From contig CAJGZL010000001.1 of the NCBI GenBank assembly GCA_904846145.1, forward strand, positions 2,728,001 to 2,792,000: DNA of 64,000 bases. Reading direction: 5' to 3'. Source of the DNA: Psychrobacter immobilis (GTDB lineage Bacteria; Pseudomonadota; Gammaproteobacteria; Pseudomonadales; Moraxellaceae). A program made the translations under genes and the position numbers. How positions within the stretch are numbered: position 1 is the first letter of the stretch; each line of letters begins with the position of its first letter. The notes beneath the pieces are model-generated. The model saw only the letters and a program-made list of their open reading frames with translations. It made no database searches and had not been told where the DNA came from. Below are positions 1-64,000 of the stretch, piece by piece.

Positions 1-27
1 AATACCAACAAAACGGTTGTCGTTCAG

Positions 28-3000
28 TTTCTAAGTCACCTGAGCGGTGATGAAGTTTGATGATGTAGATACCATGTTTGCTGGGGCTTTCTAAGTCACC
101 TGAGCGGTGATGAAGTTCATACTCTTGTATGGTATTGAGTTTGTTCTTTTCTAAGTCACCTGAGCGGTGATGAAGTAAGAAAGACATAACAGGTGAAGTA
201 ACTATTATTTCTAAGTCACCTGAGCGGTGATGAAGGACTTATTAAGCAGCAAGCATTATTCGGGAATTTTCTAAGTCACCTGAGCGGTGATGAAGTGATA
301 GCCGTCTGTGTGCAGTGGTGGGTATGATTTCTAAGTCACCTGAGCGGTGATGAAGACTAACCACTTGGCGTCTCTGGCTCTGCGAGTTTTCTAAGTCACC
401 TGAGCGGTGATGAAGCTATAGCCGTGTCTTATCCAATTAGCGCATGGTTTCTAAGTCACCTGAGCGGTGATGAAGAGCAACTATCTAATTTTGAAGCACT
501 ACCGATATTTCTAAGTCACCTGAGCGGTGATGAAGCTGCAATGATGGATAGCCTAGCGCCTTGTAATTTTCTAAGTCACCTGAGCGGTGATGAAGTATCA
601 TCAGCAATTGGTAACGGTGCTGTTAATTTTCTAAGTCACCTGAGCGGTGATGAAGGACCTATCTACGGCTGTTGCTACATCTCCTGTTTTCTAAGTCACC
701 TGAGCGGTGATGAAGCTACACGCAGCTTTAACGAGTCGGGTTTTGCATTTCTAAGTCACCTGAGCGGTGATGAAGGATCAGCTCAGACTTAGTTTCTGTT
801 TTTAGTGTTTCTAAGTCACCTGAGCGGTGATGAAGTTTTCTAACAACGAGGTAATTATTACATGATTTTTCTAAGTCACCTGAGCGGTGATGAAGTTTGT
901 GCGGGTGCGCTTAGTTGGGCAATATATTTTCTAAGTCACCTGAGCGGTGATGAAGATCGTGACCGCCACTGGCGTGGCTTATATGATTTTCTAAGTCACC
1001 TGAGCGGTGATGAAGTGGTCGGATGGCTCTACTATGAGCCTGTCCGATTTCTAAGTCACCTGAGCGGTGATGAAGATCAATATGTGGGTAAGTGGTCGCA
1101 AGTGGTGTTTCTAAGTCACCTGAGCGGTGATGAAGTGACGGTAAATGACAATCAAGCGGCTGTGCAATTTCTAAGTCACCTGAGCGGTGATGAAGTTCTG
1201 AGCAAGTGCTGCATGACTAGCCAGCTTTTTCTAAGTCACCTGAGCGGTGATGAAGAATTGGGTGGGGCAAGCGACTATCTTGCTTTATTTCTAAGTCACC
1301 TGAGCGGTGATGAAGCATCATCAAATCATTAGCTGATTGCAATTCTTTTTCTAAGTCACCTGAGCGGTGATGAAGTACTTCGGGCTTGCCAATTCTCCTT
1401 ATGGTGGTTTCTAAGTCACCTGAGCGGTGATGAAGCTCTTATGTTTCCAAAGTTATACGGTGTTGATTTTCTAAGTCACCTGAGCGGTGATGAAGACAGC
1501 CATGCAACGCTTTGGCTATGCTCAGGTTTTCTAAGTCACCTGAGCGGTGATGAAGCATAGGGCGTATTGAGTCTTTCGAGTCAGGCATTTCTAAGTCACC
1601 TGAGCGGTGATGAAGTACAACATGCAACATAGTAAAACTGTACTCAATTTCTAAGTCACCTGAGCGGTGATGAAGATTAACGTTACTAACATCTTCATGA
1701 ATATTTCTTTCTAAGTCACCTGAGCGGTGATGAAGGGGTCAAAATAACCACCGAACCCGCTTTTTTGTTTCTAAGTCACCTGAGCGGTGATGAAGTGAAA
1801 GCCTCTGTCGTTGCTGCTAAAGCTAAATTTCTAAGTCACCTGAGCGGTGATGAAGAAAATAAAATGCAATCAGAATTAGAAAATAACTTTCTAAGTCACC
1901 TGAGCGGTGATGAAGTATCGTTGTCACTGCTTTTGACGATAGCCTCATTTCTAAGTCACCTGAGCGGTGATGAAGTATTACTACCTCCAGCACTTCCTCG
2001 CTGTCTTTTTCTAAGTCACCTGAGCGGTGATGAAGGCTTGCTAAATCAATCAGTCCTGACATTTTAATTTCTAAGTCACCTGAGCGGTGATGAAGCTTGA
2101 CTGGTTCACCACCCTCGGGGTGTGACATTTCTAAGTCACCTGAGCGGTGATGAAGAAGTTGAAGTTACCAAGCTGTCACACCCCGAGTTTCTAAGTCACC
2201 TGAGCGGTGATGAAGTGAGTCATAGTCCCACCTCGCTAGCGGTCAACTTTCTAAGTCACCTGAGCGGTGATGAAGTTTTGATAGCGACAATTGTGCTTGT
2301 TTTTGTTTTTCTAAGTCACCTGAGCGGTGATGAAGCTACGGCACTATGAGCGAAGCCTCAGAAAAGATTTCTAAGTCACCTGAGCGGTGATGAAGAGAAG
2401 AGATTGTCCAAAAGTGTTTTGTGTTTCTTTCTAAGTCACCTGAGCGGTGATGAAGACTAAGCTCCTTTGGTCAGGTTGTTAGTAGGTTTTCTAAGTCACC
2501 TGAGCGGTGATGAAGTTACTTTCTATTAACGTTACTAACATCTTCATTTTCTAAGTCACCTGAGCGGTGATGAAGTATCTATAACAGTGTCTTCTTCTAC
2601 CTCTGGCTTTCTAAGTCACCTGAGCGGTGATGAAGGTTTTGGTACTAAAGAAATAAGTTATCAGTATTTTCTAAGTCACCTGAGCGGTGATGAAGCTGAC
2701 GTTAGTAAGGTATATAATCCGATTAGTTTTCTAAGTCACCTGAGCGGTGATGAAGGTACCACGCTTAATAAGATACGAAATAAGCATTTTCTAAGTCACC
2801 TGAGCGGTGATGAAGTATGGTCTATTGTGACAGGTATGGCAAAACGCTTTCTAAGTCACCTGAGCGGTGATGAAGTAGCGACTACTTGAGAAGCAACATC
2901 AGAAATATTTCTAAGTCACCTGAGCGGTGATGAAGTTGTTAAATATAAAGACCCTAGCTCTGCTGTTTTTCTAAGTCACCTGAGCGGTGATGAAGGATAA

Positions 3001-4315
3001 AAAATCAGCGGGGCGTGTTACTGGGGATTTCTAAGTCACCTGAGCGGTGATGAAGTGGTCTGATGGCGAGGAGATGCAGCTGTCTGATTTCTAAGTCACC
3101 TGAGCGGTGATGAAGCGTTTGCAGATGCTTTTACATTTAATCGAGCGTTTCTAAGTCACCTGAGCGGTGATGAAGTTATCATCGCAAATTCATCATCGCT
3201 TTATAACTTTCTAAGTCACCTGAGCGGTGATGAAGAAGATGCAGGCCGTGTCACTGTCTACGCAAGCTTTCTAAGTCACCTGAGCGGTGATGAAGGCAGA
3301 CTACGCTCGTAATGCAGCCCTTTATCATTTCTAAGTCACCTGAGCGGTGATGAAGGCTGTTTTTCAACTGCCGTGGCATCCGCTGGCTTTCTAAGTCACC
3401 TGAGCGGTGATGAAGACACTTTAACAATTAACCTGAGTCAATCTAACTTTCTAAGTCACCTGAGCGGTGATGAAGCTATACATACCGTTATTTGACAAGC
3501 TGACAGCTTTCTAAGTCACCTGAGCGGTGATGAAGCAAAGGCGACCAAGGCATTCAAGGTATTCAAGTTTCTAAGTCACCTGAGCGGTGATGAAGACGGT
3601 TTCATAGGTTTATCCTGTTTTTCATTTTTTCTAAGTCACCTGAGCGGTGATGAAGAGCCTGCACCTGCTGCGGGTTGGCTAGCTGCTTTTCTAAGTCACC
3701 TGAGCGGTGATGAAGACTGGTACGGGTTTTTAGGCTCAGTTGCCGTATTTCTAAGTCACCTGAGCGGTGATGAAGTTACCCAGCCTATAATTCTGAAACG
3801 AGTTACATTTCTAAGTCACCTGAGCGGTGATGAAGCGTACCTATACCGCTGCGCTAAGTGCTGATAATTTCTAAGTCACCTGAGCGGTGATGAAGATTAC
3901 GACGCAGCGGAAGAGGCGGCATGGGTCTTTCTAAGTCACCTGAGCGGTGATGAAGGCCAACGGCTTATCAGCATCGATCTCGACTTTTTTCTAAGTCACC
4001 TGAGCGGTGATGAAGTAAGCTAATCAATGCGCTGATCGTTATCAGATTTTCTAAGTCACCTGAGCGGTGATGAAGGCCTTTTTTGCCGACTTGTGCACGC
4101 GCGTACTTTTCTAAGTCACCTGAGCGGTGATGAAGAAAGCGGGCTTAGGGTTAACGGGTGTATGCGTTTTCTAAGTCACCTGAGCGGTGATGAAGGAGCT
4201 TATCGGTACGCCCACGCCTAACCAGTATTTCTAAGTCACCTGAGCGGTGATGAAGGATTGTGTGGTCGTAGGACTTGAGCCTACTGTTTTCTAAGTCACC
4301 TGAGCGGTGATGAAG
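28..4315 (-). CRISPR. Type I-F CRISPR array, 72 repeats in window, extends past left edge
   Basis: Repeats of 28 nt occur at 28-55 and every 60 nt up to 4288-4315, giving 72 repeats, 71 complete 32-nt spacers and a 27-nt partial spacer at 1-27. All copies read the same by eye. On the plus strand each begins TTTCTAAGTCACC and ends GGTGATGAAG. The guide RNA is read from the minus strand: 5-nt lead, stem UCACC/GGUGA with loop GCUCA, then the 8-nt handle CUUAGAAA, as expected for Cas6f (Csy4) processing. The leader and csy genes lie at the right end, so the youngest spacers are near 4315 and the oldest lie outside the window. Because 60 is divisible by 3, open frames run through the array; these are artefacts. 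Confidence 0.99.
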
Positions 4316-4319
4316 AGGA

Positions 4320-4349
4320 ATTATACCTCAAAAAATTCAGTTACATCAA
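4320..4349 (-). promoter_or_regulatory. Predicted CRISPR array promoter
   Basis: On the minus strand a -35 box TTGATG (4349-4344) is followed after 18 bp by a perfect -10 box TATAAT (4325-4320). Transcription would start near 4313, within the first few bases of the first repeat. Inferred from consensus only. Confidence 0.6.
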
Positions 4350-4399
4350 GGTGTGGAGGGCAAAATACCCTAATTTACCCTCCATTTTTCACCTCCATG

Positions 4400-4412
4400 T
4401 AACTGGTTGATT
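4400..4412 (-). promoter_or_regulatory. Candidate IHF site in leader
   Basis: The minus strand reads AATCAACCAGTTA, matching the IHF consensus WATCAANNNNTTR at every defined position. It is about 85 bp from the leader-repeat junction. A weaker, two-mismatch candidate overlaps 4344-4356 on the plus strand. Confidence 0.5.
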
Positions 4413-4436
4413 TTATTGCAAGTTTTTAAATAGTTC

Positions 4437-4464
4437 AAAAAAAGGGTTTTTATGCCCTTTTTTT
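4437..4464. terminator. Bidirectional terminator after csy4
   Basis: A perfect 10-bp stem (AAAAAAAGGG / CCCTTTTTTT) with an 8-nt loop gives a hairpin with a T-run on either strand. It lies just after the csy4 stop on the minus strand and would separate csy-operon transcription from the array. Confidence 0.75.
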
Positions 4465-4485
4465 GGGTAATTCGTCATTACCGTT

Positions 4486-5097
4486 CTATTTTTTGTCAGT
4501 CCAATGCGGCACAGTGACATGATCCATCATGCCATTGATACCATACACATTAAAACGACCGGTTACTTGCTCTTCACTAACCTGCTGTAATATCTGCAAT
4601 GGATAATGGGTCTTATTGCTTTCACTATACATTCTGATAAAGGGTAGCTTTAATTCAGCTTTGCGTTTTGCAACAATCGCCATCGCCTCGTCATTACTAA
4701 TCTTCATCTTTTTGGCTAGAGATTGTATTTGTACTTCTATCGGTTTAAAGCGGTAGCGATGTACACTGACATAACCCGTTGTTTTATCGATAGGCACGTC
4801 CTTAATGCCTTTGATGTGGACGTAGTCAGTCAGTCGATCCAGCCATTTATTAAGATTTAGGGTTTCTAAGTCTTTTTGACTGGGAGCAAAGATGCGCAGC
4901 TTTAGTCCTAGCTTTGATGACTGCTCATTCTTATCATCATAGTGATAATCAGGGAAGCTTATTCCAATGCTATCAATATTATGCTTATTATTAATATCCG
5001 CCAGCGCTATATGCAGCTGAGTAAATAGCTTGCTCCAAATAAAGTAGGGCGCAATATCAGGGTCGGGGATAATGGTTACTTCTTGATAATATTTCAT
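4486..5097 (-). CDS. cas6f: Cas6f (Csy4) CRISPR RNA endonuclease
   Basis: This 203-residue protein is the type I-F guide-RNA processing nuclease. It cuts at the base of the repeat hairpin and stays bound to the 3' stem-loop in the Csy surveillance complex. Its N-terminus (DPDIAPYFIWSKLFTQLHIAL) aligns with Pseudomonas Csy4 and puts a histidine at residue 29, the known catalytic position. The SESNKTHY and FNVYGIN segments match the regions that carry the catalytic serine and tyrosine. The start ATG overlaps the csy3 stop by one base (TAATG), so the two are translationally coupled. It is the last gene of the csy operon. Confidence 0.96.
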   Translation of the reverse strand: MKYYQEVTIIPDPDIAPYFIWSKLFTQLHIALADINNKHNIDSIGISFPDYHYDDKNEQSSKLGLKLRIFAPSQKDLETLNLNKWLDRLTDYVHIKGIKDVPIDKTTGYVSVHRYRFKPIEVQIQSLAKKMKISNDEAMAIVAKRKAELKLPFIRMYSESNKTHYPLQILQQVSEEQVTGRFNVYGINGMMDHVTVPHWTDKK

Positions 5098-6068
5098 TAA
5101 TCGCCACCTTTACTAAAGACGCCACCTCGGATCAGGTTTGAAACAACATAAGCCTGTTGTTCTGATGTTAAGTCGTCATTATTCACCCATGCTACCATCA
5201 AAGTATAAAGATCGATTTTACTTTTTCTATAAGCTTGACCACGCTGAGTGACCGCACCATAAGGTTCTGCTGCAATAGGGAACTGGGCATCAGGATACCA
5301 GTTATCTACCGTGCGTAGTGCATTACCAATTTTGACGTTATGCATAGCGGCCTGATTATGGATTTTAAATAATACTTTGCGCTTTTCGCCCATATTCATC
5401 TCTTGCGATGGAAAAACACGCTGACCACTACCAAGTTGTACAAAAGCATCTACAGAGACGAAAATGAAAGTATCGCTGGCAAGCCCTTCTTTAATGGCTT
5501 GTGTAAGTTTAGTAATATCCTCATCAGTATTGTCAAAGTTGTTCAAACTATAATCATAAGCATCAAAAGTTAATAGCTCACTTTGTTGGTCACTACCTTG
5601 TCTATCAATAGCCACTTTGATCGTAATGTTTTTTACACCGACACGGTTACGCCATAAAAAACGACCATTAGCGATATTATAAGCATAGCGCTTGGCGAGC
5701 TCATCTAACATATCAGTTTGCTTAAATTCATCTACTTTTTGCTTAATGGCTGTCTCAAATTCAGGACTATTACAAGCAAATGGTAATCCTAGGTTTCCAA
5801 TAAGGCGTAAGGTAAAGCTAAGCTTTAAGGTGTCATGCTCTAATGGCAAGTTTGCATCATCGTTACTTGATGCTACAGGATTAGGTTTTGTTTTTTTATC
5901 ATCACTGATACCTTGAGCGCTTTGTGTCGAGCGGTTAAGGCGCGGAATAATTTTGATAGAGTGCCAATTATCGTTGTCTTGCTGATTCCAGTTTCCTGAA
6001 AACATAAGCGCATCAGAATTCTCAAGTTTGCGTTCAAACGATAGTAAGTTTGGTAGTTCAATAGTCAT
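5097..6068 (-). CDS. csy3: Csy3 (Cas7f) backbone subunit
   Basis: This is the Cas7-family backbone protein that polymerises along the crRNA spacer in the type I-F Csy complex. The usual Csy3 N-terminus (MTIELPNLLSFERKLENSDA) is clear. The open frame extends 53 codons further upstream, but the ATG at 6068 has a good AAAGGAG ribosome site and lies 13 bp after csy2, so I place the start there (323 residues, near the family length). Family motifs such as GNWNQ and the C-terminal LIRGGVFSKGGD are present. Confidence in identity is high; the start is inferred. Confidence 0.95.
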   Translation of the reverse strand: MTIELPNLLSFERKLENSDALMFSGNWNQQDNDNWHSIKIIPRLNRSTQSAQGISDDKKTKPNPVASSNDDANLPLEHDTLKLSFTLRLIGNLGLPFACNSPEFETAIKQKVDEFKQTDMLDELAKRYAYNIANGRFLWRNRVGVKNITIKVAIDRQGSDQQSELLTFDAYDYSLNNFDNTDEDITKLTQAIKEGLASDTFIFVSVDAFVQLGSGQRVFPSQEMNMGEKRKVLFKIHNQAAMHNVKIGNALRTVDNWYPDAQFPIAAEPYGAVTQRGQAYRKSKIDLYTLMVAWVNNDDLTSEQQAYVVSNLIRGGVFSKGGD

Positions 6069-6081
6069 GGGTAAATCTCCT

Positions 6082-7221
6082 TTAGTATGGATTTGAGTCA
6101 TCAGCTTGAGTTTTAGGTTGATAGTTTTGTTTGCATAGATACCAGTTAGGTTGGTAGTCATAGCACCATAAAGTGTTTTGTAGCTGTTCAATACTTTTAA
6201 TACGATGTACGCTTTGCCATTCACCAATACTATGTACCGCTTCTACAAAGCAGACATCTGTACTAGCATCTCTTGTATTATCGACATCGTCATTTTTATA
6301 AACAGGGCTAATGGCTTTATAGCCTGTCATAATTGGGACAAGATACCCTGAAGCAGGCTTTGGTAAGTAATCCCAATCCGCTAGGGTTTTGTTGTCAGGA
6401 TGGGTATAGCTTTGCCATTCGCTTGATAAGTTTTTGCATACCTTATCATTTCCAAGGCTATCAACATATTGAGTAATTACATTTGGTACCTCAGTATCTT
6501 GATAAGGTTTTGATAAATAATTCTGCCAAGACTGCCAAACCGCTGCATCGTCTAAACCCTCTAAATGCTTATCAATCAGCTTATGTTCAGGACGAGCTGA
6601 TTGTTTTAAAGAGACAAAATCGATCCAAGCGGTCAAAGTATCACTGTCTTTATCTTGAGCGTGACAGGCGAGTAGGTCGCTACGTTCGTATAATACAAAC
6701 CCAGGAAGTAATGAGCGTACAAGTTGTCTTAATTCTCGCTCCTCATCGTCACCGCCATCAATAGATACTAAGTCAATGTTTTTAATATCTAAGATACTAC
6801 CGCCAGCGATACGAAGTAGTCGGCAATGCGTGTTTAACCATGCGATGATCTCATCATTATCGACAATGAAGCCCTCATAAGTTATCAATAACGACAAATT
6901 GACATTCATTTTTCCTTCTTCAATAACAGAAGCGGTACTGCGTTTTTTTTCATCTGTTAAGCCATGTAGGTAAGGCGCATTTCGCGATTGGGTAAACTTA
7001 ATAGCACCGTTATCATTCCTAAAGGTATGCTGATGATGCTCATGCACTATCATTGCTGTACCCAGTAACTCTAAAGGATCTTCTTTAAAGTAATTATCTA
7101 TTTTTCGCTGCAAGGTATGAGTTACGCCCATAATAGCGGTAGGACTAATTGCCCCTGTAGTAATTCCTGCTACTGCATTCGCATTTTGAACTTGTATACC
7201 GTTAATACTAATTAGTTTCAT
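6082..7221 (-). CDS. csy2: Csy2 (Cas5f) subunit
   Basis: This is the Cas5-like subunit that, with Csy1, caps the 5' handle of the crRNA in the Csy complex. It is identified by position between csy1 and csy3 and by Csy2-like segments: an N-terminal INGIQVQNANAVAG and a central SLLITYEGFIVDNDEIIAWL. At 379 residues it is at the long end for the family. The start codon overlaps the csy1 stop (ATGA), consistent with translational coupling. Sequence conservation in this family is low, so operon context carries much of the call. Confidence 0.93.
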   Translation of the reverse strand: MKLISINGIQVQNANAVAGITTGAISPTAIMGVTHTLQRKIDNYFKEDPLELLGTAMIVHEHHQHTFRNDNGAIKFTQSRNAPYLHGLTDEKKRSTASVIEEGKMNVNLSLLITYEGFIVDNDEIIAWLNTHCRLLRIAGGSILDIKNIDLVSIDGGDDEERELRQLVRSLLPGFVLYERSDLLACHAQDKDSDTLTAWIDFVSLKQSARPEHKLIDKHLEGLDDAAVWQSWQNYLSKPYQDTEVPNVITQYVDSLGNDKVCKNLSSEWQSYTHPDNKTLADWDYLPKPASGYLVPIMTGYKAISPVYKNDDVDNTRDASTDVCFVEAVHSIGEWQSVHRIKSIEQLQNTLWCYDYQPNWYLCKQNYQPKTQADDSNPY

Positions 7222-8741
7222 ACAGTAGCCTCCTGTTTTTTATATGCATTTTTCGTTTGATTGTTTAGCAAGTTATTATCGTTAACATCCACAAGCTCTA
7301 TATGCTCTCGTAATACGGTTGCGAAAATATCCCGCCAGACACGGCTATGCTCACCACTGGCAATGAATTCGTTGTTTTTGCCTTTAAGAGATTTATTAAG
7401 CCAAGCGACAAACTCTTTGACCAATTGACCTTGCCAATCACTTTGCCGTTTGAATTTTATGAACTCGTCATCGCATCTATCAAAGTCTAAGAATATTTGA
7501 TGAGCAATAGGCAAATTACACTGTGTATCATTTGTCCAACTCGTGGGCAAGACGGCAAGTGTCTGCGAATAATCAATCACATTATGGGCGATTGCTTTTA
7601 CCCAATTACTTACGCCTTTTAATCTATTGGGATCTTTAAAGCTAATATTCGCATTCTCAAAGGTAAGTAGAAGGTTGCGAAGCTGAACGATGTTATCGTA
7701 TGAATAGTGGTTCAATAGCCGAGCATTAAACATACTTTTTAACGCTACAGGAGGGTTTAGCTGACTTTGCCAAGTGGGGGGTGCGCTGTTGAATAAACGG
7801 ATGTTTCCACCTCGACTACCATTGTTTACCGATACATTTTGGGGTTGGCTCATAACAGTAGATAAAGTAACAACATTTGGTAGGCTTTGTAATACCTCGT
7901 CACTATATTTACCTTTTTCCTTTTGTTTATAAGTATTATCTCGCTGTTTTCTGACTTCTTTAACGAAGTATCTATCGTAAATAGTTTGTATAAGTGATGA
8001 GGATTTTAAAACGACTAGCAAGTGATAGTCATCATCTACAGGATAGTAAACTTGCTTGGCGAGTGAATCGGCTTTAGGGCGAGGGTTTAGCCTAGTCTGG
8101 AATTCAGCTATGCAGTCATTTAACTCGTCACCAGTTAGAATGTTTTGTAGCACAGTGCTATCACCATCTTTTAATAGCCTGCCTAAAGGAATGCTATCTA
8201 CGCTTAATAATAAAAACTTAGCTACCTTGGACAAGCTAGCATTGGGGTAAGCACCATCATATATCAAGTTTGGCAATGTGCTGGTAGTAAGGTATTCTGC
8301 TTTAACGTCACTGATATCATCTATGATAGATGAGCCTCCACTACTTGAGTGAGTAAGCTTGGCGACATGAGTGGCTGGGGTGACATAATCAATTTGTAAT
8401 AGAGCATAACGTATCCATATCTGATAATAGTTAGTCATTGCCTTCAAAGTAACAATAGTGTCATCAATGGAGGTTATCCATGCCTCCTCAACGAATTTTT
8501 GATATACATTTTCAATCTTAGATAAATTTCGCTCGTTGAGTGACGTTTTTTGAAGTTTTATCAGCTCTTTTTGTAATAGCTTATTTTTTTTATCGTCATC
8601 AGTTTTGGCAGTTATTAAGTGTTTAGACAAAGCTGTTGCAATAATGGTTCCCTTCATTTTAGCGATTTTGTCTTGTTCATTTAAGTCATCTATATATTTA
8701 ATGATGACCTCTTGCCAAGTTGTGGTTAAGTTAGATGGCAT
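7218..8741 (-). CDS. csy1: Csy1 (Cas8f) large subunit
   Basis: Csy1 is the Cas8-type subunit of the type I-F complex and takes part in PAM recognition together with Csy2. The frame is open 24 codons further upstream, but the ATG at 8741 is preceded by AAGGA at suitable spacing and begins the expected region (MPSNLTTTWQEVIIKYI), giving 507 residues. It heads the csy1-csy2-csy3-csy4 operon. A 242-bp gap separates it from cas2-3, and this gap contains its own promoter and a crRNA-like regulatory element (8890-8965) aimed at that promoter. Confidence 0.94.
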   Translation of the reverse strand: MPSNLTTTWQEVIIKYIDDLNEQDKIAKMKGTIIATALSKHLITAKTDDDKKNKLLQKELIKLQKTSLNERNLSKIENVYQKFVEEAWITSIDDTIVTLKAMTNYYQIWIRYALLQIDYVTPATHVAKLTHSSSGGSSIIDDISDVKAEYLTTSTLPNLIYDGAYPNASLSKVAKFLLLSVDSIPLGRLLKDGDSTVLQNILTGDELNDCIAEFQTRLNPRPKADSLAKQVYYPVDDDYHLLVVLKSSSLIQTIYDRYFVKEVRKQRDNTYKQKEKGKYSDEVLQSLPNVVTLSTVMSQPQNVSVNNGSRGGNIRLFNSAPPTWQSQLNPPVALKSMFNARLLNHYSYDNIVQLRNLLLTFENANISFKDPNRLKGVSNWVKAIAHNVIDYSQTLAVLPTSWTNDTQCNLPIAHQIFLDFDRCDDEFIKFKRQSDWQGQLVKEFVAWLNKSLKGKNNEFIASGEHSRVWRDIFATVLREHIELVDVNDNNLLNNQTKNAYKKQEATV

Positions 8742-8784
8742 TTTTAATCCTTGTATTTGTTGGCTGAATAGGTCATTGATTAAA

Positions 8785-8823
8785 ATACTACACCAGTATA
8801 ACTGTGAATACAAGTAACCGTAG
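8785..8823 (-). promoter_or_regulatory. Predicted csy operon promoter
   Basis: Two overlapping options are visible on the minus strand. One is TTGTAT (8813-8808), 17 bp, TAGTAT (8790-8785). The other is a better -10, TATACT (8800-8795), with a poor -35 around 8823-8818. In either case the PAM-flanked target of the crRNA-like element (8818-8833) overlaps or directly abuts the -35 region. Confidence 0.5.
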
Positions 8824-8837
8824 TAGCTTAATAGTTA
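8818..8837 (+). promoter_or_regulatory. Candidate Csy-complex operator (partial protospacer with CC PAM)
   Basis: CC at 8818-8819 is followed by GTAGTAGCTTAATA (8820-8833). This matches the first 14 nt of the pseudo-spacer at 8918 except at position 6. Pairing then breaks down. A short seed-only match would allow binding without cleavage, so this could act as a repressor site for csy1. The match is seen directly; the role is inferred. Confidence 0.7.
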
Positions 8838-8858
8838 ATGATAAAAAAACTGATATAT

Positions 8859-8887
8859 TTTACAGTAAACGGGTTTTCATTTATCAT
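8859..8887 (+). promoter_or_regulatory. Predicted promoter of crRNA-like element
   Basis: A -35 box TTTACA (8859-8864) and a -10 box TATCAT (8882-8887), each 5 of 6 to consensus, are exactly 17 bp apart. The start would fall near 8894, inside the first degenerate repeat. It is divergent from the csy1 promoter. Confidence 0.6.
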
Positions 8888-8889
8888 AC

Positions 8890-8965
8890 TCTTATCACCG
8901 CATAGGTGGCTTAGAGAGTAGTTGCTTAATAACAATTTTTCACCACCGCTTAGGTGGCTTATTTT
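8890..8965 (+). ncRNA. CreR/CreA-like crRNA-like regulatory RNA (degenerate mini-CRISPR)
   Basis: Two degenerate 28-nt repeats (8890-8917 and 8938-8965) flank a 20-nt pseudo-spacer (8918-8937), in the opposite orientation to the cas genes. The first keeps the stem (UCACC/GGUGG, with a G-U pair) and the handle CUUAGAGA. The second keeps a 5-bp stem in which both arms changed together (CCACC/GGUGG), but its last four bases are lost. These are exactly the parts Csy4 processing would need for one small guide RNA. The guide matches a CC-flanked site upstream of csy1. CreR and CreA RNAs that act this way are known from several CRISPR types; the assignment here is from architecture. Confidence 0.8.
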
Positions 8966-8983
8966 TACTGTGCTTTTAAACGG

Positions 8984-11900
8984 TCACTCTTGATACAAAC
9001 CTAGCTGATATTGATAGATAAAAGATACGTTTTGATCTTGATAGGGCGATGGCTTGATTTCACCAAACTTTTTACTGATATCTTCTAAGTCGTAATGCTT
9101 ATCTTGATGAGAAAAATCTTCGATGAGTTCTTGATATATTGATAAAGGCGTTAGATCAAACCAAAACTGACTACCTGTACCAAGTATCAAATCATGGCTA
9201 TCTTGTATATTGAAAATTTCGCCTGCTTCTTTAGAGTTATGAAAGCGTTTGGTAGGGTCATGTTCGTCTGGGTCTGCCCATTTAAAGGAGGGCTTATTGA
9301 AAGCATCCGTTAACCAGAGGTGGTAAGAATCACCTTTAACTGAGTCTCTAAAACGTTGTTGGCGTTGTATTTCACCGCTCCAATGCGGATGGTGTAGCCA
9401 CCAATTTGAGGCATGATTTTTGTTTTTGGCATCATGAAGAAGTTGTAAGTAAAGTGCTTTATGTTCAAGCTCATCAAGGTACTGAACCGTTGTCGTCTTA
9501 GGGTCAAAGCTTTTTGGATAAGCAATTTTTGCAGTAGCATCTATTATTTCATAGTTGGCTTGTTTTAATACTGTTGTCAAATCATGTTCATTGAGCTTTA
9601 AGTCTTTATGTTCAAACCCTGGCTTGTTAAAGCAAACTTTATCCTGCTTAGTTAGTTTAAGTGCCTTGATGTTTTTATCTAATAAACTGATATTAGCGGA
9701 GGAGGGGTAAATGTCTCGATGACGCAGTACGCGCCCTGCTAATTGCACCATTGAGCGAATAGAGCTTGGTTCAACCACTGACCAATCATAATCATGATCA
9801 CGGCCGACCTCGGCAACAGGAGAGGCTAACACCACAAAAATATGATGAGTTTGGGAGCTTGAACCAATATTTGTACCAACGCCTTTATTAGCATCCCAAA
9901 TCTTTTCTGGTTCTTTACGTTTTAAGATAGTATCGAGATTTTGCTCTATATGAGAGCGTATCGCGAGTGGGAATCGGCTGTGATAAATACAGTAGTGGAT
10001 ACAAGTGTCTTTAGGGGCATTCTTTGCTAAGAGGTGTTTAGCGACTTGTATCATAGGGTCAATGTTTGCCATGCGCACTAAGCCTATAGACACCGTTTTG
10101 TTGTCTTTACAAAGATGATGTGCGCCATGGAGTTGGTTTATTTCCTCAAATATTGCGTTTGCCATATTTTCATTGGCTGTTAAGGTAGTGTCTTCGACAA
10201 TAGGTATAATTTTACCAATGCGTTTTGGCGGTAATGCTTTCAGCTTATTGATACGAGTAGTGACAAACGTTTCATGAGTAGTTTTAAACTCTTTGAAATC
10301 CTCAAACTTAATTGACGCCTCAATTGGTTTTTGTGTTTCATCAAACCAAGCACATTGGATTGAATTGTCCCAATCAGCAATATTGGCTTTTGCATACTCT
10401 TTCCAACCATGTTTATAAGCTTCAAAACAGGCAAAGACCAAAGCAGGAGGCATGGTGGCGGTAGACAGTAGAACACGGCTGCCTAGCATAGCTGACCAGT
10501 GAATGAGTCGGCATAAAGCAGGTAAGTCGCTTAAACCAAAGTCATCAGGCTCATCTAGTATCAAGTCACTGGTCAATAATCGCAGCATGGGTGCGATTTG
10601 CTGACCACCTCTGATACCTTCGGTAGCGGGTATGAGATGATCAATAGTACAGACCAAAACAGGCGGTAATAACAGCTTATTGGCGCGAGGCTTATTTTTA
10701 GTCCATTTGGACAAAGGATGATTTTGTACTTTGCCTTGATAGTCGAGGTACAGCTCAGGATTAATAAAATCATCAGCGGACTCACTACCCAAGATTTCAG
10801 CATCGTTATGGTCTGATTTTGCATTTTTATCTAGTGATTTTTCGAATAAGGCTTTGACAGCGATACCACCAACGGCAATGGATAAATCATCTTCGGTCAG
10901 TGTCATGACTTGCTGAAACTCTCGACCCGTCTGTAAGGTCAATGTTCTAAGACCTAATGCCACATTAAAGCGTACTTGCCCTGTTTGCTGCCCTATGGCA
11001 TACATTATTTTGGCATTACACAGCGTTTTGCCACTGCCTGTAGATGCCATATTGATACCAAAAAAGCCATTTTCAGACGTTTTCTTTCCTATCAATTTGG
11101 CTAGTTTTTGAGCGTCATCTTGCCATCCAAATTTCTCAAGCATGAGCTTAATTTTATCTTTGCTCAATTTTTGCTCTTTTAGGTTATCTTTAAGGGCATT
11201 TTCTAAAAAATCATTACTTTGTAACCCATTTAGCTTACGTTTTAACAGGGGTAAGTTTTTACTAATCTCTGCCGCTTCATGACCCACCCCTATTAGATGT
11301 TGGTCAAGTTGTTGCTTATAAACTTTCTTTCCTTCTTCGTTCCAATCGGTATTGGCATACACTGTATAGCGTTCATCTTTAAACTTACCCAGATGTTTAA
11401 TGCTTTTGCTAGTATCAATATCTAGGGAAGAGACATAATGATCTGCCATCATTAAAGCCAAACGAGAGAGGTGGGCGCTAAATAGTCTGTCATGCAGTAA
11501 GCTGGTTTTAGATTTAGAATCTTTTTGATGGGTAAGGCTATTTAGAAAAGGGAATAATTCACTTTTTGCATCGCTTGCAATTAAGCAAGCATGTGAGCGC
11601 CATTGATGGCTATGATAAGGTAAGGCTTTTTCTGCAAAAGTCCAATTGTCTTCTATGCGTGATACTTGTTCAGTATCTACACAACTAGGTGAGTTCCAAG
11701 TATCATTGAAATATTCAAACCAACGAGAGACATCGCTAAATGAAGGCGTATTTTTAAAGCTATCTTGGTAGGGATAGGTGGGAAGCTTATGGTGAGAGAC
11801 AATGAGCCACGCAACTAATTGAGCAAATGGTGGCAAATTTAATAATGGATTGCGCGATTTTTTTGCATTAGTATCTAATCCATCGCAGTAAATATTGGTC

Positions 11901-12445
11901 AAGTTTTCAAAGTGACCATTGGCTAGATTATTTAGCCAAGTTGCATCATCTGCTATGCCTACAAAAGACTGGAACAGTCTTAGTGATACCCATTCATGAC
12001 GATAGGGCTCAAAATTCTCCGTTTTAATATCAGGGTTTATTTTGTTTTGGAATAAACTGTTTGCTTTACCAAAATCATGAAATAACCCTGCTATTGCACT
12101 AGCATGTTGTATAAGTGGTAAGCTTTTCCACTCATGACTATCTTGATAAATACTAATATCTTTTTCAGTAACATTAACAGGAACCACCCCAACCTCATTA
12201 AATTTGCGCTTATTCCCCACCACCCATACCAGCTCCGTCAGCTGGCGGGTCTTATTACGATGACAGCTCACAGCCGTTGACTTAGTGGCTGAACTGCGCA
12301 ATAGCTGCTTAACGGTCGTGAGGCCATCTTCGGTGATAGCCGTCTGCCAGACATTATCGCCAATCCTATTGGCAAAGGCGTCCAAAATTCTACGCGTACG
12401 CTTAAGTGCGTTTTTTTCGCATTGTGAGACAAAGGTAACGATCAT
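8984..12445 (-). CDS. cas3: Cas2-Cas3 fusion nuclease-helicase (Cas3f)
   Basis: This 1153-residue protein has the type I-F layout. An N-terminal Cas2-like domain covers about residues 1-100. An HD nuclease domain carries GLFHDFGKA. The superfamily 2 helicase has Walker A MASTGSGKT, a DEAD-type box LILDEPDDF, motif III LLSTATMPP and motif VI QLAGRVLRHR. It degrades DNA once the Csy complex has formed an R-loop, and it joins Cas1 in spacer acquisition through the Cas2 part. All motifs look intact. No strong ribosome site precedes the ATG. It lies 126 bp after cas1 and ends 18 bp from the convergent crRNA-like element. Confidence 0.97.
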   Translation of the reverse strand: MIVTFVSQCEKNALKRTRRILDAFANRIGDNVWQTAITEDGLTTVKQLLRSSATKSTAVSCHRNKTRQLTELVWVVGNKRKFNEVGVVPVNVTEKDISIYQDSHEWKSLPLIQHASAIAGLFHDFGKANSLFQNKINPDIKTENFEPYRHEWVSLRLFQSFVGIADDATWLNNLANGHFENLTNIYCDGLDTNAKKSRNPLLNLPPFAQLVAWLIVSHHKLPTYPYQDSFKNTPSFSDVSRWFEYFNDTWNSPSCVDTEQVSRIEDNWTFAEKALPYHSHQWRSHACLIASDAKSELFPFLNSLTHQKDSKSKTSLLHDRLFSAHLSRLALMMADHYVSSLDIDTSKSIKHLGKFKDERYTVYANTDWNEEGKKVYKQQLDQHLIGVGHEAAEISKNLPLLKRKLNGLQSNDFLENALKDNLKEQKLSKDKIKLMLEKFGWQDDAQKLAKLIGKKTSENGFFGINMASTGSGKTLCNAKIMYAIGQQTGQVRFNVALGLRTLTLQTGREFQQVMTLTEDDLSIAVGGIAVKALFEKSLDKNAKSDHNDAEILGSESADDFINPELYLDYQGKVQNHPLSKWTKNKPRANKLLLPPVLVCTIDHLIPATEGIRGGQQIAPMLRLLTSDLILDEPDDFGLSDLPALCRLIHWSAMLGSRVLLSTATMPPALVFACFEAYKHGWKEYAKANIADWDNSIQCAWFDETQKPIEASIKFEDFKEFKTTHETFVTTRINKLKALPPKRIGKIIPIVEDTTLTANENMANAIFEEINQLHGAHHLCKDNKTVSIGLVRMANIDPMIQVAKHLLAKNAPKDTCIHYCIYHSRFPLAIRSHIEQNLDTILKRKEPEKIWDANKGVGTNIGSSSQTHHIFVVLASPVAEVGRDHDYDWSVVEPSSIRSMVQLAGRVLRHRDIYPSSANISLLDKNIKALKLTKQDKVCFNKPGFEHKDLKLNEHDLTTVLKQANYEIIDATAKIAYPKSFDPKTTTVQYLDELEHKALYLQLLHDAKNKNHASNWWLHHPHWSGEIQRQQRFRDSVKGDSYHLWLTDAFNKPSFKWADPDEHDPTKRFHNSKEAGEIFNIQDSHDLILGTGSQFWFDLTPLSIYQELIEDFSHQDKHYDLEDISKKFGEIKPSPYQDQNVSFIYQYQLGLYQE

Positions 12446-12507
12446 AATGTTGAGTCTACTTATCTATTAGCGTTTATATTTGAGTGAGTTCAAACTGAAA
12501 ATCATTT

Positions 12508-12561
12508 GGAAATGCTATTTAAAGCATTTCCCTTGCGAAGCTAAAATTGACATGCAATTTT
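12508..12561. promoter_or_regulatory. Two palindromes between cas1 and cas2-3
   Basis: GGAAATGCT at 12508-12516 pairs with AGCATTTCC at 12523-12531 around a 6-nt loop. AAAATTG at 12543-12549 pairs with CAATTTT at 12555-12561 around 5 nt. Neither has a proper T-run, so operators or mRNA hairpins are as likely as terminators. Confidence 0.4.
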
Positions 12562-12571
12562 TATACGCTTC

Positions 12572-13570
12572 TCACCAATCTTTTGTCATAGCAATCTGCT
12601 TGATTACTTCAAACTGATAATCTAGCGCCTTATGCTTAGTAAACATATTCAGACACTCTTGCCGAAACTCTTGCTCACTTAAGTTTTCGCTAGCGCAGAT
12701 AAAAGCAAGGGGCAGCACCAAGGCATCTTTGATAATATCGGCGATATCAAATACCAAAGCACCACGTCTCGTCTTGCCATGCATCACCGCAAAGCCATGC
12801 GGAATACCCAATGTCCATGCGGTCGTCGCGCCAAGCCCATAGGCTAGATAGTTGCCGTGATTAAGGAAACCATTGGCCTTATCGATACCTTCATGTTCCC
12901 GAGTAAAACCGTCATAGCCCGTATTCTTGGCGGCTAGTTTATATAGCTGCTTGGTCATTCTTGCCTCTAGCTGCAACAGATGCATGACCTCCATTTGCTG
13001 ATTGATCTGCCGTACATTATCTTGGATGAGGGTTTGCACCGCATCAATACTGCTATCAAAGCCCCAACGTTTTAGCTCACTGTCTTTGCTCCATATCGTT
13101 TGCAGATAAGCAAGGCGAGCATGTTGTAATAACTTGGCTGCGGCTAAGCGCTTGTCATCATCCCACCACCAGCTCATCCAGCCTTGGATATACTCTGTGG
13201 GTCGATACTCACTTTGTGGGGTCAGCCACTCGACATAGACTTCACGCTCTGCGCCCATAAACAGTGGCGAGCCGCCACCGCCACAAAACCCAACTAAAAC
13301 GCCAGCTTGTGACAGTAGTCGCATTGCTGCTTGAGTTATTGACGTTCCCGTACCGAGTAGGATAGAGGTGGTATTAGCGATAGGAATGTTATAGAACAGA
13401 TTGGCTTTATCCTCTTCGGTCAAGTAAAGAATGCGCCCGTCTTTTTGCATTACCCTACAGTGCGATAAATAATAAATATTAGCGCGTTTTGAATGTAAGA
13501 TAGTTTTGAGGTCGGATGAGGCAAAGCTATTATCGGTATAAGCGTTTTTGCGAGAGGTAGGTTTGACCAT
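12572..13570 (-). CDS. cas1: Cas1 integrase, type I-F
   Basis: Cas1 inserts new spacers at the leader end of the array. In type I-F it works with the Cas2 domain of Cas2-3. The 332-residue protein shows typical segments: RANIYYLSHCRVMQKDGRI near the N-terminus, a glycine-rich FCGGGGSPLF, a conserved glutamate in LLQLEARMTKQLYK, and a histidine and acidic residues in IPHGFAVMHGKTRRGALVFDIAD. These fit the metal-binding E/H/D set. The start ATG has GGAG six bases upstream. It is the first gene of the cas block. Confidence 0.97.
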   Translation of the reverse strand: MVKPTSRKNAYTDNSFASSDLKTILHSKRANIYYLSHCRVMQKDGRILYLTEEDKANLFYNIPIANTTSILLGTGTSITQAAMRLLSQAGVLVGFCGGGGSPLFMGAEREVYVEWLTPQSEYRPTEYIQGWMSWWWDDDKRLAAAKLLQHARLAYLQTIWSKDSELKRWGFDSSIDAVQTLIQDNVRQINQQMEVMHLLQLEARMTKQLYKLAAKNTGYDGFTREHEGIDKANGFLNHGNYLAYGLGATTAWTLGIPHGFAVMHGKTRRGALVFDIADIIKDALVLPLAFICASENLSEQEFRQECLNMFTKHKALDYQFEVIKQIAMTKDW

Positions 13571-13906
13571 GACAGCTCCAAGACGTGTCCAATGAGTCGG
13601 AAGTTTTATAATAATACAAAAGTAAATTATTGTTGATTTATACTAAACAGCTCTGTCATTAAAAACAAGGGTTAAAATTAGTCATACGACAACAGATGAC
13701 GCTAGATATTTATTTATTAATAATAATCAACAGACCCTAGTTATTGCACTGTTATTGCACCCTTTTTAGCGCTGAGACCATCTTACAATGTGCTACCATA
13801 GCGTACTTACAACCGTAATCACTAAGCGCATATCAAGATTGGTTTTTACGATTTTACTCCTACTAGCCACGCCAGCTAAACCGCGTCCAACATAGTCAGC
13901 CTCCTT
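13571..13906. other. Intergenic region between divergent cas1 and MFS gene
   Basis: I see no gene in these 336 bases. They are AT-rich and must carry the cas1 promoter on the minus strand, but no box pair stands out. TCAACAGACCCT at 13727-13738 is identical to 12 bases of the inverted end of the MITE-like element at 21471-21736 and may be a remnant. Confidence 0.5.
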
Positions 13907-15178
13907 GTGAATAACTCTAAAATATCAACTTCTAACGACTCAGCGCCCATGTCACTACAGTCACCACAAGCCAGCTCGCCATCGCTGGTGCTCAAGCTGA
14001 CCATTGGGCTCATTGGAGTATTTGCCTTTTTACAGGTGTATTCGATACAGGCGATACTACCTGTGTTAATGATGGATTTTGCTGCGACTGAGGTACAGGC
14101 AGGGATGATCGTTGGTGCAACGATATTAGCGATTGCGATTATGTCGCCATTTTTGGGGATGTTATCGGATGCTATGGGTCGCAAGGTCTTTATCGTTGGC
14201 GCGTTATTATTCTTAGCTATTCCAACAGCGCTTATTGCGCAGAGTCCAACGCTTGGCTGGCTTGGATTATGGCGCTTTATGCAAGGTCTATCCGTGCCTG
14301 GTATCACGGTGGTGGCGATAGCTTATATTGGTGAAGAGTTCGAAGGCAAGGCAGTGACTGAACTAATGTCCTTTTATGTGTCAGGCGCGGTGCTTGGCGG
14401 CTTTATGGGACGCTTTATACTGGGGCATTTAGAGGAGTTTATCGGCTGGCGACACGCTTATTATGTGATGGCTGGCATGACCCTTATTGGCGCGGTTTGG
14501 GTGACGAGAGCCTTGCCCCAATCACGCTGCTTTAGGGCCAATCCTAACTTTCGCTCTGCTATAAAAACTCTTGGCGAGCATCTGACCGATCGTTATGTGG
14601 TGACCGCTTGTCTGCTCGGCGCTTGTGTCTTGTTCTCACTGGTGGGCTGCTTTACCTTTATTAATTTGCATTTGGCTAATACGCCTTATGAGCTGAGCAC
14701 TGGTCAGCTAGCGAATATTTTTGCCGTGTATCTAATTGGGGTCGTTATCACCCCATTAACCACTTCTTTACTCAATCGATTTGGCTCAGCGCGAACGATA
14801 CAAGTGGCAGTAGTAGTGTCGATGCTCGGCGTGCTCTTGACTCTGATGACACCGCTATGGGGCGTAGTGTTAGGGCTGGCGGTTATGTCTACTGGCGTGT
14901 TTGTCACCCAAGCGGCAACGATTAGCTACATTGCTGTCAATGTAAAAAAAGGTCGTTCACTAGCCTCAGGGCTGTATTATATGGGCTACTATGCAGGTGG
15001 CACATTGGGCGCGTGGCTATGCGGTATTGCTTATACCCATGGACAATGGTCGCTTACGGTATGGCTGCTGTTATTTGTGCAGGTATTGGCGCTATTAATG
15101 GCAAGTTTTGGCATGATTAAGTCCAAAGCGTACCGCCAAGCTAGCTACCCATTAAAAGTGTCAAGGCTGTTTTTATAA
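13907..15178 (+). CDS. MFS transporter
   Basis: This 423-residue, strongly hydrophobic protein has the 12-helix pattern of the major facilitator superfamily. Early segments (VYSIQAILPVLMMDF and ISPFLGMLSDAMGRKVFIVGA) resemble the first helices and the loop 2-3 motif GxLaDrxGRR of the family. It resembles YnfM/Bcr-like drug or sugar efflux proteins, but the substrate cannot be read from sequence. The frame starts at GTG 13907; an in-frame ATG lies at 13949. Neither has a clear ribosome site, so the start is uncertain. Confidence 0.85.
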   Translation: MNNSKISTSNDSAPMSLQSPQASSPSLVLKLTIGLIGVFAFLQVYSIQAILPVLMMDFAATEVQAGMIVGATILAIAIMSPFLGMLSDAMGRKVFIVGALLFLAIPTALIAQSPTLGWLGLWRFMQGLSVPGITVVAIAYIGEEFEGKAVTELMSFYVSGAVLGGFMGRFILGHLEEFIGWRHAYYVMAGMTLIGAVWVTRALPQSRCFRANPNFRSAIKTLGEHLTDRYVVTACLLGACVLFSLVGCFTFINLHLANTPYELSTGQLANIFAVYLIGVVITPLTTSLLNRFGSARTIQVAVVVSMLGVLLTLMTPLWGVVLGLAVMSTGVFVTQAATISYIAVNVKKGRSLASGLYYMGYYAGGTLGAWLCGIAYTHGQWSLTVWLLLFVQVLALLMASFGMIKSKAYRQASYPLKVSRLFL

Positions 15179-15272
15179 AAGCTTATAGCTTGTATGAGAT
15201 TTTTTATTATACTGTTTATCTATAAAAGCGACTTAACCCATAAAGACTAATTCAACGATGAAGGAGTAATTG

Positions 15273-16433
15273 ATGGATTTTTCATTAACCGATGAGCAAA
15301 TTGCTTTTAAACAAACTGCAAAGCAGTTCGCTGTCAAAGAGCTACAACCCAATGCAGCTACTTGGGATCGAGAATCATACTTTCCCGTTGAGGTCATCAA
15401 GCAAGCGGCTGAACTTGGGTTTTTGGGCTTATATACGTCTACAGATTACGAAGGTTTAGGCTTATCGCGTTTAGATTCAGCTATGATATTTGAGCAACTG
15501 TCTTGGGGTGATACCTCTATAGCTTCCTATATGACCATCCATAATATGGTGTGCTGGATGATTGGCGAGTATGGCAGCGCGTCATTAGCGCAGCAGTATG
15601 TGCCACAGATGGTCAATGGTGAGTTACTCGGTAGTTATTGTCTAACCGAGGCGAATGCAGGCTCAGATGCTGCCTCCTTGCGTACCAAAGCTGTTAGAGA
15701 TGGCGACTATTATTTATTAACAGGCGAAAAGGTTTTTATCTCAGGAGCAGGTGCCACTGATGTGTTAGTCGTTATGGCACGTACAGGTGCAGCTGGGCCC
15801 AAAGGTATTTCTGCATTTGTAGTTGATGCGCACAGTGAGGGCATTGAGTATGGTAAGAGCGAGCATAAAATGGGCTGGAAGGCGCAGCCAACGCGCACGA
15901 TCAGCTTTAATAAGGTAAAAGTTCCAGTGGCGAATCGCTTAGGCGAGGAGGGTGAGGGCTTCAAAATGGCGATGAAAGGCTTGGATGGCGGTCGTATTAA
16001 TATCGGTATCTGTGCGGTCGGTACTGCGCAAGCCGCGCTTGAGACTGCGACTAGCTATGTCAAAGAGCGTAGTCAGTTTGGTAGTCCGATAGCAGATCTA
16101 CAATCGGTACAGTTCAAGCTGGCTGATATGCTCACTCAAACGATTACCGCGCGGCACATGATTTATTTAGCCGCCAGTAAAGTCGATAGCCATGATCCCC
16201 AAGCTGGCGTCTATTGCGCGATGGCAAAACGTCTATCAACTGATTTAAGCTTTGAGGTTGCGAACCAAGCTCTACAGTTGCATGGCGGCTATGGTTATCT
16301 CAATGATTATCCGCTTGAGCGCCATGTGCGTGATTTGCGTGTGCATCAGATATTAGAAGGCACCAATGAGATTATGCGCGTCATTATCTCGCGGCAATTG
16401 CTACAAGAGGACGGACTGGATCTGTTGTATTAG
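15273..16433 (+). CDS. Acyl-CoA dehydrogenase (isobutyryl-CoA dehydrogenase-like)
   Basis: This is an FAD-dependent acyl-CoA dehydrogenase of 386 residues. Family signatures are YCLTEANAGSDA (flavin and substrate contact), the central GAGATDVLVVMARTG, and the C-terminal LHGGYGYLNDYPLERHVRDLRVHQILEGTNEIMR with the catalytic glutamate region. A good AAGGAG lies six bases before the ATG at 15273, so I prefer it to the TTG at 15270. The next gene is a 3-hydroxyisobutyryl-CoA hydrolase, so the substrate is probably isobutyryl-CoA in valine breakdown; this is inferred from context. Confidence 0.93.
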   Translation: MDFSLTDEQIAFKQTAKQFAVKELQPNAATWDRESYFPVEVIKQAAELGFLGLYTSTDYEGLGLSRLDSAMIFEQLSWGDTSIASYMTIHNMVCWMIGEYGSASLAQQYVPQMVNGELLGSYCLTEANAGSDAASLRTKAVRDGDYYLLTGEKVFISGAGATDVLVVMARTGAAGPKGISAFVVDAHSEGIEYGKSEHKMGWKAQPTRTISFNKVKVPVANRLGEEGEGFKMAMKGLDGGRINIGICAVGTAQAALETATSYVKERSQFGSPIADLQSVQFKLADMLTQTITARHMIYLAASKVDSHDPQAGVYCAMAKRLSTDLSFEVANQALQLHGGYGYLNDYPLERHVRDLRVHQILEGTNEIMRVIISRQLLQEDGLDLLY

Positions 16434-16528
16434 ACTTGTCGAATATTCAATGTGCTCTAACGGTACTACAATATTTTCCATTTTTATAATCCTCATTTTT
16501 AAAATTTACGAACCATATAGGCCACTTT

Positions 16529-17809
16529 ATGAGCGCAGCAAACGATCCTAAATATGATACTGACATAAGTAATGACAAGGTTAGCAACCCTAAAGCCAAC
16601 GAGCGTCCAGCAGCAGATGCACCTGTGATTTTTACTACCGAAAAAACTACTAGCGGTCATTATCTAGGTGTTATGACTTTGAATAGCCCAAAGTCTCTAA
16701 ACGCGCTAAGTGTAGAGATGTGCCAGCTGTTATCACAGCAACTTGAGCAGTGGCAGACGCAACCTGAAGTAGTAGCAATACTGTTAAGGGGAGCAGGCGA
16801 CAAAGCGTTCTGTGCAGGTGGCGATATTCGTAAGTTGTATGACAGTATGGGCGCCAATGCGCCAATGCCTAACCCTTATGCCACTGAGTTTTTTGGTAAT
16901 GAGTATAAGCTCTATCGGCAGATGCACTTTTATCCCAAGCCGCTGATCTTGTGGGGTGATGGTATTATCATGGGTGGCGGTATGGGGCTGATGGCCGCTT
17001 GTAGTCATCGGATTGTCACTGAGCGCACGCGTTTCGCGATGCCTGAGATCACTATCGGCTTATTCCCCGATGCCTCTGGTAGCTGGTTTTTGTCGCGTAT
17101 GCCTGCCAAGATAGGACTATTCTTAGGGCTGACGGGCGTGCACTGTAATGGTAATGATGCCTTATTTACGAGTCTTGCAGAGTACAGCGTTGATAGCCAA
17201 GACTACGACTCAGTTTTGCAGCAGCTACTAGCAAGCGACTGGCAAGCTATGTTTGATTCGAGCTATCTGATTGACGCCTATAGTATTGTTAGTCGCACTT
17301 TAGCCCAGCTGCCCAAAGCGGATCTTGATCAAAGTAAACTGGCGACTCATTGGCAGCCGATTCAACAAATCATGAATAGTGGTGACTTGCTAGATATCGA
17401 TGCGCTATTGCGAGATGATAGCGCCTTAGCTAAGCTTGATACGGCATTTGCTCAAGACCCTTGGGTACAAAAAGCCATCAACACCTATAGACAAGGCTGT
17501 CCAGTTACCGCCGCGCTTGCCTTTACGCTGTATCATAAGGTTGCACAGCTCTCTTTAGAGCAAGTCTTGTATTTAGAGCTCAATGTTGCCGTGCACTGCG
17601 CCGCCAATCCTGACTTTAAAGAAGGGGTACGCGCACTGCTTATAGAGAAAGATAAGAATCCAAAATGGTCACGCCAGCTCGTGGATTGTTTTAGTGCTGA
17701 GGGGCAAAGTTATATTGATCAACATCTGCAAAATCCTTATCAATCAGGTCAGCATCCTTTGTCTACTTGGTTAGGAGAAGACGCTCTTAGTGCTCAGTAT
17801 GCACGATAG
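16529..17809 (+). CDS. 3-hydroxyisobutyryl-CoA hydrolase / enoyl-CoA hydratase family
   Basis: This 426-residue protein belongs to the crotonase superfamily. It has the oxyanion-hole segments AFCAGGDIRKLYDS and GIIMGGGMGLMAACSHRIVTE, and the family segment MPEITIGLFPDASGSWFLSR with the glutamate and aspartate expected in the hydrolase branch. The extended C-terminal region after about residue 250 also fits 3-hydroxyisobutyryl-CoA hydrolase rather than a plain hydratase. It would release 3-hydroxyisobutyrate in valine catabolism. It lies 95 bp after the acyl-CoA dehydrogenase and is probably in the same pathway. Confidence 0.9.
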   Translation: MSAANDPKYDTDISNDKVSNPKANERPAADAPVIFTTEKTTSGHYLGVMTLNSPKSLNALSVEMCQLLSQQLEQWQTQPEVVAILLRGAGDKAFCAGGDIRKLYDSMGANAPMPNPYATEFFGNEYKLYRQMHFYPKPLILWGDGIIMGGGMGLMAACSHRIVTERTRFAMPEITIGLFPDASGSWFLSRMPAKIGLFLGLTGVHCNGNDALFTSLAEYSVDSQDYDSVLQQLLASDWQAMFDSSYLIDAYSIVSRTLAQLPKADLDQSKLATHWQPIQQIMNSGDLLDIDALLRDDSALAKLDTAFAQDPWVQKAINTYRQGCPVTAALAFTLYHKVAQLSLEQVLYLELNVAVHCAANPDFKEGVRALLIEKDKNPKWSRQLVDCFSAEGQSYIDQHLQNPYQSGQHPLSTWLGEDALSAQYAR

Positions 17810-18264
17810 AGCAAGGTAATTAGTTTGAACTTATATAGTTATAGCTAATGAGATTTATTTTTCCAAAATATAAATCTATATAGATGAGGAATACTAACAA
17901 AATACAACATTTGTGTTACATATAGTGGTATACCATACGCGGTGTCATTATAGGCGTCACTGATAGATGTTGTAAAAATGAAGTAAGGTTTGACTTGTAA
18001 CTCCTAATTTTAAATAAGGTTTAGTAGCTACTCTATAAAACTGATTTGCAGGTGTAATGTAACCACAAAGCCTGTATAGCCAGGTTGTATTAGTAATCAT
18101 TACAATTGCTATGCAATATTTACATAACAGTAAATAAAAAGAGTGCTTTTAGGGGTGACTTTTTGAGCCAAAATTGTTTTAATCTGCTCAACAAACTGAT
18201 TGTTTAAAACAATACCAAATAATCGTTTTTTTCGGGCTACATTTCATACTTTAGGAGAACCACC
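17810..18264. other. Long upstream region of the CarO-like gene
   Basis: These 455 bases hold no gene I can support. The region is AT-rich. An inverted repeat ATTGTTTAAAACAAT (18199-18213, 7-bp arms) lies about 50 bp before the start codon. A TTTAGGAG ribosome site precedes the ATG at 18265. The length suggests a long leader or several promoters, but no box pair is convincing. Confidence 0.4.
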
Positions 18265-19065
18265 ATGAGAATTATGCAATTAACGGCAATTTCTGCCGCT
18301 GTTTTAGTTTCAACTGCTGCTGTAGCTGCTGAGCCAGCATACGTTGTTGACGGTAAGGTAGTACAACCTATCAGCTCGTCTAACTACGTTTATGAAGATA
18401 GAGGCATTATCCGCAACACTACTGGTGCGGTAGTTGGTGGTACTAAAACTATCTTCGGTACTTTATTAAACCCAGCCTCTATCAGCGCTGAAGTAGGTTC
18501 TATGGGTTATGGTGCTAACTTAGGTTACAGCATCAACGATAAAGTTGAACTACAAGCAGGTTGGGCAGGTGGCGATGTTGCTGATCTAATCGGCGGTGAT
18601 TTTGATGCTAACGATATCAACTATGAACTAGATACAGACTTTAGCAATCCGTATATGGGTGTTCAGTTACGTCCAGCAGCGAACTGGTTCACTATGGGTG
18701 CTGGTATCATCGTTCCAGATAACAATATCGACGTAACTGCTAACTCTAATGGTGGCGTCTACAGAATTGGCGACGTAGATTATACTCAGGGTGGAACAGA
18801 TGACGTAGGTACTTTAAAAGGTACTCTTGAGCACCGTAACAAGTTAGCCCCTTACCTAACTGTTGGTTTCCGTCCTAATATTACTAATAACTTCGGTGTG
18901 TTTGGTGAAGTTGGTGCTGCATACTTAGGTAAAGTAGATGCTGATGTTACCGCTAGTGGTACTGATACAAGAAATGCGGCTGCAGCTGCTACACAAGAGC
19001 TAGAAGATAAAGATTACTTAGAAATCTTACCAATCGTTAAATTAGGTGCAACTTACCGCTTCTAG
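18265..19065 (+). CDS. CarO-like outer membrane beta-barrel protein
   Basis: The protein has a cleavable signal peptide (residues 1-22, ending AVAA), then alternating beta-strand sequence, and it ends in phenylalanine as outer-membrane barrels do. Segments ISAEVGSMGYGANLGYSI and LAPYLTVGFRPNITNNFGVFGEVGAAYLGK resemble the Acinetobacter CarO porin, linked there to ornithine uptake and carbapenem entry. Length is 266 residues, close to that family. The substrate here is not known. It is monocistronic, with its own terminator at 19111. Confidence 0.75.
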   Translation: MRIMQLTAISAAVLVSTAAVAAEPAYVVDGKVVQPISSSNYVYEDRGIIRNTTGAVVGGTKTIFGTLLNPASISAEVGSMGYGANLGYSINDKVELQAGWAGGDVADLIGGDFDANDINYELDTDFSNPYMGVQLRPAANWFTMGAGIIVPDNNIDVTANSNGGVYRIGDVDYTQGGTDDVGTLKGTLEHRNKLAPYLTVGFRPNITNNFGVFGEVGAAYLGKVDADVTASGTDTRNAAAAATQELEDKDYLEILPIVKLGATYRF

Positions 19066-19110
19066 TTTATACGAAACTAATTTATAGAAAAATAGCTTCT
19101 ATAAATAATC

Positions 19111-19142
19111 AAAAAAGAGCAGCCTTCGGGTTGCTCTTTTTT
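19111..19142 (+). terminator. Terminator after CarO-like gene
   Basis: AAAAAAGAGCAGCC pairs with GGTTGCTCTTTTTT around a TTCG tetraloop, ending in a T-run. It would work on both strands. Confidence 0.9.
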
Positions 19143-19210
19143 ATGGCTAAAATTTACTGAAATAAAACATTATAAATATCTAAAGTGATCGACTAACCCT
19201 GCATTTTATA

Positions 19211-19846
19211 TTAAAAAACAATAACCGTTTGCTGTGTTGTAAGAATCATAAGCTGACGGTCAGCAGTGTTATGATTCAGCGGGATAAATGAGCTGTCAGT
19301 CATACTATCATTCTCAACCAACTGTTTAGCCAGTGCGGTACAAGGCACTCCTAATCCTGCTGTTAACTGGTTTTGGTTGATTTTGATCAAGCTTTCTTTG
19401 ACTTGCCAAAGTAGCTTGACTAAATAATCACGTTTCGCAATTGGTAGTATCTCTAATATAGCGATTTCACTGGCATGATAATAACGTTTAGCGACTTTCC
19501 AAGCCACGGTATTGATCTCAACATCAATACCGATAGCCTGCTGATAGCTGATAGCTACCGCGACTTTGTCAGCCGAATGGCTAAAGCATACATAGTATCC
19601 ATGACGGCTGAGTCTATAGGGGAACGCCAACTCATCTAAAGTATCTACGATAGCCAGCTCAGTCAGTAGCCTTTGTAGCAGTAGTCGCACACCGTTGCGT
19701 TGATTCTGACGTTTTGAGGTTTTATCTGTCCAAGCGTCTGACCCTACTATCGGCACAGTCAGCGCTAAGCTTGCTGTAGCGCAATAACTATTAGCATCAA
19801 GCTGAGTAAACTGAATATTATTAAGTGATATCATAAGTGCAAACAT
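19211..19846 (-). CDS. 4'-phosphopantetheinyl transferase superfamily protein
   Basis: This 211-residue protein carries the two signatures of Sfp/AcpT-type transferases: GIDVEI (Mg and CoA binding) and WQVKESLIKI (the WxxKE motif). An upstream CFSHSADKVAVAIS fits the SHS substrate segment. Such enzymes move phosphopantetheine from CoA to a carrier protein; the carrier is not identifiable here. Two in-frame ATGs (19846, 19834) are possible and neither has a strong ribosome site. Confidence 0.85.
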   Translation of the reverse strand: MFALMISLNNIQFTQLDANSYCATASLALTVPIVGSDAWTDKTSKRQNQRNGVRLLLQRLLTELAIVDTLDELAFPYRLSRHGYYVCFSHSADKVAVAISYQQAIGIDVEINTVAWKVAKRYYHASEIAILEILPIAKRDYLVKLLWQVKESLIKINQNQLTAGLGVPCTALAKQLVENDSMTDSSFIPLNHNTADRQLMILTTQQTVIVF

Positions 19847-19905
19847 CAGTATTAGTGAGTGTTTTAAAGTTTTGTGTTGTTAAAGACAAGCTCAATTTTA
19901 ATGCT

Positions 19906-19938
19906 AAAAAACCCAGCAATAATAATATCACTGGGTTA
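19906..19938 (-). terminator. Terminator after pal
   Basis: On the minus strand AACCCAG pairs with CTGGGTT and is followed by a T-run. It lies 47 bp after the pal stop. Confidence 0.7.
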
Positions 19939-19984
19939 ATTTTATAACAGCTGGTTGATCAGAGCGTGTTGGACGCTTTTATAA

Positions 19985-20533
19985 TTAATAAGAGAGCTCA
20001 GCGCGACGATTCTGCGCGTAGGCCTCTTCACTATTGCCAGCTACAGCAGGACGCTCTTCGCCGTAGCTAATCACACGGATATTATTAGGCGCGACGCCTT
20101 GACCTGCTAAATAAGCACTAGCGGCTTGAGCACGGCGCTCACCTAGAGCGATATTATATTCACGGCTGCCACGCTCATCGGTGTTACCTGCGATCAGTAC
20201 GCTGGCGGCAGGATTTGAGCTTAATAGGTTCGCATGTTGATTAAGAATGCTTGCAGATTGAGCCGTAATAGCACTACTGTCAAAGTCAAAATAGACTACC
20301 GCTTGCAAGTTGTCAGCAGCGCCAATGATAGCATTAGAGTTATTAACTAGTGCGCCGCCAGTATAACCAATTTGACCACTTGGGATACCTAAAGGTGCAA
20401 CCACAACCTCTGAGGTTGCGCGTTTGGTAGCACAACCTGTGGTTATCGCAACGGTAGCAGATAATACCGCTAGAGCTGCAATTCTGCCAAAACGTTTAGC
20501 GGTTGTATTAGAAAAAGTAGTATAGAGTGACAT
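19985..20533 (-). CDS. pal: Peptidoglycan-associated lipoprotein Pal
   Basis: Pal anchors the outer membrane to peptidoglycan as part of the Tol-Pal system. The 182-residue protein has a lipoprotein signal with cysteine at about residue 34 (AITTGC). Its C-terminal OmpA-like domain has VYFDFDSSAI, the peptidoglycan-binding region IAGNTDERGSREYNIALGERRA, and NNIRVISYGEERP near the end. A TAGGAG site precedes the ATG. The usual tol genes are not next to it in this window. It could be a Pal-like paralogue, but the match to Pal is close. Confidence 0.88.
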   Translation of the reverse strand: MSLYTTFSNTTAKRFGRIAALAVLSATVAITTGCATKRATSEVVVAPLGIPSGQIGYTGGALVNNSNAIIGAADNLQAVVYFDFDSSAITAQSASILNQHANLLSSNPAASVLIAGNTDERGSREYNIALGERRAQAASAYLAGQGVAPNNIRVISYGEERPAVAGNSEEAYAQNRRAELSY

Positions 20534-20827
20534 GTGAAGCTCCTAAGTGCTTGATAAATATTTTTATTGTCAAAACGGATATAAAAATTGAGCAATTGCT
20601 GCTCATAGTAGAGTCGGTGTTAAGATGTGTAAGTAGTATTACTGTAAATCTGATCGAAGTCTACTTATTATTATGTAAGTGGTCATCTATTTACATATCG
20701 AATGGCTTTATCAAGCGATTAAAAGGTGATACATGTCTTTATTGATAATTTTTGATTATGTCTTTCGATTATGTTTTTTTAATGATACCGCCACGCGATT
20801 ATTATAACGACTGCTATAAATTATCAT

Positions 20828-21373
20828 TTACCAGCGACGCTTATCCCAGTTTTCGGGGTTGGCCCAATAATCGCTATTTAACCAGTTTGGCAATGGCTTA
20901 TAATCATAAATGTTAAATTGCCAAATAGTTATATCTAAGGCTGCGTAAGGAGCGGCTTGCTCATGATTAACGATATCTAAAGGTATCAGGCCATAGTGAC
21001 GCAAATCGATCTCTTGGCTTACTGCGATTATCAGGTGCGCCGCATAGAGATCACGGTAGCGCATCATTAACGGAATATAAGGCTGTAGTGTCTCCTCTGT
21101 CAATGTCGGCAACCAAAAGCACGCCAAGTTATAGCGACTAAGAGAGGTTTGTTTTGCTAGCGCTAGTAAGGTTATGGTCGTATCGTTTATCGCATGACTT
21201 GTGGCTGTATAGGCATGAGCTTGAGCATTCAGGGTCGCCAAAGCGTCTTTACTTTCCATGACCCACAGCAGATCTGTATTTTTATCTTTGTCCTTTAGCG
21301 TCGTCGATAATTCGGTCACGTAGGCTACTAGTAATGGTAGAGTGACTTTAGGAGACTTAAGATTATTTTGCAT
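20828..21373 (-). CDS. Hypothetical protein, possibly DUF6231-like
   Basis: This 181-residue protein is not one I recognise with certainty. It has no signal peptide and no membrane helix. It contains aromatic-rich segments (LACFWLPTLTEETLQPYIPLMMRYRDLYAAHLIIAV) and a tryptophan-rich C-terminus (NWLNSDYWANPENWDKRRW). The overall look resembles small Moraxellaceae proteins of the DUF6231 type, but I could not check this. Codon use looks like its neighbours. No function can be stated. Confidence 0.65.
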   Translation of the reverse strand: MQNNLKSPKVTLPLLVAYVTELSTTLKDKDKNTDLLWVMESKDALATLNAQAHAYTATSHAINDTTITLLALAKQTSLSRYNLACFWLPTLTEETLQPYIPLMMRYRDLYAAHLIIAVSQEIDLRHYGLIPLDIVNHEQAAPYAALDITIWQFNIYDYKPLPNWLNSDYWANPENWDKRRW

Positions 21374-21470
21374 AATGATTAACCATAGTACTGACCATTC
21401 TTTGATAGGGTTGCGCCTGAAAATAAACTATACTTGAAATCAAAATTTTATACCAACCCAAGTAAAGCTT

Positions 21471-21736
21471 AGGGTCTGTTGAACATTCATAAATGAGCAC
21501 TGCTGATAGCTAAAATGGTTCTAGTCTAGGTAAAAATTGCAGGTAATGCAGATGCCTTGGCTAGATTTTTACAACGAATAGAGCAATTTTAGCATCAGCC
21601 TGCAAGGACAGGTCGCTTTTTTGCCGATTCGTCATTAAAAAGATCCGCTTAGAATGACTAAACTAGATATTTTTAATCTAGAATCGACCAAAAAATAGTC
21701 GCTGTCAGTGCCATGATCGAATGTTCAACAGACCCT
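21471..21736. mobile_element. MITE-like element with 18-bp perfect inverted ends
   Basis: AGGGTCTGTTGAACATTC at 21471-21488 is the exact reverse complement of 21719-21736. The 266-bp interior has no coding frame. It has a second, inner inverted repeat (21502-21516 against 21586-21599, one extra base). I see no clear target duplication at the ends. A near-copy of one end lies at 41143-41159. This fits a non-autonomous element moved by a transposase encoded elsewhere. Confidence 0.8.
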
Positions 21737-21772
21737 GATCTCGACAAATTATTTATTTAAATAGGAAGTATC

Positions 21773-24415
21773 ATGTCAATTACCGACAATAATAACACTA
21801 TTATCAATGCCCAAATGCCTGATGTTCCCGATCACAATCCTAGTGAACATAGTAATAAGATTAATCTAAAAGACTATCAGCCACCAAGTTTTACGGTAAA
21901 AACGGTGGATTTGGATATCAAATTATTTGCTGATGACGCCACAGTGGACAGTAAGCTGGTCATGTCACGACAGAGCGCAGGTGATTTGGTACTGTTCGGT
22001 GAGGATATGGAGCTGCTCACTATCAAGCTCGATGGCGAGACACTATCGACCGAGCGTTATCATCAAGATACCAATAAGCTGACGATCACCGATGCCCCAA
22101 ATGAGTTGACCTTAGAGCTACAGGTGAGAATCTGCCCACAGACTAATACTGCGCTTGAGGGTTTATATATAGCGGGTACAGGCGCGGAGACGATGTTTGT
22201 CACGCAGTGTGAGCCTGAGGGATTTCGTAAGATAACGTTTTATCCTGATCGCCCCGATGTGCTATCTGTCTTTACTACCCGTCTTGAGGCTGATAAGCGT
22301 TTTCCAACGCTGCTCAGCAATGGTAATTTAGTTGAGCAAGGAGAAGTCGCAGGCGATACCGATCGTCATTATGCGATTTGGCACGATCCGACTAATAAGC
22401 CGAGCTATCTATTCGCCTGTGTGTTCGCTGATTTAGCAGTGCTTACCGATCAGCACATCACCAGTGAAGGTCGTGAGGTCACTCTTGAGTTATTTGCCAA
22501 AGCCAGTGACATCGATAAATGTCATGTCGGTATGCAAGCGCTCAAAGACTCGATGGTCTGGGATGAGGTCAATTATGGCCGTGCTTACGATTTAGATCGC
22601 TATATGATCGTAGCAGTAAGTCAGTTCAATATGGGGGCTATGGAGAATAAAGGCCTTAATATATTTAATACCGCTTGTGTGTTATCGAGTCCTGAGACCA
22701 CGACTGATGCGCGTAGCTTTAATGTCAAAGCCGTTATTGCCCATGAGTACTTTCATAACTGGACAGGTAACCGTATTACCTGTCGCGATTGGTTTCAATT
22801 ATGCCTAAAAGAAGGTTTTACGGTGTTCCGTGATCAGTCGTTCTCAGCCGACCAACAGTCGAGCGCGGTACAGCGGATCGACGATGTAGCAACCTTGCGC
22901 GCTCATCAGTTCGCTGAAGATGCAGGGCCACTAGCGCATCCTGTGCGTCCTGAGAGCTTCGTTGAGATCAATAACTTTTATACCGCTACGGTGTACGAGA
23001 AAGGCGCTGAAATCGTACGCATGATTGCCAATACACTTGGACCAGATAACTTTAGAGCAGGCACTGACGAGTATTTTCGCCGTTACGATGGACAAGCGGT
23101 AACGGTTGAGGATTTTTTATCCGCGCTCAGTATTACTGATAGTAAGGTTGAGGACTTTATCGACTGGTATCGTCAGCCAGGTACGCCTGTGCTATCAGGT
23201 CATCAGCAGTACGACAGCGAGACGCAAACGGTAACGATTACCCTGAGTCAGCAGACCCGTCATGTTGCTGGATTTGATGCGCCAAAGCCACTACCTATCC
23301 CTGTAGCGACCGCGCTTTTTGATAGAACTACAGGCGAAATTATTGGTGAGCGTATGCTGTTGCTTGAGCAAGCAGAGCAAACCTTTAGCTTTGACAATAT
23401 TAGTAATGAGCCAATAGTGTCGTTATTGCGCGACTTTAGTGCGCCTGTACAGCTCAATTATGATTATCAAAATGAAGACTTAGCGTTTTTGCTCACGCAT
23501 GAGACTAATGGCTTTAATCGCTGGCAAGTAACGCAAATGCTGGTTAATCGAATCTTATTGCAAAATAGCGATCCAAAGGTATATTTAGCGGCTTTAGCCA
23601 AAACCTTGCCTATGCTTGCAGCTACTGATGCAATGTTAGCCGCACGCCTGCTCGATATCCCATCAGCACAAGAGCTGGCATCGGCTATTAGCACGGATTA
23701 TGATCCAGAACAAGTCAAAGAGCAGCGCCAAACGCTGTACAGTCAAGTTGCCGAGTCCCTAAAAGATAAGTTAGCGGAGCTTTATGAGCAGCTGCCACTA
23801 CAGCCTTATTCAGACACACCTGAAGCATTAGGCACGCGGGCATTGCGTAATGTGGTGCTAGATATGGCTCTGACGGCTCAAGTTGATGGTGCTGATATTT
23901 GGGCAAAGCTGCAGTACGATAATGCCAGCTGCATGACCGAGCGTTTGGGCGCGCTAAAAGCGATGGTTAATCATCAGCATTTATCTGCCGATAAGTATTT
24001 AGCGGATTTTTATCAACGCTTTGCTGCTGATGATCTGGTGATAGATCTGTGGTTCAGTGTGCAAGCCTCTAGCACTCATGTAACCACTGATATTATCAAG
24101 ACTTTGCTGGCGCATGACGACTTCGATTGGAATACACCAAACCGCATACGCTCAGTGGTAAGTGCTTTTACCGCTCAGCCTGCGGTATTATGGACCGATG
24201 AGGGTTTGGATATTTATATTAATGTGATCAAAAAGCTGGATGAGGCAAACCCTGTGATGGCGTCACGATTACTACAAGTGCTAGCCCGCTGGTACACCTT
24301 GGTCGAGCCGCGCCGAGCTATGGCACATGACAAATTGGTTAATTTGCAGAGGCAGGCGACGTCCAAGCATGTGCTTGAGAGCTTGGATAGCTTATTGGGA
24401 GCGGCGAATAACTAA
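21773..24415 (+). CDS. pepN: Aminopeptidase N
   Basis: PepN is a cytoplasmic zinc aminopeptidase of the M1 family. The 880-residue length is typical. Active-site segments are visible: FNMGAMENKGLNIF (exopeptidase motif GAMEN) and HEYFHNWTGNRITCRDWFQLCLKEG, with the HEXXH zinc site and the third ligand glutamate. It starts 36 bp after the MITE-like element, which may therefore lie in its promoter region. Confidence 0.98.
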   Translation: MSITDNNNTIINAQMPDVPDHNPSEHSNKINLKDYQPPSFTVKTVDLDIKLFADDATVDSKLVMSRQSAGDLVLFGEDMELLTIKLDGETLSTERYHQDTNKLTITDAPNELTLELQVRICPQTNTALEGLYIAGTGAETMFVTQCEPEGFRKITFYPDRPDVLSVFTTRLEADKRFPTLLSNGNLVEQGEVAGDTDRHYAIWHDPTNKPSYLFACVFADLAVLTDQHITSEGREVTLELFAKASDIDKCHVGMQALKDSMVWDEVNYGRAYDLDRYMIVAVSQFNMGAMENKGLNIFNTACVLSSPETTTDARSFNVKAVIAHEYFHNWTGNRITCRDWFQLCLKEGFTVFRDQSFSADQQSSAVQRIDDVATLRAHQFAEDAGPLAHPVRPESFVEINNFYTATVYEKGAEIVRMIANTLGPDNFRAGTDEYFRRYDGQAVTVEDFLSALSITDSKVEDFIDWYRQPGTPVLSGHQQYDSETQTVTITLSQQTRHVAGFDAPKPLPIPVATALFDRTTGEIIGERMLLLEQAEQTFSFDNISNEPIVSLLRDFSAPVQLNYDYQNEDLAFLLTHETNGFNRWQVTQMLVNRILLQNSDPKVYLAALAKTLPMLAATDAMLAARLLDIPSAQELASAISTDYDPEQVKEQRQTLYSQVAESLKDKLAELYEQLPLQPYSDTPEALGTRALRNVVLDMALTAQVDGADIWAKLQYDNASCMTERLGALKAMVNHQHLSADKYLADFYQRFAADDLVIDLWFSVQASSTHVTTDIIKTLLAHDDFDWNTPNRIRSVVSAFTAQPAVLWTDEGLDIYINVIKKLDEANPVMASRLLQVLARWYTLVEPRRAMAHDKLVNLQRQATSKHVLESLDSLLGAANN

Positions 24416-24555
24416 GCGCAATTAAACAGTTAGCTCAAAAGTCAATTAATAAAAGCTATCTTAACTAAGGTGGTCTTTATTAATAATTATAAAATAAAAG
24501 CAAATCACTAATTTTGTTAGATATTTTTTAAAATAGTATTAGGGGTGTTTGGGGT

Positions 24556-26124
24556 ATGGATCTAAAAAGTATTGAAAAAATGGAACAAAAAACGGGCTAC
24601 GGTCGCGGTGAAGCACTGCGAATGGGCTTGGTATTGTTATTCATTATGGGTGTGATGTTGTTTACACACTTTAATACTGCTGATGTTCCAAATCGTTTAA
24701 TGCTGATAGTAGCGGCGATGATTGGCGGTTATATGGCATTGAATATTGGTGCTAATGATGTGGCGAATAATGTGGGTCCCGCAGTAGGTTCACAAGCTTT
24801 GACTTTGATGGGTGCGATTTTTATTGCAGGAGTATTTGAGGCAGCTGGTGCACTTATTGCTGGCGGGGACGTGGTTAGCACTATCAAAAGCGGTATTATC
24901 GACCCTAGTATGATTGAGGATAGCTCCGTCTTTATTTGGGTGATGATGGCCGCTTTACTGGCGGGAGCGGTATGGCTAAATTTTGCCACGGCAATAGGGG
25001 CACCAGTATCGACCACGCATTCTATTGTGGGCGGCGTTATGGGTGCTGGTATAGCAGCAGGCGGTTGGGGTATCGTTAATTGGAATCAAATGATAGCGAT
25101 AGCCTCAAGTTGGGTGATATCTCCAGTGTTAGGTGGCATCATTGCCGCTGCTTTTTTGATGTTTATCAAGCATACGATTACTTATAAAGACGATAAAATA
25201 GCCGCCGCTAAGCGTATGGTGCCGCTACTGATAGCTATAATGGCATGGTCATTTAGTAGCTATCTCATCATGAAAGGCTTGAAAAAAATATTTGAAGTTA
25301 ATTTTTTATCGGCAATCTCTATTGGACTTTTTATCGCTATTGTCACCTACTTTATAATCAAGCCATTCATTGTCAAGGCCGCTGATAAACTTGAGAATGA
25401 CAAAGATTCCATCAATGCGCTATTCACTGCGCCTTTGATATTTGCCGCTGCTATGCTTAGTTTTGCTCATGGGGCTAACGATGTTGCCAATGCTATCGGG
25501 CCATTAGCTGCAATTAACGATGCGATTACCAGCGGCGGTATCGCTAGTGAAGCGGCTATTCCGCTATGGGTAATGCTGGTTGGCGCTATCGGTATCGTAT
25601 TGGGCTTAGCACTATTTGGTCCTAAACTTATTCGTACGGTCGGCTCGGAAATCACAGAACTCAATAAGCTACGTGCCTTTAGCGTGGCGATGGCAGCGTC
25701 TATTACAGTCATTTTTGCCTCACAATTAGGCTTACCCGTCAGCTCTACCCATATTGCTGTAGGCGCTATCTTCGGTGTGGGATTCTTGCGTGAATATATC
25801 AAAAAATCCTATGATATAATGGTCGATGAGATTATGCAGCACCATAAAGAGTCTGAACATGAAGTGGTTGAGACTTTTTTAAAGGATTTTCAAAAGGCAA
25901 CGGTAGCGGGCAAGCACAGGATGTTGCAAACCTTAAAACAAGAGAATACGGCTACTGTCTTTACTAAGCGTGAAAGGAAAAACCTAAAAAAGGTATATAA
26001 AAAAGAGCTAGTAAGGCGCTCAGCATTGCTAAGAATCGCTGCTGCTTGGCTCATCACTGTACCAGCCTCTGCTCTATTAGCGGCGTTGATTTTTTATACT
26101 ATTAGAGGGGCACTGCTGCCTTAA
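24556..26124 (+). CDS. Inorganic phosphate transporter, Pit family
   Basis: This 522-residue membrane protein has the two inverted PiT signature repeats: GANDVANNVGPAVGSQALT near residue 65 and HGANDVANAIGPLAAI near residue 309. It also has the paired GAPVSTTHSIVGG and GLPVSSTHIAVGA segments. It would import phosphate, often as a metal complex, at low affinity. A hydrophilic cytosolic stretch rich in lysine and arginine precedes the last helix. Confidence 0.95.
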   Translation: MDLKSIEKMEQKTGYGRGEALRMGLVLLFIMGVMLFTHFNTADVPNRLMLIVAAMIGGYMALNIGANDVANNVGPAVGSQALTLMGAIFIAGVFEAAGALIAGGDVVSTIKSGIIDPSMIEDSSVFIWVMMAALLAGAVWLNFATAIGAPVSTTHSIVGGVMGAGIAAGGWGIVNWNQMIAIASSWVISPVLGGIIAAAFLMFIKHTITYKDDKIAAAKRMVPLLIAIMAWSFSSYLIMKGLKKIFEVNFLSAISIGLFIAIVTYFIIKPFIVKAADKLENDKDSINALFTAPLIFAAAMLSFAHGANDVANAIGPLAAINDAITSGGIASEAAIPLWVMLVGAIGIVLGLALFGPKLIRTVGSEITELNKLRAFSVAMAASITVIFASQLGLPVSSTHIAVGAIFGVGFLREYIKKSYDIMVDEIMQHHKESEHEVVETFLKDFQKATVAGKHRMLQTLKQENTATVFTKRERKNLKKVYKKELVRRSALLRIAAAWLITVPASALLAALIFYTIRGALLP

Positions 26125-26164
26125 TATTCTTATCAGTACTTTTATAATAGTTATCGATACAAAT

Positions 26165-26195
26165 AAAAAGCCCACCTAAATAGGTGAGCTTTTTA
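26165..26195. terminator. Bidirectional terminator between convergent genes
   Basis: AAAAAGC and GCTTTTT flank CACCT/AGGTG arms around AAAT, with one internal mismatch. It sits between the Pit gene and the convergent DAHP synthase gene. Confidence 0.75.
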
Positions 26196-26244
26196 TTTTT
26201 TATAAAAAGTGCAGCTCATCAAGTGAGCAAGCAAATATAAGTAA

Positions 26245-27327
26245 TCAGCGAGTAGGCAAGATGTCTTTTACCATATCGCGCAAATTATGCAGGGCAGTCA
26301 CTGTACTATCCCAATCGAGGCAACCATCCGTGATCGATACGCCGTATTCTAACTGGCTCAGATCTTCGGTAAGTTTTTGATTACCGCCTTTTAGATGGCT
26401 CTCAATCATCATACCGATAATTGACTTATTACCGTTTTGAATTTGCTCAGCGACGTTATTGATGACCATCGGTTGCAAGTACGGGTCTTTACCTGAATTG
26501 GCATGGCTTGAGTCAATCATAATCTTACTGCTAGTTTTACCTTGAGAGAGCGCGTTTTCGACTTGCTCAACAGCAGTAGCATCATAGTTGGGCTTACCGT
26601 TACCGCCACGCAATACGACATGGGCGTATGGATTACCCTTAGACTTGATGATAGATACTTTGCCATCTGAGGAAAGACCTAAGAAGCTATGTCCTGCTTT
26701 TACCGCCTGCATCGCATTGACCGCGACAGTCATACCGCCATCCGTACCGTTTTTGAAGCCGACGGGGCAAGATAAGCCTGAGCTCATCTCACGATGCGTT
26801 TGACTCTCAGTAGTCCGTGCGCCAATCGCTGACCAGCTAATCAAGTCCTGCATATATTGCGGAGTGTTCGGATCAAGCGCTTCGGTTGCGCAAGGCAAGC
26901 CCTTTTCATTTAAGTCGAGCAGTAATTTACGGGCGGTGCGTAGACCTTTTTCGATATCGAAGCTGTCATTCATATCAGGATCATTGATCATTCCTTTCCA
27001 GCCGACAGTCGTACGCGGCTTCTCAAAATAGACGCGCATAACGACAAAGATACTATCTTCGATCTCTTTAGCGAGTACCGCCAAGCGATCTGCATATTCG
27101 TGAGCGGCTTTTATGTCATGGATTGAACAAGGGCCGATCACCACAAAAAGACGGTGATCTTTATCATCTAGGATGTCTTGAATCGTATTACGACCTTTTA
27201 ATACCGTTTGATAGGCGGCGTCTGATAAAGGCAGCTCAGTTTTTAGCTCAGCTGGGGTAATTAAGGGTATGAACTGTTCGATATTCACGTCATCGATGTC
27301 TGCGTTATGAGTAGCTGTTGTGGTCAT
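26245..27327 (-). CDS. aroG: 3-deoxy-7-phosphoheptulonate synthase (class I DAHP synthase)
   Basis: This enzyme joins phosphoenolpyruvate and erythrose 4-phosphate in the first step of the shikimate pathway. Class I segments are clear: VVIGPCSIHD, MRVYFEKPRTTVGWKG, GARTTESQTHREM and MIDSSHANSGK. The open frame runs 55 codons further upstream, but homology begins near MTTTATHNADIDD, so I place the start at 27327 (360 residues). Which aromatic acid inhibits it, and therefore AroF, AroG or AroH, cannot be told by eye; the symbol denotes the family. Confidence 0.92.
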   Translation of the reverse strand: MTTTATHNADIDDVNIEQFIPLITPAELKTELPLSDAAYQTVLKGRNTIQDILDDKDHRLFVVIGPCSIHDIKAAHEYADRLAVLAKEIEDSIFVVMRVYFEKPRTTVGWKGMINDPDMNDSFDIEKGLRTARKLLLDLNEKGLPCATEALDPNTPQYMQDLISWSAIGARTTESQTHREMSSGLSCPVGFKNGTDGGMTVAVNAMQAVKAGHSFLGLSSDGKVSIIKSKGNPYAHVVLRGGNGKPNYDATAVEQVENALSQGKTSSKIMIDSSHANSGKDPYLQPMVINNVAEQIQNGNKSIIGMMIESHLKGGNQKLTEDLSQLEYGVSITDGCLDWDSTVTALHNLRDMVKDILPTR

Positions 27328-27523
27328 GATAATACTTCGTATAGCCAATTTATAGGAATAGTTATTATGCGTTGAAAACAGTGAGTTGACAAGGGCAGTC
27401 GGTACTTTTATTAATAGGTAACTGGTATTGCCTGATAACTGGAATGTCAAAACCAATAATTTGTTATACTCATCCTTTTTAGAGCCCCTCATTCATAGCG
27501 TGTTAATAATAAGAAGAGTTTTC

Positions 27524-28810
27524 ATGGCCAATTCTATCGCCCCTGTTAAGCATACAGAGCTACTCTCTCAGGCACAGAATCATCATAAACCGCCACTCGT
27601 GATAGGTATAGTGGCAGGTGAGGTATCGGGTGATAGCTTAGGCGCGGACTTTATGCGCCAGATGAATGCTCTGCGTGACGATATCGTGTGGGTGGGTGTT
27701 GGCGGTACCAAGATGCAAGCTGAGGGGCTACAAAGTATTTTTCCGCTGGCGCGCTTGGCAGTGATGGGCTTAGTGGAAGTTCTATCGCAATTGTCCGATC
27801 TTTTTAAGGCAAGACGCGAGCTATTGACGGCATTTGCAGACGCTAATATTGACTGGTTTATCGGTATTGATGCGCCTGATTTTAATCTGCGCGTAGCCAA
27901 GAAGCTCAAACCTAAAGGCATATTTTGTGTGCAATACGTTAGCCCATCGATCTGGGCGTGGCGCGAATCACGTATTCACGGTATCAAAGCCGCTACTGAC
28001 TTAGTGCTATGTTTATTTCCGTTTGAGCTGGCCGTTTATGAGCGTCATGACCATCCTGCTATTTGTGTTGGACATCCGCTACTACATACTATAGATAAGC
28101 ACTTGGAGCATACGCCTACCAATCAATTACGTAGTGAGCTGGTCTGGCATAACGATGGTTTGCAGCAGTTTTTTACCACCCGTTTCGCCGAGGTCAGTCA
28201 ACTGGTCTGTGTGATGCCAGGCTCACGGCGCGGGGAGATTACCGCTATTTTACCGTTGATGCTCGATGGTATCCAAAAGCTGCTATTGCTCGATCCGAAT
28301 CTATGTTTTATCGTACCAACGGTCGATCAAAATCATCAGTACATTGTCCAAGAAGTGATTGACAAGCGCTCTGAGCAGCTACGTGCCGCGATAGTCGTGG
28401 TCTATGACGAGAGCCTGCCAGCCTTTAGCCAGCAAGCCATGGCGGCCTCAGATATTGTCCTATTAGCGTCAGGCACAGCCACCCTTGAGGCAATGCTACT
28501 TGAGCGTCCAATGGTTGTGGTTTATCAATTGAATAAGATGACCTACAGAATAGTCAAACGCTTAGTCAAAGTCTCCTATGTCGCCTTGCCGAATATCTTA
28601 GCCAATCACGCTATTGTGCCAGAGCTTATTCAAGAGCAGGCTAGTGGCGAGAATATCTGTCGTACTGTTATGCAATTACTTCAGCCAAGAGCTTATAGTG
28701 AACAATTACAGGCTCTCAAAGATACTAAGCACATGCTACAACAACAGAGCAATCATGACCCTGCAACTAGTGTCATTGAGCACTGGTATCTAAAAAACAA
28801 TGCCAAATAA
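27524..28810 (+). CDS. lpxB: Lipid-A-disaccharide synthase
   Basis: LpxB joins two acylated glucosamines during lipid A synthesis at the inner membrane. Family segments include IVAGEVSGDSLGADFM, the GTDAPDFN-like GIDAPDFNLRVAKKLK, YVSPSIWAWRESR, and LLASGTATLEAMLLERPMVV. The frame is open upstream to 27428, but the ATG at 27524 has AAGAAGAG before it and fits the family start (428 residues). It is followed by rnhB, a common neighbour. Confidence 0.96.
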   Translation: MANSIAPVKHTELLSQAQNHHKPPLVIGIVAGEVSGDSLGADFMRQMNALRDDIVWVGVGGTKMQAEGLQSIFPLARLAVMGLVEVLSQLSDLFKARRELLTAFADANIDWFIGIDAPDFNLRVAKKLKPKGIFCVQYVSPSIWAWRESRIHGIKAATDLVLCLFPFELAVYERHDHPAICVGHPLLHTIDKHLEHTPTNQLRSELVWHNDGLQQFFTTRFAEVSQLVCVMPGSRRGEITAILPLMLDGIQKLLLLDPNLCFIVPTVDQNHQYIVQEVIDKRSEQLRAAIVVVYDESLPAFSQQAMAASDIVLLASGTATLEAMLLERPMVVVYQLNKMTYRIVKRLVKVSYVALPNILANHAIVPELIQEQASGENICRTVMQLLQPRAYSEQLQALKDTKHMLQQQSNHDPATSVIEHWYLKNNAK

Positions 28811-28885
28811 AAGCTGTCATCGTCAACTGAGTTATCATTAACGAAGCTGAGCATAAGCAAATTATCATCTATAAAAAGTTAATTT

Positions 28886-29761
28886 ATGAGCTATTATTCT
28901 AGTTTGGACAAAGCCGTTATCTGTATTGAAACCACTATCGAACGTATCGATGTTAAGGGGCAACACCTCAGCTTAGCAGCACCTATTTATATCAGAGGTG
29001 AGCTAAAGGCCGCTGATCTGTGCAATGAGTTGCAATCCTTTACTCAAGATTTAGCTCAAGCGCCGTTACAGATCGGCATCGATGAAGCAGGTCGCGGCCC
29101 CTTACTGGGCAGTGTCAATGTGGCTAGCGCACTATTGCCAAGCGCTTGGTCGGGACTCATTGAAGATAAGCCCTTACAAGATACGCCACTATCTATACTC
29201 ACCGACTCCAAACAGCTTAGTGAAAAAAAGCGCGATATTCTCTATCCGCTAGTACAGCAGCATGCGCTAGGCTATGTGATCGCCGATATACCTGCAGCTG
29301 TCATTGATCAAATCAATATCTTGCAAGCTACGATGCTGGGTATGCGCTTATGTACTGAGATCTTATTAGAAGCAATAGCACCGTATGTTACTAACGATGC
29401 TAAGAGCGCGTCTGAATCAGTATCCATTGAAGTGTTATACGACGGTAATCGCTGTCCTGAGCTCGATTATGACAAGCTGGCCCAAGCAGGGATAGAGCGT
29501 GCCAACATCGATAGCCAAGCGTGGGTGAAGGGTGATGCGCGCCATACTAGCATTGCCGCCGCTAGTATCTTAGCTAAAGTCAGTCGTGATAAAGCGATGT
29601 ATGCTTTGGATGCAAACTATCCAAACTATGGTATTGCAAAGCACAAAGGCTATCCCACCCGCGCTCATATCCAAGCTATCGATGACTATGGGGTATTAGA
29701 GGCGCATCGACGTAGCTTTGGACCAGTCGCTAAAAAGCTAGCCAAGAATAAAAACGTCTAG
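28886..29761 (+). CDS. rnhB: Ribonuclease HII
   Basis: RNase HII cuts RNA in RNA-DNA hybrids, including single ribonucleotides. [13 protein letters not shown] carries the first acidic active-site residues. [34 protein letters not shown] and the C-terminal HKGYPTRAH are family segments. At 291 residues it has an N-terminal extension of about 60 residues before the catalytic core, longer than the usual protein of about 200; its role is unknown. Confidence 0.95.
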
Positions 29762-29808
29762 AATGAAAGCGGTCATTATAACAATGACAAGAGTAAATAG
29801 GGCAGTGC

Positions 29809-31104
29809 ATGAGCGCCAAAGCATTAAGTCAGTCATCTAATAAGCCGTTAATAGTATTAATCCTACTTTTACTATTACCCGCCTATGATGGCGCAGATAG
29901 GACTTATCTAAAGGCGATATATATAAAAGATTTAGATGCCTTTATGATCAAAATGGTCGCTGCAATTGCTGATTTTCGAATGACTGATGACCTTGATCCA
30001 GCTAGTAGCTTGCCAGATAATAATGCAGATAGCCAAGCTGGTAAGCCTGCTTTTGAAGACACTACAGCGGATGACAATAGAGCTGCTAGCCATTCGGATA
30101 ATGGTAGCAGCTCTGATAGAAATGCCGCTAGCATTGCCAACAATGAGATCAATCTAGCGCGGACAAGTTGCGGGTTAAGCGATTTATCAGAGGATTCTGA
30201 GCTGGAGAAAATGGCAGTTACTCATGCCAATTATATCAATTATGTTTTTGCAAACTCGACGCCAACGCTTTTTAACGCGCATTCTCAAAGACAAATTGAC
30301 GATATTGCAAAGGTAACAGGTCGCAATAATCCGTACTTTACAGGTGATGAGCTCAAAGAGCGCTTGCAGAGAGCAAACTATAATAACATCGCTTATGGCG
30401 TCGCTGAGAACATTGCTCAATCCAGCTACTATCATTCTCTTGGTGATATGGTCGCATCAGATAGTGCGTCACGGTCTATGATTAAGTCGTTGCTTGCTGC
30501 CCCTTATCATCTGCGGGCGTTGATGATTCCTAATTCTAGCGTGACAGGTACGGGCGTAGTCGCTTTCAAACCTTACGATAAAGATGCCAACACCTATCAA
30601 AGCTACGCTCTAGTCAACTATGCCGCCGCCACCAAAACCAGCAAAGATGTCAGTTATAGCGGTATTTTTACTTATCCTTGCCAAGGGGTGACAGATACCG
30701 TCACAGCGCTGTATAACGAGACGCCAGATCCTTTTAGAGGCACGCGCAATCTGCAAACCAATCCCATCGGACAACCTATCTATATCAATGTGCCTACTGC
30801 TACAACCATAAAGATCAGCAACGTCAGCTTCTATGATGTCGCACGTGATAGGGAGGTGCCCACGCAAGTATTGGATGCTGATCAAGACCCTTATGAAAAT
30901 ACCAGCTATGAGCTTCCTACCAATGAGGCCTTTATCTTGCCGCTGACAGATCATCTCAAAAGCTGTGAGCATCGACCTAAAATTGGTGAAAATTGTGGTC
31001 TGTATGGTAATAGCCAATACCGCGTAAGCTTCGATGTCATGATAGATAAGAAAGCACTCATCAATAAAACCTTTACCTTTAGCACAGGTGAGGTAAGTTA
31101 TTAA
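29809..31104 (+). CDS. CAP-domain protein, membrane anchored
   Basis: The 431-residue protein starts with a hydrophobic stretch (about residues 13-26) and an acidic low-complexity linker. A CAP (SCP/PR1) domain follows: NEINLARTSCGLSDLSEDSELEKMAVTHANYINYV and a later ENIAQSS. Its C-terminal 150 residues form a second conserved block (FYDVARDREVPTQVL and LPLTDHLKSCE). It is closely related to the next gene, so the two are tandem paralogues. Known CAP proteins are secreted, with diverse roles. I cannot assign a role here. Confidence 0.7.
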   Translation: MSAKALSQSSNKPLIVLILLLLLPAYDGADRTYLKAIYIKDLDAFMIKMVAAIADFRMTDDLDPASSLPDNNADSQAGKPAFEDTTADDNRAASHSDNGSSSDRNAASIANNEINLARTSCGLSDLSEDSELEKMAVTHANYINYVFANSTPTLFNAHSQRQIDDIAKVTGRNNPYFTGDELKERLQRANYNNIAYGVAENIAQSSYYHSLGDMVASDSASRSMIKSLLAAPYHLRALMIPNSSVTGTGVVAFKPYDKDANTYQSYALVNYAAATKTSKDVSYSGIFTYPCQGVTDTVTALYNETPDPFRGTRNLQTNPIGQPIYINVPTATTIKISNVSFYDVARDREVPTQVLDADQDPYENTSYELPTNEAFILPLTDHLKSCEHRPKIGENCGLYGNSQYRVSFDVMIDKKALINKTFTFSTGEVSY

Positions 31105-31290
31105 TTTCAATATATTATTTAACAGCGCTTAACAAACACTTCTAAATAAACTATTTATCTTCTCTAAAATCTTGAACTTGCAAGTCGTCCGATTAACAGA
31201 AATACTTTGTAAAAAAAATGTTTAACTATCCTATTTTTTAAATATAGTGCGTCGCTTAGGCACGCTTATATCGATAAAACAGGATAGATA

Positions 31291-32499
31291 ATGACTGCAA
31301 TACCCGCATGGAAGCATTTAGGGTTGGCTCTTTTGTTTATACCATTTGTTATAGGCTGTAACAGTAACCAAGCATCAAAAAAATCAATTCGCGCGGCAAC
31401 ACCGCAAGATATGGCTATGGATAGCCGAGCTGCAAAACCTATCAAATCAATAAAAACCCCCGCTCATAATCACCCTGTGGTTATCATCAATGGCAAATCT
31501 GCCAGCCATAACAAAGCCGCGGTTACTATCTCTAACAATGAAGTTAATGTAGCTCGCAAGCGCTGTGGATTAAGTACTCTGTCAGATGATTTAGAACTTG
31601 AAAATATGGCCATTAATCACGCAAACTATATTAACTATGTGTATGCCAACGCCGCGCCAACAGTCTTTAACGCGCACTTTCAAAATAAAATCAGCAATAT
31701 AGCTCATGTCACAGGCGCAAGTAACCCTTTCTTTAGTGGCGATGGTATAAAAAAGCGCTTACTAACGGCAAAGTATAGTAAAGCTTCTTATGATGTTTCT
31801 GAGAATGTTGCGCAATCCATTCACTTTAATTCTTTTGGTGATATTATCGCGCCCGATATCGCAACGAGATCTATGACCAAGTCGCTACTGGCCGCCCCTT
31901 ATCATTTGCGCGCTCTAATGAAGCCTAACTTGAGCTTGCTAGGGTCTAGTATGGCCGCCTACAAGCCGTTTTCTAAAGATGCTAATACCTATCAAGGCTA
32001 TGTTTTGGTCAACTATACAACCGCAACGCAAGCGACCAAAAACACGACAGTAAACGGTGTTTTTACTTATCCTTGCCAAGATGTCAAAGGAACCGTTACC
32101 GCACTCTATAACGAGACGCCAAATCCTTTTAAGACCAAGCGCAACCTGCAAACCAACCCTATTGGACAGCCTATCTATATCAATATACCCTCTGCGAAAT
32201 CGATGAAAATCAAGCAAGTGAGCTTTTATGATGTTGCGCGTGATAGGGAAGTGCCCATTCAGATATTAGATGCCAGTCAAGATCCCTACAAAAACACTAT
32301 CTATGAGTTACCTGCTAATGAAGCCTTTATTTTACCGCTAACCGACCACCTCAAAAGCTGTGAGCGTAAATCCATAAAGAACACAAATTGTGGCCTTTAT
32401 GGTAATACTGACTATCGGGTTAGTTTTGATGTTTTGATAGATAACAAAAGACTCGTCAACAAATCTTTTACCTTTACAACAGGTCATGTAAATTATTAA
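31291..32499 (+). CDS. CAP-domain lipoprotein, paralogue of the preceding gene
   Basis: The 402-residue protein has a lipoprotein signal (FIPFVIGC, cysteine near residue 23). The CAP and C-terminal blocks then match the preceding gene closely, for example NEVNVARKRCGLSTLSDD, LAAPYHLRALM and FYDVARDREVPIQIL. The pair differs mainly in the N-terminal anchor and linker, which suggests duplication followed by a change of anchoring. It has its own 186-bp upstream region. It ends 2 bp from the convergent DUF924 gene. Confidence 0.7.
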   Translation: MTAIPAWKHLGLALLFIPFVIGCNSNQASKKSIRAATPQDMAMDSRAAKPIKSIKTPAHNHPVVIINGKSASHNKAAVTISNNEVNVARKRCGLSTLSDDLELENMAINHANYINYVYANAAPTVFNAHFQNKISNIAHVTGASNPFFSGDGIKKRLLTAKYSKASYDVSENVAQSIHFNSFGDIIAPDIATRSMTKSLLAAPYHLRALMKPNLSLLGSSMAAYKPFSKDANTYQGYVLVNYTTATQATKNTTVNGVFTYPCQDVKGTVTALYNETPNPFKTKRNLQTNPIGQPIYINIPSAKSMKIKQVSFYDVARDREVPIQILDASQDPYKNTIYELPANEAFILPLTDHLKSCERKSIKNTNCGLYGNTDYRVSFDVLIDNKRLVNKSFTFTTGHVNY

Positions 32500-32501
32500 G
32501 A

Positions 32502-33131
32502 CTAAAACGACGAATCAGGCTGCTCTAAAAACGCTAATTCTTCAGCAGTTGATTGACGACCCAATATTTCATTACGATGCGGATAACGACCAAAGCGTTC
32601 AATAATAGCACGATGCTTATGCTCAAAATTTAAGGTGCTCTCATCATTTAATTGCTCAAACAGCGGTAAATAGCGCTGATGAATAGACAGAGACTCAGAA
32701 TGCATAAAGGGCATGATCGTAAAACGGCGCCACTCCATTGGTAGCATATCAAACTGAGACTGTTTGATAGCCTCTTGCGCTAAAACCACTGACATACTAT
32801 CTTGAGTAAATGAGCAGGCTTGATTGCGACATAAATTACGAGAGAACTGATCTAACACGATAATCTCTGCCAGTCGTCCTGCTAGATCCTCTAAAGCATT
32901 CGGTTTATTGCTTTCGCCACGTCGCCAAAAACTAAGCTCGCCTTGACAAGCTTGTTCCCATAAATCGGCAAACTTATCATCAATTTTTTGATCAAAGCTA
33001 TTGTCCTGCACAAACCAATACGGCTCGTTTGCTGGATTAAACCAAAACTCTAGTACTGCACGGGCATCAGGATAGAGTAGGTCAAAATCGGATCTTTTAA
33101 AGAACTCATTGTGGTCAGTTACAGTGGTCAT
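32502..33131 (-). CDS. DUF924 family protein
   Basis: This 209-residue protein has the DUF924 pattern: AVLEFWFNPANEPYWFVQD at the N-terminus, LAEIIVLDQFSRNLCR in the middle, and FMHSESLSIHQRYLPLF with a later RFGRYPHRNEILGR. The fold is alpha-helical and TPR-like, with no established function that I know of. It is divergent from the nspC gene. Confidence 0.85.
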   Translation of the reverse strand: MTTVTDHNEFFKRSDFDLLYPDARAVLEFWFNPANEPYWFVQDNSFDQKIDDKFADLWEQACQGELSFWRRGESNKPNALEDLAGRLAEIIVLDQFSRNLCRNQACSFTQDSMSVVLAQEAIKQSQFDMLPMEWRRFTIMPFMHSESLSIHQRYLPLFEQLNDESTLNFEHKHRAIIERFGRYPHRNEILGRQSTAEELAFLEQPDSSF

Positions 33132-33217
33132 AAGCTATTCTATTTAAGATGAATTTAGTCTACTATAGCGAAAAATATTATTCGCTACTGTTATCAAATG
33201 CTATTGAGTAAATTATT

Positions 33218-34456
33218 ATGAACGCATCACTTGTCAATCAATCTATCCCTGTTCCAACCCCTTATTATTTGCTTGATGAAGCGGCAATAGTCGCTAATAT
33301 GCAGGTTATTGCTCGTCTGTGTGAACTGTCGGGCGCTAAGGCGTTACTGGCGCTAAAATGTTTTGCCACGTGGGGGGTTTTTGAGGCTATGCAGCCTTAT
33401 CTGCATGGTACAACCTCATCATCATTGAATGAAGTGCGCTTAGGGTTTGAAACGTTTGGTAAGGGCAAAGACGATATCAACAATAAAGAAACTCATGCTT
33501 ACAGCGTTGCTTATAGTGCAGACGAAATCCCTGAAGTATTGAAATATGCTGATAAAATTATCTTTAATTCTATTTCGCAATTGAACGCTTTTAAAGAGCA
33601 GGCGGCAGCACAGAACACTCCAGTAGGCTTGCGACTGAACCCCAATACCAGTAACTCGTCCTTTATCATCGCTGATCCTGCGCGACCCTTTAGTCGTTTG
33701 GGTGAATCTGATAAAGATAAAATATCTGAAGTTTTGAGCGATATTACCGGTGTTATGATCCATAATAATTGTGAAAATGACAGCTTTGAGGCTTTTAGCA
33801 ATAGCTTAGCCGATATCGAAGCTCGCTTTGGCGATATCTTACAGCAACTAGACTGGGTCAGTCTCGGTGGTGGTATTCATTTTATCGCGTCCGATTATCC
33901 ATTAGAGCAGCTCGCTGCACGGCTAAAAGAGTTTAGTGAGACTTACAGCGTACAAGTTTATCTTGAGCCAGGTGAAGCCAGCATTCATGGCGCTGGCACG
34001 CTAGTCACTACTGTTTTGGATGTTATGACAAATGAGAAAAATCTAGCCGTAGTGGACTCTTCTATCGAAGCTCACATGCTGGACTTACTGATTTATCGTG
34101 AGTCTGCGCCTATTTCGGCTATCAATCAGCAGCGGATCAACATTGCAGCGCTTGCTGTTAGTCCTATTGACAATGATCCTGCTGATAATGGGTCAAGAGA
34201 TGACAATTCAGCGGATAATACCATTATCTATGGTCGCTCTTGTTTGGCGGGTGATATCTTTGGCGAATATGCTTTAGCTGATACTTTAAAAGTAGGTGAT
34301 CAAGTTGCCTTTGCCAATGCTGCGGGCTATACGATGGTAAAGAAAAACTGGTTCAATGGCGTTAACATGCCAGCGATTGTGATTCGTCGGCTTGATGGTA
34401 GTATCGATATACAGCGCGAATTTGACTATTCAGAATATAAGGCGAGCTTGTCTTAA
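33218..34456 (+). CDS. nspC: Carboxynorspermidine decarboxylase
   Basis: This is a PLP-dependent fold III decarboxylase of 412 residues. It would turn carboxynorspermidine or carboxyspermidine into norspermidine or spermidine. N-terminal TPYYLLDEAAI and the PLP-lysine region ALLALKCFATW are clear. LGGGIHF, YLEPGEA and GRSCLAGDIFGEY fit the family. An insert of about 20 acidic residues (NDPADNGSRDDNSADN) near residue 320 looks like a surface loop. The next gene encodes the matching dehydrogenase, which supports the pathway. Confidence 0.93.
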   Translation: MNASLVNQSIPVPTPYYLLDEAAIVANMQVIARLCELSGAKALLALKCFATWGVFEAMQPYLHGTTSSSLNEVRLGFETFGKGKDDINNKETHAYSVAYSADEIPEVLKYADKIIFNSISQLNAFKEQAAAQNTPVGLRLNPNTSNSSFIIADPARPFSRLGESDKDKISEVLSDITGVMIHNNCENDSFEAFSNSLADIEARFGDILQQLDWVSLGGGIHFIASDYPLEQLAARLKEFSETYSVQVYLEPGEASIHGAGTLVTTVLDVMTNEKNLAVVDSSIEAHMLDLLIYRESAPISAINQQRINIAALAVSPIDNDPADNGSRDDNSADNTIIYGRSCLAGDIFGEYALADTLKVGDQVAFANAAGYTMVKKNWFNGVNMPAIVIRRLDGSIDIQREFDYSEYKASLS

Positions 34457-34600
34457 TCGCTGGGTTACTAATTGATTTTAAAGCAGTTATATTTTTATAT
34501 AATGTAAATACTGCTTTGATTTAATACTTAATTATTCCTAAAAAGCTTATAAAAATTGTTATAATTATTACGGGTAGCGACAAGCGTCGTTACTTATCGG

Positions 34601-34641
34601 GTGCGTGGGTTTTCCTCGGTCTTCCTTTTTTATTCACGCAC
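34601..34641 (+). promoter_or_regulatory. Hairpin in leader of the carboxynorspermidine synthase gene
   Basis: GTGCGTG (34601-34607) pairs with CACGCAC (34635-34641). A smaller hairpin (TAGCGAC / GTCGTTA) lies just upstream at 34574-34591. They sit about 80 bp before the proposed start. They might be a regulatory leader or a repeat-family fragment. Confidence 0.35.
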
Positions 34642-34722
34642 ATCATTCATCTGTTGCTATATCGATCAGCTCAAGCTTAATAGGCAGTGGCGACGATAGG
34701 AACACAAAGGAGGATTGTAGCC

Positions 34723-36003
34723 TTGACTACACAAAATACATCACCAAAGAATTCAACTAAAAAAGACGTGCTCATTATCGGTGCAGGTGGCGTGGCACAA
34801 GTCGTCGCCCATAAATGTGCGATGCACAATGACGTATTGGGCGAGATTCATATCGCCTCACGTACGCTAGATAAATGCGTGGCTATCGCACAAAGCGTCA
34901 ATGACAAAAACAGCTTCCAGCAGCCAGCGACTCTACATACGCATCAGATTGATGCGTTAGATACCAAAGCTTTAATCAGTCTAATAAAAGAGACTGGTAT
35001 TCAAATCGTCATTAACGTCGGCTCGCCGTTTCTTAATATGAGCGTGTTAGAAGCTTGTATCGAAACAGGCGTGGCTTATATCGATACCGCTATTCACGAA
35101 GATCCACGCAAGATTTGTGAGACGCCGCCTTGGTATAATAACTACGAATGGCAACGCAAGCAGCGCTGCGCCGATAATAATATCACTGCGATACTAGGTG
35201 CAGGCTTCGATCCTGGTATGGTCAATGCTTATGCGCGTTTGGGCTACGATATGATGGATGCAGGCTCAGTCACTGACATTGATATCATTGATATTAATGC
35301 AGGCGACCATGGTAAATACTTCGCCACTAACTTTGACCCTGAGATTAACTTTCGTGAATTTACGGGTACAGTTTATTCTTGGCAAGATAGCAAATGGCAG
35401 TCGAATAAGATGTTTGAAGTCAAACGTACCGATGATCTACCTATCGTCGGTATGCGCGACAGCTATCTGAGCGGTCATGATGAGATTCATTCATTATCGG
35501 CTAACTTAGATGTGCCAAATATTCGCTTTTGGATGGGCTTTGGTGAGCACTATATCAATGTGTTCACAGTACTGCAAAGCTTAGGCTTATTATCTGAGCA
35601 ACCAGTAACGACTGCGGAAGGTCTAGAGGTCGTACCGCTAAAAGTAGTCAAAGCGGTGCTACCAGACCCAAGCTCATTGGCGCCTAACTATACGGGCAAG
35701 ACTTGTATTGGCGATAAAGTAAAAGGTAAGATCGACGGCGTTGATACTGAGGTATTTATCTATAATATCTCTGATCATAAAGAGGCCTATGAGGCGATGG
35801 GTAGCCAAGGTATCTCTTATACCGCAGGCGTGCCACCCGTTGCTGCTGCTATGCTAGTCGCTACCGGCGAGTGGGATGCAGGCAAGATGGTCAATGTCGA
35901 GGAATTAGATGCCAAGCCGTTTATCAATCTGCTTAATAAGATTGGCCTGCCAACGCGTATTCAAGATGCAAACGGTGATCGTGCGTTAGAGTTTGAGATT
36001 TAA
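34723..36003 (+). CDS. Carboxynorspermidine synthase (saccharopine dehydrogenase family)
   Basis: This enzyme would join aspartate semialdehyde to diaminopropane or putrescine by reductive condensation, making the substrate for NspC. It has a Rossmann motif (VLIIGAGGVAQVVAHKC) and saccharopine-dehydrogenase segments (GAGFDPGMVNAYAR and SYTAGVPPVAAAMLVATGEWDAG). The frame opens at a GTG (34687), but a strong AAAGGAGG at 34706-34713 points to the TTG at 34723, giving 426 residues. It pairs with nspC upstream, separated by 266 bp. Confidence 0.92.
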   Translation: MTTQNTSPKNSTKKDVLIIGAGGVAQVVAHKCAMHNDVLGEIHIASRTLDKCVAIAQSVNDKNSFQQPATLHTHQIDALDTKALISLIKETGIQIVINVGSPFLNMSVLEACIETGVAYIDTAIHEDPRKICETPPWYNNYEWQRKQRCADNNITAILGAGFDPGMVNAYARLGYDMMDAGSVTDIDIIDINAGDHGKYFATNFDPEINFREFTGTVYSWQDSKWQSNKMFEVKRTDDLPIVGMRDSYLSGHDEIHSLSANLDVPNIRFWMGFGEHYINVFTVLQSLGLLSEQPVTTAEGLEVVPLKVVKAVLPDPSSLAPNYTGKTCIGDKVKGKIDGVDTEVFIYNISDHKEAYEAMGSQGISYTAGVPPVAAAMLVATGEWDAGKMVNVEELDAKPFINLLNKIGLPTRIQDANGDRALEFEI

Positions 36004-36034
36004 TCGATAGTTTTTCAATCGATTATTTCTATGT

Positions 36035-36078
36035 AAAAAAGCATCCTATTGAGTTATTACTCGTTAGGGTGCTTTTTT
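36035..36078 (+). terminator. Terminator after carboxynorspermidine synthase gene
   Basis: AAAAAAGCATCCTA pairs with TTAGGGTGCTTTTTT (one G-T pair) around a loop of about 15 nt and ends in six T's. A further partial inverted repeat (TAGGGTG ... CACCCTA, 36115-36178) follows and may be an intergenic repeat fragment. Confidence 0.75.
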
Positions 36079-36233
36079 AATGCTAGCTAGTAATGACTAA
36101 AACGCAAGTAGGCATAGGGTGTTCTCCACGCACCGACACCTAGGTTACGATTGACATCAGTGCTTAAAAAGCACCCTACACAAAGTAAGTGAATTAAGTA
36201 TTATGAGTAAGTTTGATACAAGGAAACCCAATT

Positions 36234-36854
36234 TTGTCTTTAGATAAATATAAAGTATTCAATCTAATTGAAGATGTCAGCGCCTTAAAAGTATTGATTA
36301 TTTTAGAATCGCCCCATGTTGATGAATATATCCATGGGCATCCAGCAGCAGGCGAGTCCGCACTTGAGCTCACGCAGTTTTTAATCTCGCAAGGCTATCT
36401 AAATGACTTCGATGCGCAATTACCTATAGGCTGTAATATTAAAACGCTGCACTATAAGCCGCTTGGTATTTTAAATTGTTCTACTTTGCCAATGAATGAA
36501 GTATTTTATCCCTGTACTTTGACTGATGACGAGCGCTCACAAGTTGATATGCTGGTGACGGTTAAGCAAAACTTGGCGCAGAATAATAGCAATGAGCCGA
36601 TTGATTTAATTAAAACGAACGCTTTTCAAGACTTTACTAGCCGCTTAACTCAAGTGCTTGAGCAAGCGCCCGCCGATATTATCATCGTGCCTTGTGGTGA
36701 TACTGCTATTGGGTTTATCGATGTCTTTAGGTCCAGTTATCATCAGCCGCTAACAGTGTTAGACGGCTTGCCGCATCCTACTGAAGCCGATTGGCATGCT
36801 AAGATAAATAGCATTCGATTGACTGACCTCATCGCACTTGCGTTACTACCGTAA
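36234..36854 (+). CDS. Hypothetical protein
   Basis: I do not recognise this protein of about 206 residues with confidence. It is soluble, with VLIILESPHVDEYIHGHPAAGESA near the N-terminus, IIVPCGDTAIGF in the second half and GLPHPT near the end. This arrangement loosely recalls the uracil-DNA glycosylase fold, but that is only a guess. I place the start at TTG 36234 because AAGGAAA lies seven bases upstream; another TTG is at 36213. Confidence 0.6.
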   Translation: MSLDKYKVFNLIEDVSALKVLIILESPHVDEYIHGHPAAGESALELTQFLISQGYLNDFDAQLPIGCNIKTLHYKPLGILNCSTLPMNEVFYPCTLTDDERSQVDMLVTVKQNLAQNNSNEPIDLIKTNAFQDFTSRLTQVLEQAPADIIIVPCGDTAIGFIDVFRSSYHQPLTVLDGLPHPTEADWHAKINSIRLTDLIALALLP

Positions 36855-37037
36855 TTTTTGAGGCTTGAACTTTATAAAGGGCGACTGTTTATATCCGCCA
36901 GTGATATGCTAGTCGCTAAATAAATCGCGCCAATGCAGTGGGTGCATAAAAAGGCAAAATGCCTGCCTTGATGATAAGGGTGTAATAGTGGTACAGAGCC
37001 GTGAACCATAACAGATACTTTATAAGTGAGCGTTACT

Positions 37038-37934
37038 ATGAATAAATTATATATCGTACCTTTTGTAATAATGCTAAGCGCTTGTAGCTCTGAAAATCAA
37101 ATATCTACTGTCGATAGCGTTGAACAATCGAGCAGTTCACAAGATAATGTCCATGTTGATCAGCGCTTATCAACCAATAGCGAATATATAAAAATTGCTA
37201 ATGTCAACAAGATGTCGATGGATAAAAGCCATAGTGAGCCGTTGCAATCTTTTACTGCTACTGAGCTTACGCAAATGTATGACAACGAATTATATGAGTT
37301 CTACAATTACGATGTGAACGCTGATAGCATCAAAGATAAAATCATCACCCATCAAAACGATGAAAAAAACTTTCATCAAGGTAGTGACTTGTATGTGTAT
37401 TTAGGAAGTAAAAATAATCATTATAAGCTCAGTCTTAAATCTGATAATTTCACTGATGAAACTGGATGGTTTTTAAATGGTATCATTCCACGTAACAATC
37501 GTTTAGGGTTTATATTAACAAACTTTTATTCCCCTCGTGGACACTCTGAGCAGTCCTTTTATTTTGGACAACAAGATGATGAATGGATACTTAGAAAGTA
37601 TGTGTCAGAGGGTACGCTTATCTCAGGAGAAGAATATTATTGCGTAGAAAATCAGATTTCTAGTTTATCGAATCGCAGCTATGGAAAATCAAGAGAGTAT
37701 TCAGAGTCAGAGTTTGTAAAATACTGTCCACCGCTAGCGACCAGTTATCAAGTCACTGTCAATAAAGCTGAAATCCTAGACCAAAATTTCGATCCACAAG
37801 TGCCTTCAAACTACTATATAAAAGACGATGTTATTAAGGTGTTTTCTCAAAACGAGGACTGGGTTGAAGTTTCTTATAAAAATAACACTAAACGTGGCTG
37901 GGTAGATAAACGTAGTCTTCAAGCACTGCAATAA
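37038..37934 (+). CDS. Lipoprotein with C-terminal SH3-like domain
   Basis: The 298-residue protein begins with a lipoprotein signal (MNKLYIVPFVIMLSAC), then a serine-rich linker. A middle region of unknown type follows. The last 50 residues (YIKDDVIKVFSQNEDWVEVSYKN and GWVDKRSLQAL) look like a bacterial SH3 domain, a fold often found on cell-wall-binding proteins. The ATG at 37038 fits the signal peptide better than the upstream GTG. Its function is unknown. Confidence 0.7.
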   Translation: MNKLYIVPFVIMLSACSSENQISTVDSVEQSSSSQDNVHVDQRLSTNSEYIKIANVNKMSMDKSHSEPLQSFTATELTQMYDNELYEFYNYDVNADSIKDKIITHQNDEKNFHQGSDLYVYLGSKNNHYKLSLKSDNFTDETGWFLNGIIPRNNRLGFILTNFYSPRGHSEQSFYFGQQDDEWILRKYVSEGTLISGEEYYCVENQISSLSNRSYGKSREYSESEFVKYCPPLATSYQVTVNKAEILDQNFDPQVPSNYYIKDDVIKVFSQNEDWVEVSYKNNTKRGWVDKRSLQALQ

Positions 37935-38014
37935 ATTTTGTTAACATGCCCTAATTAATAACAGTGGTTTACCTTTAAAGTTTTAAAAAGACTGTAACTA
38001 CCAAAGAAACCGAT

Positions 38015-38644
38015 ATGCATATTCCTAATAAATTCCAACAAAACGATGACAAAGAGCTTTTGGCGCTGATACGTGATTATCCCTTTGCAACTTTAATTAC
38101 TTACTCTGCATCAGGTATCGAAGCCAATCATTTGCCTATTTCTATCAGCTGGCAGGGCGATAAGCTCTATCTGCATGCGCATATCGCTAAGGTAAATACG
38201 CTTTGGCAATCCGTTGCTGAAAGCTCTGAGGTGCTGGTTATTTTTAATGGACTAAACGCTTATATCTCCCCAAATCATTATCCCACCAAGCAGCAGACAG
38301 GCAAGGCGGTGCCGACTTGGAATTACGTTGCCGTCCATGTAAAAGGCGCTATTCGCTTTATTCATGATCCTATTTGGATATATCAGGCGCTTGAGACCTT
38401 GACGGCTGAGCATGAATCCAACAACGATAAACCTTGGGCAATGTCCGATGCGCCAGCGACTTATATTAATAAAATGCTACCAGCGATAGTTGGGATTGAA
38501 ATAACGGTCACCTCAATGACAGGGCAGTGGAAGCTTAGTCAAAATCAGCCAGAGATTAACCAGATTGGCGTCATCAAAGGTTTATCCGAGCAAAAGAGCA
38601 CCAATGCAGACAAATTAGCAGCTATCATGCAGGCGCAGCAGTAA
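38015..38644 (+). CDS. PaiB-like FMN-binding protein
   Basis: The 209-residue protein matches the PaiB family, described as negative transcriptional regulators with a flavin-binding split-barrel fold. Key segments are LIRDYPFATLITYSASGIEANHLPI, YISPNHYPTKQQTGKAVPTWNYVAVHVKGAIRFIHDP and MLPAIVGIEITVTSMTGQWKLSQNQ. All are in the family order and length. The target or ligand here is not known. Confidence 0.9.
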   Translation: MHIPNKFQQNDDKELLALIRDYPFATLITYSASGIEANHLPISISWQGDKLYLHAHIAKVNTLWQSVAESSEVLVIFNGLNAYISPNHYPTKQQTGKAVPTWNYVAVHVKGAIRFIHDPIWIYQALETLTAEHESNNDKPWAMSDAPATYINKMLPAIVGIEITVTSMTGQWKLSQNQPEINQIGVIKGLSEQKSTNADKLAAIMQAQQ

Positions 38645-38664
38645 CATTAATAAGGCTAAAAGGC

Positions 38665-38898
38665 ATGATCATGAATATTTTTACTAAGCAAATTGTAGAG
38701 GTTCTAAATATTCATAGTGATGTAGAAAGTTTATATTTGAACATTAATAAAATATATGAAGAGATACAAGTCGCTCAGCCATGGCTAGAACCTTTTACTA
38801 TAAAAATATATAAAACGACAAACCACCTAGAATTCTATTATTATTGTGCAGCAGTCCATGCCAAACAAATTAAACGATATTACCGAATATTTACTTGA
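38665..38898 (+). CDS. Small hypothetical protein
   Basis: A 77-codon frame with AAAGG before the ATG lies in the gap after the PaiB-like gene and overlaps the start of the next gene by about 40 bases. The product is rich in aromatic residues near the C-terminus (LEFYYYCAAVH). I do not recognise it. It may be a real small gene or a chance frame. Confidence 0.35.
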   Translation: MIMNIFTKQIVEVLNIHSDVESLYLNINKIYEEIQVAQPWLEPFTIKIYKTTNHLEFYYYCAAVHAKQIKRYYRIFT

Positions 38899-39442
38899 AC
38901 TGGACGCGCTAAAGCTGGTCAATAGACGCACCTATATCGATGGTGGGTTACGTTTGGAGAACTCCGCTGAGCACTCGTGGCATTTGGCAATGGCATGTTG
39001 GACAATTTCCAGAAGCTTTAAACTTAACGTGTCAGAAGAAAAGCTGCTCAAACTAGCGCTTATACATGACTTAGGCGAGATCGATGCGGGTGACACTTTT
39101 CTTTATGACTCTAACAGAAGCCAAGCCCATACTGCCGAGCGCGAAGGGGTCAAGCGTTTAGAGGCGCATAAGGGTAATGCCGTTATCGAGTTATCTGAGT
39201 TGTGGGAAGAGCAAGAGATGGGCACAAGCCTTGAGACTAAGCTGCTTAAAGTTGTCGATAGACTATTGCCGTTTTTGCATAATATCAATAGCGAGGGCAA
39301 AACGTGGCAAGAGTCAGGCGTTAAATATTCACAAGTGGCTAACGCCCATGCTTTTATCGCTGATGATTTTCCTGATATTTATATGTGGATGACGGGTCAG
39401 CTTAACTTAGCAGTGGCTGAGGGCTGGTTAATTGATGCTTAG
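38858..39442 (+). CDS. HD-domain phosphohydrolase (YfbR/HDDC2-like)
   Basis: The 194-residue protein carries the HD-domain metal ligands: a histidine in ENSAEHSWHLAMACW, then LALIHDLGEIDAGD and a later VVDRLLPF. This pattern is that of HDDC2/YfbR-type 5'-deoxynucleotidases, which trim nucleoside monophosphates. The ATG at 38858 is preferred to the GTG at 38846. The exact substrate is not determined. Confidence 0.85.
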   Translation: MPNKLNDITEYLLELDALKLVNRRTYIDGGLRLENSAEHSWHLAMACWTISRSFKLNVSEEKLLKLALIHDLGEIDAGDTFLYDSNRSQAHTAEREGVKRLEAHKGNAVIELSELWEEQEMGTSLETKLLKVVDRLLPFLHNINSEGKTWQESGVKYSQVANAHAFIADDFPDIYMWMTGQLNLAVAEGWLIDA

Positions 39443-39468
39443 TCTTGCAACATTAACAAGGTGACGTA

Positions 39469-39930
39469 ATGAAATCACTAGAGTTAAAAGTACCGCCTGT
39501 ACTGCAGGTTTTAATTATAGCGTTTGTGATGTATGGCTTATCTGGACTACTTCCAAACTTACAGGTTATGGCTTTTGGGACAAATTGGCTGGCGATTGGC
39601 TTAGTTTTAGTCGGTATGGCACTAGCCATAATGGGTGTATTGGCGTTTAAAAAAGCGCGAACCACTGTCAATCCGCATACTCCCGAAAAATCAGCAAGTT
39701 TAGTTACTAACGGTATTTATCACTATACTCGTAATCCCATGTATTTAGGCATGCTACTGGTTTTATTAGGTTGGGCATTTTATTTATCCAATTTTGCCGC
39801 TTTATTGGTTCTGCCTGTCTTCATTATTTATATGAGCCGTTTCCAAATTCAGCCTGAAGAGCGCTTTATGAAGCAGAAGTTTAGCGATGAGTATCAGATA
39901 TATATGACCAAGGTGCGTCGTTGGCTTTGA
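39469..39930 (+). CDS. Isoprenylcysteine carboxyl methyltransferase-like membrane protein
   Basis: The 153-residue protein has about four membrane helices. The signature GIYHYTRNPMYLGMLLVLLG and the C-terminal EERFMKQKFSDEYQIYMTKVRRW match the ICMT/PEMT family of small membrane methyltransferases. Bacterial members rarely have known substrates. The gene follows the HD-domain gene by 26 bp and may be cotranscribed. Confidence 0.85.
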   Translation: MKSLELKVPPVLQVLIIAFVMYGLSGLLPNLQVMAFGTNWLAIGLVLVGMALAIMGVLAFKKARTTVNPHTPEKSASLVTNGIYHYTRNPMYLGMLLVLLGWAFYLSNFAALLVLPVFIIYMSRFQIQPEERFMKQKFSDEYQIYMTKVRRWL

Positions 39931-39939
39931 TTTATCAAG

Positions 39940-41133
39940 TTAATTTTTAGCAAAGATTCGGCATTGCAGACTTAATTGTGGATAGGTGCTTTTATCATAC
40001 GTATCGATAGTCAAGCGCTGACTGTCTAGGCGCAGCTGCCTAGTAGGTTGCCAGCCTTTAGCTACTGACTCTACATAATGCGCTGAGTCAGTATTGCACT
40101 GCGCACTGAGCGCTGCTTGCCACAGTCGCAGATGAGCATTAGCATCTTGCAGACGATACTGATAAGCGCTGTAATCAGGCATGGCAACATTCAACAGTAA
40201 CGCGCCAATTTTATTAAAAAATAATGGCTTGTACGCCTCTATTAGTATGGCAGGCATCCGCTTATCGCGGTATATACTTACAAGCCGCTCATCAGCACAA
40301 TAAGGTTGCGCCCACTTCTCTAATTGTTTGATTGAGGCGCGACGACTAAAAAGTATGGGCGTACGAGGGGTAGCCATTATCTCATTTGTCATCTGTCGGC
40401 TCTCAGATTTGACCAAGGGACACATAGAAGTGCCTGCGCGCTTCATAGGAGTTAGTGCCTGTTGACAGCTCGATGGCAGTGGCTGCGATGACTGTGCTAG
40501 TAGATCAAGCTGTGAGTGGACTATCATTGTACCGACCATAGACTGAATGAGGTTTTGTTGCGAGCGTATCAATGACTTGCCAAAAGCCACATCTGCACAA
40601 ATCTGTATTAGCGCTTGTTTTGGGTCGTCATGAAAGATCACTGCATTTTTCGTTAGTAAAGTTTTGGTTATTAATTGATAAGAGGGCAGAGGGCTGCTCA
40701 TTAGCTGTAGGTTCGATGGAAATACACTCTTAAGCTCGCTGCTATTGGCTTGGCGTAGCTTATCAATATCGTGAAATACAGGTTCTAGGGTTTCTATACT
40801 TTGGCGATAAGATTCTGTGTTATTTTTAATTTGCGCTAAACAATAACTAAAATCTGAAAAGTCGCATAAGGTGAGGGTGTAAGGGTCAAGGCTCTCAAAA
40901 GCATCACGTTTAGATTGAGGGGCGCTTTGATTCATTGGATTAAAATAAGTCGCCTTTACGCGATTTTGTTGATAGATATTGAAAGCTTGAATATCCTGTT
41001 CTACCACACTCATACGCCGCTCATCTGGTATCTGATAGCCGAGCAGGTATAGCGTCACCGATGGCGGCTCTGCATAACTCGCTATAGGCACTGTTAGCAA
41101 GCTGGCAAGTAAAGCTTTAGCCATTAAATTCAT
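39940..41133 (-). CDS. Exported hypothetical protein
   Basis: The protein of about 397 residues has a signal peptide (MNLMAKALLASLLTVPIASYA, cleaved before EP) and no further membrane helix. Cysteine-containing segments such as LTLCDFSDFSYCLAQ, and a pattern of helices, suggest a periplasmic helical protein. I do not recognise the family. I prefer the ATG at 41133 to the TTG at 41151. A MITE-end remnant lies just upstream (41143-41159). Confidence 0.7.
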   Translation of the reverse strand: MNLMAKALLASLLTVPIASYAEPPSVTLYLLGYQIPDERRMSVVEQDIQAFNIYQQNRVKATYFNPMNQSAPQSKRDAFESLDPYTLTLCDFSDFSYCLAQIKNNTESYRQSIETLEPVFHDIDKLRQANSSELKSVFPSNLQLMSSPLPSYQLITKTLLTKNAVIFHDDPKQALIQICADVAFGKSLIRSQQNLIQSMVGTMIVHSQLDLLAQSSQPLPSSCQQALTPMKRAGTSMCPLVKSESRQMTNEIMATPRTPILFSRRASIKQLEKWAQPYCADERLVSIYRDKRMPAILIEAYKPLFFNKIGALLLNVAMPDYSAYQYRLQDANAHLRLWQAALSAQCNTDSAHYVESVAKGWQPTRQLRLDSQRLTIDTYDKSTYPQLSLQCRIFAKN

Positions 41134-41142
41134 AATATTTCC

Positions 41143-41159
41143 AATGTTCAACAGATCCT
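41143..41159. repeat. Solitary MITE end
   Basis: AATGTTCAACAGATCCT matches the right end of the element at 21471-21736 at 16 of 17 bases. No partner end is visible nearby. It lies directly upstream of the exported hypothetical gene. Confidence 0.6.
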
Positions 41160-41255
41160 AAATAATAGCCACTTTTTATCATGTTGCGAGAATTACTGAT
41201 TAATAGCAAGTATGCAGCTATAAAAAAGTTAATTTAGCCCACGGAAATCACTACC

Positions 41256-42086
41256 ATGCAACTCGAAATCAACATCGTTGACGCTTTTACTGATACAGTA
41301 TTCAAAGGTAATTCGGCCGCAGTTATTATTACTGATAGCTGGCTAAATGATGAGCTGATGCAATCTATTGCTATGGAAAATAACTTATCCGAAACTGCCT
41401 TTTTAGTGCTTAGTGAGTCTAACGAAAAGACTGATAAGGAGACGCTGGCTTATGATATTCGCTGGTTTTCACCACTGACTGAGATTGCGTTTTGTGGTCA
41501 TGCGACTCTAGCTTCCGCTTTTGTACTGTTTAAGAAAAACCCTGATGTAACCACGGTTAAGTTTGTAGCCAAAGCTGTCGGTACATTATCAGTTGTGCAG
41601 ACTGACTCTGGCAAAATTCAAATGGACTTTCCCAATACTAAACCTACAAAGGTGGATGATATTCCTGAGCCTTTGTTGGCAGGTTTATCTATTGCGCCCG
41701 TCACAGTCTATCGTAACTCGCAAGCGTACTTTGTGATTTATAATGCTGAGGTTGATGTGTTGACAGTCAAGCGTGATAATGAAGTTTTAAAGCAGCTCGC
41801 GCCTTTGGATGTGGCAGTCACTTGTCAGGCTAACTCTGACAAGTACGAGCAATACGATTTTATCTCCAGATACTTTTGGCCTGCGAACGGTGGTGATGAA
41901 GATCCTGTAACAGGCTCTATTCATACTGGACTTGCGCCATTGTGGGCAGAGCATCTAGGTAAAAGTCAGTTGCTAGCTTATCAAGCCTCAAGTCGTGGTG
42001 GCGTTTTGGAATGTGAGGTGGCAGATGACCGAGTGCTCATCTCTGGTAATGCCGTGCAGTACATGACAGGCTTTATTACCGTTTAG
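41256..42086 (+). CDS. PhzF family isomerase
   Basis: The 276-residue protein has the PhzF/DapF-like fold signatures: [20 protein letters not shown] at the N-terminus, [11 protein letters not shown] with the catalytic glutamate, [13 protein letters not shown], and [20 protein letters not shown]. Family members act as isomerases, as PhzF does in phenazine synthesis. No phenazine genes are nearby, so the substrate is unknown. Confidence 0.92.
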
Positions 42087-42114
42087 CAGAGTGACATTAG
42101 ATGAGGAGTTCAGG

Positions 42115-42447
42115 ATGCCTGAATTAAAAACGCTAGCTCTTTTCTTTTTGACCGCACTAGCAGAAATCATAGGCTGCTATTTGCCTTACCTGTGGCTGCG
42201 TGAAGATAAAAGTATTTGGCTGCTTATCCCAGGGGCATTAAGTTTGGCTGCTTTTGTGTGGTTACTGACTTTGCATCCGACTGCTGTCGGTAGAGTATAT
42301 GCTGCTTATGGCGGGGTATATATCGCCACAGCTATTATGTGGTTATGGGCGGTTAATGGCATTCGACCTAGCATGTGGGATATTATTGGATCAGCGGTGG
42401 CGTTATTGGGGATGGCGATTATTATGTTTGCACCGCGCAATGTTTAA
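42115..42447 (+). CDS. YnfA family membrane protein (UPF0060)
   Basis: This 110-residue protein has four predicted membrane helices and the family segments [19 protein letters not shown] and [20 protein letters not shown]. The family is related to small multidrug resistance transporters; its function is not established. The ATG at 42115 follows GAGGAG; an upstream GTG (42091) is less likely. Confidence 0.92.
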
Positions 42448-42737
42448 GTAGTGCCTAAAAGTAGTGCCTAGATATTACTTTAGTACAGCATAAATAAGCC
42501 TTAATGAGCAAGCTTGTTAATAAGCACTTACTTACGTGCTGCTAGTGATTTGTTATAATATAGCGTACAAACTAACTATTCGTTTTAATACTTACTATTT
42601 TGGCTAATTAATTATTATCCGTATCCGTAAACTCTTTAAACTTGAAAACGCTCATGTCATCCGTATGCCAAGCTCATTCGCGGTGAGCGATTTATCAATT
42701 TTATGGTAATTATGCAAGTATAAACAGGTGCTGTCTA

Positions 42738-43256
42738 ATGACTATTCATAATGATGCTTCTTTAAATGACAAAAATTTTAAAGTATTGATCTTGCGTTCA
42801 GAAGACAATACTAAAAGTCTAGCCGATCAGCTCGCTACTCTATTAGTCTCAGGTAGTGTCTGGCTCTCAGGTGACTTGGGAGCGGGTAAAACTACGCTTA
42901 CCCGTTACTGGTTGCAAGCTCTTGGTCATAAAGGCGCGGTCAAAAGCCCGACTTATACGCTGGTTGAACCTTACAGCATTGAGCAAGATGACGATAAAAT
43001 TAAGCTGGTCTATCATACCGATCTATATCGTGTAGAAGATCCTGAGGAGTTATCTCTTATTGGGTTTGATGAATATCTTGATGATCCAAATGCTTTGATC
43101 ATTATAGAGTGGCCGAGTCGTGCTGATGACTATCTACCACCACCACTATTATTCATTGATATCACCCAAGGCGTTGATGAATCGCGTCAAGTTGATCTGA
43201 GGCTATCAAAAGTAGGGCAAGCGCAGGGTTTGGATTTATCAGCTTTGCAAATCTAG
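42738..43256 (+). CDS. tsaE: TsaE, tRNA threonylcarbamoyladenosine synthesis ATPase
   Basis: TsaE is the ATPase that works with TsaB and TsaD to make t6A37 on ANN-decoding tRNAs. The 172-residue protein has Walker A LSGDLGAGKTTLTRYW, then VKSPTYTLVEPY, DLYRVEDPEELSLIGFDEYL and the tryptophan-containing IIEWPSR. It is the first gene of the conserved tsaE-mutL-miaA-hfq block. Confidence 0.96.
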   Translation: MTIHNDASLNDKNFKVLILRSEDNTKSLADQLATLLVSGSVWLSGDLGAGKTTLTRYWLQALGHKGAVKSPTYTLVEPYSIEQDDDKIKLVYHTDLYRVEDPEELSLIGFDEYLDDPNALIIIEWPSRADDYLPPPLLFIDITQGVDESRQVDLRLSKVGQAQGLDLSALQI

Positions 43257-43343
43257 CTTTTCCAATGCAGCTCTAAAAATTAAACTTTCAATTTTGCTTG
43301 TTTAATAGGCTTTATACTTTTTAAATAACGATACCAGATAGCT

Positions 43344-45107
43344 ATGCCAGATGAAAAACTACAGACCCGTATAAAAAAACTCTCATCGCTATTGATCAAT
43401 CAATTGGCAGCGGGCGAGGTAGTGACGCGCCCATCGGCTGTGGTTAAAGAGTTGCTGGAAAACGCTATCGATGCCAATGCCACTCATATTGAAGTGCGTA
43501 TCACTCAGGGCGGTATGGGTATGGTTGAGGTGGTAGATGATGGCGAGGGTATTCACCCTGATGATATGGTCATGGCAATCACTCGTCATGCGACCAGCAA
43601 AGTCGCTGATGTTGCCAATCTGCACGGTATTAGCACTCTAGGATTCCGAGGTGAGGCACTAGCAGCGACGGCTGCGGTTTCGCGCTTGAGCCTGAGTAGT
43701 AGTCATGATGACAGCGGTATCGGTCGTCAGCTGCAAGTCTCTGGCGTACTGGCTGAGGAGCCAAAGCTAGTACCTGTAGTTCGTACACGCGGCACGACTA
43801 TTACTGTCAAAGATTTATACTTTAACGTGCCAGCAAGGCGCGGTAATCTAAAATCGATTGCCACTGAATTTGCTCATATCGAAACGATCGTCCGTGAAGT
43901 CGCTTTGGCTCACGCTGATGTGGCGCTGAGTTTATTCCACGACAATAAAAAACGCTTATCATTATCTGCTCAGGCGCAAGGTAATAAGGCTAATAGCCTA
44001 AGCAATACAGATAATCGATTACCCCTATCTAGACTAGAGCAAGCGCTGGGCGTAGCTTTGGTTGACAATGCACTAGAGGTCAACGTAGATTTGACACCGC
44101 TAATGCAGCAAACCTCTGGCTCCAATCTACAATATCCAGCAGCTGATTTTATGACTTCTATAGCTAGCATTAGTGGCTGGCTATGGTCAAGCTGTGATGC
44201 TCAAGCTAGTAGTGCTCTACTGCCAAAGCTGCTATATATCAATGGTCGTCTGGTCAAAGAGCCACTCATTAGCAATCAGCTACGCCAGCTGGCACAGAGC
44301 GAGCAGCTGGGTAGTATGGGTTATGCGCTTTATTTTGAGCTACCGCTGCACTGGCTTAATATTAATGTGCACCCGAGCAAACAACGTATAAAGATCAGCT
44401 CTTTGAATAATGTAATGGCGCATCTTAGCCATGCTGTCAGCATGCAACTAAAGAGTATTGAACGTAAAGACAATAGCAGCGCAATTACTGATGTTAATAC
44501 TGAAACTGATGTTAGTACTAGCAGTCAAAAAGTTCAACACTCCTCAAAAGTAGAAGAAAGCCTACAGCCTTATCGGCACTCAATGGTGGATGAACCATTA
44601 GCCCTTGATAATTTAGTTGCTAATAGTTATGCCAAAAGCCATCAATTAGTCGTCAACTCTAAATCAAATCCACGGGTAAATTCTACTGATGATACCGTTG
44701 TAGCTAATGCTATAAGTGGTTTTGAGTTGCCCCAAAGTTTTGAGTTGCCTCGATGTTTAGAGGTCATTGATAGCTTAGCCGAGTCACTAGAGTTAGATTC
44801 AATAAATAGCCTAAGCCATCTACCTTGGCTGCTATTCTATAGGACAGGTGAGATGGTGCTGATTAGTCAACAAGCTTGGCAGGCAAGCTTAGTTGCATTA
44901 TTTGAGGTAAGCTCATCAGCTATTTATAACAACGTGACAGATGCCGCTGATATTAATCAGCAGCTGGTGAGTTATGCGACTCAAATGTCCAAACCTGATT
45001 TTATAGCTTTTAAGGCTGATATTGATAATATACTCACCACCAAAGCTATAAAAACTTTAGACAGTGCTCAACTCATAGCACTACTGCTATCTCCTTATTC
45101 TCTTTAA
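43344..45107 (+). CDS. mutL: DNA mismatch repair protein MutL
   Basis: MutL couples MutS mismatch recognition to strand removal. The N-terminal GHKL ATPase is clear: INQLAAGEVVTRPSAVVKELLENAIDANA, DDGEGIHPDDM, THATSK-like TRHATSKVADVANL and GFRGEALAA. Next comes the transducer domain with NVHPSKQRIKIS. A low-complexity linker (about residues 370-460) leads to the C-terminal dimerisation domain. Length is 587 residues, normal for the family. Confidence 0.97.
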   Translation: MPDEKLQTRIKKLSSLLINQLAAGEVVTRPSAVVKELLENAIDANATHIEVRITQGGMGMVEVVDDGEGIHPDDMVMAITRHATSKVADVANLHGISTLGFRGEALAATAAVSRLSLSSSHDDSGIGRQLQVSGVLAEEPKLVPVVRTRGTTITVKDLYFNVPARRGNLKSIATEFAHIETIVREVALAHADVALSLFHDNKKRLSLSAQAQGNKANSLSNTDNRLPLSRLEQALGVALVDNALEVNVDLTPLMQQTSGSNLQYPAADFMTSIASISGWLWSSCDAQASSALLPKLLYINGRLVKEPLISNQLRQLAQSEQLGSMGYALYFELPLHWLNINVHPSKQRIKISSLNNVMAHLSHAVSMQLKSIERKDNSSAITDVNTETDVSTSSQKVQHSSKVEESLQPYRHSMVDEPLALDNLVANSYAKSHQLVVNSKSNPRVNSTDDTVVANAISGFELPQSFELPRCLEVIDSLAESLELDSINSLSHLPWLLFYRTGEMVLISQQAWQASLVALFEVSSSAIYNNVTDAADINQQLVSYATQMSKPDFIAFKADIDNILTTKAIKTLDSAQLIALLLSPYSL

Positions 45108-45116
45108 GCGCTTATC

Positions 45117-46265
45117 ATGAGCGGCAAAGGCCAGTCTATGTCTTACACATCTAATAACGCTTCTGGTCTTTTGACTACGCGCTTGCCTGAGAATAGTGTG
45201 GTCTGTTTAATGGCACCGACCGCTAGTGGCAAAACTGCACTGGCTTATGAGCTATATGATACGGGGCGTTATGAGCTAATTTCGGTAGATTCGGCACTGA
45301 TATATAGGGATATGAATATCGGCACTGCCAAGCCAACAAACGCTGAGCTGGCACGTTACCCGCATCACTTGGTCAACATTATTGACCCAACGCAAAGTTA
45401 TAGTGTCGCCGAATTTGTCAATGACGTAGCAGTCCTTATCGACAGCTGTCACCAAAATGGCAAAATACCGTTATTAGTCGGTGGCACTATGATGTATTAC
45501 ATGGCACTGCTTGAGGGGTTGTCGCCAGTTCCTGATAGCATTGATGAAGTGCGCAGGCAAGTTGAACAGTGGCGTCAAGATGATGGCATTGATACACTTT
45601 ATGCTTATTTGGGTAAAGTCGATGCCATAACTCATGCGCGTCTTAAGCCTACTGATACTCAGCGTATTACACGCGCTATTGAAGTGTACAAACAAACAGG
45701 GATAGCGATTAGTGACTGGCAAAAAAAGCCTAAGCAGGCACTCGCACATAATACGAAGCAGCAATGGCACGTATTAGCGGTAATGCCTGATCGGCCTTGG
45801 CTACATCAGCGTATTGAGCAAAGATTAGATATTATGTGGGATGAGGGGCTTATCTCTGAGGTTATTGATTTGTTAAGTTGCTACCGATTAACGCCCAATA
45901 TGCCGTCTATGCGCTGTGTTGGCTATCGGCAAGTACTGGAATACTTAGTACAGAGTAATCATCCCGTATTTGAGCAAGCCCATTTAGACAAAGCCGCGTT
46001 TTGTAGCGCATTTAAGCTAGAAGAAAATGGCACAAAGTCCTCACAAAATATAGACGTTGAGTTTTATGAGGATGAAAAAGCGCTGGCTTATACTGACATG
46101 CAAAATAAAGCACTATATGCCACAAGACAACTGGCAAAACGTCAGTACACTTGGCTGCGAAAATTGATGCAACTAAAATCAAATACCTCTGTTAATAACC
46201 AACAAATAAATTTACAGGTATTTGACTCTATGATAGAGGTAAGGACAAGTTTGCATAGAGATTAA
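45117..46265 (+). CDS. miaA: tRNA dimethylallyltransferase MiaA
   Basis: MiaA adds a dimethylallyl group to A37 of tRNAs that read UNN codons. Key segments are CLMAPTASGKTALAYEL (nucleotide binding), ISVDSALIYRDMNIGTAKP, GGTMMYYMALLEGL, and the C-terminal RCVGYRQVLEYL and ATRQLAKRQYTWLR. Between the last two lies an unusual insert of about 50 residues (about 285-335). At 382 residues it is therefore longer than usual. It begins 9 bp after mutL. Confidence 0.96.
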   Translation: MSGKGQSMSYTSNNASGLLTTRLPENSVVCLMAPTASGKTALAYELYDTGRYELISVDSALIYRDMNIGTAKPTNAELARYPHHLVNIIDPTQSYSVAEFVNDVAVLIDSCHQNGKIPLLVGGTMMYYMALLEGLSPVPDSIDEVRRQVEQWRQDDGIDTLYAYLGKVDAITHARLKPTDTQRITRAIEVYKQTGIAISDWQKKPKQALAHNTKQQWHVLAVMPDRPWLHQRIEQRLDIMWDEGLISEVIDLLSCYRLTPNMPSMRCVGYRQVLEYLVQSNHPVFEQAHLDKAAFCSAFKLEENGTKSSQNIDVEFYEDEKALAYTDMQNKALYATRQLAKRQYTWLRKLMQLKSNTSVNNQQINLQVFDSMIEVRTSLHRD

Positions 46266-46694
46266 TGGGAAATGATTTTTTAAGCTATTGATAGCATATT
46301 TTGCTCTGATAATAAGTTGCAAATAAACGCTATAGAAACTGCTATACTGATGACCGCTTTAGCATTTAATTTTAATTGAGCATTATATATCATAATCATT
46401 TGAAACAGTTTTTAAGTGTTAGCTATACTAATGCCATTTAAAAACAAGTAGTTAGATGTAAATCTACAATAGCAGTCAAGAAATAACAGTTAAGTGAAAT
46501 GAAGGCCTATTTGGATACGTTTTACCCATAAAAAACATTTTGTCAGTCTTGTATAATCATTATAATGACCTTAGTGTCACTAAAACTGTTTTCGAACTGC
46601 CAATTTTGAGGTCAATACTTGTAATTCTGTTTCATGTTAAATAAGTAAAGCGCTATACTCAAAATATAACATTATAATAATAAGGAGAGATTCC
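46266..46694. other. Intergenic region upstream of hfq
   Basis: These 429 bases hold no gene I can support. TATAAT occurs at 46552-46557 and 46561-46566, and TATACT at 46343-46348, each without a good -35. An AAGGAG at 46682-46687 serves hfq. In many bacteria hfq has its own promoters in or after miaA; that fits here. Confidence 0.4.
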
Positions 46695-47222
46695 ATGTCA
46701 AAAGGACAAACCCTACAAGATCCGTTTTTGAATTCACTGCGCAAAGATCGCATTCCCGTATCTATTTTTTTAGTTAACGGTATTAAACTACAAGGTCAAA
46801 TTGAATCTTTTGATCAGTACGTGGTGTTACTCAAGAATACTGTCAGCCAAATGGTTTATAAGCATGCCATTTCAACGGTTGTGCCAGCACGTAATCCACG
46901 TACTGGCACCGCGGCTAGTAGTAGCAGTGCACAGGCATCATCAACTAGCACGGGCTATCAAGGTAGCAACCCTAGCAGTGGTTTTGAGCGTGGCAGTGCT
47001 AATACGGGCACTAGTGGTTTCGAAGAGCGTGGCTTTGCCTCAAACCGTAGTGGCTTCAATCGCGGTGGCTTTAATCAAGGACAGGAGCGCGGTGGTTTTG
47101 GACAGGAGCGCGGCGGCTTTGGACAAGAGCGTGGTGGTTTTGGTCAAGAGCGTGGATTTGAGACGCCAGCAGATACTTCAAGCTTTGAAGATAAAGCTAA
47201 TGATGATTCTGATAATAGCTAA
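46695..47222 (+). CDS. hfq: RNA chaperone Hfq with long glycine-rich tail
   Basis: The first 72 residues form a standard Hfq Sm core: [40 protein letters not shown] and the Sm2 segment [10 protein letters not shown]. Hfq hexamers pair small RNAs with mRNAs. The remaining 100 residues are a low-complexity tail rich in Gly, Ser and Phe, typical of Moraxellaceae Hfq. The tail includes four near-identical heptads (GQERGGF) coded by 21-bp tandem repeats at 47079-47159. Confidence 0.97.
47079..47159 (+). repeat. 21-bp tandem repeat in hfq tail
   Basis: Copies begin at 47079, 47100, 47121 and 47142 (the last is 18 bp). Each encodes Gly-Gln-Glu-Arg-Gly-Gly-Phe with only third-position-type changes. 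Since 21 is a multiple of 3, changes in copy number would keep the frame. Confidence 0.85.
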
Positions 47223-47286
47223 ATTCTGAGTAATGAATTTTGTACTCCGTAGAGCTCAAATTTATATTCTCAGCTACTTAGCATTA

Positions 47287-47315
47287 AACCTACTATCGTA
47301 ATAGTAGGTTTTTTT
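47287..47315 (+). terminator. Terminator after hfq
   Basis: AACCTACTA pairs with TAGTAGGTT around a 6-nt loop, followed by a T-run. Confidence 0.85.
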
Positions 47316-47439
47316 ATGGCATAATTTTATCTTATGACTTTCGATAATAAGGTACTACCAATACTCCAGCATCTGCGCCTATTTATATCAGCTTTATTAT
47401 AGTAAAATGCTTTATCAATAATAAGCTTTGAGTGAATTT

Positions 47440-48432
47440 ATGAGTCAGCCCAATCGATCTTTAAGTCATGAGCAGTATATTACCACGGCTATAGAGGCCA
47501 TCAATACTGAGCGTGCCGCTTTGAGCCTACTGACTGAGCAGATTGATGATCGCTTCGCACAGGCTTGCGATATCATTTTGGCGTGCGCAGGCCGAGTCGT
47601 CGTGACGGGTATGGGCAAGTCGGGATTGATCGGGCGCAAGATTGCTGCAACTTTTGCCTCAACGGGCACGCCTGCGTTTTTTATGCATCCAGGTGAGGCA
47701 GGTCATGGCGATTTGGGTATGCTAGTCAAAGGTGATGTGTTGTTAGCCATCTCCAACTCTGGTGAGTCCGATGAGATCAAGACTTTGCTACCCGTGGTCA
47801 AACGCTTAGGTATTCCGCTGATCAGTATCAGTCGTGACCATCGTGGCATGCTACCAAGTGCAGCTGATATCGTGCTGACATTGGGCAAATCACAAGAGGC
47901 CTGTCCGCTGAATCTAGCGCCGACATCGAGCACTACTGCAACGCTCGCCTTAGGTGATGCCTTGGCAGTCGCTTTGGTGCATGCGCGTAATTTCACTTCA
48001 GAAGATTTTGCTTTGTCGCATCCTGCAGGCGCGCTAGGTCGTCAGCTATTGACCCGCGTTGAGGATTTGATGCATACCAGCTTCGAGCATCTGCCTATAG
48101 TCGATCAACAAGCGCCGCTAAAAGAGGCGCTATTCACTATGAGTCATGGTCGCTTGGGTATGACAGTGGTGACAGATGAAGATAAAAAGGTAGTTGGCGT
48201 GTTTACTGATGGCGATCTGCGGCGTGGCCTTGAGAAGGGGATCGATCTTGATACTCCTATCTATAAAATAATGACCACCAACCCGCGTCAAGTCACTAAA
48301 ACCATGCGCGCATCAGATGCGCTAAGCGTTATGAATGAGAACGCCATCAGTCAATTATTGGTCATGGATGAGCACAGTCATTTAGAGGCCATCATTACGG
48401 TACATGATTTATTACAAGCGGGTGTTAAGTAA
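47440..48432 (+). CDS. kdsD: Arabinose-5-phosphate isomerase KdsD
   Basis: KdsD makes arabinose 5-phosphate from ribulose 5-phosphate, the start of Kdo synthesis for lipopolysaccharide. The SIS domain shows VVTGMGKSGLIGRKIAATFASTGTPAFFMHPGEAGHGDLGM and SNSGESDEIK. Two CBS domains follow (for example LMHTSFEHLPIVD and GVFTDGDLRRGLE). The ATG at 47440 is preferred to the TTG at 47428; length is 330 residues. It heads the kdsD-kdsC-lptC-lptA-lptB cluster. Confidence 0.95.
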   Translation: MSQPNRSLSHEQYITTAIEAINTERAALSLLTEQIDDRFAQACDIILACAGRVVVTGMGKSGLIGRKIAATFASTGTPAFFMHPGEAGHGDLGMLVKGDVLLAISNSGESDEIKTLLPVVKRLGIPLISISRDHRGMLPSAADIVLTLGKSQEACPLNLAPTSSTTATLALGDALAVALVHARNFTSEDFALSHPAGALGRQLLTRVEDLMHTSFEHLPIVDQQAPLKEALFTMSHGRLGMTVVTDEDKKVVGVFTDGDLRRGLEKGIDLDTPIYKIMTTNPRQVTKTMRASDALSVMNENAISQLLVMDEHSHLEAIITVHDLLQAGVK

Positions 48433-48552
48433 CCGTCACCTATTATTATTTCAATTATAGATAGGGCTTAGAGTACAACAAGTATTTAGAGTGCAATAGT
48501 CTTTAAGCTGAAATACCAAAAACATAATTAAAAGTATAAGAGAGCTATTATT

Positions 48553-49155
48553 ATGCAAGACTTGATCAAAAAAGCGGCTCAGGTAAAGCTATTGGTACTG
48601 GATGTCGATGGTATACTGTCTAATGGTCAGATTATTTATGATGCCAATGGCGTAGAGACCAAGGCATTTTCAGTACAAGATGGTGTCGGCATCAAATCAC
48701 TAGCCCGCTATGGTATTTTGACCGCTATTATCACAGGTCGTAGTAGTCCGATGGTCGATAAACGCGCCCAAGAGATTGGTATTGATTATGTGGTGCAAGG
48801 TCGTGATGATAAGCTGATAGCTCTGAACGAGCTGTTAGCTAGTATAAAAGACCTCAATATTAGCGCGGCAGATTGTGCTTATATGGGTGATGACTTGCCC
48901 GATATTAAGGCACTACAAACCGTTGGTTTTGCCGCGACCGTGCCTAACGCGCATTCTGAGGTAATTAATCGCTGCGATATGGTAACCACGCGAGCAGGCG
49001 GTTATGGTGCAGTGCGTGAAGTGTGTGATCTGATCCTAAAGGGTCATGGACATTATCAGGACTTTATTGCGCAGTACACTTTAGATGAGTTAGAGCCTAC
49101 TATGAATAGCCTCAGCGCTAGTATGACAGCCCCAACCAAGACACAGGATAAATAA
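48553..49155 (+). CDS. kdsC: Kdo-8-phosphate phosphatase KdsC
   Basis: KdsC removes phosphate from Kdo 8-phosphate. It is a HAD-family enzyme without a cap domain, here 200 residues. The HAD motifs are LLVLDVDGILSNGQI (DxD nucleophile), TAIITGRSS and YMGDDLPDIKAL, with QGRDDK carrying the lysine. It is followed two bases later by lptC. Confidence 0.96.
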   Translation: MQDLIKKAAQVKLLVLDVDGILSNGQIIYDANGVETKAFSVQDGVGIKSLARYGILTAIITGRSSPMVDKRAQEIGIDYVVQGRDDKLIALNELLASIKDLNISAADCAYMGDDLPDIKALQTVGFAATVPNAHSEVINRCDMVTTRAGGYGAVREVCDLILKGHGHYQDFIAQYTLDELEPTMNSLSASMTAPTKTQDK

Positions 49156-49157
49156 CC

Positions 49158-49739
49158 GTGAATACTAAGGTGCTGATTGTTTTAGCGTTAATTATTGCTG
49201 GTATTGCGGGTTGGTTTTTTCAACAGCAAGGTAAAATAGAGCCGCCAATAAATATTGAAGCATCAGAGGTCGACTATGAAGCGACTGATATAAAAGCAGT
49301 CCAGACCAATGAGCAAGGCGAGACTGAGTATGAGCTAAACGCTGAATCACTCACTCACAATCCTCAGACTAATGAAGATGTGATGTCTGGTATTACCATG
49401 AATTGGCAGCCCTCGGATGAGCAGCGCTATATTATCCAATCGGGTACCGCGACCATTAACCAAGCGTCTGGCGATCTGCATCTGTATGGCGGCTTTAGTC
49501 TGCTTAGTGAAGATAAAGCCAGCTCCGATATAGAGCCGATTAAAGTGACTGGTGCTGCGTTAAAGGGTAATACCAAGTCAAGGCAAGTCTATAGCGATGA
49601 GCCCGTAAAAGTTGAACAAGGGCTCAATCGTTTTGAGGCAGCTAGCATGAAAGCCAATCTTGAGACGGGTGAATATGAGTTCGGTCAAGTAGCCGTAAGC
49701 TTTACGCCTGCCGAGCGTCAAGATAAAGCGTTGTTTTAA
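49158..49739 (+). CDS. lptC: LPS export protein LptC
   Basis: LptC is the bitopic inner-membrane protein that passes LPS from the LptBFG transporter to LptA. The 193-residue protein has one N-terminal membrane helix (VLIVLALIIAGIAGWFF) and a periplasmic jellyroll domain. Sequence conservation is low, but the position between kdsC and lptA and the size are typical. The start is GTG. Confidence 0.9.
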   Translation: MNTKVLIVLALIIAGIAGWFFQQQGKIEPPINIEASEVDYEATDIKAVQTNEQGETEYELNAESLTHNPQTNEDVMSGITMNWQPSDEQRYIIQSGTATINQASGDLHLYGGFSLLSEDKASSDIEPIKVTGAALKGNTKSRQVYSDEPVKVEQGLNRFEAASMKANLETGEYEFGQVAVSFTPAERQDKALF

Positions 49740-49806
49740 TCTAATGCTGGTTATTAAACAGTAGCAGACCCTATTATCAATACTAATTAAAAAAGAGCAC
49801 TCTTTT

Positions 49807-50334
49807 ATGAAATCAACTCGACTGTCTGCCCTACGCGCGCTACCGATCGTTATGCTACTAGCGCTGCCTATCTACAGCCATGCGCTGCCCTCAGATGCCA
49901 ACCAGCCGATTAAGCTGCTAGCGGATAAGGCGACTTATAGTGAGCGCACTGGTATTACTAGCTACACAGGTACAGTGGTCATCACCCAAGGTACTTTTAA
50001 GATGACCGCTGATGACATTACGGTCAATCTATCACAGGGTCGTAGTATCAATTCAGCGGTGGCTACTGGCCGTCCAGCAACTATGCAACAAGTGGTCACT
50101 CAAGAGAAAGGTTTGGCTAAGGGTCAAGCTAACAAAATTGATTATAATGCGGTCAATGGCATCATCACTCTAACAGGCAATGCAAAGCTGGTGCAAAATG
50201 GCGCAAGCTTTGCAGGTAACGTTATCCGCTATAGTCTCAAAGCGGGTGATGTAGAAGCTACTGCTGGTGGCAATCAGCGCGTTGAGCTAGTATTTCCGCC
50301 GAATAGTAATACTAGCCAGAGCAGCTTGCGCTAA
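49807..50334 (+). CDS. lptA: LPS transport periplasmic protein LptA
   Basis: LptA forms the periplasmic bridge for LPS between LptC and LptD. The 175-residue protein has a signal peptide (cleaved after SHA) and an OstA-like domain: IKLLADKATYSERTGITSYTGTVVITQGTFKMTADDITV and later NKIDYNAVNGIITLTGNAKLVQNG. Its place between lptC and lptB supports the call. Confidence 0.95.
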   Translation: MKSTRLSALRALPIVMLLALPIYSHALPSDANQPIKLLADKATYSERTGITSYTGTVVITQGTFKMTADDITVNLSQGRSINSAVATGRPATMQQVVTQEKGLAKGQANKIDYNAVNGIITLTGNAKLVQNGASFAGNVIRYSLKAGDVEATAGGNQRVELVFPPNSNTSQSSLR

Positions 50335-50480
50335 TTGCAACATTTCTAACCTCGACATTTTTAACTTCGATGCGTTTCAGCGGCTAAGCTTTCTAACGGC
50401 TAGGTTCTTAATCAAGCAGCTTTTAGCTATTAAACTAGTCAACAACCTCGTCTACAATTTTATGCTAATAAGAGTAATTC

Positions 50481-51257
50481 ATGAGTGATAGCAATACTAA
50501 CCATATAGCCAATACTGATAACAGCGAGCCGTCTATACGTTTGGTTATGCAAAATTTAGGCAAGCGCTACAGCAAGCGCTGGGTAGTAAAAGACGTCTCG
50601 TTCTCAGTTGAGCAAGGACAAGTAGTAGGTTTGTTAGGCCCTAATGGTGCTGGCAAGACCACTAGCTTTTATATGGTAGTCGGGCTGGTCAATATGGATA
50701 AAGGACGCATTACTTTGGGCAAAATGGATCTCTCCAAATACGCGATGCATGAGCGCGCCCGCGCTGGCATTGGCTATTTGCCCCAAGAAGCCTCTATCTT
50801 TCGCAAACTGTCTATCGAAGATAATATTTTAGCTATTCTACAAACTCGCAAAGAGTTATCTGCCAAGGAACAACGCCTTGAGCTTGAAAAACTCATCGGT
50901 GAGTTCCATTTACAACATGTCCGTCATTCCCTTGGCATGAGTGTATCAGGTGGAGAGCGTCGCCGCTGTGAGATTGCTCGTGCGCTAGCTGCTGATCCGA
51001 AGTTTATACTATTAGATGAGCCTTTTGCTGGGGTCGATCCTATCTCAGTAGGTGATATCAAAGACGTTATCTTAGCGCTAAAAAACCGCGGTATTGGCGT
51101 GCTTATTACTGATCATAACGTCCGTGATACTTTAGCGATTTGCGAAAAAGCCTATATCGTCTCCGAAGGAGCTATCATCGCTGAGGGCACGCCAAAAGAG
51201 ATTTTGGATAATGAATTGGTCAAATCTGTCTATTTAGGCAAGGACTTTCAGGTTTAA
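50481..51257 (+). CDS. lptB: LPS export ABC transporter ATPase LptB
   Basis: LptB powers LPS extraction from the inner membrane with LptF and LptG. The 258-residue protein has Walker [16 protein letters not shown]-loop [13 protein letters not shown], signature [17 protein letters not shown], Walker [17 protein letters not shown] and the H-loop [11 protein letters not shown]. An N-terminal extension of about 20 residues precedes the core. Confidence 0.97.
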
Positions 51258-51296
51258 GCTTACATACTTAAATATATGTAGTGAGGTTTAACTATT

Positions 51297-52745
51297 ATGG
51301 CAAAAAATACTAGTAGCTATGTTTGCCAAAATTGTGGGGCGCATTTTGGTAAGTGGGCAGGGCAGTGCTCTGATTGCGGTGAGTGGAATACCTTAGTCGA
51401 AGCGCTTAATGTCAGTATGCCCCATCACAATAAAGGCACTGCCAAGCCTAGACCCGCTACTCGTGCTACGCCTCGTAATACAGAGACAAGTAATGCAGGC
51501 TCTGGCAACTATTCAGGCACGCACAGCGCTGTCATGCCGCTCAATGCGGTTAGCGTCACTTTAGATGCGCGTATGCCAACGGGTATCAGCGAGTTTGACC
51601 GAGTATTAGGTGGTGGGCTAGTTGCAGGTTCAGTGGTGCTGATAGGTGGTGATCCAGGTATCGGCAAATCAACCATTTTGCTACAGACGGCGACTAACAT
51701 GGCGCGGGCTGATTCGCTTGCAGGCAGTGCGTTGTATGTCACAGGTGAGGAGTCATTAGCACAAGTCGCTATGCGGGCTAAACGCTTAGATCTGCCAGCG
51801 GATAGACTAAGAGTGCTGGCTGAAACCAATGTCGAGACTATCTGTGCCGCGCTCACCCAAGAGCAACCTGCTATTGCTATCTTTGACGCGATTCAGACCA
51901 TCTATACCGATGCCATCAATTCTGCGCCAGGCGGAGTCAGTCAGATTCGCGAGTCGGCAGCTATTTTGACTCGTTATGCCAAGCAAACGGGTACGGCGCT
52001 ATTCTTGGTCGGTCACGTGACTAAAGAAGGTACGTTGGCAGGGCCAAGGGTACTTGAGCATATGGTGGATACGGTACTATATTTTGAAGGTCAATCCGAT
52101 TCTCGTTTTCGCATGATTCGCGCAGTCAAGAACCGCTTTGGCGCGGTCAATGAGCTAGGTATCTTTGGCATGACGGATATGGGTCTTAAAGAAGTTGCCA
52201 ATCCCTCAGCTATATTTTTGAGCCGCTATGACAAGCCTGTGGCAGGCTCAGTGGTTATGGTCAGTCGCGAAGGTACAAGGCCGTTATTGGTTGAAGTACA
52301 AGCTTTGGTCGATGACTCGCAAGGTCAGCCAAGACGAATGGCGCTAGGGCTTGATTTTCAGCGCTTGTCTATGCTGTTGGCAGTTATGCATCGTCACGGT
52401 GGTATTCATACGAGTGGTCAAGATGTATATGTCAATGTCGTCGGCGGGGTAAAAGTCATCGAGACGGGCTCTGATCTGGCGGTACTGCTCGCCTGTGCTT
52501 CGAGTATTAAAGAGCGCGCTCTGCCATCCTCATTAGCGGTATTCGGTGAAGTGGGCTTATCGGGCGAGATACGCCCTGTACCTAATGGGCAAGAGCGTCT
52601 AAAAGAGGCAATGAAGCATGGTTTTAAGCATGCTATTGTGCCAAAATCTAACGCACCAGCGGCCAATTCAGCTCAATTTAAAGGTATAAATATCATCGCT
52701 GTTGAACGCTTAGACGATGCTATCGAAAAAGCCTTTGAGATATAA
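51297..52745 (+). CDS. radA: DNA repair protein RadA
   Basis: RadA is a RecA-like branch-migration ATPase in recombination repair. The 482-residue protein begins with a four-cysteine zinc finger (YVCQNCGAHFGKWAGQCSDCGEW). It has Walker A LIGGDPGIGKSTILLQ and the RadA motif VKNRFGAVNELGIF. The C-terminal Lon-like domain includes DVYVNVVGGVKV and GEVGLSGEIRPV. Confidence 0.97.
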   Translation: MAKNTSSYVCQNCGAHFGKWAGQCSDCGEWNTLVEALNVSMPHHNKGTAKPRPATRATPRNTETSNAGSGNYSGTHSAVMPLNAVSVTLDARMPTGISEFDRVLGGGLVAGSVVLIGGDPGIGKSTILLQTATNMARADSLAGSALYVTGEESLAQVAMRAKRLDLPADRLRVLAETNVETICAALTQEQPAIAIFDAIQTIYTDAINSAPGGVSQIRESAAILTRYAKQTGTALFLVGHVTKEGTLAGPRVLEHMVDTVLYFEGQSDSRFRMIRAVKNRFGAVNELGIFGMTDMGLKEVANPSAIFLSRYDKPVAGSVVMVSREGTRPLLVEVQALVDDSQGQPRRMALGLDFQRLSMLLAVMHRHGGIHTSGQDVYVNVVGGVKVIETGSDLAVLLACASSIKERALPSSLAVFGEVGLSGEIRPVPNGQERLKEAMKHGFKHAIVPKSNAPAANSAQFKGINIIAVERLDDAIEKAFEI

Positions 52746-52792
52746 GTCATTCTAATTTATGAGCTAGAATACAGATTTATAAACTAGAATAC

Positions 52793-52828
52793 AAAAACCG
52801 CCAAACTGATATCAGCTTGGCGGTTTTT
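52793..52828. terminator. Bidirectional terminator between radA and rlpA
   Basis: An almost perfect palindrome, AAAAACCGCCAA with TTGGCGGTTTTT and an inner CTGATATCAG, lies between the convergent genes. Confidence 0.9.
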
Positions 52829-52891
52829 GATTGAGCCGTTTAATTGAATAAACAATTAAACTTTATAAATTTACAGTATTAAAAAGTGAGA

Positions 52892-53497
52892 TTAGGGTCC
52901 TGAAACGCGCTCGATAGAGACGTTGCCAACACCCTTACTAGTGATGCCTAATTGTTTGGCCGCACCATAGGATAAGTCCATCACGCGATTACCATGAAAC
53001 GGGCCACGATCATTGACCTTGACTACTACGCTTTTGCCATTGGTTTTGTTAGTTACTTTTACATAGCAGTTCAATGGTAATGAGCGATGAGCTGCAGTTA
53101 AGCCATTCATATCGAAAGTCTCACCACTGGCAGTTTTGCGACCATGAAACTTACGACCATACCAAGAAGCAAGACCTGTCTGCTTGAATTTGCTCACTGA
53201 GTTTGAAGCGACAGCGGTCAAACGTTCTAATACATCTTCATCGTTAGATGACTGCGAGGTATTAGTAGCTAATAATGAGCTATTGAGCGCCAAAGAGGCT
53301 GGTTGACGCGCTGACTTAACCAAACTTGATGCACTATCATGCTGGCGGGTCAACTCACCAAGGACACGATCGATATGAGCGGAGTTGTCTTGCGCAAGAG
53401 CCGCTTTTGTTTCAGCCGCGTTAGCAGTAGACGCTATCGTAGAGCCGGCGAATAAACACACTGACACGGTAAGTAAACCAGATAAACGCTTATACAT
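52892..53497 (-). CDS. rlpA: RlpA-like septal ring lytic transglycosylase family protein
   Basis: The 201-residue protein has a signal peptide (cleaved after ANA) and a C-terminal double-psi beta-barrel: GLASWYGRKFHGRKTASGETF, LTAAHRSLP and VVVKVNDRGPFHGNRVMDLS. RlpA in Pseudomonas cleaves glycan strands lacking stem peptides. The usual C-terminal SPOR domain is absent, so this is a short form. The conserved H and D residues of the active site appear present. Confidence 0.88.
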   Translation of the reverse strand: MYKRLSGLLTVSVCLFAGSTIASTANAAETKAALAQDNSAHIDRVLGELTRQHDSASSLVKSARQPASLALNSSLLATNTSQSSNDEDVLERLTAVASNSVSKFKQTGLASWYGRKFHGRKTASGETFDMNGLTAAHRSLPLNCYVKVTNKTNGKSVVVKVNDRGPFHGNRVMDLSYGAAKQLGITSKGVGNVSIERVSGP

Positions 53498-53889
53498 AGT
53501 TGAGCCTCTATAACTTAAATCTTAAAATCTGCTTAACCGCTAATGGGTTGTCACATGCTGAACTAAGTCAGATTTTAAGATTTAGTAAGTTTTAATTTAT
53601 TAATTTGAAGGTTGTAAAACCTAGCGTTGGCTTACGTTCATTATATTAGTGTTATCACTCATACTTGATTAATTTATATTCTATGATGAATGATTACTAA
53701 TGAATTATTTAAGTAATAGCTTTAAAATTTTAAGTGCCAACTATACGGATACGCTACAACTTGAATATAATTAATTGATACCTTTATAGGTATATATGTA
53801 CAGATTGTGTATAAGAAATACATTAAAAAGAGAGTAACGCAAAATTATGTAAAAAACAAGATTTAAATAATGTAAGTAAAACTGAGCTT
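53498..53889. other. Intergenic region between rlpA and rodA
   Basis: There is no gene in these 392 AT-rich bases. A perfect 16-bp inverted repeat (53516-53531 against 53569-53584) with a 37-nt loop lies 19 bp upstream of the rlpA start and would fold in its leader RNA. The rest shows nothing I can name. Confidence 0.5.
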
Positions 53890-55031
53890 TTATCCAGACT
53901 TATGAGTGTGAATGGACATCAGTAATCCAAAGCCTGCCATCAAAGTGACGATAGCCGTACCACCGTAGCTGATAAAAGGTAGCGGAACGCCGACGACAGG
54001 TAAAATACCACCGACCATCCCAACATTGACAAATATATAGACAAAAAACGACATAGCGATAGCACCTGCCAATAGTCGACTATAAGTATCAGGATGAGTA
54101 AACGCTATGTATAGTGCTCGCAGTAAAAGGCAGGCATAGACGAACATAAGTAATAGGACGCCAAGTAACCCAAACTCCTCTGAAAATGCTGCGATAATAA
54201 AGTCAGTATGACCTTCAGGCAAAAAGTGTAAATGTGACTGCGTCCCATCCAAATACCCTTTGCCTGTCAAACCACCAGAGCCAATAGCTGTCTTAGACTG
54301 GATAATATTCCAACCAGCACCTTGGGCGTCGCCCTCAGGGTTGAACAGCGTTAATACTCGAGTACGCTGATAATCATGCAACAAAAATTGCCAAGCAATA
54401 GTAACTATCGGTACAGACAACGCCACCGCTCCAGCGATCATCCACCACGATAGACCTGCTAAAAACAATACAAAGAGTCCACTGGCAGCAACGAGTAGCG
54501 AGGTTCCCAAATCAGGCTCTTTGGCAATAAGGAGTACTGGCACGATAATCAAAGCCAAAACGACACCGATACTTGAAAACGTCGGCGGCAATTCACGCTT
54601 GGATAAATACCACGCACACATCATCGGCATACCAAACTTCATAAACTCTGAAGGCTGAACGCTACCAAACCCGGCAGATTTATCCAACGCTGAGCACCCA
54701 TACGTACTTCACCAATGATATCTACTAACACCAGTAGGACTAGGCCCAGCATATAAAAAATAGGCGTAAAGGTACGATAAATGCTAGGAGGTATCTGTGC
54801 CATAACAAACATGACAATAAAGGCCACACCATAGCTGATAACCTGACGCAGGACCATGGCATTATCTTGAATGGAAGCGCTATAAAGGATAGTCAAACCG
54901 ATACAACAAATAGTCAGTAGTAACAAGGTTAACCAAGGATCAATATGAATGCGTTGCCATAGCGTCGGCTCTTGACGTTGGCCTAAATGATGACTTTGGC
55001 GTGAAAAACGATACTGCGGATTAATGGACAT
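53890..55031 (-). pseudogene. rodA: Frameshifted rodA
   Basis: RodA is the SEDS-family glycan polymerase of the cell-elongation machinery. Two frames encode its halves. The first 130 residues run from MSINPQYRFSRQ to RWINLPG, and the rest from FGSVQPSEF to the C-terminal MAGFGLLMSIHTHKSG. The first frame hits a stop just after the break. One base is missing in the run near 54663-54668 (minus strand CCGGGTTTGGTAGC); adding one restores the known PGFGSVQPSEF. Everything else looks intact (about 380 residues if repaired). A sequencing error is the main alternative. Confidence 0.85.
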
Positions 55032-55161
55032 AGGCAAAATTTGGTGTAGAGTCTCAAGGTAGATACAATGATCATATTAAATACAATGGCTATATAAGGA
55101 CAAACCTATAAAATAGTGCTCGTCGTTACTATACAAGTTTAATGGCTTAGCTTATTTAAGA

Positions 55162-55193
55162 GCACATAAACGCTTATTATTGCGTTTATGTGC
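55162..55193. promoter_or_regulatory. Strong hairpin upstream of rodA
   Basis: GCACATAAACGC and GCGTTTATGTGC form a perfect 12-bp stem with an 8-nt loop. There is no T-run on either side. It could be a weak terminator of a lost neighbour or an mRNA structure. Confidence 0.5.
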
Positions 55194-55358
55194 CCAAATA
55201 ATCTGTTAACTGTCTAAAAGTAACTTTAGCGTAATAAAGTCACAATACTATCAAGAACCGTCAGTATAAGTGTTAATTATAAACCAGTTACTACTCATTA
55301 CGCGGCGATAGTTTAGCCTGCCTTGTAAAAATTTGATAGTATCACAAACAGTATTGAT

Positions 55359-56338
55359 ACCCCACTCTCAACTTCGAAAGTGATTGAAAAAAGAAGAGCA
55401 CCTCACTAATCTATTGTTTTCGACCAAGAATACAATGGAGTTGTGAGATGCCCATAGACGAATTTATCATCAATATCTATTTAATGGTAGAGCAATATTA
55501 CAAAATAGTCGTCACCAAACCCTTGCGAAGTGCAGGTTATGCGCCAAAGCTAAGTGATCCTGAGGTTATTTGCATGGAGATGGTCGGTGAATTTTTACAC
55601 CTTGATCAAGACAAACAAATTTGGCAATACTTTACCCAGCATTGGCAAGACTGGTTTCCAGCCATCGGCTCATACCCTAACTTCGCAAAGCACTGCGCCA
55701 ATCTGTGGCAAGTCAAACAGCAGATACAAGATAAAGTCAGTCAAATTGAAGGCCGTGACAACATTCATTTTATGGATGGCTTTCCGATACCCGTCTGTCA
55801 TTATGGACGCGCTTATCGGCATAAGAATTATCAAGACTTAGCAGCTTTTAGCTACTGTGCCGCTAAGCAAGAGAGGTGCTATGGCTTTGAAGGCCATTTG
55901 CTTGTTAACTTATCGGGCATGATTAAAGGCTTTACCTTTGCTCCTGCCAATGTTGATGAAAGAGCGGTTGCCCCAGAAATCACCACTCATATTCATGGGC
56001 TACTTGGCGCTGATAAAGGGTATATCAGCCCTAGTCTGACATCGTACTACGACGCTCAAGGAGTAGATTTACAAACGCCACTCAGAGCCAACATGAAAGA
56101 GGATAGACCCAAACCTGTGGTAAGGCGGCTAATGAAAGCCCGCCGTATCGTTGAAACAGTCATTGGTCAGCTATCAGAACGATTTAATATACAAAGGGTA
56201 CGAGCAAGAGATTTATGGCATTTGTCTCATCGATTGATTCGTAAGATTCTTTCACACAATCTGTGCTTTGTACTCAACAAAAAACTTGGTAATCCGCCTC
56301 TTCAGTTTGATTTGCTTATTTCAAGTTGAGAGTGGGGT
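55359..56338 (+). mobile_element. IS982-family insertion sequence
   Basis: The inverted ends ACCCCACTCTCAACTT (55359-55374) and its exact complement (56323-56338) enclose one transposase gene. ATTGAT occurs directly outside both ends (55353-55358 and 56339-56344), giving a 6-bp target duplication. Length is 980 bp, typical of the IS982 family. The element looks complete. Confidence 0.95.
55448..56329 (+). CDS. IS982-family transposase
   Basis: The 293-residue protein is a DDE transposase of the IS982 type. Family segments are KLSDPEVICMEMVGEFL, FMDGFPIPVCHYGRAYR with the first acidic residue, LLGADKGYIS with the second, and ARRIVETVIGQLSERFNIQRVRARDLWHL with the glutamate. The frame is intact and ends 9 bases before the end of the IS, so the element is probably active or recently active. 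Confidence 0.96.
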   Translation: MPIDEFIINIYLMVEQYYKIVVTKPLRSAGYAPKLSDPEVICMEMVGEFLHLDQDKQIWQYFTQHWQDWFPAIGSYPNFAKHCANLWQVKQQIQDKVSQIEGRDNIHFMDGFPIPVCHYGRAYRHKNYQDLAAFSYCAAKQERCYGFEGHLLVNLSGMIKGFTFAPANVDERAVAPEITTHIHGLLGADKGYISPSLTSYYDAQGVDLQTPLRANMKEDRPKPVVRRLMKARRIVETVIGQLSERFNIQRVRARDLWHLSHRLIRKILSHNLCFVLNKKLGNPPLQFDLLISS

Positions 56339-56371
56339 ATTGATATAAGTTTTTAGGGGTAGCTGTTAATC

Positions 56372-57337
56372 ATGAAAAATATAAATAACCATTGTACTTT
56401 GCCTGCACTAAGGCCCCTGCCAACTTGGTTCAAAATGGCAATTAAACCTATAGTAGTGCTTACGATTGGTGCCAGTAATATCAGCACTTATGCCGCGGTG
56501 TTAAGTATCGATAATGAGCGTAGAATTCAAGTTCGCTCAGGAGGCGGTGATACTATCAATGCCTATATTACCTCAACGACTTCAAATACTGTAAACAGTG
56601 ACAGTATGCAAGGTCTTATCGAGCAAAAACAGCAACAATATGAGTTTGATGCTAGGGTATCAATAGAAGAGAGCAAGCGCGTTTACGTAAGCCCGCCCAG
56701 TTATAATACTCGCTATGCGACCGCCTATTCTTCAAGCTACGGCAGCAGCAACAACACTCGCTACGGCTATAATAACACTGCCAGTATGAGTATGGACTTT
56801 GGCAGTTGGCTGGGTAGTAATAGCTGGCGAGCTGAACAGGTAAATAATTACAAGCGTTATCTAAGCGCACGGCTAGGAGCGCAAAACGTACCGCCGCTGA
56901 ACCAGCTGCTAACCACCGCCCGTAGCTGGGATAAGTGCGGCTATGAGCCCTACCAATTACCGCCACAAGAGCTTTGGGCAAACATTGTACCGACGCTACG
57001 ACTCTATAACGATCTAAAATCTCAAGGGGTACTACCAGCCTCAGCTGAGATACGTTCAGTATATCGAAGCCCAAGTCTCAATGCTTGTGCAGGCGGTGCG
57101 GATGCGAGCAAGCATATGACTGGAGGAGCGATGGACATTTGGGTGCCTGAGTATCAGGATGACTTATGGCGTATCAGCAAGCTACAAGATAATCTATGTC
57201 AGTTTTGGCAATACCAAGGGGTCGGTTACAACTTTGGTTTAGGTCTATACTCGACAGGTGCTATTCATTTAGATACCGAAGGCCATCGCAAGTGGGGTTT
57301 TCAGCATTCCAGTAGTAGCTCAGCGTGTCGTTATTGA
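56372..57337 (+). CDS. M15-family D,D-peptidase-like protein
   Basis: The 321-residue protein has an N-terminal signal region, a linker rich in Ser, Tyr and Asn, and a C-terminal zinc peptidase domain of the M15/D-Ala-D-Ala carboxypeptidase-like fold. That domain has SVYRSPSLNACAGGADASKHMTGGAMDI and AIHLDTEGHRKWGF, supplying the expected H, D and H ligands. It would act on peptidoglycan or related peptides. The IS982 element ends only 33 bp before the ATG, so its native promoter is likely split. Confidence 0.82.
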   Translation: MKNINNHCTLPALRPLPTWFKMAIKPIVVLTIGASNISTYAAVLSIDNERRIQVRSGGGDTINAYITSTTSNTVNSDSMQGLIEQKQQQYEFDARVSIEESKRVYVSPPSYNTRYATAYSSSYGSSNNTRYGYNNTASMSMDFGSWLGSNSWRAEQVNNYKRYLSARLGAQNVPPLNQLLTTARSWDKCGYEPYQLPPQELWANIVPTLRLYNDLKSQGVLPASAEIRSVYRSPSLNACAGGADASKHMTGGAMDIWVPEYQDDLWRISKLQDNLCQFWQYQGVGYNFGLGLYSTGAIHLDTEGHRKWGFQHSSSSSACRY

Positions 57338-57498
57338 CAATAAGTTCTAAAGCCCGTGCTACTTAAAACGCTCTAGTATATAAAGTATGATTAGTTGATA
57401 GGTTAATTGACGGGCAAGTCACCTATAGTAGACGAATGTTGGTGAAATTATGGTTAAAATGGACTTACAAATAGTAGCCGCTATAGTAAGTGTAATTT

Positions 57499-58077
57499 AT
57501 GAATAAAGTAAGTCTAATATTATTAACCAACACCAGTCTCTACCCGCTAAAAAAACACTATTCTCTAAGCTCAAAAATAATGCGTGTAAGTGGTAGTAGT
57601 ATTATGACTTGCACATTATTATTAACCAGTGGTTGTTTGGCTGAGAATACTAGTGAAGAGCTTGCCGATACGACTACTAAAGAGGCGGCTCTTGAATTAC
57701 AAAGACAGCAAGATATCGCTGACATTGAAGACAACATTATCAACTCTTATGCACGCCTAGCGGCCAAGCGCCCTGATCTGTGTCCCAAGATACTGCAAAA
57801 AGAGACTGACAATGATGTGATAGAACGAGTAAACGAGGTGATGGTGGACAGTTCTTGTGACTACTATCTATATCCAGAGGTCAATCAACGCCTCAAAGTT
57901 ACCCTTAATACGGATCAAATTGAAGCGCTGCTGATTGTACCGACCTTGCACAATTTCGCTAACGGCGATTATCTAGTGGAGTCCTATGATAAGCATGTGA
58001 TTCGGCTGAACTATATTGGATCTAAGTATAAGCCTGAGCGCCTCAATTATGATGTAAAGATTGAAGTCAAAGAGTAG
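57499..58077 (+). CDS. Hypothetical lipoprotein
   Basis: The 192-residue frame contains a lipoprotein signal (CTLLLTSGC) around residue 46, so the true start may be the ATG at 57580 (MRVSGSSIM) rather than 57499. The mature part begins with a helical stretch (ALELQRQQDIADIEDNIINSYARLAAKRPDLC) and ends in beta-rich sequence. I do not recognise the family. Confidence 0.65.
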   Translation: MNKVSLILLTNTSLYPLKKHYSLSSKIMRVSGSSIMTCTLLLTSGCLAENTSEELADTTTKEAALELQRQQDIADIEDNIINSYARLAAKRPDLCPKILQKETDNDVIERVNEVMVDSSCDYYLYPEVNQRLKVTLNTDQIEALLIVPTLHNFANGDYLVESYDKHVIRLNYIGSKYKPERLNYDVKIEVKE

Positions 58078-58106
58078 TCGCGCTTTAGAAAGTTGTCGTC
58101 ATATTT

Positions 58107-59672
58107 TTATTCTAAATCTGCATTCCAAGGACTATCTTGTCCTACGGTCACGATCAAGAACTTGTCAGGGTTAAGGGTGTTGTTTAAGGTTTGATTGACA
58201 TCGGTAAGGTTAACTTTATCGATACGATTCATATAGTCCGTCAAATAATTATCAGGCAGCTGATAAAAATTCATCATACCTAGTAAATTATTGATACCTG
58301 CATTACTCGCAAAGCTCATCGGAAAGCTGTTTTTTAGATTATCAGTAGTTAGTCGCATCTCAGACGCTGTTATCCCTTGGTCTAAAGTATCATCTATCAC
58401 TTTTATACTGGCGTCTATAGCGGTGCGAGCTTTATCATTACGCGTTGAAAAGCCGATTTGATAAGGGCCGCGCGTCAGCATTGGACTCATTGAGCCTGAT
58501 ATGCCATAAGTCAGTCCAAGGTTTTGTCTTATCTCAGTCATCAACCGCGCATTAAAGTCGCCTCCTGCTAACACCTCATTACCCACCGCAAAGTTTGTCT
58601 GCTGTTGCTGGGCTTGCGCGTCAGTGGCGCGTTTATTACCTAATTGACCCATCAGCACCGTAGTTTGGGTACTTGGGAAATCGATATGGATACGCTGAGC
58701 TTGGCTCAAGGCTTTGGGTTCAGGTAATGTGCTCGCTGCCGTGCCGAGAGGTAGGTTTGCCGTGATCGTCTCAGCAATCATACGTGCTTGCTCTAAAGTC
58801 ATATTCCCCGTCATCGCTAGTGACGCATTCGCCGCTACTAAATAGCGATCTTTAAAAGCGATTAAGTCTTGGCGCTCAATACTTGGCACGCTCTCAAGAG
58901 TACCTGATGAGGGGTGAGCATAAGGGTGCTCGCCGTACAAGGCTTTGTCAAAGGCAAGGCTGGCAAGACTGCTAGGGTCTTGCTTTTGCTGTTGTAATCC
59001 GACTAATAATCTGGCCTTGTTACGCGCTAGGATCTCTTTGTCGAAGGTCGGTGTCGTTAGCATCTGAGTCATCAGATCTACAGCAGGCAAGAGATGCTCG
59101 TCATCAGAGAGACTACGCAAGGATACGATAAACATATCTTTATAAGCGCTGCTGTTTAGGTTGATGCCTAAAGTCTCAACCGCGCGAGTAAAGTCATCCT
59201 CCGCTAAATTTTGCGTGCCTTGGGTCAGCATAGTGGCGCTCATGCTGGCAATACCAAAGCCATTTGAATCATCCATGCGTACATCACCATCGCGAGCACT
59301 ACCTGCATTGAAGCGCAAGTCAATATCGACGATAGGCAGAGCCGCTGCCTGCACGAATGATACGCGCACGCCAGCTTGAGTCGTGAAGTGCTCAATACTA
59401 GGAACAGTAACGCTCAAAGGCTGGACATCATCAAGGCTAGTGAGCGTCGCTAGGGCTGCGATAGGCGCGTCAGCATCCACCATAGCAGCCGCTCTCTCAG
59501 ATTCAAATGCAGCTTCAGCCGCATGCGCTTGCATATTTAACGCTGCAAAACTCATGAATAGAGCTGCGCTTAAAGCGGATAACGATTTATAATTTGGGCT
59601 TGATGTTTTATTAATGGATACTTGATTACTTGATATCTTATTAACAGTAGCGGTTATTTTTAATTTTGACAT
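58107..59672 (-). CDS. M16-family protein lacking zinc site (partner subunit)
   Basis: The 521-residue protein has a signal peptide (ending near residue 52, ALNMQAHA) and an M16 peptidase-like fold (DIDLRFNAGSARDG and later NARLMTEIRQNLGLTYGISG). Where active members have HxxEH, this one has NGFGIASM, so it should not bind zinc. Such inactive members pair with an active one; here the gene directly upstream encodes it. The two genes are 92 bp apart and likely form an operon. Confidence 0.88.
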   Translation of the reverse strand: MSKLKITATVNKISSNQVSINKTSSPNYKSLSALSAALFMSFAALNMQAHAAEAAFESERAAAMVDADAPIAALATLTSLDDVQPLSVTVPSIEHFTTQAGVRVSFVQAAALPIVDIDLRFNAGSARDGDVRMDDSNGFGIASMSATMLTQGTQNLAEDDFTRAVETLGINLNSSAYKDMFIVSLRSLSDDEHLLPAVDLMTQMLTTPTFDKEILARNKARLLVGLQQQKQDPSSLASLAFDKALYGEHPYAHPSSGTLESVPSIERQDLIAFKDRYLVAANASLAMTGNMTLEQARMIAETITANLPLGTAASTLPEPKALSQAQRIHIDFPSTQTTVLMGQLGNKRATDAQAQQQQTNFAVGNEVLAGGDFNARLMTEIRQNLGLTYGISGSMSPMLTRGPYQIGFSTRNDKARTAIDASIKVIDDTLDQGITASEMRLTTDNLKNSFPMSFASNAGINNLLGMMNFYQLPDNYLTDYMNRIDKVNLTDVNQTLNNTLNPDKFLIVTVGQDSPWNADLE

Positions 59673-59764
59673 TATGGTTTCTTCTTATTTACAGACTGGA
59701 TAGCGATATTTTTAGAGGTATTGATAAATGGCGATTAAAATGTATAGCAAGGTTAGGGCTATTT

Positions 59765-61195
59765 TTATTTACTCGCTGAGTCTTTCGGCGGTATCACTTG
59801 CATCACCGTCAAATTATCATTGACCAAATACTTTTTACTAGCCGCTTGAATATCCGCGACCGATACGCGATCTAACTTAGCAGGTAAGCTGGCAAGCAAT
59901 CGATCATCGAGACCGATAGACTGCATGGATCCAATCATCCGCGCTTGTCCTGCCATGCTGTCTTGCGCGTACACTAGGCTTGTGACAGTATTTGTTTTGG
60001 CGCGATTGATCTCATCCGCTGCGATAGGGTCTATTGCTAATTTATTGATCTCATTAGTAATAGCTTGTTGCGCCTGCTCTAAGCTGACGCCTGCGCGGGG
60101 TGTCGCTTGAATTAAAAATAAACCGTCACCACGATCTAGCAGGTCATAAGAGGTGCCAACAGTGGCAAGCAGACCTTGCTCGCGAATGAGGCGACTCTCA
60201 AGTCTTGCTGATAGACCACCATCTAATACGTCCTGTGCCAGTGATAGCGCATAAGCTTGCTTTTCATTAGCACTGCCAATAGTCAGCAAACTTGGTACGT
60301 TGTAACCCATCAATAATACTGGCACTTGTACCGCTTGCTCGGACTCTACTTTTTTATAACCGCGAAACCCTTGCTGGGTCACTGCTGGCCGCGCTGGCAG
60401 CTCGCTTGGTGTCAGCTGACCAAAATAGCGTTTTACTTGTGCCAATACCTCACTTGGCTCTACATCCCCTACGATAACCAAAGTTGCATTATTGGGCGCA
60501 TACCAAGTGCTATACCAGTCTTTTAGCTCGGGTAAAGTGATAGATTCCAGCTCATTCATTGGCCCAATGACTGATTCACCTTTAGGGCTATCAGGCATTG
60601 CGAGCAATCGAAAGGATTCGTACGCTTTTGCTAAAGGGTTATCATCGGTACGCTGACGGCGCTCCTCCATCACCACCTGATGCTCCTTAGCAAATTCACT
60701 TTCATCAAATAACAAATTGGTCATTCGATCCGCTTCTAGCTCTAATGCTAATGGCAAGCGATTAGCTGGGAACAGCTCATAGTAGCCTGTGTAATCGTAG
60801 CTAGTAAAAGCATTATTGGTGCCACCAAATTTTGCAATCAAACGCTCATAATCATCGCTAGATACTGCACTGGTGCCCTTGAACATCATGTGCTCTAGCA
60901 AATGCGAGATTCCGCCTTTATCGATTGGCTCATCGGTAGAGCCGACGTTATACCATATTTGGGTCATCACCACAGGCGCGCGGTGATCTTCTTTGACAAT
61001 GATTTTAAGCCCGTTATCCAGCTTATACTCATGACGACCAGATAGGTCTATAGCCAAGGCCGACGACGCCTCATTATTTTGCATAGCAGCTACAGTACTG
61101 GGTGTAGAGACATCTGAGGTAAGCGTTTGGCAAGCACTAAGCGCGGTGGTGAGTGCTAAGGCAAAAGCTACCTGTAAGATATGAGATGACGACAT
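59765..61195 (-). CDS. M16-family zinc peptidase, lipoprotein
   Basis: The 476-residue protein has a lipoprotein signal (ALSAC near residue 22). The inverted zinc motif HLLEHMMFKGTS (HxxEH) is followed 70-odd residues later by the third-ligand glutamate region KEHQVVMEERRQRTDDNP. The R/Y pair of the C-terminal half is suggested by RLIREQGLLATVGTSY. Bacterial M16 pairs degrade peptides in the periplasm. The partner is the next gene. Confidence 0.93.
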   Translation of the reverse strand: MSSSHILQVAFALALTTALSACQTLTSDVSTPSTVAAMQNNEASSALAIDLSGRHEYKLDNGLKIIVKEDHRAPVVMTQIWYNVGSTDEPIDKGGISHLLEHMMFKGTSAVSSDDYERLIAKFGGTNNAFTSYDYTGYYELFPANRLPLALELEADRMTNLLFDESEFAKEHQVVMEERRQRTDDNPLAKAYESFRLLAMPDSPKGESVIGPMNELESITLPELKDWYSTWYAPNNATLVIVGDVEPSEVLAQVKRYFGQLTPSELPARPAVTQQGFRGYKKVESEQAVQVPVLLMGYNVPSLLTIGSANEKQAYALSLAQDVLDGGLSARLESRLIREQGLLATVGTSYDLLDRGDGLFLIQATPRAGVSLEQAQQAITNEINKLAIDPIAADEINRAKTNTVTSLVYAQDSMAGQARMIGSMQSIGLDDRLLASLPAKLDRVSVADIQAASKKYLVNDNLTVMQVIPPKDSASK

Positions 61196-61412
61196 AGACT
61201 TTTCTACTTATAAATGATGATAAAATATGAGCGTTCAATTTGAGTATTAAAAACTAGAGAGCTTTTGCTATATCAGTAATCAAAATTGCGGTAGGCTCTA
61301 ACGCTCTTAGCGTACTACAACCCGATACCGAAAAACATGATATCGATAAAACAAGGGTATAAACAATTTTATTCAATGATGAGTCCATCCTATACAATAC
61401 TTAAAAATTGGA

Positions 61413-61571
61413 TTATAAAGACTTACTCGCGCCAACCATAATGCTAGCTGTGGGTTTAAACTCTTGCGTAGTGCTACAGCCAGTCGCAGATACCGTTATA
61501 ATCGTTAGCAAAACGGCTGCGCTTATAGCGGTGACTTTATGAGTTAGCTTTTTCTTAGAAGTTGATAACAT
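61413..61571 (-). CDS. Small lipoprotein, 52 residues
   Basis: This short frame starts at an ATG with AAGGAAA eight bases upstream. It encodes a lysine-rich N-terminus, a hydrophobic core (AVLLTIITVSA) and a lipobox ending TGC, then only 20 residues (STTQEFKP and on). The layout recalls small lipoproteins such as entericidins, but I see no specific match. It lies between ftsY and the M16 genes. Confidence 0.7.
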   Translation of the reverse strand: MLSTSKKKLTHKVTAISAAVLLTIITVSATGCSTTQEFKPTASIMVGASKSL

Positions 61572-61820
61572 GGCTTTTCCTTATACTATTATGAGCCCGT
61601 CAAACATGCAAACATGGCGTAAGCATAGGGGATAACTGGCAAACTTAAGGTCATAATTTTGTGTCCTAATCTTAAGCTCATCTTACTCAATTGAATAGGA
61701 TGAATGCTGAGCATACCTAGAGTTATGCTAAACTAGGCAAAATACAATTTATACCAAGCGCATTTTATTATAAGTCAAAATCACTGAATAAAAACTCTTG
61801 ATAACATTTAGGTCAAATTT

Positions 61821-63152
61821 ATGAATAATACTAATAATAGCAGTCGTGTCGTCATTAACCTTGACGGCAGTCTTGATGAATTAGATGACGATGATATCAC
61901 GCTACCCAGTATGCCTGCGCAGTCTGTCGCTATTGTTGATGAGCCTGACGTTGCAACCGTAGAAGATAGTAAAGATATAGTCGATAGAGACTTATCTAGC
62001 GTAACAGCGGTAGGCAATATAGCTCTGGGTGCTCCTTTGATTACGCCTGAGCTTGATAAGACCCAACTTGATAAGAATGAGCAGGTTGCGATTAGCCATC
62101 ACAATGTTGAAGATGAATCAGCGCAAATTGATATACCGAAAATGCCGCTACAGGCACAGTTAGGAGATAATGCCGACTCTGCAACAGAGCAGCAGGATGA
62201 TGAGCCACAAGGCAGTCAAAAAGGCAGCTGGTTCAATCGGATGAAGTCGGGGCTGAGCAAATCGCGTAAGAATTTGGCTGGCGGTATGGTCAATATCCTA
62301 ATCGGTGGTAAAGAGATCGATGATGAGCTGTTAGAAGAGGTCGAAGATCAGCTATTGGTCGCTGATATCGGGGTCAATGCGACCAATCGTATTATCAAGA
62401 ATTTGACCGAACAGACTGATCGTGGTGATTTGATTTATGCGCATTCGCTCTATAAAGCGCTGCAAACGGAGCTGGTTGATATTCTCACACCTAAAGTCGC
62501 GCCCCTAATAATCGATACCACCAAAAAGCCCTTTGTGATTTTAGTAGTCGGAGTTAATGGCGTAGGCAAAACTACCACTATCGGCAAGCTGGCTAAGCGA
62601 TTACAAGGCGAGGGCAAGTCCGTAATGCTAGCCGCTGGTGATACTTTCCGTGCGGCGGCGACCGAGCAGCTACAAATATGGGGTGAGCGCAATGATATTC
62701 CAGTGGTCGCTCAAGGTCATGGCTCAGATAGCGCCTCTGTTATTTTTGACGCTATGCAGTCGGCTAAAGCCAAAAACATCGATGTGTTAATTGCGGATAC
62801 GGCTGGACGCTTGCAGAACAAAGCCTACTTGATGAATGAGCTGGAAAAAGTCGTACGGGTTATGCGTAAAGCTGATCCAAGTGCGCCGCATGAAGGGATG
62901 ATCGTTCTTGATGCAGGCACAGGCCAAAACGCGATTAATCAAGTTGAGCTATTTAATAAAGTTGTGCCGTTAACAGGGATTACCATTACCAAACTCGATG
63001 GTACCGCAAAAGGTGGTGTCGTCTTTAATATTGCTGAAACTACTGATGTGCCTATTCGTTATATAGGAGTCGGTGAGTCGATAGATGATCTACGCGCCTT
63101 TAGTCCTAAGCAGTTCGTCGCCGCCCTGTTTGAGACCGATGATAAAGAGTAG
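61821..63152 (+). CDS. ftsY: Signal recognition particle receptor FtsY
   Basis: FtsY receives SRP-bound ribosomes at the membrane. The 443-residue protein has an acidic N-terminal A domain (about residues 1-130) and an NG GTPase domain: VVGVNGVGKTTTIGKLAKRL, AAGDTFRAAATEQL, DVLIADTAGRLQNK, TKLDGTAKGG and IRYIGVGESIDDLRAF. All five G motifs are intact. Confidence 0.97.
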   Translation: MNNTNNSSRVVINLDGSLDELDDDDITLPSMPAQSVAIVDEPDVATVEDSKDIVDRDLSSVTAVGNIALGAPLITPELDKTQLDKNEQVAISHHNVEDESAQIDIPKMPLQAQLGDNADSATEQQDDEPQGSQKGSWFNRMKSGLSKSRKNLAGGMVNILIGGKEIDDELLEEVEDQLLVADIGVNATNRIIKNLTEQTDRGDLIYAHSLYKALQTELVDILTPKVAPLIIDTTKKPFVILVVGVNGVGKTTTIGKLAKRLQGEGKSVMLAAGDTFRAAATEQLQIWGERNDIPVVAQGHGSDSASVIFDAMQSAKAKNIDVLIADTAGRLQNKAYLMNELEKVVRVMRKADPSAPHEGMIVLDAGTGQNAINQVELFNKVVPLTGITITKLDGTAKGGVVFNIAETTDVPIRYIGVGESIDDLRAFSPKQFVAALFETDDKE

Positions 63153-63197
63153 ATAGTGAAGATAATAATTGACATAACCTAAGCTTAAGGAGCCATT

Positions 63198-63785
63198 ATG
63201 ATTGTAACCACGACCAAGCTGCAAACCTATATCTTGGCCCTAATCGTGAGGCAGAGCGAGAGTGATTTTTCGAGTACAGGCGCGCCACAGCTTGTTGAGA
63301 TGAGTTGGCTCTCTCATGATGAATGGTGGACAGACTCAAAATCATTTGCCAAGCTTAAAGCTCATTATAAACTCGTAGATAAAGATTTTAAGTTTATTGA
63401 AAAGCACAATTTAGTGAGGACTGATCCTGCTCAAGCGGTATTATTAGACGCTATTATGCAAGTCGACGAATACGCGCAGGAAGAGAGAAAACACTTTGAT
63501 TTGCCGTTAGATCTCTCTTTAGGTACTCAGTTTCAACAGCGCGTATGGCGAGAGCTGCAAAAGATCAAATTAGGTGAGACCATAAGTTATGCTACTCTAG
63601 CAACACGCATTGGCAATCCTAAAGCCTATCGTGCAGTCGCTAATGCGAACAGCAAGAACCCGTTTAGCCTTATCATTCCGTGTCATAGAGTGATTGCTAG
63701 CGATGGCAAACTTGGCGGCTATACGGGTGGTCTGGATAAAAAGGAGTATCTGCTTGCTTTGGAAGGGGTTAAGTGTAGGCCTTAA
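63198..63785 (+). CDS. ogt: Methylated-DNA-protein cysteine methyltransferase
   Basis: The 195-residue protein has the alkyl-acceptor motif IIPCHRVIASDGKLGGYTGG, preceded by GTQFQQRVWRELQKIKLGETISYATLA. These belong to the DNA-binding domain of O6-alkylguanine transferases. The N-terminal domain is degenerate. Ogt-type rather than Ada-type is inferred from the absence of an AraC domain. It starts 45 bp after ftsY. Confidence 0.9.
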   Translation: MIVTTTKLQTYILALIVRQSESDFSSTGAPQLVEMSWLSHDEWWTDSKSFAKLKAHYKLVDKDFKFIEKHNLVRTDPAQAVLLDAIMQVDEYAQEERKHFDLPLDLSLGTQFQQRVWRELQKIKLGETISYATLATRIGNPKAYRAVANANSKNPFSLIIPCHRVIASDGKLGGYTGGLDKKEYLLALEGVKCRP

Positions 63786-63803
63786 TTTATTTCTTTACCT
63801 AAT

Positions 63804-63840
63804 AAAAAAGCCAAATGCTTTGATAGCATTTGGCTTTTTT
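63804..63840. terminator. Bidirectional terminator after ogt-like gene
   Basis: AAAAAAGCCAAATGCT pairs with AGCATTTGGCTTTTTT around TTGAT and sits between two convergent genes. Confidence 0.93.
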
Positions 63841-63867
63841 AGTTTAAACTTTTGATTCTCAACACCC

Positions 63868-64000
63868 TTACTCTTGGTTCTCAAGCTCCGCCATCACCGC
63901 GTCAGAGAAATTCACATTGCTATAAACTTCTTGCACATCATCGGCATCTTCTAACATATCGATCATTTTCATAATCTTTAAGGCGTCATCGACATTATCG
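63868..64000 (-). CDS. YebC/PmpR family protein, C-terminal part
   Basis: The frame runs in from the right edge and ends at 63868. The 43 visible residues include [26 protein letters not shown], which matches the conserved C-terminal tail of YebC-type proteins (regulators or translation factors for proline-rich proteins). Only the tail is in the window. Confidence 0.88.

Follow-up and report, generated by a model that had tools for sequence, protein, structure and literature searches.

The stretch of Psychrobacter immobilis DNA analysed here (64,000 nucleotides, the window in what follows) carries a complete type I-F CRISPR-Cas system, made up of cas1, cas2-3, csy1-3 and cas6f, all recognised by NCBIfam models above their cut-offs, together with an array of 28-nt repeats. 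The open reading frames of Cas6f, Csy1-3, Cas2-3 and Cas1 are unbroken and score past the curated cut-offs, and a gap of 242 nt separates the cas2-3 stop (8984) from the csy1 start (8741). The genes and the array are placed as follows:

28-4315, minus strand: part of the main CRISPR array lying in the window, with 72 exact repeats; putative competitor for the Csy complex
4486-5097, minus strand: cas6f (csy4; TIGR02563), predicted processing nuclease of the guide RNA
5097-6200, minus strand: csy3 (cas7f; TIGR02566), start approximate
6082-7221, minus strand: csy2 (cas5f; TIGR02565)
7218-8741, minus strand: csy1 (cas8f; TIGR02564, above cut-off), with ATG at 8741 and Shine-Dalgarno AAGGA; presumed first gene of the operon
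8984-12445, minus strand: cas2-3 (cas3f; TIGR02562), upstream neighbour of csy1
12572-13570, minus strand: cas1f (TIGR03637)

The main array is very long, with 177 repeats counted by pattern and the 72 exact ones within the window. Csy1 is also long (507 aa), about 100 residues preceding the part which matches TIGR02564, and Csy3 belongs to a divergent I-F clade. The window cas1 shares 80-92% identity with the cas1 of several further I-F loci in its genus, whose csy1 is only 21-25% identical, a pattern of sequence similarity which suggests an exchange of modules. Elsewhere in the window (47079-47152) lies a tandem array of 3.5 copies of the 21-base unit GGACAAGAGCGCGGTGGTTTT.

Two degenerate repeats in the cas2-3/csy1 gap

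As described in an earlier note on this DNA, the gap holds two degenerate I-F repeats, 48 nt apart, which enclose a 20-nt pseudo-spacer and lie on the strand opposite to the cas genes. The elements of this mini-array, together with the site with which its guide pairs, are listed below:

8818-8819, plus strand: CC PAM of the target, read from the sequence
8820-8839, plus strand: guide target, matching the guide at positions 1-5, 7-14, 18 and 20, with mismatches at 6, 15-17 and 19
8859-8887, plus strand: predicted promoter of the guide RNA, TTTACA-17-TATCAT, 10/12 to consensus
8890-8917, plus strand: pseudo-repeat 1 (R1), 21/28 identity to the array repeat CTTCATCACCGCTCAGGTGACTTAGAAA
8895-8899/8905-8909, plus strand: R1 stem, TCACC/GGTGG
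8910-8917, plus strand: R1 handle CTTAGAGA, with one change from its array counterpart CTTAGAAA
8910-8957, plus strand: predicted mature 48-nt guide RNA, 5' CUUAGAGA
8918-8937, plus strand: guide (20-nt pseudo-spacer) GTAGTTGCTTAATAACAATT, between R1 and R2, pairing with the csy1 upstream site
8938-8965, plus strand: pseudo-repeat 2 (R2), 20/28 identity to the array repeat
8943-8947/8953-8957, plus strand: R2 stem, CCACC/GGTGG, perfect
8943-8967, plus strand: R2 stem-loop followed by a T run, candidate terminator

Taken alone, each repeat stands barely above the tail expected by chance, since the best other non-array site of the window (position 31077) reaches 19/28. The pair is not a chance occurrence, because a search of the 3.25-Mb genome with the strict stem-plus-handle pattern YCACCGCNNAGGTGNCTTA gave 177 matches on the array strand, every one within a single array (2721689-2732310 in contig coordinates), and just two on the other strand, namely R1 and R2, while the reversed-pattern control gave none. 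The earlier note held that the parts of the repeats needed by Csy4 had been kept, which is right for the R1 handle and the R2 stem, but the R1 stem bears a one-sided change, unmentioned there, which leaves a U-G pair. That the last four bases of R2 are lost was confirmed (TTTT in place of the array's GAAA), whereas its two arms, said to have changed together, need not represent a compensated change from an ancestor, since the same CCACC/GGTGG stem is carried by the main array of the nearest relative (locus L035, csy1 74% identical, sequence matching the Psychrobacter lutiphocae DSM 21542 record). Among the related loci described below, the R2 stem is richer in G-C pairs than the array repeat of the same locus in 9/23 and poorer in 3/23, and in many of them, as in the window (8943-8957), it is CCACC/GGTGG irrespective of the array stem.

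Csy4 is known to cleave repeat stems, and from this cleavage and the register of the repeats a mature RNA composed of an 8-nt handle, the 20-nt guide and a 20-nt 3' hairpin part is predicted, which folds with the 3' hairpin. The R2 hairpin alone folds at -8.6 kcal/mol (z -3.2), and a terminator-like site was found at 8940-8957 (1, against 0.2 in shuffles), so in the window the R2 stem-loop and T run may also end transcription of the guide RNA; the T run 3' of R2 is absent in L035. The full precursor can also fold R1 onto R2, which counts against the regulatory role favoured below. The promoter, considered good in the earlier note, is unremarkable by itself, because its single match compares with 2.4 in shuffles; its support comes from positional conservation, the -35, the 17-nt spacing and the -10 seven nt before the stem being common to the window and L035. 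No Rfam family matched within the window at gathering thresholds.

A guide target upstream of csy1

No target had been named in the earlier note. In the present analysis one was found at 8820-8833, where 13 of 14 guide positions are paired and position 6 is the sole mismatch; the csy1 ATG is 79 nt away from its first base, and the CC preceding it is the type I-F PAM given in the available text of PMC10097628. None of 200 shuffled guides produced an equally good match near the locus. The target pattern of PAM plus seed occurs once in the genome, a uniqueness which is a weak argument, because the reversed-pattern control also occurs once; what counts is closeness to the guide. No good csy1 promoter could be recognised on the minus strand upstream of csy1, which likewise counts against the regulatory role. 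Weak candidates have their -10 at 8838-8843 or 8852-8857, and the target would cover or directly follow either of them.

In L035, the mini-array, promoter and target are present as in the window, and 14 of the 15 read positions within 1-17 of the guide are paired, the first mismatches falling at 12 and 16. Comparison of the two loci gives no compensatory and three one-sided changes at read positions, and this pair shows conservation only, because paired changes at read positions are missing from it. Further searches were made with the pattern of handle plus guide. It matched one viral contig, in which the repeat stem was absent by eye, and eight places in genome contigs, seven of them stemless by eye and taken as chance, the eighth being the Psychrobacter lutiphocae locus. 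The region gave no match in a phage collection, and a Csy1-based search of the genome contigs collection yielded no confirmed relative.

Mini-arrays in related loci

The window Csy1 was searched in 348 genomes of the family, with matches in 61 genomes at 63 places; 60 of the 62 csy1 places besides the window were fetched (G137 and G271 were left out). Three of the resulting 61 loci do not enter the gap count, L040 and L090 because the fetched region lacks cas2-3 and L077 because of an ambiguous csy1 frame, so that the count covers 58. The cas2-3/csy1 gap measures 173-1303 nt in 28 of these 58 loci, and a mini-array antisense to csy1 is present in all 28. In the remaining 30 the gap is at most 129 nt (at most 23 nt in 29 of them), and mini-arrays, which were sought solely between csy1 and cas2-3, were found in none. 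Repeat and hairpin listings were read by eye to fix the registers of L036, L056, L057, L060, L062 and L071, and the csy1 start was set by hand in 10 loci. In L051, R1 was placed 48 nt 5' of R2 and accepted because the handle CTTAGAAA is present there; the R1 of L051 and that of L053 misfit the 5-5-5 hairpin (1/5 pairs).

In 26 of the 28 loci the best CC-flanked target led the second-best site by 3 or more read positions, the ambiguous ones being L056 (margin 1) and L062 (margin 0). A -10 of at least 5/6 stands 4-10 nt before the stem in 14 of 25 loci, against 4.2 expected; L057 was left out of this count, as well as of the position profile in the PAM-free search and of the unbiased target choice described below, and L056 and L062 were added for the count of distinct guides. 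Guide lengths were 12, 13, 14, 16, 18, 19, 20, 22, 26, 27 and 31 nt, with 20 nt in 14 of the 28 loci. The idea that guide length varies in steps of six nt was rejected, as the observed lengths do not fit it.

Type I effector complexes flip out every sixth base of the guide and leave it unread, and guide positions 6 and 12 are not read by Csy complexes. The guides differ widely between lineages and, apart from the ambiguous L056 and L062, each clearly matches its own gap. Among the 25 distinct guides, positions 1-5 are paired in 25/25 each, position 6 in 9/25, position 12 in 6/25 and position 18 in 9/21, while the other positions of 1-17 are paired in 327 of 362 cases (6/12 effect, Fisher p 8e-20). 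Since the target scoring had left positions 6 and 12 out of account, and likewise 18 where this was scored, and could therefore favour mismatches there, the target choice was repeated with all positions and no PAM required. The same site, with CC, was obtained in 22/25 loci and the 6/12 effect persisted (p 6e-16), whereas shuffled guides gave a flat position profile; both p values overstate independence, because the rows are related to each other. The three exceptions were L074 and L080, which were tied, and L091, which preferred another site, all alternatives being without CC. When read positions were searched without asking for a PAM, CC preceded the best match in 25/26 loci, and the one exception, L057, has CC in the corrected register.

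The earlier note had suggested asking whether the pseudo-spacer and the csy1 upstream site change together. This holds for similar guides (60-99% identical), 14 of 18 pairs of which show 3-5 paired changes that keep the match, but not between the window and L035. As judged from these comparisons, guide-target pairing is maintained across related loci while the sequence changes.

Some loci carry additional elements. In two loci of the window's genus (L091, 9743-9878, and L092, 10971-11106, in window-like orientation) the mini-arrays have three repeats, the 20-nt guide being preceded at the 5' (leader) end by one more spacer, of the canonical 32 nt. This is the end where adaptation would insert a spacer, which hints that a mini-array can take up spacers. 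The larger gaps of L073, L087 and L092 also hold type II toxin-antitoxin genes: a HigB-like toxin and an HTH protein in L087, a similar pair by eye in L073, and a BrnT toxin in L092 (10343-10895, window-like orientation), where the pair lies between target and mini-array.

Probable autorepression and the alternatives to it

The best explanation of the window element, with a probability of roughly 0.85, is a CreR-type autorepressor of csy1-csy2-csy3-cas6f. Transcription of the guide RNA would begin near the first base of the R1 stem, and Cas6f (Csy4) would cut both stems to release the 48-nt RNA (8910-8957). The Csy complex formed on it would contain fewer Csy3 subunits, because of the shorter guide, and would occupy 8818-8839, blocking transcription of csy1-csy2-csy3-cas6f; the target would be bound without cutting by Cas2-3, which in this proposal is not triggered because pairing stops at about position 14. 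Such a circuit would constitute a negative feedback, with more free Csy complex giving more repression, and its release might occur by competition from array crRNAs or by anti-CRISPR blocking, after the CreR model outlined in the available text of PMC12737573 and PMC13131331. The suggestion of the earlier note, in which the Csy complex represses the csy operon by means of a crRNA-like RNA, gains support from the CC-flanked target, the conservation in L035 and the 28 of 58 loci with mini-arrays, all of this at the level of sequence. The same note left the type as CreR or CreA; CreR is favoured here, and the creT mini-ORF that would go with CreA is missing from the window.

Shmakov et al. 2023 have reportedly described regulatory mini-arrays with two repeat-like sequences and a guide partly matching cas8 promoters, and an I-F1 mini-array is said there to have been experimentally shown to act as a regulatory guide. 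CreR, as presented in the available text of two reviews (PMC12737573, PMC13131331), resembles the window element in being a crRNA-like RNA with a partial match to a cas promoter region, through which the effector represses its own operon. Three marks of that class are found in the window: the repeat-like elements R1 and R2 lie off the array near cas genes, in the cas2-3/csy1 gap; a PAM-flanked, partly complementary target lies in the presumed cas promoter region (13/14, CC, 79 nt from the ATG), the csy1 promoter itself not being recognisable; and no toxin gene appears as the repressed product. One of the reviews, in its available text, reports CreR in types I-B, I-E and V-A and the other in type I and V-A, whereas the window system is I-F, of a divergent Csy clade. 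The Racr phage RNA anti-CRISPRs, according to the text available in PMC10651486, share with the window element a repeat mimic outside an array; however, they are phage-encoded inhibitors of immunity, while the element described here sits in the host cas locus with a self-matching guide.

Among the closest known systems is the CreTA of Acinetobacter (Wang et al. 2023, PMC10097628), in the available text of which, as in the window, two degenerate repeats divergent from the downstream gene lie between cas3 and csy1 and enclose a guide of 20 nt which matches a CC-flanked site, its position 6 being unpaired; guide bases 6, 11 and 18 are unpaired in that system, and its CC-PAM target lies downstream of a promoter, whereas that of csy1 in the window is not recognisable. 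This likeness is one reason for considering that the window RNA could be a CreA antitoxin guide, with which the Csy complex would repress a toxic creT RNA and make the cell dependent on the system. In Acinetobacter, however, a 33-bp creT mini-ORF between target and csy1 is the repressed product (PMC10097628, available text), and the mark of the class, a creT mini-ORF with Shine-Dalgarno downstream of the target, is missing in the window. Between target and csy1 the window has a 10-codon ATG ORF, MTYSANKYKD, but it is without Shine-Dalgarno, does not resemble creT, shares bases with the csy1 ribosome-binding site and is not matched by any ORF in L035. Neither a creT motif nor any Shine-Dalgarno-bearing ORF of at least 4 codons was found between target and csy1, which favours CreR over CreA. 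An RNA toxin lacking an ORF may still lie in this interval.

The related loci point in the same direction. A creT-type ORF (M...HL.RRV) occurs in 8 of the 28 mini-array loci, all in genera g2 (the one which holds Acinetobacter sp. LoGeW2-3) and g3; LoGeW2-3, one of the three published CreTA loci, is present in the locus set as L058 and served as positive control. In these eight loci the target lies 203-600 nt from csy1 on either strand (four each), in contrast to the 79 nt of the window, while in the 20 creT-free loci, the window among them, it lies 19-89 nt from csy1 and always on the plus strand. With creT absent and the target close to csy1, repression should fall on csy1 and the genes that follow it in the operon. 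The antitoxin reading is, on this evidence, quite unlikely for the window. Four Acinetobacter-type loci (L051, L053, L057 and L060) have guide and target with creT absent, the target being 19-27 nt from csy1.

Doubts about activity are of another kind. According to the available text of PMC10097628, a change at any of positions 13-17 of the Acinetobacter CreA abolished function, and the window mismatches at 15-17 are, given this need, a point against the proposed repression. Guides as short as 12-14 nt in L036, L093 and L089 indicate that short pairing may suffice, which softens the objection and does not remove it. Weak or lost activity in the window strain is possible. The element might even be a decaying remnant of a former regulator or short array, non-functional in this strain, in keeping with the mismatches at 15-17, the changed R1 handle, the U-G pair in the R1 stem and a share of matched read positions (12/15) which is the third lowest of the 28 loci. 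However, the PAM, seed positions 1-5, both stems, the -10 and the -35 are all present and conserved in L035, and 13 of the first 14 positions are paired, so that such decay appears improbable. Still more remote is the possibility that the element plays no part in regulation and is a decoy or a plain CRISPR array with a single spacer: the additional 32-nt spacers of L091 and L092 suggest that loci of this kind in the same genus may take up spacers, but the window guide measures 20 nt instead of 32, it matches the host's own csy1 upstream site, and a full-length self-targeting guide would be expected to cause cutting.

The relation between the autorepressor and its toxin-bearing counterpart was approached with a Csy3 tree of 56 loci, L044 and L049 being left out because of short Csy3 reads. 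The window groups on a long branch with L035 and L036, which have mini-arrays, and L037, which has no gap; this branch stands apart both from a clade of 13 mini-array loci, all of them creT-free, and from an Acinetobacter-type clade of 12 (8 with creTA and 4 without creT), and deep placement in the tree is unsure because of several long branches. Within the Acinetobacter-type clade, creT-free guides are nested among creT-bearing ones, with the gap shortened to about 200 nt, which suggests that loss of the toxin turned CreTA into CreR. A broader and tentative reading, held with less than even confidence, is that the cas2-3/csy1 gap of Psychrobacter, Acinetobacter and their kin is a dedicated slot for self-regulation, at which the operon is split only where a guide RNA is present, CreR and CreTA being two states of one element. 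If so, the clade of the window would carry this arrangement as an old copy or as one that evolved separately.

No published description of the Psychrobacter element was recognised, in a search which did not reach the primary CreR paper or the tables of Shmakov et al. 2023. CreR-like autoregulation is already known, and the window element appears to be a well-supported new example of it. It adds a clear and testable case of self-regulation by a type I-F effector, in a host whose large array (177 repeats by pattern) would compete with the guide. Moreover, the 25 distinct guides and their targets form a natural mutational series, which suggests that the Csy complex needs guide positions 1-5 for repression and ignores 6 and 12, and the natural guides span 12 to 31 nt. 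Finally, the occurrence of creT-bearing and creT-free guides in one and the same gap makes the relation between addiction module and autoregulator directly testable.
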